Shown: piece by piece, positions 1-17,023 of the stretch
How the letters are laid out: the number at the start of each line of letters is the position of its first letter
How positions within the stretch are numbered: position 1 is the stretch's first letter
DNA from: Chloroflexota bacterium
GTDB lineage: Bacteria > Chloroflexota > Anaerolineae > 4572-78 > J111
Direction of reading: 5' to 3'
Length of the DNA stretch: 17,023 bases
Assembly (NCBI GenBank): GCA_003695455.1
Contig: RFJF01000640.1
Coordinates: forward strand, 1-17,023
Made by a program: the position numbers and the translations under genes
Notes under the pieces: generated by a model
The model's input: only the letters and a program-made list of their open reading frames with translations
Told to the model about the DNA's origin: nothing
Databases searched by the model: none

Positions 1-41
1 AATATTTTGGCTCTTTTGGAATTCAAGAGGTTGACACATTG

Positions 42-89
42 AAAACGTAAAACGTAAAGCGTAATTTTACGTTTTACGCTTTACGGTTT
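42..89. repeat. Inverted array of heptads (AA[A/G]CGTA x3, then [T/C]TTTACG x3)
   Basis: Three head-to-tail heptads (AAACGTA, AAACGTA, AAGCGTA; 43-63) are followed almost at once by three reverse-orientation heptads (TTTTACG, TTTTACG, CTTTACG; 65-85). Together they form a long imperfect palindrome that could fold as a hairpin on either strand. It is AT-rich and not followed by a clean T-run, so a classical terminator is doubtful. Dispersed heptad repeats between genes are known in several bacterial groups; membership in such a family here is inference. Confidence 0.7.
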
Positions 90-184
90 ATAGATTGCAA
101 CGTTCCCCCCTGAAATCCGGTTGAACCAACATTTTTTTAGAGTGACCAATCGCCTCTTCCATTGAATCATACTTTCTGATTTAA

Positions 185-214
185 TGCCAGCCTTTTTTCG
201 TCGAAAAGCTGCCA
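185..214 (-). terminator. Imperfect hairpin past the catabolic operon, possible terminator
   Basis: Arms TGCCAGC (185-191) and GCTGCCA (208-214) pair with one mismatch. An inner stem TTTTC/GAAAA closes a three-base loop, with a three-base bulge between the stems. It starts 22 bases beyond the stop codon of the last operon gene. No T-run follows on the minus strand, so intrinsic termination is uncertain. Confidence 0.3.
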
Positions 215-236
215 ACCTTTTGCCACCGCCTCATTG

Positions 237-1715
237 TTACGTGGGGATGTAGCTTCCGCGGCCCAGCACCAGGGTCACGCTCAAATCGCCCATGGCGATG
301 CCGGGCACGGCAATCACGCCATCGCCCAATTTGTAAAGCGGCGGCGAGGTGTTGTGTTCTTTCAATTCGTCGTAAAGATTGAGGCCAAGTTCTCTGGCCC
401 GGGCCACGGTGGAGCCGTCAACAATGGCGCCGGACAGCACCGGGATGTCATCGTACCCGTCAATAAATTGCTTGCCCGGCCCGTCGGTGCCGTCTGAATC
501 TACCGAGCCCATCACAATGTTGTCTGTGGGGGCCAGTTCCAGCGCGGCGCGCAGGGCGTACTCCTGATTGCGGCCGCCCATTCCCTTTTTGTTGCCCACC
601 GTCACCACCATTTCGCCCCGGCCAAAGAGGGCGCAAGGCGGCTCAAAGGGGTCGCCGGAGGCGGATGAGTGGATGGCCAGGTTGGCGACAAATTTGCCAA
701 TCTGCCCGGCTTCCGGCTGCATCACGTGGTTGTTGTACAGCACGTGTGGCGTAAACCCCAGCTCAATCGCTTTCTGGCGGGCGGCGTGTAACATCCCCAA
801 TTCATCCGGCATGGTGCAAAAAATGCGAAACCGCGTTTTGTTGAAATCTTCCAGACTCAGGGTTTCCTGCGCCGGGTCGGCCCGCAGTAAATGTTCCCGC
901 ACCGAGGCCGGTACAGCGTCCCAGGCGTCCCATTTTTTAAGGCTGTCAACTGCGTCGGCGTAGGTCAGGTAATCCGGAAGCGTGTGCAGCCAGCGGTTGA
1001 TTCTGTGGTGCATCAAATCTTTGTACGTCCGCCGCCGGAAGGCAATCAGATGGATGGCTCGCGCCGGCTGGATGTGGGCCGTCAGTTTTCCGCCTTTCAG
1101 TTGGTCCAGATGGTTGCGGATGGGGGTCAGGTCGATGGTTTGCCCGCCCTTTTCAATTTGAAAAATGTAGGTGGTTTGGCGCACATCTTCCAGGCTGATA
1201 CCCGGCGCGGGCAGGGTCAGCAGGGATGACACGCCGTTGCAAATGATGGTGAAGACCAAATCGTCGGGGCGCAGGTCGCGGGTCATTTCCAGAATTTGCT
1301 GACTGCCCTGCACACAGCCTTCGTCCGGCACGGGGTGCGCGCCAAACGTTACGCCAATTTTTTGCAGAATTTTCTCGCCGCCGTGTTTGTCAATCACGTG
1401 GCCGCCGGTCAGCCGGTCGCCCAGGATTTCTTCGATGGCTTTGGCGGTGCGCTGAACGCCTTTGCCCGCGCCCAACACAAAAATGCGACCAACCTGGTTC
1501 AGGTCAATCTCTTCCTCGCCGGATTGGGGGCCGCCGGGCGGTTCAAAAGCCGGATAGCCCACAATCAGCTTGTGCCCCTCAACCCGCATGAGTTTGAACA
1601 CGTTGTTGTAGGGGTCGGCGGCCTGCATGCCGGCTTCAAGAATTTCAAGCACGGCTTTGCGGCCGGCAATGTTGCCGTGAGAGGTCAGCGTTTCCGGGTT
1701 CAGTATGCGTTTCAT
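237..1715 (-). CDS. Glycerate-kinase-like protein A (MOFRL/DUF4147 family), divergent active site
   Basis: A member of the glycerate 2-kinase (MOFRL, DUF4147) family, of about 492 residues (usual members about 420-450). Seen in sequence: the nucleotide-loop motif GAGKG with its lysine near residue 85, AHPVPDE near 126, the MOFRL-type GMGGRNQE near 378-385 with its arginine, and DGTDGP near 408-413. Odd: the family's SGGGSAL stretch reads CNGVSSL (about 159-165), and the ISDVPGDD...SGPT stretch is replaced by an arginine-rich segment (FRRRTYKD). A bona fide glycerate kinase assignment is therefore unsafe. The ATG at 1715 is chosen because it aligns exactly with the start of paralogue B (MxRILN); a TTG at 1730 that overlaps the enolase stop is the alternative. 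Last gene of the operon, immediately after the enolase-like gene. Family call strong, substrate unknown. Confidence 0.85.
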   Translation of the reverse strand: MKRILNPETLTSHGNIAGRKAVLEILEAGMQAADPYNNVFKLMRVEGHKLIVGYPAFEPPGGPQSGEEEIDLNQVGRIFVLGAGKGVQRTAKAIEEILGDRLTGGHVIDKHGGEKILQKIGVTFGAHPVPDEGCVQGSQQILEMTRDLRPDDLVFTIICNGVSSLLTLPAPGISLEDVRQTTYIFQIEKGGQTIDLTPIRNHLDQLKGGKLTAHIQPARAIHLIAFRRRTYKDLMHHRINRWLHTLPDYLTYADAVDSLKKWDAWDAVPASVREHLLRADPAQETLSLEDFNKTRFRIFCTMPDELGMLHAARQKAIELGFTPHVLYNNHVMQPEAGQIGKFVANLAIHSSASGDPFEPPCALFGRGEMVVTVGNKKGMGGRNQEYALRAALELAPTDNIVMGSVDSDGTDGPGKQFIDGYDDIPVLSGAIVDGSTVARARELGLNLYDELKEHNTSPPLYKLGDGVIAVPGIAMGDLSVTLVLGRGSYIPT

Positions 1716-1726
1716 AGGGGTCACAC

Positions 1727-3004
1727 TCAATGGTTTTGTAATTTCAATGCCTGTTTGCCCAGGAATTTGGCCCGGCTGCCCAGTTCGGCCTCAATTTCCA
1801 GAAAACGGTTGGCAACCTCGCCGGTGGCTTCCTCGCGCAGATGGCCGGTTCCCAGGCCCACGGTGTAATCGGCAATGGCAACGCCTTCGCCGCGGCTTTT
1901 GCAGGGCATCACGCCGTAGCCGTGCCGGTAGGCCAGTTGCACCGTGTCAAAGGCTTCGGTGATGGTGCCAATCTGGTTGACTTTCAGCAGCACGGTGTTG
2001 GCCGCGCCCGCCTCAATGCCTTCCTGCAGGCGTTCAACGTTGGTGGTAAACAGGTCGTCGCCCACAATTTCTATACCCAGTTCGCGAGTCAACATGGCGT
2101 GGCCTTCCAGGTCAAACTCTTCCAGCGGGTCTTCCAAAATGACAAAGGGATAGTTTGCCACCATTTCCCGGTACAGTTTGAACAGGTCGTCGCGGCTTTT
2201 CTCTCCGGCGGAAAAGAGGCCAACGTAGCGTTGGGTTTTGGGCTCAAAATAGCTACTGGCGGCAACATCTACCTGAAAACCAATCTGCCCCTCGTAGCCT
2301 TTGTTGACAACGGCTTGCAGCATAATGTCCCACAGTTCGCGGTCGTGCTTGACAATGCCCGGAGCCACCAGCCCAACGCCGCGCCAGCTTTCTACGTTCA
2401 GTCTTTCCCACAGCAGCCGAAAGTATTCTCTGGCGGTTTCCCAGGCGGCGTAGGAGGCTTCGGAGTAGCTGTTGAAGCCGTAGCACATGTAGGAGTAGGT
2501 AGGTTTGGAGCCGGCCCGCAGGCCGCCGCCGTAACGCCGGCTGCCGCGTAGGGTGATAACGCCGGGAACCGGCAAAATGCAGGCGTTGACCCCGCCAATG
2601 TGCCGGTACAGGGGGATGCCCAAACTGGCCGCGCCGGCCTGCAACACAGCCGCCGACACGCTGGCGGTGGCGTTGCCGCCCAGATTGGCTTTGTTGGGAG
2701 TGCCATCCAGTTTGATGATGGCATCGTCAACTTCACGCTGGTGGGAGGCATCCATACCGGTAATGGCCGGGCCAATAACATCGGTGATGTTTTGGACGGC
2801 TTGTTGCACGCCTCGCCCGCCCCAGCGGTCGCCGCCGTCGTAGGCAAATTGCACTTCGTGAATGCCCACCGACACGCCCGCCGTGGCCGTGGCCCGGCCC
2901 CTGGCGCCGTTTTGGGTGACGATGGTGGTTTCAACGCCGGGGTGTCCCCGTTCGGTGAACACCTGGCGCGCGGTAACGGATACAATGGTGGATTCTGAAG
3001 CCAT
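1727..3004 (-). CDS. Enolase-like protein with remodelled active site
   Basis: A 425-residue member of the enolase family, close to normal enolase length, with clear family landmarks: LDGTPNK (99-105), PLYRHIGG (131-138), EDPLEEFD (291-298), GDDLFTTN (315-322), LKVNQIGT (340-347). The three magnesium ligands (D246, E291, D316) and the catalytic lysine (K341) are present. Missing or changed compared with true enolases: the SGAST lid reads AGVSVG (42-47), the histidine loop GG-H-A-N is replaced by a segment rich in G and R, the GDEGGFAP glutamate is lost (GVGLVAP, 209-215), the SHRSGE loop reads CKSRGE (368-373), and the last active-site lysine reads R390. Housekeeping 2-phosphoglycerate dehydration is thus unlikely; a related dehydration or epimerisation is inferred. 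An AAGGAG site lies 8 bases before the ATG. It sits between the two glycerate-kinase-like genes, whose family product would be enolase's normal substrate. Confidence 0.88.
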   Translation of the reverse strand: MASESTIVSVTARQVFTERGHPGVETTIVTQNGARGRATATAGVSVGIHEVQFAYDGGDRWGGRGVQQAVQNITDVIGPAITGMDASHQREVDDAIIKLDGTPNKANLGGNATASVSAAVLQAGAASLGIPLYRHIGGVNACILPVPGVITLRGSRRYGGGLRAGSKPTYSYMCYGFNSYSEASYAAWETAREYFRLLWERLNVESWRGVGLVAPGIVKHDRELWDIMLQAVVNKGYEGQIGFQVDVAASSYFEPKTQRYVGLFSAGEKSRDDLFKLYREMVANYPFVILEDPLEEFDLEGHAMLTRELGIEIVGDDLFTTNVERLQEGIEAGAANTVLLKVNQIGTITEAFDTVQLAYRHGYGVMPCKSRGEGVAIADYTVGLGTGHLREEATGEVANRFLEIEAELGSRAKFLGKQALKLQNH

Positions 3005-3060
3005 GCGTTTTGCTCCTTGGAGGATTCAGGGTCAGGAAATCTACCCGGTATTTTTAGTTT

Positions 3061-4530
3061 TCAGGTGCGATTACTGCGGCCCAACACCAGAGTCACGCTC
3101 AAATCAATCATACTGAGGCTGGGAGACGCCACCACACCATCGCCCAGCCGGTAAATGGCCGGCGAGGTATTGTGGGTTTTGATTGCCTCAAACAAATCAA
3201 TCCCCAATTCACGGGCGCGGGCAGCGCTTGTGCCGTCAACCACGCCGCCGGTCAGCACCGGAATGTCGTCGCAGCCGTCCACAAACTGGTGTCCGGGGCC
3301 GTCGGTGCCGTCGGTGTCAACGGACCCCATTACCACGTGTTCTGTTCCGGCAATTTCCAGCGCGGCGGCCAGGGCGTATTCCTGATTGCGGCCGCCCATC
3401 CCCCGTTCTGCGCCAACCGTCACCAATAGTTCGGTGCGGCCAATCAGGGCGCAGGGCGGCTCAAATGGCTGGCCGTCCTGTTCAGAGTGACGGGCCATGT
3501 TGGCTACCACTTTGCCCATTTGCGCCGCTTCAACGCTCATCACGTTGTTGTCGTACAGCAGAATGGGTTTAAAGCCGAATTCGCGGGCTTTTTGGCGGGC
3601 GGCGGGAATTGCACCCAGGTGGTCGGGCAGGGTGCAGAAAATGCGAAAGCGGTTCTTTTGAAACTCGGCTGCTTTCACGGTGTCCTGCGCCGGGTCGGCC
3701 CGGAGTAGATGTTCGCGCACCGCGGGCGATACGTCATCCCAGCAATTCCATTTTTTGAGCAGGTTCACGGCCATGTCGAAGGTGGAGTAGGTGGGCAGCG
3801 AGTGCAGCCAACGATTGCGGTACATCAGGTCATCGTACGCCCACAGCCAGTGGTTAACAAGGTGGATGGCCCGGGCCGGCTGGATGTGCCGCGAAAGCCG
3901 CCCGCCTTTCATCTGGTCCAACTGGTTGCGAACCGGCCCCAGTTCGCTGGTGTGCAGCCCCCGTTCAATCTGCATCAGATGTGTGACCTGCCCCACATCG
4001 GCCAGGGTGAGGCCGGGCGCGGGCAGGGTTAACAGCGAGGAAACGCCGTTGCTGACCGTGGTAAAGACCAGGTCATCCTCGCGCAGGTCGCGGGTCATTT
4101 CAAGAATGCGCCGGCAGCCGCGCACGCAATCCTCGTCCGGCACGGGGTGCGCGCCAAACGTTACCCCGATGTTTTCCAGAATCAGCGGCGTACCTTTTTT
4201 GTCAATCACGTGGCCGCCGGTCAACCGGTCGCCCAGTATTTCTTCGATGGCTTTGGCGCTACGCTGAATGCCTTTGCCCGCGCCAAACACAAAAATCCGG
4301 TTGACGGAATCCAGGTCAATCACTTCTGGCCGGCCGCCTTGCGGGTCGCCGTGCGGCTCAAAGTCCGGGCCGCCGATGGTCAGGATGTTGCCCCGGCGGC
4401 GCATCAGCTTGAGCGTGTTGAAATATGGGTCTACCGCCTGCAAACCGGCCTCAAGAATTTCAACCATGGCCCGCCGCCCGGCAATGTTGCCGTGCGACGT
4501 TAATTCGCCGGTGTTCAGAATTCTTGGCAT
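3061..4530 (-). CDS. Glycerate-kinase-like protein B (MOFRL/DUF4147 family), paralogue of A
   Basis: About 489 residues and a clear paralogue of protein A along its whole length (shared LTSHGNIAGR, GAGKGIQRSAKAIEEILGDR, HPVPDE, VREHLLRADPAQ, GMGGRNQEYAL, DGTDGPG). It carries the same two departures from the family: SNGVSSL in place of SGGGSAL, and no ISDVPGDD...SGPT segment, here replaced by NHWLWAYDDL. Because the change is shared, the shift preceded the duplication. The start is ATG 4530, giving a 16-base overlap with the aldolase stop; an in-frame ATG at 4575 is rejected because it would lengthen the overlap and add residues absent from A. A weak GGAAAAG lies just upstream. Inferred role: acts on a three-carbon or sugar-acid intermediate next to the enolase-like protein, possibly as a mixed complex with A. 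Confidence 0.85.
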   Translation of the reverse strand: MPRILNTGELTSHGNIAGRRAMVEILEAGLQAVDPYFNTLKLMRRRGNILTIGGPDFEPHGDPQGGRPEVIDLDSVNRIFVFGAGKGIQRSAKAIEEILGDRLTGGHVIDKKGTPLILENIGVTFGAHPVPDEDCVRGCRRILEMTRDLREDDLVFTTVSNGVSSLLTLPAPGLTLADVGQVTHLMQIERGLHTSELGPVRNQLDQMKGGRLSRHIQPARAIHLVNHWLWAYDDLMYRNRWLHSLPTYSTFDMAVNLLKKWNCWDDVSPAVREHLLRADPAQDTVKAAEFQKNRFRIFCTLPDHLGAIPAARQKAREFGFKPILLYDNNVMSVEAAQMGKVVANMARHSEQDGQPFEPPCALIGRTELLVTVGAERGMGGRNQEYALAAALEIAGTEHVVMGSVDTDGTDGPGHQFVDGCDDIPVLTGGVVDGTSAARARELGIDLFEAIKTHNTSPAIYRLGDGVVASPSLSMIDLSVTLVLGRSNRT

Positions 4531-5381
4531 GGAGCTTTTCCGGTTGTGCCAAACAGGTCCAGATAGTAGCCGCAACGCTCCTGAAAAGAGTCCATTGCCG
4601 CTTTCATCAGACCTTGATAATTGATACCGTCCTCTTTTTGTGCGGTCTCAACCAGCCGGCGGCCGGTGGTGCGGTACAGGTCTGTGGCAACGTTCACTTT
4701 GGAAATACCGCCTTTGATGGCCGCGCGAAACTGCTCTTCTGACAGGCCGGAGCCGCCGTGCAGTACCAATGGCACATCAACTGCGGCGCGTATTTGGGCC
4801 AGCAGGTCAAGGTCCAGTTGGGGTTTGCCCCGGTAAACGCCGTGCGCTGTGCCAATGGCAACGGCCAAAAAATCAACGCCGGTTTCTTCAACAAACCGGG
4901 CCGCCAGCTCCGGGTCGGTAAAGCCTTTGCGCTGGGCGGCAAAATCCTGATACTCGCTGCCCTGGCCCACGTGGCCCAGTTCGGCTTCAACGCTGATGCC
5001 CATGGCGTGCGCCGCCCGCACAATTTCTTTGGTGTTCTTCATATTTTCTTCAACCGGAAGTTTGGACCCGTCGTACATCACATCGGTGAACCCCAGCGAG
5101 ATGGCGCGCATACATTGCTCAAAATCTGCGCCGTGGTCCAGATAGAGTGTGACCGGCACGGGCGATTTTTCGGCCCGTGCCCGGATGTAGGCCGCATACG
5201 CCGGAATCCAGGGGAAATCCATCCAGGTTGAATAGATGGCGGCAATTACCGGGGCGCGCCGTTCTTCAATGGCGGCAAACATACCTTCGGTGCTGTTCAT
5301 ATCGTAAGTGTCAAACAGGGGGATGGCGTAACCGCCCTGCCGGGCGCGTAACAGTTCATTTTTTATGGATACAAGTGGCAT
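4515..5381 (-). CDS. Class II ketose-(bis)phosphate aldolase
   Basis: A 288-residue class II (zinc) aldolase of the fructose/tagatose-bisphosphate aldolase family, of normal length. Seen: LDHG at 81-84 (catalytic Asp and zinc His), EAELGHVG at 132-139, GTAHGVY at 177-183 and LHGGSGL at 207-213 (zinc histidines), and KVNVATD at 228-234 (phosphate binding). The family would cleave a ketose phosphate to DHAP plus an aldehyde. Odd: the N-terminal substrate motif usually read as AFN-x-x-N-x-E is PLFDTYDMNS (21-30), with Asp in place of the first Asn, suggesting a shifted substrate. The preceding kinase stop overlaps an AAAGGAG ribosome site 12 bases before this ATG, and the gene's end overlaps gene B by 16 bases, so translation is probably coupled. 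Confidence 0.9.
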   Translation of the reverse strand: MPLVSIKNELLRARQGGYAIPLFDTYDMNSTEGMFAAIEERRAPVIAAIYSTWMDFPWIPAYAAYIRARAEKSPVPVTLYLDHGADFEQCMRAISLGFTDVMYDGSKLPVEENMKNTKEIVRAAHAMGISVEAELGHVGQGSEYQDFAAQRKGFTDPELAARFVEETGVDFLAVAIGTAHGVYRGKPQLDLDLLAQIRAAVDVPLVLHGGSGLSEEQFRAAIKGGISKVNVATDLYRTTGRRLVETAQKEDGINYQGLMKAAMDSFQERCGYYLDLFGTTGKAPCQEF

Positions 5382-5398
5382 AGTTTGTACTAGCTCCT

Positions 5399-6340
5399 TT
5401 AACTGAGGCTGATTCCTTGTTCTGCCAGAAATGAAATTACTTCATCATAGGTGGGAATGGCGCGCCGGCCGCCCAGTTTGGTACATTCCAGCGCCGAAAC
5501 GGCGGTGCAGAAGGTGGCAATGGTGCGTAAATCCCAGCCTTTGAGCAAGCCCACAATGTAGGCCCCGTGGAACACATCGCCCGCGCCGGTGGTGTCTACT
5601 ACGTCAATGTTGGTGAAGGGCGGCGTGTGAAACTGCTGCTCTCTGGTAACGGTAAAGCTGCCGGCTTCGCCTTCTGTTTGCACCACAATAGATGGCCCCC
5701 TGTCCAGCACGGCGGCGCAGGCTTCCCACGTGTCAGATTTTCCGGTCAGTAACTGGGCAAACCCGGACCCGCAAATTAAAACGTCAACATATTCAATCAG
5801 CGGGATGAGATGCGGGCGGATTGGTTTGCCGTCGGTTTTGCTGCCATCCAGCACCACAGTTTTGCCGGCTTCGCGCATCCAGCGGGCGGCTTGCAGAGAT
5901 GCCTCCGGGTGAAAGCCATCCAGGTGCAGGTATTGGGCCGAGGTGATGTAATCTTTGTCCAGCTCCTCAATTTTCAACGGAGATTTGCGGATATTTTCCA
6001 GCGTGTTAAACACCCGTTCGCCGGTTTGGGCATGGACAAACACAAACACAATCTGGTCTTCGGGCGCATTGCGGTACACCATCCGGCTCAAATCAACCCC
6101 GGCCTGGCGCAGAGACTGGAGCTTCAACTCGCCAAGCTGGTCGTTGCCCACGGTGCCCACAAACCCAACGCGCGCTCCCAGCCGGGCCATAGCCACGGTG
6201 GCTGTTCCGGCAGGCCCGCCGCCGTCAAAGCCAAAATTGCAAAACGGTGTTCGATGTTCCCAGGTGGGCATGTCTGTGAGCCGGATGAGAACATCCAGCG
6301 CGGTTAAACCCAGACCAACAACTTGCAGTTCAGCCATCAT
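5399..6340 (-). CDS. PfkB (ribokinase)-family sugar kinase
   Basis: A PfkB carbohydrate kinase of about 313 residues. Seen: the N-terminal substrate motif GFDGGGPAGTATVAMARLG, the VGNDQLGE stretch, and the C-terminal anion-hole signature DTTGAGDVFHGAY with the catalytic Asp, followed by LECTKLGGRRAIP. It would phosphorylate the ketose made by the upstream isomerase, supplying the aldolase. The ending (VFHGA...CTxxGGRxxIP) resembles, from memory, the subgroup containing sulfofructose kinase YihV, but the arginine I recall binding sulfonate there falls on LDG here, so that substrate is not indicated. Start uncertain: ATG 6340 or 6337 (neither with a good ribosome site), or TTG 6361, which overlaps the isomerase stop as TTGA. 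Confidence 0.87.
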   Translation of the reverse strand: MMAELQVVGLGLTALDVLIRLTDMPTWEHRTPFCNFGFDGGGPAGTATVAMARLGARVGFVGTVGNDQLGELKLQSLRQAGVDLSRMVYRNAPEDQIVFVFVHAQTGERVFNTLENIRKSPLKIEELDKDYITSAQYLHLDGFHPEASLQAARWMREAGKTVVLDGSKTDGKPIRPHLIPLIEYVDVLICGSGFAQLLTGKSDTWEACAAVLDRGPSIVVQTEGEAGSFTVTREQQFHTPPFTNIDVVDTTGAGDVFHGAYIVGLLKGWDLRTIATFCTAVSALECTKLGGRRAIPTYDEVISFLAEQGISLS

Positions 6341-6357
6341 ACGTTGCCCAACACTGC

Positions 6358-7815
6358 TCAATCTACCACAACCGGCTTGATGCCCATAAATTTGCAGACC
6401 TGGAGCAGTGATTTGCTCTGGTCGCCGTGAACCATGCTGACATGGTGGATAAACCCTTCTTCAATGAGCGTGCGGTACAATTTTTTGTGGTCTTTTACTT
6501 CAACCCAGGCCCAGGTGCCGGCCAGTATTTCATCGGTGGGGATAATCTGGCCGGTGGTGATGAGCATTTTCCACTCGTCATCATATTCAACCAGCCGGCA
6601 GAAAGTGACTTTGCCCGGTTTAATCTGGAACTGGGCCAGCCCGGCCTGCGGATTGCCTTCCGGGTCTGTTTCTTCGCCTTTCATGTTGGTGCGCGAGCGC
6701 AGGGTGGCTTCCTGGGGGTCTGCCGCCAGCGAGATGGGGGCGTTGCCGCAATGCCAGGCCATCAGCCAGTTTTCGTTATCCCGGTGCTGAATGGTCCAGT
6801 CTACAAAATGAGGCACGGTTTCACCGAGGGCGGCAAAATAGTTGGTCATCATAGCCACAGCGCCCAGCACGTCTACCTCGCAGGCGGTCAGGGCGGCGGT
6901 ATCGGTGAGGCGGCCAAAAATGTTACAGACCGACAGCCCCATCAATTTTTGAATGGAGGGCCAACACTGAATAGCCATCGCCGTCAGCTTGTTTTCTTCC
7001 CAGAATTCCCGGATGGCGAGTTCCATTTTGGCCGCGTTGAGCATGTAATCTTGGCCCACAGTGATTGATTTGAACATACCGCGGACTTCTTCTACCACGC
7101 CCAACACTTTGGGGTCGTCATCGGCGTAAGATTGGGCGCGGCCGGTAATTTCTGACAACTCTGTGTAGATGATGTTCTGCTCAAACTTGCGAATCAGAGC
7201 CACTTCATCGTAGGCCATGGTTTCAAAGAAGGGGGTTCGCACGCCCACCTGCCCGATGCGCGCGCCGGTCAGCCCTTTGACCACAGCAACCGCCCGGATG
7301 AAGGTGTCAACCTCTTCCAGCAATTCCGGTTCGCCGGGGAAGAAAAGGCCGGCCCAGTGAAAGGGGATTTTGCGGCGGTACAAGCCGCTTGCCAGCGACA
7401 GGTTGCCGCAGTAAGAGTCTGATTTGCGGGCCAGGCTGGCGTTGGTGTGGGCTTCGGGTTCTTTGGTGGCGTAGAGCAACACCGGAACCTTCAATTTTTC
7501 GGCCACTTTCACCGCCGAGCGCTCGTCGCCAAAATCCAGCGGACAAATGATGATGCCGTCAACTTTTTGGGCGGCAAAATATTGGGCCACCACTTCGGCC
7601 TCGTCAAGGGTGTTGACTCCGCCGTTGGGGGTATACCCCATTTCAGCATCCAGCGTTTTGCCGTCTGGCGAGGGGTGAGGCGTGACCAATTCCATGGCCT
7701 CTACGGTAGACAGGGCGGCTACGCTTTCTTTGTACATGGTGCTGGCCCAGGCTTCAAAGCGCAGTTTGTTTCGGTAGGATGGTACAAATCCAATTTTTAC
7801 GGTTATCTTGCTCAC
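6358..7815 (-). CDS. L-fucose/L-arabinose isomerase-like protein
   Basis: About 485 residues of the L-fucose isomerase-related family (COG2407-like): an aldose-ketose isomerase using a divalent metal. Seen (numbering from GTG 7815): DGIIICPLDFGDE near 86-98, AIQCWPS near 281-287, CEVDVLGA near 312-319 with the expected acidic residues, AWHCGNAP near 353-360, and HHVSMVHGD near 457-465 near the C terminus, a typical histidine-bearing end. An ATG at 7830 is in frame, but the GGAGG ribosome site lies inside that extension, 8 bases before GTG 7815, so GTG is chosen. It is the first gene of the six-gene operon. Exact sugar unknown; members of this family act on fucose, arabinose and, in some lineages, sulfoquinovose. 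Confidence 0.85.
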   Translation of the reverse strand: MSKITVKIGFVPSYRNKLRFEAWASTMYKESVAALSTVEAMELVTPHPSPDGKTLDAEMGYTPNGGVNTLDEAEVVAQYFAAQKVDGIIICPLDFGDERSAVKVAEKLKVPVLLYATKEPEAHTNASLARKSDSYCGNLSLASGLYRRKIPFHWAGLFFPGEPELLEEVDTFIRAVAVVKGLTGARIGQVGVRTPFFETMAYDEVALIRKFEQNIIYTELSEITGRAQSYADDDPKVLGVVEEVRGMFKSITVGQDYMLNAAKMELAIREFWEENKLTAMAIQCWPSIQKLMGLSVCNIFGRLTDTAALTACEVDVLGAVAMMTNYFAALGETVPHFVDWTIQHRDNENWLMAWHCGNAPISLAADPQEATLRSRTNMKGEETDPEGNPQAGLAQFQIKPGKVTFCRLVEYDDEWKMLITTGQIIPTDEILAGTWAWVEVKDHKKLYRTLIEEGFIHHVSMVHGDQSKSLLQVCKFMGIKPVVVD

Positions 7816-7876
7816 GGTACAAACCTCCATTTAAAATGTTGTGGTGCAACGAGTTCTCGCCCGATTGGCCTTTGGG

Positions 7877-7903
7877 GTTGGATTTCCAACACTTTGGGCC
7901 AAA
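7877..7903. promoter_or_regulatory. Candidate operator: two adjacent palindromes upstream of the isomerase gene
   Basis: GTTGGA-TT-TCCAAC (7877-7890) is a perfect 6-base-arm palindrome. It is followed at once by TTTGG-G-CCAAA (7893-7903). They lie about 62-88 bases before the GTG start of the isomerase gene on the minus strand, a sensible operator position. No factor can be named. Confidence 0.35.
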
Positions 7904-8056
7904 AACCGGCGGCACAACAGACTGCAAGTTTGGATATTGGATGGCTATTGAATATCAGGGTATGAGGAAATTTTTGACGCTGACCGGCTTTCTGACTGAT
8001 GGTAATTTTCTGACAACTACCTGTTTAATAGTTGCCGGGTAAGTGCCGGGTGGGCA

Positions 8057-8079
8057 AAGCGCACTCAATAGTGCGGCTT
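8057..8079. repeat. Small bulged hairpin next to the importer terminator
   Basis: AAGCGCACT (8057-8065) pairs with AGTGCGGCTT (8070-8079) around a CAAT loop, with one bulged G. It may back up the neighbouring terminator for minus-strand transcripts or mark the 5' end of the catabolic transcript. Confidence 0.3.
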
Positions 8080-8090
8080 TGGGTGAATGG

Positions 8091-8123
8091 AAAACAGGGG
8101 CCAAAATCTGTTTTGGCCCCCTG
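8091..8123 (-). terminator. Rho-independent terminator of the importer operon
   Basis: GGGGCCAAAA (8097-8106) and TTTTGGCCCC (8111-8120) pair perfectly around a four-base loop, extended by CAG/CTG with one bulged C. On the minus strand the stem is followed by TGTTTTCC, a T-run. It begins 13 bases past the MalG-like permease stop. This is the clearest terminator of the window and splits the importer genes from the catabolic genes. Confidence 0.85.
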
Positions 8124-8136
8124 ATTGTGGGCATAA

Positions 8137-8973
8137 TTATCCTTTAATGCCCGAGCGGGTAATGCCTTGGGCAATATAACGTTGCAAAACAAAAAACAAT
8201 ACCAACACCGGCAGCGCGCCTAAAAATGCGGCCGCAAACGCCGAATGCAACACCACTACCTGGGCCGTTAAAAAGGTGGAAATGTTAACCTGAATAGTCC
8301 ACCATTCGCGCCCCTGCCCAATAACAAGCGGCCACAAAAAGGCGTTCCAGCTATTAACCAGCGTGAGTGACCCCAGCGCAATAATAATAGGCCAGGCATT
8401 TGGCAGGGCCAGCCGCCAGAAAATGCCAAAATAATTCAGGCCATCAACCTTGCCAGCATCCTCCAAATCGGCGGGGAAGCTGAGAAAGTACTGCCGGAAC
8501 ATAAAGGTGTTGAAGGCGTTAAACACACCGGGAACAATCAGCCCCTGCCAGGTGTTAACCCAGCCAATTTTGGCAATCAACACAAATTGCGGCACAAACA
8601 TGGCCTGCAACGGCACCAAAAACGTAATCAACACAAACCACAACACAATGTTTGAATATTTAAATGGCACGCGAGCCAGTGCATACCCGGCCATGCAGGA
8701 CAGCGAAATCTGAACGACCACCGTGACGGTGGCAATAATTGCTGAATTTTTGAAGCCGTTGAGCATCGGCACAAACGGGTCGGCAAACAGTTCGGGGTAG
8801 TTTTGCCATTGTGTTACTTCGGGCCAAAAAACCCAATCCCAGGCGGTGATTTCCAGTTCTGTCATCAACGAATTGCGCAGGAGCAAGTACAAGGGAATCA
8901 GAAACAGGATGGCAAAAAATATCAGGATAAACTGGGATAGGGTGCTGTTTAGTAGTCTGAAGGTCCTGGACAT
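8137..8973 (-). CDS. ABC sugar transporter permease, MalG-like (CUT1)
   Basis: A 278-residue inner-membrane permease with an N-terminal membrane helix (about residues 12-30), a periplasmic-type segment, and five further hydrophobic helices, as in MalG/UgpE proteins. The EAA loop that docks the ATPase is seen as DAGKVDGLNYFGIFWRLALP near residues 170-190. It starts 3 bases after the MalF-like stop, with AGGAAAGGAAG upstream as ribosome site, and forms a heterodimer with that partner. Its operon carries no ATPase gene, so a shared MsmX/UgpC-type ATPase elsewhere in the genome is inferred. Substrate probably the sugar handled by the downstream catabolic operon. Confidence 0.9.
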   Translation of the reverse strand: MSRTFRLLNSTLSQFILIFFAILFLIPLYLLLRNSLMTELEITAWDWVFWPEVTQWQNYPELFADPFVPMLNGFKNSAIIATVTVVVQISLSCMAGYALARVPFKYSNIVLWFVLITFLVPLQAMFVPQFVLIAKIGWVNTWQGLIVPGVFNAFNTFMFRQYFLSFPADLEDAGKVDGLNYFGIFWRLALPNAWPIIIALGSLTLVNSWNAFLWPLVIGQGREWWTIQVNISTFLTAQVVVLHSAFAAAFLGALPVLVLFFVLQRYIAQGITRSGIKG

Positions 8974-8976
8974 GAG

Positions 8977-9933
8977 CTAAACTTCCTTTCCTAACCCGCC
9001 CGTGAGTCGGGATTGGATAACGGTGACAACAAAAATAATCAACACCAAAATAAACGCGCCGGCAGTTCCGGTTCCGTAGAACTGCTGATTCATGGCAACC
9101 TGGTACAGGTACAACAGGGGCGGCCGGGCCAGAGATAGAAGACCGCCCGCTGTCCAGGTTGCACCCAGAATATTGTAAAATTCTGCAAAGGCCTGAAAAG
9201 CGTGAACCAGATTGACCAGCAGCACAAAAATAGATGTGTTACGCAGCAGCGGAAATGTGATGTGGCGGAACAATGTCCATTTGCTTTCGGCGCCATCTAC
9301 GCGGGCCGCCTCGTACATCTCCTGAGGGATATCCTGCATGCCGGCGATAAACAGAATCATGTAGAAGCCCACTTGCAGCCACAACCGAACGGTGACCAGT
9401 ACCATGTAGTGCCACGGCGGGCGGATGGTTCCAATCCAGGCAATAGGCTCAATTTCGGCCGTGACCCAAATAATCCAGTTGGCAAATCCGTAGGGTAAAC
9501 CGCTGAAAATTGCCATTCGCCAGATCATGGCGGCAATTACGTATGAAATGGCTGTGGGCATAAAAAAGATTGTGCGGAAAACGCCCTTGCCCCAGGCGGC
9601 ATTTTGTACCATAACCGCCAGAAATAACGAGAGAGCATATGTAACGGGCACAATAAACAGCGAGAACTGGGTGATAAACAACAACGATTTCAGGTAATCT
9701 TCATCGGTTAATATGTTGTAATAATTTGCAAGCCCCACATATTCTTCAAGGTTTACGGTTCCCCTGGATTTGTGCAGGCTGACCAGAAAGCCCCACACAA
9801 TTGGCGTGAAAATGAAAAACAGCAACCCCAAGACCACAGGCCCTACCATAAACCAAAAAATAATGGCATCTTTCCTGCGTCTTTTTTTGTTTGCGGTGGC
9901 TGCTGTGGTACCGGCTGATGCAGTTATAGCCAT
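8977..9933 (-). CDS. ABC sugar transporter permease, MalF/UgpA-like (CUT1)
   Basis: A 318-residue inner-membrane permease. A short cytoplasmic basic tail (KKRRRK at 17-22) precedes the first helix (about 25-49), followed by several more helices. The EAA loop reads EAARVDGAESKWTLFRHITF, near residues 213-232. It pairs with the MalG-like protein 3 bases downstream. A purine-rich AGGGGGAT lies about 7 bases before the ATG. It is separated from the binding-protein gene by 165 bases that carry a strong hairpin, which could lower its expression relative to the binding protein. Confidence 0.9.
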   Translation of the reverse strand: MAITASAGTTAATANKKRRRKDAIIFWFMVGPVVLGLLFFIFTPIVWGFLVSLHKSRGTVNLEEYVGLANYYNILTDEDYLKSLLFITQFSLFIVPVTYALSLFLAVMVQNAAWGKGVFRTIFFMPTAISYVIAAMIWRMAIFSGLPYGFANWIIWVTAEIEPIAWIGTIRPPWHYMVLVTVRLWLQVGFYMILFIAGMQDIPQEMYEAARVDGAESKWTLFRHITFPLLRNTSIFVLLVNLVHAFQAFAEFYNILGATWTAGGLLSLARPPLLYLYQVAMNQQFYGTGTAGAFILVLIIFVVTVIQSRLTGGLGKEV

Positions 9934-10041
9934 GGGTTATCCCCCTAACTTAAAGTGCGTTTCTTTCAAGGTGTGGCAACAGTTCAGTAATCCTGATATG
10001 AACATTGGCTGCCGTCTGGTTGGGGCGGCGAGCCCGGCACT

Positions 10042-10075
10042 GTCAGGATGGGGAAAAGTATCTCCCCATCCTGAC
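10042..10075 (-). promoter_or_regulatory. Strong intercistronic hairpin between binding-protein and permease genes
   Basis: GTCAGGATGGGGA (10042-10054) and TCCCCATCCTGAC (10063-10075) form a perfect 13-bp stem with an 8-base loop. It sits in the 165-base gap after the binding-protein stop codon. No T-run follows on the minus strand, so it is more likely an RNA-stability or partial-attenuation element that keeps binding-protein mRNA in excess, as known for malE-malF type operons. Confidence 0.65.
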
Positions 10076-10098
10076 GTACTGACCGTTGTTAACAGGTT

Positions 10099-11439
10099 CT
10101 ACAGTTTGTTGAACTCGGCCACGTTTTCGGCAAGCTGTTCATTGCATTTATCATAGGCGGCTTGCACACCTGCGGCCACGTCTCCACCATTCTTGATGAT
10201 TTCAGTGAGAGAGTCTTCGATGGCTGTTTGCATACCACTGGTCCACAAAACACCGTAGTTAAGACCGTATTTATTAACAGCATCCACACCTGCCTGGGCC
10301 GGCATTTTAGAGAGTTTGGCGTTTGATTCGCCGGCGCTCTTGCGCGGCGGCACGTGGAAGCCGTAACCGGTATTCCATTCATTCTGCCAATCGGTGTTTT
10401 CAATCCACTGCCATTTGGTGTAGGCTTTGGCTTCCGGCACGTGTTCACCGTCGTTAACCAGTGCCACCCAGCCGCGCCGCCAGGTAGCCGGGCGCGGATT
10501 ATCAACGCCGTTCATGGGCGGCAGGGCGCTAATGGTAAAGTCCTCGCCCACGCCATCGAGCAGACCCGGAACTTCCCAGAATCCAATCCACTGCATTGCC
10601 GTTTGGCCCTGAATAAAGGCTGCCGGGTCCCACCAGTCGGTGGGTGCGCCCAAAAGCAACACATCCATATCATTATTGATTGCTCGCAACTTGTCCCAAG
10701 CCAGCACGGTTTCGGGCTGGTTGAATTTGAGCGTCATTTCAGGGTCTTCTTCGGTAAGGAAGTTGACGCCGGCAGTGTAGGTAATGGGCTGCCACATAGA
10801 GTGGATGCCGCCATCGTTGCCCAGGAAGAGACCTTTGCGCCGGCCGGTGGTTAACGCTTTGGCGTTCTCTACCATTTCATCCCATGTTTCGGGGTGTTTG
10901 AGGCCGGCTTCTTCCAGCATACTGTTGCGGGTACACAGCAGGCCAAAGTCAACAATCATACGGATACCGTATTTTGTACCCTTGATGGTTACTGCATCCA
11001 GGTCGGTGGGGTTAAAGTCATCCTCTACCCCTTCGTACAGGTCATCCAGCGACACCACTTGCTTGTTGGCCACTTTGTCAATGGTAACCTGGTCTTCGTA
11101 GCAGTCGGGGCCGGTGCCGGCGGCCAGCGCCGAGTACAGCTTGGACCGGTAGTCGCCGGGGTTCCAGGTTACTTCAACCTTAACTTTGTCCTGCATGTTG
11201 TTGTATTCGTCGGCAATGCGGAATACTGCTTCTTGCGTGCCTTTTTCACCGTATTCGTGGTACCACTGTTGCAACACAACTGCGGCAGCAGCGGGGGCAG
11301 CTTCTTTGGGGGCTTCACCTTCTTTTGCTGCGGGGGCGGCGGGTTGGGCGCCTCCGCCACCACAACTTGCCAGAATGACACCCACGCCAATTACTGAGGT
11401 TCGTTTCAGAAAATCACGACGTGATAACCTTGAAGACAT
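10099..11439 (-). CDS. Extracellular sugar-binding lipoprotein of the CUT1 ABC importer
   Basis: A 446-residue family 1 extracellular solute-binding protein. The N terminus has a twin-arginine motif (SRRDFLK, 6-12), a hydrophobic stretch, and a lipobox LASC with C26 as the predicted lipidated cysteine, then a Gly- and Ala/Pro-rich linker (27-53). This indicates Tat export and membrane anchoring. The mature part shows typical features such as VEVTWNPGDYRSKLYSALAA and GPDCYEDQ. An AAGGAG site lies 8 bases before the ATG. It is the first gene of the importer operon; upstream are palindromes that could bind a regulator. Substrate not readable from sequence; the neighbouring catabolic operon suggests a sugar or derivative. 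Confidence 0.9.
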   Translation of the reverse strand: MSSRLSRRDFLKRTSVIGVGVILASCGGGGAQPAAPAAKEGEAPKEAAPAAAAVVLQQWYHEYGEKGTQEAVFRIADEYNNMQDKVKVEVTWNPGDYRSKLYSALAAGTGPDCYEDQVTIDKVANKQVVSLDDLYEGVEDDFNPTDLDAVTIKGTKYGIRMIVDFGLLCTRNSMLEEAGLKHPETWDEMVENAKALTTGRRKGLFLGNDGGIHSMWQPITYTAGVNFLTEEDPEMTLKFNQPETVLAWDKLRAINNDMDVLLLGAPTDWWDPAAFIQGQTAMQWIGFWEVPGLLDGVGEDFTISALPPMNGVDNPRPATWRRGWVALVNDGEHVPEAKAYTKWQWIENTDWQNEWNTGYGFHVPPRKSAGESNAKLSKMPAQAGVDAVNKYGLNYGVLWTSGMQTAIEDSLTEIIKNGGDVAAGVQAAYDKCNEQLAENVAEFNKL

Positions 11440-11481
11440 ACCAACTTCTCCTTTGATTAATTAACTAATTTTTGCATCAAC

Positions 11482-11517
11482 TTTGACCAAAATGGTTAAA
11501 ACTGTACACCTGTGTAC
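11482..11517. promoter_or_regulatory. Candidate operators: two palindromes upstream of the binding-protein gene
   Basis: TTTGACCA-AAA-TGGTTAAA (11482-11500) has 8-base arms with one mismatch. GTACAC-CT-GTGTAC (11504-11517) has perfect 6-base arms. They sit 43-78 bases before the binding-protein ATG, downstream of the proposed promoter, where a repressor could block transcription. The factor is unknown. Confidence 0.45.
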
Positions 11518-11537
11518 GCGCCTTCACCTCCTTCCAA

Positions 11538-11565
11538 ATTGTAAGCGAAACGACGACTGTGTCCG
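11538..11565 (-). promoter_or_regulatory. Possible sigma-70-type promoter for the importer operon
   Basis: On the minus strand CGGACA (11565-11560) lies 16 bases before TACAAT (11543-11538). Transcription would start near 11531, about 90 bases ahead of the binding-protein ATG and just before the two palindromes. The -10 box is good and the -35 box weak. Confidence 0.35.
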
Positions 11566-11694
11566 GCAGGTTTGGTTTTTCTCCAAATGTGCATTGTAAA
11601 ACGGCGGTGTTGATTTTGCCGGGTTTATAGAAATTGGTTGAGTATATTCAGCTACCTTGATTGTTCCGCATACTGTTGGGGGGTTGATAATCAG

Positions 11695-11722
11695 TTGCGA
11701 TATGCCGGATAAATCGTATAAT
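11695..11722 (+). promoter_or_regulatory. Possible promoter for the response-regulator gene
   Basis: TTGCGA (11695-11700), 16 bases, then a consensus TATAAT (11717-11722). It would give a leader of about 215 bases before the regulator ATG at 11945. The hexamers are good, but distance and AT-richness make a chance match possible. Confidence 0.3.
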
Positions 11723-11944
11723 TTTGGCAAGCCGATAATTAGAGGCTTGAATCAAAGTCCCGGCAGTCCTGTTTCAGGGTGAAATAACAAGCATGCCTGT
11801 GATGCGCCGATTAACCCAGCATGGTTGATTTTATTAAACCATATTCCCGGTTGCCGGTACATATTTTTTTTGTCGGAAAATTGCCAATTTTTTGCCATGC
11901 CGCAGAAGAACCTGGCAAAATGTCTTTGCAGAAGCTAAACAAAG

Positions 11945-13216
11945 ATGGATGAAAACAGACCTAATGTCCCCGATGCCGATTTTGTTCGGCTGGTTCGGGG
12001 CGCTTTAACACATTTGTATGACCCCGCTTATTTGCAAAACCACCCGCTGATTTCCCGCCTGGGGTTAGATTTAAATCTGGATAAATTAACCCGCGCTCAG
12101 GAATTACGCCGGATTTTAATTGAGGGCATTGAACACATTCAGCCGCGCCGGCGCACCGGCAAACAGAGCGAAGAGGCCATCCGCGCCTACACAATTCTGA
12201 CTTACCGTTATGTGGATGGCCTGTCTATGGAGGAAATTGGCGAGGAACTGGACCTGAGCCAGCGGAGTTTGTACCGCGAACACAAAAAAGGGTTAGAGGC
12301 GGTGGCCTGCCTGTTGTGGGACCGCGCACCGAACGTTGCCCTTCCCGGTGAGCAGGTCACCGTTACCAGTGAAGCTGTCCAGAACCGGCTGGATGCGCTT
12401 CAGGCCGAATTAAATCACATCCAGCCGGCAGTCAGGGTAAATGTGTTGGATATTGAACCGGTTTTGCAGGAAGTTCTGGAGATGCTCAACCCGCTGGTTG
12501 CTCAAACGGGACGTCGCATCACTCTGGTGGCCCCCGGTCAGTGGCCCGCAGTGATGGCAGACCGAATTATGCTGCGGCAAATTTTTTTAGTGTTATTGAG
12601 TAACATGCTTTACACAGGTTCCGGCAACCTGGCAATTGAATGCCGGAAGAAAAAAAATGAAGTGGTGATTGTGGTGGCAGAAGGGGCAAAACAACCCCAA
12701 ACTGAACCACCACCGGCGGTAGACCCGTCAAATGATGCAAACCTGGCAGTGGTGCAAACACTGGTTGAAACACTGGGCGGGCGGCTTGAACTTCTCCGGG
12801 AAGATGGGTGGCGGGTTCGGCTCTTTCTGCCCGGTTCAACCGAGGGGGCAACGGTGTTGATGGTTGAAGACAACGAGGGGGTAGTGTCGCTGTTTCGCCG
12901 TTATTTGGGTGGGCATCAGGTATCTATAGTTGATGTGAACAACGGTGATGAGGCCATTGAGCAGGCCATTGCCCTCCAGCCGCGTGTAATTACCCTTGAT
13001 CTGATGATGCCCGATGAAGACGGCTGGGAAATTTTACAGCGTCTCAAAAAAAATCCCGCAACCGAGCACATTCCGGTGGTGATTTGCTCGGTACTCAACG
13101 AACCGCAACTGGCCGAAGCGATGGGGGCCAGCGGTTACATTACCAAGCCGGTTGACCGGATTGAGATTCTTGAAGCATTGCAGAATTACCTGGGACCACT
13201 GCTGCCAACTGTGTAA
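11945..13216 (+). CDS. Response regulator: N-terminal HTH, ATPase-like middle, C-terminal receiver
   Basis: 423 residues in three parts. Residues about 1-125 are helical and end in a sigma-region-4-like helix-turn-helix (RYVDGLSMEEIGEELDLSQR, 88-107). Residues about 165-297 look like a GHKL histidine-kinase ATPase fold (IFLVLLSN with N220 as an N-box remnant; ETLGGRLELL), but no H-box precedes it and the DxGxG and GxGLGL loops are absent, so ATP binding is doubtful. Residues 303-416 are an intact receiver: E308/D309, phospho-acceptor D352 in LDLMMPDEDGW, S382, and K401 in YITKPV. The receiver at the C terminus is the reverse of most DNA-binding regulators. The ATG has only a weak ribosome site. 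Its 3' end overlaps the kinase gene by 77 antisense bases, making the pair probable partners. A DNA-binding role is inferred. Confidence 0.85.
   Translation: MDENRPNVPDADFVRLVRGALTHLYDPAYLQNHPLISRLGLDLNLDKLTRAQELRRILIEGIEHIQPRRRTGKQSEEAIRAYTILTYRYVDGLSMEEIGEELDLSQRSLYREHKKGLEAVACLLWDRAPNVALPGEQVTVTSEAVQNRLDALQAELNHIQPAVRVNVLDIEPVLQEVLEMLNPLVAQTGRRITLVAPGQWPAVMADRIMLRQIFLVLLSNMLYTGSGNLAIECRKKKNEVVIVVAEGAKQPQTEPPPAVDPSNDANLAVVQTLVETLGGRLELLREDGWRVRLFLPGSTEGATVLMVEDNEGVVSLFRRYLGGHQVSIVDVNNGDEAIEQAIALQPRVITLDLMMPDEDGWEILQRLKKNPATEHIPVVICSVLNEPQLAEAMGASGYITKPVDRIEILEALQNYLGPLLPTV
13140..13216. other. 77-base tail-to-tail coding overlap of sensor kinase and regulator genes
   Basis: The plus-strand regulator stops with TAA at 13214-13216, and the minus-strand kinase stops with TAA at 13142-13140, so both 3' ends are coding on opposite strands. 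For the regulator the overlap encodes the end of the receiver fold, including its lysine (KPV); for the kinase it encodes only a tail after the second receiver. Confidence 0.85.
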
Positions 13217-15359
13217 CTTGTGGCAGAATTACCCGCAAAGTTTCAAGCATTTGGGTTAACGTCAGGCCCGCTTCGCGCACCAGTCTGAATTCTCCCATCA
13301 ACGGCGCCGTTTCTTGCTCAATATTACGTGCCGAGATGACAACTACCTGCATTTGCCTGGTTTCCGGGTGTTTAGCCAATTGGGCCAGTGTTTCGTAGCC
13401 ACTCATTTCGGGCATAATCAAATCCAGAATAATCAAATCAGGTTTTCTGGCCCGGGCAATTTCCAGACCTCGCTGTCCGTTGAAGGCTTTAAACAGCCGA
13501 ATGTTTGAATCATACGACTTGATAAAGCGGGTCAGCAAGCGGACCACCTGCGGATTGTCATCAATAACCAACACCGTTTGCAGAGGTTTGGGCAGTTTGG
13601 CCAGCGTTTCTTGCAAATCTCCCTGCGATACCGGTTTGGGCAAATAATCTGTGGCATCCAAAACCAGGCCCAGTCGTTTCATATTGGGCAGCGGCCCAAT
13701 AATTAAAGGGATGTGGGGTGGGAGACCCAGTTGTTGCGCCAGCATATCATCACCGTCCGCCCAGTGGCTATCGGCAATTACCACGCTGGGGAACATTTTT
13801 TGAATAATTGCACGGGCAGCCTCGATGGTGTTGGCCTGTTCAAACTGAAACCCCTGGATGTGCCGCCGCAGCAGCAGTAACACCTGTGGTTCTTTGTTGA
13901 GTACCAGTACCACCGGTTGGCTGTTTTTACTGTGAGCAACCGGCGCAACCGGAAACCGGCTTCTTTGCCCCTGTTTTTCTTTGGTCAGTGGCAGTGTAAA
14001 ACTAATGGTTGTTCCTACCCCTGGTTTGCTGTCAATCCACATTTTGCCGCCGTGGAGTTCAACAAACCGTTTGCTCACTGCCAGCCCCAGGCCGCTGCCG
14101 GAATGCGTCTGACCATCTTCCAATTGCCTGAACGACTCAAAGGCCTTGGAAAGCATATCCGCAGAAATCCCACGCCCGCTGTCTTCTACCGTAACCAGCG
14201 CTTCATTTTTGTTCAGTTGAATCCCCAACCGGATAAACCCTTTTTCTGTAAAACGTGTGGCGTTGGTCAGCAGATTTAACAACACCTGCCGAATGCGGGT
14301 GCGGTCAATATAAAACAGCGGTAGCGAATCCGGAATTTTTAACTCAAGCTGTAACTGCCGCGCATCCACCAACCCGCGAACCATGTCGGCGGCCTGGCGG
14401 GCCACTTTGCCCAAATCGGCGGGTTCTTTGGTAATGGGCATGCCGCCTGCCTCAATCCGGGACAGGTCCAGCACGTCATCAATCAGGTTTGAAAGGTGGC
14501 GGGTACTCTGGTAAATAGCCATCAAATCTCCCCGAAATTCACCGGGCAGGGGTTGGTTGCCATAACTTTCGGGCGCGTTAACCATCATGCTGGCAAACCC
14601 GGTAATCAGGTTGAGGGGCGTTCTCAACTCATGGCTCACGTTGGCCACAAACTCTGATTTAAAGCGGTAGGCTTTTGTAGTGGCTTCCTGGGCAACAATC
14701 AGCGCCTCGTTGGTGCGTTCCAGCCGAACATACGCTTCATCCAGACTTTTCAAGACTCGTTTGAGTTCGGCGCGGTGCTGGCGGGCATCCTGCGCGTTTT
14801 TCTGGGCCGCCTCGGTCATATTCAATGCCCAGTCCAGTGTGGTATACAACCTTTGAGTGCTGGCCCATGAAATCAGGGCAGCCAGCAAGACAAGAATTAT
14901 CGAGGTAGCAACGTCTGCAGAATGGATAACCGGGCTGACCCATGCCACGGTAATCATCACTGCAACCATTCCCCCGGTCAGACTCAACATAATAGACAGG
15001 TTGGTGAGTGTAGCCGCAATGAGCACAATGAGCATATACAGATACAAAATTGCAGAATTTTGCAGCGTTACCGCCGTAATTGTTACGGCAACAATCAATC
15101 CTGCCAGGTAAATGGCTACCCCCAGCCGCAGCCTTTTTTTAGATACAAAATAACTTAACCCGCTCACTACCCACACAAATAGCAGGATTAAATGGGCCTC
15201 CATAGAAAATTCACGGTGCGCAAGCCAGTTGACCTCGGCCCACAGCCAGACCACAATGCCAATGGCTACCAGAATTATCTGCAAAGACTCGCGGATTAAA
15301 CCGTCTAAATCTTCAATCGAATCATATTCAAATTTTCTCAACACAGAATACGTTGCCAT
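13140..15359 (-). CDS. Membrane hybrid sensor histidine kinase with two receivers
   Basis: 739 residues. About six membrane helices occupy residues 25-168 without a sizeable external domain, so it probably senses through the membrane part. A coiled linker (about 180-232) leads to the dimerisation/H-box SHELRTPLNLITGF with H243, then the ATPase domain: N-box N362/N366, VEDSGRGI (391-398), and GSGLGLAVSKRF (421-432). Receiver 1 (about 482-588) has LNKEP in place of the acidic pair but keeps D530 and KP at 575-576. Receiver 2 (about 594-712) has VIDD (598-601), D646 in LDLIMPEMSGYE and S676, but lacks the conserved lysine. The last 25 residues lie wholly in the antisense overlap with the regulator gene. 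GGAGG lies 6 bases before the ATG. Confidence 0.9.
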   Translation of the reverse strand: MATYSVLRKFEYDSIEDLDGLIRESLQIILVAIGIVVWLWAEVNWLAHREFSMEAHLILLFVWVVSGLSYFVSKKRLRLGVAIYLAGLIVAVTITAVTLQNSAILYLYMLIVLIAATLTNLSIMLSLTGGMVAVMITVAWVSPVIHSADVATSIILVLLAALISWASTQRLYTTLDWALNMTEAAQKNAQDARQHRAELKRVLKSLDEAYVRLERTNEALIVAQEATTKAYRFKSEFVANVSHELRTPLNLITGFASMMVNAPESYGNQPLPGEFRGDLMAIYQSTRHLSNLIDDVLDLSRIEAGGMPITKEPADLGKVARQAADMVRGLVDARQLQLELKIPDSLPLFYIDRTRIRQVLLNLLTNATRFTEKGFIRLGIQLNKNEALVTVEDSGRGISADMLSKAFESFRQLEDGQTHSGSGLGLAVSKRFVELHGGKMWIDSKPGVGTTISFTLPLTKEKQGQRSRFPVAPVAHSKNSQPVVLVLNKEPQVLLLLRRHIQGFQFEQANTIEAARAIIQKMFPSVVIADSHWADGDDMLAQQLGLPPHIPLIIGPLPNMKRLGLVLDATDYLPKPVSQGDLQETLAKLPKPLQTVLVIDDNPQVVRLLTRFIKSYDSNIRLFKAFNGQRGLEIARARKPDLIILDLIMPEMSGYETLAQLAKHPETRQMQVVVISARNIEQETAPLMGEFRLVREAGLTLTQMLETLRVILPQVTQLAAVVPGNSAMLQESQSGQPAW

Positions 15360-15499
15360 GGGTGTCCTCCAACATTGCGCCGCCCGATGCTCTGGATTTT
15401 AGCGTAGAGCATGCAGTCATGCAATCCGGCAATCCGCCGTGTGGCAAAGAGTTGGCAAGTTTTAGGCGAAAAACGTCTGGATGAAACCGGCAGGTTGTG

Positions 15500-15511
15500 T
15501 TTCAATTGAAA
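15500..15511. promoter_or_regulatory. Perfect 12-base palindrome upstream of the dehydrogenase gene
   Basis: TTTCAATTGAAA is a perfect palindrome 50 bases before the dehydrogenase ATG, in the 202-base divergent gap with the kinase gene. An operator role is possible; AT-rich palindromes of this length also arise by chance. Confidence 0.3.
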
Positions 15512-15561
15512 TGATGATGAAATGAAAACGCAAAAACCGAGTGCCACAGGAGATGCCGGTT

Positions 15562-16632
15562 ATGCCAGAAACAAGAGTAGTCTATATTTCTGAACCGGGA
15601 ACGCTGACCCTGGAAACAGTGACTCTGCCGGATTTGAAACCAACACAGGTTCTGGTCAAAACTTATCAGGCATCGGTGTGCGGCTCAGAGCGATATTTCT
15701 ACCGGGGCATCAACGTCAGGCCGCAAGATGAAGCCAGAGGCGGGCCGGGTACCCAACTGGGGGCCGCGCGCTCCGATGGCTTGCCGGAGCACGCCTACCC
15801 CATGGGGCCGCTGGGCCACGAAGGCGGCGGCACCATTGTTGCAATGGGCAGCGCGGTTGGCGAGTACCTGGGTGGCGGCACAGTGAATATCGGCGACAGA
15901 GTGGGGAGTTTGATTTACCCCACCTTTTCAGATTATTGGGTGGCCGACGTAAATCTGGTTCAGCCTATCCCGGACGGCGTCTCATTTGAGGTAGGGTGTT
16001 TGTATGAACCGCTGGGGTGTGCCGTGTGGGCGGCGTTGCACATGGGCGTAAAACTGGGCGATACCGTAGCAGTTGCCGGCGTGGGATTTGCCGGAAACAT
16101 CTTGTTGCAGGGCGCGCTCAAATCCGGGGCATCCAAAGTAATTGCAATTGACGCGGTGCAGAGCAAGCTGGATATTGCCCGGCAACTGGGCGCGCATCAC
16201 GTTATCAACACCAACCACGCAGACCCCGTTGCCGTGGTTAACGAACTGACCCGCGGTGAGGGCGTGGATGTGGCTGTTGAGGCAATGGGCGGCGACGGCA
16301 CAGGCATCAAGCTGGCGCTGGATATGGTCCGGCACAACGGCATTATGGCCCTTTACGGCGATAATTACGCCCCGGTCAAGGACTTTTGCTTTCACCGTTT
16401 TCATGAGGATGGGCTTGAAATCCGCAACCTCAACGCGGTTCACTACACCAAACTGCGCTCGGTAGAACACATGCGCCAGGCCTTCCGGGCGGTACAGCGA
16501 GGCGTTTTTAACCTGGACATCATTTTTGAAAATTCGGTGCGGCACAGCCTGGCCGATATTCCCGCCGTTTTTGCCGCCGAAAGCGCATCTCTGAATACCC
16601 AGAATTCTTTAAAGACACTCATCATTCCCTGA
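15562..16632 (+). CDS. Medium-chain zinc-type alcohol/polyol dehydrogenase
   Basis: 356 residues of the medium-chain dehydrogenase/reductase superfamily. Seen: catalytic-zinc ligands C40 (SVCGSE), H86-E87 (GHEGGGTI) and E149 (YEPLGCAVWAA); the Rossmann motif AGVGFAG (172-178); and an acidic residue D197 (VIAIDA), which favours NAD over NADP. The four-cysteine structural-zinc loop found in many relatives is absent (GDRVGSLIYPTFSDYW passes straight on). ATG 15562 is chosen because AGGAG lies 9 bases before it; the GTG at 15541 and ATG at 15553 would include the ribosome site. It probably oxidises or reduces a sugar, polyol or aldehyde; a link to the aldolase product of the nearby operon is inference by position only. 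Confidence 0.85.
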   Translation: MPETRVVYISEPGTLTLETVTLPDLKPTQVLVKTYQASVCGSERYFYRGINVRPQDEARGGPGTQLGAARSDGLPEHAYPMGPLGHEGGGTIVAMGSAVGEYLGGGTVNIGDRVGSLIYPTFSDYWVADVNLVQPIPDGVSFEVGCLYEPLGCAVWAALHMGVKLGDTVAVAGVGFAGNILLQGALKSGASKVIAIDAVQSKLDIARQLGAHHVINTNHADPVAVVNELTRGEGVDVAVEAMGGDGTGIKLALDMVRHNGIMALYGDNYAPVKDFCFHRFHEDGLEIRNLNAVHYTKLRSVEHMRQAFRAVQRGVFNLDIIFENSVRHSLADIPAVFAAESASLNTQNSLKTLIIP

Positions 16633-16748
16633 TTGGCTGAAGCGACAGAACCGGGGTGGTTGCCAGCAGTTCCGGCGCAAAATTACCAGAATTGCCCTGC
16701 CCGGTAATGAACCCGCGCAACCTCAACCATCGCGTGTAGCAGGTTAAC

Positions 16749-17023
16749 TTGGCACTTTTTCTTCAAATTTTGACTACCGTCATCTTTCCGGTGTTTGCGC
16801 TCATCGGTATTGGGGTTTTAATGGACCGCCTGTTTCCCATTGATGTGCAAACCCTTTCTAAGTTTAATTTTTACCTGTTTCTGCCGGCTATTTTGTTTGT
16901 GGCGCTTCTCAAATCAGAATTAAACCCGGCGCTGTTTGGAACAGTTGCCGGGTTTACCCTCACCCAGCTTGTGCTGTTGTTGGGCATCAGCGGGCTTCTG
17001 TTTAACACAAAACCCTTCAAACC
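16749..17023 (+). CDS. AEC (auxin efflux carrier)-family permease, 5' part only
   Basis: An open frame of 91 codons runs off the window edge. The translation is very hydrophobic and begins like AEC-family carriers: ILTTVIFPVFALIGIGVL, then FNFYLFLPAILFVALLKSEL, then a third hydrophobic stretch. The AEC family moves carboxylates or related anions. The start is taken as TTG 16749 with AGG five bases upstream; an in-frame TAG lies at 16737-16739. The gap of 116 bases after the dehydrogenase stop has no visible terminator, so co-transcription is possible. Confidence 0.6.
   Translation, partial: MALFLQILTTVIFPVFALIGIGVLMDRLFPIDVQTLSKFNFYLFLPAILFVALLKSELNPALFGTVAGFTLTQLVLLLGISGLLFNTKPFK

What the first reader, a model, noticed from the sequence alone, without database searches (positions are those of the whole stretch)
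237..7815. Six-gene sugar-degradation operon ending in altered lower-glycolysis paralogues
Seen: isomerase, PfkB kinase, class II aldolase, glycerate-kinase-like B, enolase-like, glycerate-kinase-like A, all on one strand with short gaps or overlaps, next to a sugar importer. The first three fit an isomerise-phosphorylate-cleave route. The last three mimic glycerate -> 2-phosphoglycerate -> PEP but have lost the residues for those reactions. Since housekeeping enolase exists in nearly all bacteria, an operon-borne altered copy points to a specialised step. I infer a catabolic pathway whose later half is undescribed as far as I know. Candidate substrates include a sulfosugar, a deoxysugar or a sugar acid derivative.
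Basis: partly seen in the sequence, partly recalled or inferred. Interest (0 to 1): 0.85.

Follow-up and report, generated by a model that had tools for sequence, protein, structure and literature searches.

The report
Sugar operon with a repurposed enolase
A bacterial sugar-degradation operon ends in a remodelled enolase and two remodelled glycerate-kinase-like proteins, a recurring module of unknown reaction that probably turns an unusual three-carbon hydroxy acid, perhaps a sulfonate, into a central metabolite.

Summary
The six-gene operon is real. It has two conserved halves. The first (arabinose/fucose-isomerase-fold protein, PfkB kinase, class II aldolase) recurs as a unit in 7 other genomes. 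The second is an enolase-like protein beside a DUF4147/MOFRL (class II glycerate kinase) relative; they are adjacent in 21 of 27 loci, from four phyla. In one sample of 400 genomes of the phylum the halves co-occur (2 of 3 against 0 of 397). The 120 enolase-like sequences compared (window included) all keep the metal ligands, Ser39 and the base Lys345, but all have replaced Glu168, Glu211, His159, Arg374 and Lys396. They could still enolise a 2-phospho acid but lack the residues that expel water. Of 28 genomes, 20 also hold a canonical-scoring enolase. Neighbours include aldehyde-oxidoreductase-like, 2-hydroxyacid dehydrogenase and lactate-racemase-type genes, so the substrate is probably a 2-hydroxy acid. 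Best mechanism: hydroxyaldehyde to hydroxy acid to 2-phospho acid, then loss of a C3 group that needs no acid catalyst, most likely sulfite from 2-phospho-3-sulfolactate, giving phosphoenolpyruvate. All reactions and the substrate are inferred; L-glycerate and other acids remain open.

The parts
6358..7830 (-). Isomerase of arabinose/fucose isomerase fold (start GTG 7815 or ATG 7830)
5399..6361 (-). PfkB-family sugar kinase
   Evidence: PF00294; best-scoring solved structure is sulfofructose kinase 7ag6: 123 bits alone against 101 for the next, 157 as profile against 130
4515..5381 (-). Class II ketose-1-phosphate-type aldolase
   Evidence: PF01116, 293 bits; matches class II FBA/tagatose-type structures
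3061..4575 (-). Altered DUF4147/MOFRL (class II glycerate-kinase-like) protein B; an ATG at 4530 is a likelier start
   Evidence: PF13660 and PF05161; lacks class II glycerate kinase motif
1727..3004 (-). Altered enolase: metal site and base kept, leaving-group residues lost
237..1730 (-). Altered DUF4147/MOFRL protein A, 66% identical to B
   Evidence: identity; motif loss
8096..8121 (-). Terminator-like hairpin between importer and catabolic operon
   Evidence: 11 pairs, 6 G-C, T-rich tail (consensus scan only, 16 sites found against 19 expected in the region)
8137..11439 (-). Sugar-type ABC importer: permeases 8137-8973 and 8977-9933, presumed binding protein 10099-11439
   Evidence: Permeases PF00528, UgpE/GlcU-like and UgpA/GlcT-like; the binding protein has no Pfam match and only a Tat signal match, so its role is inferred from position

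Best explanation
The operon degrades a hexose-like sugar. Inferred steps: (1) the isomerase makes a ketose; (2) the PfkB kinase phosphorylates C1; (3) the class II aldolase gives DHAP plus a 2-hydroxyaldehyde; (4) an aldehyde:ferredoxin-oxidoreductase-like enzyme, encoded elsewhere in this genome, oxidises it to a 2-hydroxy acid X-CH2-CH(OH)-COO-; (5) the kinase-like protein(s) phosphorylate O2; (6) the enolase-like protein, using Lys345, the two-metal site and the Ser39 loop, removes the C2 proton and expels X, which needs no general acid, giving PEP. X is most likely sulfite (2-phospho-3-sulfolactate -> PEP + sulfite), which would make this a carbon-sulfur-cleaving mimic of lower glycolysis. 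Shown by sequence: gene order, families, residue retention and loss, recurrent pairing, co-occurrence. Inferred: every reaction and the identity of X.
For: Residues: in all 120 listed sequences (119 homologs and the window's own) S39, D246, E295, D320 and K345 are kept; E168 is S or T; no Glu at 211 (3 gaps; Glu within two columns in 9); H159 is R (117) or K (3); K396 is R; R374-S375 is S-R; 166 is K. In M. tuberculosis enolase Ser42 and metal B hold the phosphate, Arg364 binds it, and Glu204 and Glu163 handle the water (passages of PMC10619443; mapping to yeast numbers is mine). Pairing: kinase-like gene adjacent in 21 of 27 loci, in the same cluster in 1 more (L031). Link of the halves: in the same 400 genomes of the phylum an isomerase at E below 1e-190 occurs in 2 of 3 with altered enolase and 0 of 397 without (Fisher p 4e-5, or 0.005 without the own genome; 2e-4 at the looser cut-off 1e-120, where 2 of 397 others match). 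In G382 both units lie on one 51.6-kb contig. Oxidation step: AOR-like gene next to the trio in L087, with the kinase-like gene in the own genome (L126) and L031, and in the L128 cluster. 2-Hydroxy acid: lactate-racemase-type genes in 6 loci (L019, L026, L032, L128, L129, L130), 2-hydroxyacid dehydrogenase in L031, L035, L138. Sulfonate: isomerase and kinase each have a sulfosugar enzyme as best named or solved match.
Against: No reaction is shown. The isomerase is far below the SftI cut-off (144 against 700) and below 15 other proteins of the phylum on that model (265-343 bits, also below the cut-off). The three residues I recall as sulfonate-binding in E. coli sulfofructose kinase (K27, N109, R138) are not conserved. 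No sulfoquinovosidase over the cut-off in 14 genomes (no control genome reached the cut-off either, so weak). No sulfite exporter or sulfite-handling gene turned up among the neighbours annotated, which were only a part. The kinase-like proteins lack several class II glycerate kinase motifs, so kinase activity itself is in doubt. The sugar trio is not beside the pair in any other fetched locus except at a distance on the G382 contig. AOR assignments rest on matches well below that model's cut-off (137-190 bits against 868).
Confidence: 0.33

Rival explanations
1. The substrate is L-glycerate (or another stereoisomer, or a C4 sugar acid such as threonate): the kinase-like protein makes an L- or substituted 2-phospho acid and the enolase-like protein dehydrates it with a rearranged pocket.
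For: Neighbourhoods fit any route to a C3-C4 2-hydroxy acid: GarL-type aldolase plus AOR-like gene in L031, MR_MLE sugar-acid dehydratases in L035, L128, L138. Loss of both acidic residues and gain of Arg/Lys could mean that phosphate and leaving group have swapped sides.
Against: Ser39 is invariant in the 120 sequences, which argues for phosphate in its usual place on the second metal. Six loci hold a lactate-racemase-type enzyme, which could turn L-glycerate into D-glycerate for ordinary enzymes. I see no replacement acid for expelling hydroxide.
Confidence: 0.25
2. The enolase-like protein does not eliminate anything: it is an epimerase/racemase or isomerase of a 2-hydroxy or 2-phospho acid, or a subunit of a complex with the DUF4147 protein, which is no longer a kinase.
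For: Leaving-group residues are lost while the base stays. The altered kinase-like rows lack the class II motif and SDVxGD in 29 of 29. L033, L035, L128 and L138 carry a second, degenerate enolase without Lys345, which hints at heteromeric, non-standard chemistry.
Against: The lysine and arginine that I recall as catalytic in TM1585, HPxPD, KGG and GGRNQE are largely kept in the kinase-like set. Six loci already have a separate racemase-type gene. Enolase has one base on one face (recalled).
Confidence: 0.22
3. An ordinary D-glycerate -> 2-phosphoglycerate -> PEP branch (as in the branched/non-phosphorylative Entner-Doudoroff route) with merely diverged enzymes.
For: Gene content of L031 (AOR-like, glycerate-kinase-like, enolase-like) copies that route; the enolase-like protein passes NCBI's eno model, 309.8 bits against 300.
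Against: Residues identical in the 11 canonical enolases compared are replaced in all 120 sequences. 20 of 28 genomes with it also have a canonical-scoring enolase, and the own genome also has a canonical-scoring DUF4147 kinase on C178.
Confidence: 0.1
4. The last three genes have nothing to do with the first three; they sit in one transcript by chance insertion.
For: In the 7 other trio genomes the trio operon itself does not contain the pair. G+C is about 0.58-0.60 over the last three genes and 0.54-0.57 over most of the first three.
Against: Overlaps or gaps of at most 56 bp and genome-level co-occurrence; AOR-like genes link both units.
Confidence: 0.1

Closest known systems
Enolase (phosphopyruvate hydratase, EC 4.2.1.11)
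   Different: E168, E211, H159, H373, R374, K396 replaced; new invariant Y160, K166-P167, C372, S374-R375, R396 in the 120 sequences; separate clade
Class II (MOFRL) glycerate 2-kinase
   Same: DUF4147 plus MOFRL domains; conserved Lys and Arg, HPxPD, KGG, GGRNQE
   Different: Published family motif and SDVxGD absent in 29 of 29, RKHxS -> RN[H/Q]xD in 29 of 29
Sulfo-EMP2 sulfoglycolysis (SqvD, SqiK, SqiA)
   Same: Isomerase, kinase and class II aldolase in that order of reactions (PMC12890257 passages; that SqvD is of the fucose-isomerase type and SqiK of the PfkB family is recalled)
   Different: Low score to the SftI model, recalled sulfonate residues not conserved, no sulfolactaldehyde reductase or dehydrogenase recognised beside it, extra kinase/enolase-like half
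Branched / non-phosphorylative Entner-Doudoroff lower branch (AOR, glycerate kinase, enolase)
   Same: Order of reaction types aldehyde -> acid -> 2-phospho acid -> PEP; gene set of L031; glycerate kinase class from PMC2063504 passages
   Different: Altered enzymes in place of ordinary glycerate kinase and enolase
Sulfolactate sulfo-lyase SuyAB
   Same: Known enzyme cleaving sulfite from sulfolactate (PMC12890257 passages)
   Different: Iron-dependent enzyme giving pyruvate (same passages); different family and no phosphorylated intermediate (recalled)

Membership tests
Enolase EC 4.2.1.11 | Enolase fold, metal ligands D246/E295/D320, base K345, S39 | tested here: met
Enolase EC 4.2.1.11 | Leaving-group pair E168/E211 | tested here: not met
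   E168 is S or T in 120 of 120; no Glu at 211 in 120 (3 gaps), Glu within two columns in 9; alignment at 211 is uncertain (gap in the window)
Enolase EC 4.2.1.11 | Phosphate/carboxylate residues H159, R374, K396 | tested here: not met
   R or K, S and R in 120 of 120
Enolase EC 4.2.1.11 | 2-phosphoglycerate dehydratase activity | not testable with these tools
   needs enzyme assay
Class II glycerate 2-kinase | DUF4147 and MOFRL domains | tested here: met
Class II glycerate 2-kinase | Published motif D-X(0,2)-G-X(0,1)-D-[GP]-X(4)-[APS]-[ACDGST] (PMC2063504) | tested here: not met
   0 of 29 altered rows (one, L126, is cut by the contig end) against 11 of 11 canonical rows at the DGxDG site; 4 more distant rows set apart beforehand: 4 of 4 anywhere, 3 of 4 at that site
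Class II glycerate 2-kinase | NCBIfam equivalog cut-off | tested here: not met
   best 82 bits against 670 and 71 against 550
Sulfo-EMP2 pathway | Sulfoquinovose isomerase SftI/SqvD | tested here: not met
   143.7 bits against cut-off 700
Sulfo-EMP2 pathway | Sulfofructose kinase with sulfonate-binding residues | tested here: inconclusive
   Best solved match, but recalled residues K27/N109/R138 of the E. coli enzyme, which belongs to sulfo-EMP and not EMP2, are not conserved
Sulfo-EMP2 pathway | Class II aldolase | tested here: met
   PF01116; specificity for SFP not tested
Sulfo-EMP2 pathway | Sulfoquinovosidase in the genome | tested here: inconclusive
   0 of 14 genomes over the cut-off, own genome no match, but no control genome over the cut-off either

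The most novel reading that the evidence does not exclude
A new desulfonation route: a kinase of the MOFRL family makes 2-phospho-3-sulfolactate and a repurposed enolase splits it to PEP and sulfite, the reverse in outcome of the phosphosulfolactate synthase step of coenzyme M synthesis (recalled). It occurs patchily in Chloroflexota, Bacillota, Spirochaetota and Bathyarchaeota, in some clusters with a degenerate partner enolase, and passes as phosphopyruvate hydratase in automatic annotation.
Probability: 0.25. Interest if true: 0.88.

Novelty: new variant of a known kind. Interest (0 to 1): 0.64.

Why it matters
Enolase is among the most conserved enzymes known, and its subgroup is usually treated as one reaction (recalled). 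A clade that keeps the enolising machinery but drops the water-expelling residues, usually beside a remodelled kinase, points to an unassigned reaction in several phyla. It passes NCBI's eno model, so databases label it phosphopyruvate hydratase, which would mislead metabolic models. If the leaving group is sulfite, it adds a PEP-yielding way to recycle organosulfonate carbon and sulfur.

Tried and rejected
Ordinary enolase: given low odds on residues and on coexistence with canonical-scoring enolase. True sulfoquinovose pathway: isomerase far below the model cut-off and recalled kinase residues not conserved, so kept only as architecture. Uronate route (aldolase giving tartronate semialdehyde, then glycerate): considered because an Ldh_2 gene follows the trio in L086 and L093; it would feed D-glycerate, which ordinary enzymes handle; not tested further. 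Lactate as substrate: no C3 leaving group. Contig-length matches between enolase and isomerase homologs: three exact matches, but shifted controls gave 0 to 4, so dropped as evidence. PDB profile search for the isomerase: no match up to E 1. The fold searches were second looks at Foldseek hits; a family not listed there is not excluded. Split altronate-dehydratase/SuyAB-type genes in L138: the names given by sources say altronate dehydratase or UxaA family; I could not tell them from SuyAB. A TGPTGTN-type loop pattern was tried on the kinases but fitted only 1 of 11 canonical rows, so it is not used.

Literature: in the held library the searches listed no paper that by title or abstract describes an enolase-like plus glycerate-kinase-like module; listings were not opened except as said next, and most subscription papers are not held. 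Papers seen: PMC12890257 outline and passages; PMC10599462 passages; PMC10619443 passages; PMC2063504 passages; others only in listings (too).
Full report
What is there. The window is a whole contig (C60) of a draft genome of 4.38 Mb in 929 contigs, 87% complete. Six minus-strand genes run isomerase, PfkB kinase, class II aldolase, DUF4147 protein B, enolase-like, DUF4147 protein A, with gaps of 17 and 56 bp and otherwise overlaps. An ABC importer precedes them; a terminator-like hairpin at 8121-8096 lies between.

It is not the housekeeping enzyme. Of 28 genomes with an altered enolase, 20 also hold a match of at least 298 bits to Enolase_C, as canonical enolases do, one of them partial; their residues were not checked. 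The own draft genome shows none; 10 of its 11 family relatives have one, and none of the 11 shows an altered type in the Enolase_C search, so a gap in the draft and a loss cannot be told apart.

It is patchy. With strict cut-offs it was found in 3 of 400 genomes of the phylum, 3 of 299 of the family of the L035 genome and 2 of 247 of the phylum of the L032 genome, each count including the genome at the centre.

The kinase-like proteins. A and B are 66% identical. I compared 29 altered rows (2 from the window, 27 from loci fetched by then) with 11 canonical ones; 4 more distant rows (L022, L026, L132, L133) were set apart before counting, and later loci were not added. GxGK, HPxPD, KGG and GGRNQE are largely kept. 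RKHxS becomes RN[H/Q]xD in 29 of 29, SDVxGD is absent in 29 of 29 (and in the 4 distant rows), and the published class II motif is absent in 29 of 29, one row being cut by a contig end, against present in 11 of 11 canonical rows (motif from PMC2063504 passages). Whether the altered set still phosphorylates is open.

Conserved module. One genome-contig scan with the window's enolase gave 27 loci from 24 genomes by record title (four loci are from one assembly). The kinase-like gene is adjacent in 21 (in L022 and L026 it is of the more distant subtype), in the same cluster about 4.5 kb away in 1 (L031), and not seen in 5 (L021, L023, L024, L028, L030; the gene of L024 lies 850 bases from a contig end). 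Several Chloroflexota pairs have no catabolic neighbours among the genes annotated. Others do. L031: AOR-like, kinase-like, GarL-type aldolase, ABC permeases, enolase-like, D-2-hydroxyacid dehydrogenase. L035 (Lachnospiraceae) and L138 (Spirochaetota) share MR_MLE dehydratase (75%), 2-hydroxyacid dehydrogenase, FAA hydrolase, TAXI-TRAP transporter, enolase-like, degenerate enolase, kinase-like. L032, L129 and L130 share a Liv-type importer and a lactate-racemase-type enzyme (L032 passes the NPN group 22 model, 503.7 against 400; L129 and L130 by similarity). These fit a small 2-hydroxy acid entering the pair.

The sugar half. The isomerase has relatives at 62-89% identity among the best 120 listed. 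Of 26 genomes with altered enolase searched (25 distinct, G382 and G429 being one), 7 distinct ones have an isomerase at E below 1e-190. All 7 have kinase and aldolase genes beside it; in L093 the kinase is seen by tblastn only and its frame looks broken. A LacI-type gene lies beside the operon in 4 of 7 (L088, L089, L090, L094). Two loci with weaker isomerases (L095, L096) lack the other two genes. In the sample of 400 genomes of the phylum the close isomerase occurs in 2 of 3 genomes with altered enolase (one is the own genome) and in 0 of 397 others; Fisher p 4e-5, or 0.005 without the own genome; at E 1e-120 it is 2 of 3 against 2 of 397, p 2e-4. The cut-off was chosen after seeing the scores. 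L087 continues the trio with a GFO/IDH/MocA oxidoreductase and an AOR-like gene, and the own genome has an AOR-like gene in one operon with a third altered kinase-like gene on C382. This could supply the aldehyde-to-acid step missing from the window. The AOR assignments rest on matches of 137-190 bits against a cut-off of 868 and on mutual similarity.

Substrate. Best named relatives of the first two enzymes are sulfosugar enzymes: SftI is the only NCBIfam match of the isomerase (144 bits, cut-off 700), and sulfofructose kinase is the best solved match of the kinase family by 27 bits. Sulfo-EMP2 uses an isomerase, a kinase and a class II aldolase (PMC12890257 passages). Against this: 15 other proteins of the phylum score 265-343 bits on SftI, recalled sulfonate residues are not conserved, and no sulfoquinovosidase was found, though that test had no working positive control.

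Mechanism. The residue pattern asks for a 2-phospho acid whose C3 group leaves without acid help and likes a basic pocket. Sulfite fits best; the alternatives are listed as rivals. The pathway would be sugar -> ketose -> ketose 1-phosphate -> DHAP + sulfolactaldehyde -> sulfolactate -> 2-phosphosulfolactate -> PEP + sulfite. Each reaction is inference.

Verdict.

Noticed in passing
L033:2562-3707, L035:9125-10414, L128:11229-12434, L138:10240-11520: A second, degenerate enolase directly follows the altered enolase; all four lack Lys345 in the alignment (D, A, S, V), and two also lack metal ligands. The L035 and L138 copies are 52% identical across phyla, so a pseudoenzyme partner may be selected for.
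   Followed up: partly
L061, L062: A third enolase type with E168 -> D and H373 -> A (260-266 bits on Enolase_C), beside canonical enolase in the same genomes. Matches of 255-284 bits occur in 7 more genomes, residues not checked there.
   Followed up: no
L007, L008, L014:11359-12807, L091:4877-6154, L143:6462-7694: A subtype of the altered enolase with Y159-R160 instead of R159-Y160; in L007/L133 it sits beside a more distant DUF4147 subtype.
   Followed up: partly
L126 (G000:C382): Own genome operon: AOR-like, weak GH5-like protein, GFO/IDH/MocA dehydrogenase, xylose-isomerase-like TIM barrel, third altered DUF4147, cut by the contig end.
   Followed up: partly
L138:3367-4937: Split altronate-dehydratase/SuyAB-type gene pair (small ORF that looks like a SAF domain, by eye, plus GD_AH large subunit) inside the altered-enolase cluster.
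   Followed up: partly
L088, L090, L094: Trio operons with two isomerase-kinase pairs and one aldolase beside a LacI regulator, as if two related sugars were handled.
   Followed up: no
window:1-10000: G+C is 0.54-0.60 in the catabolic genes and about 0.49 in the permease genes, hinting at separate origins.
   Followed up: no
L143:4897-6444, L028:3582-5024: In two Bathyarchaeota loci a monomethylamine methyltransferase MtmB-like gene lies next to an altered enolase.
   Followed up: no
window:1727-3004: The altered enolase scores 309.8 bits, over the eno equivalog cut-off of 300, and several homologs carry the name phosphopyruvate hydratase or enolase.
   Followed up: yes
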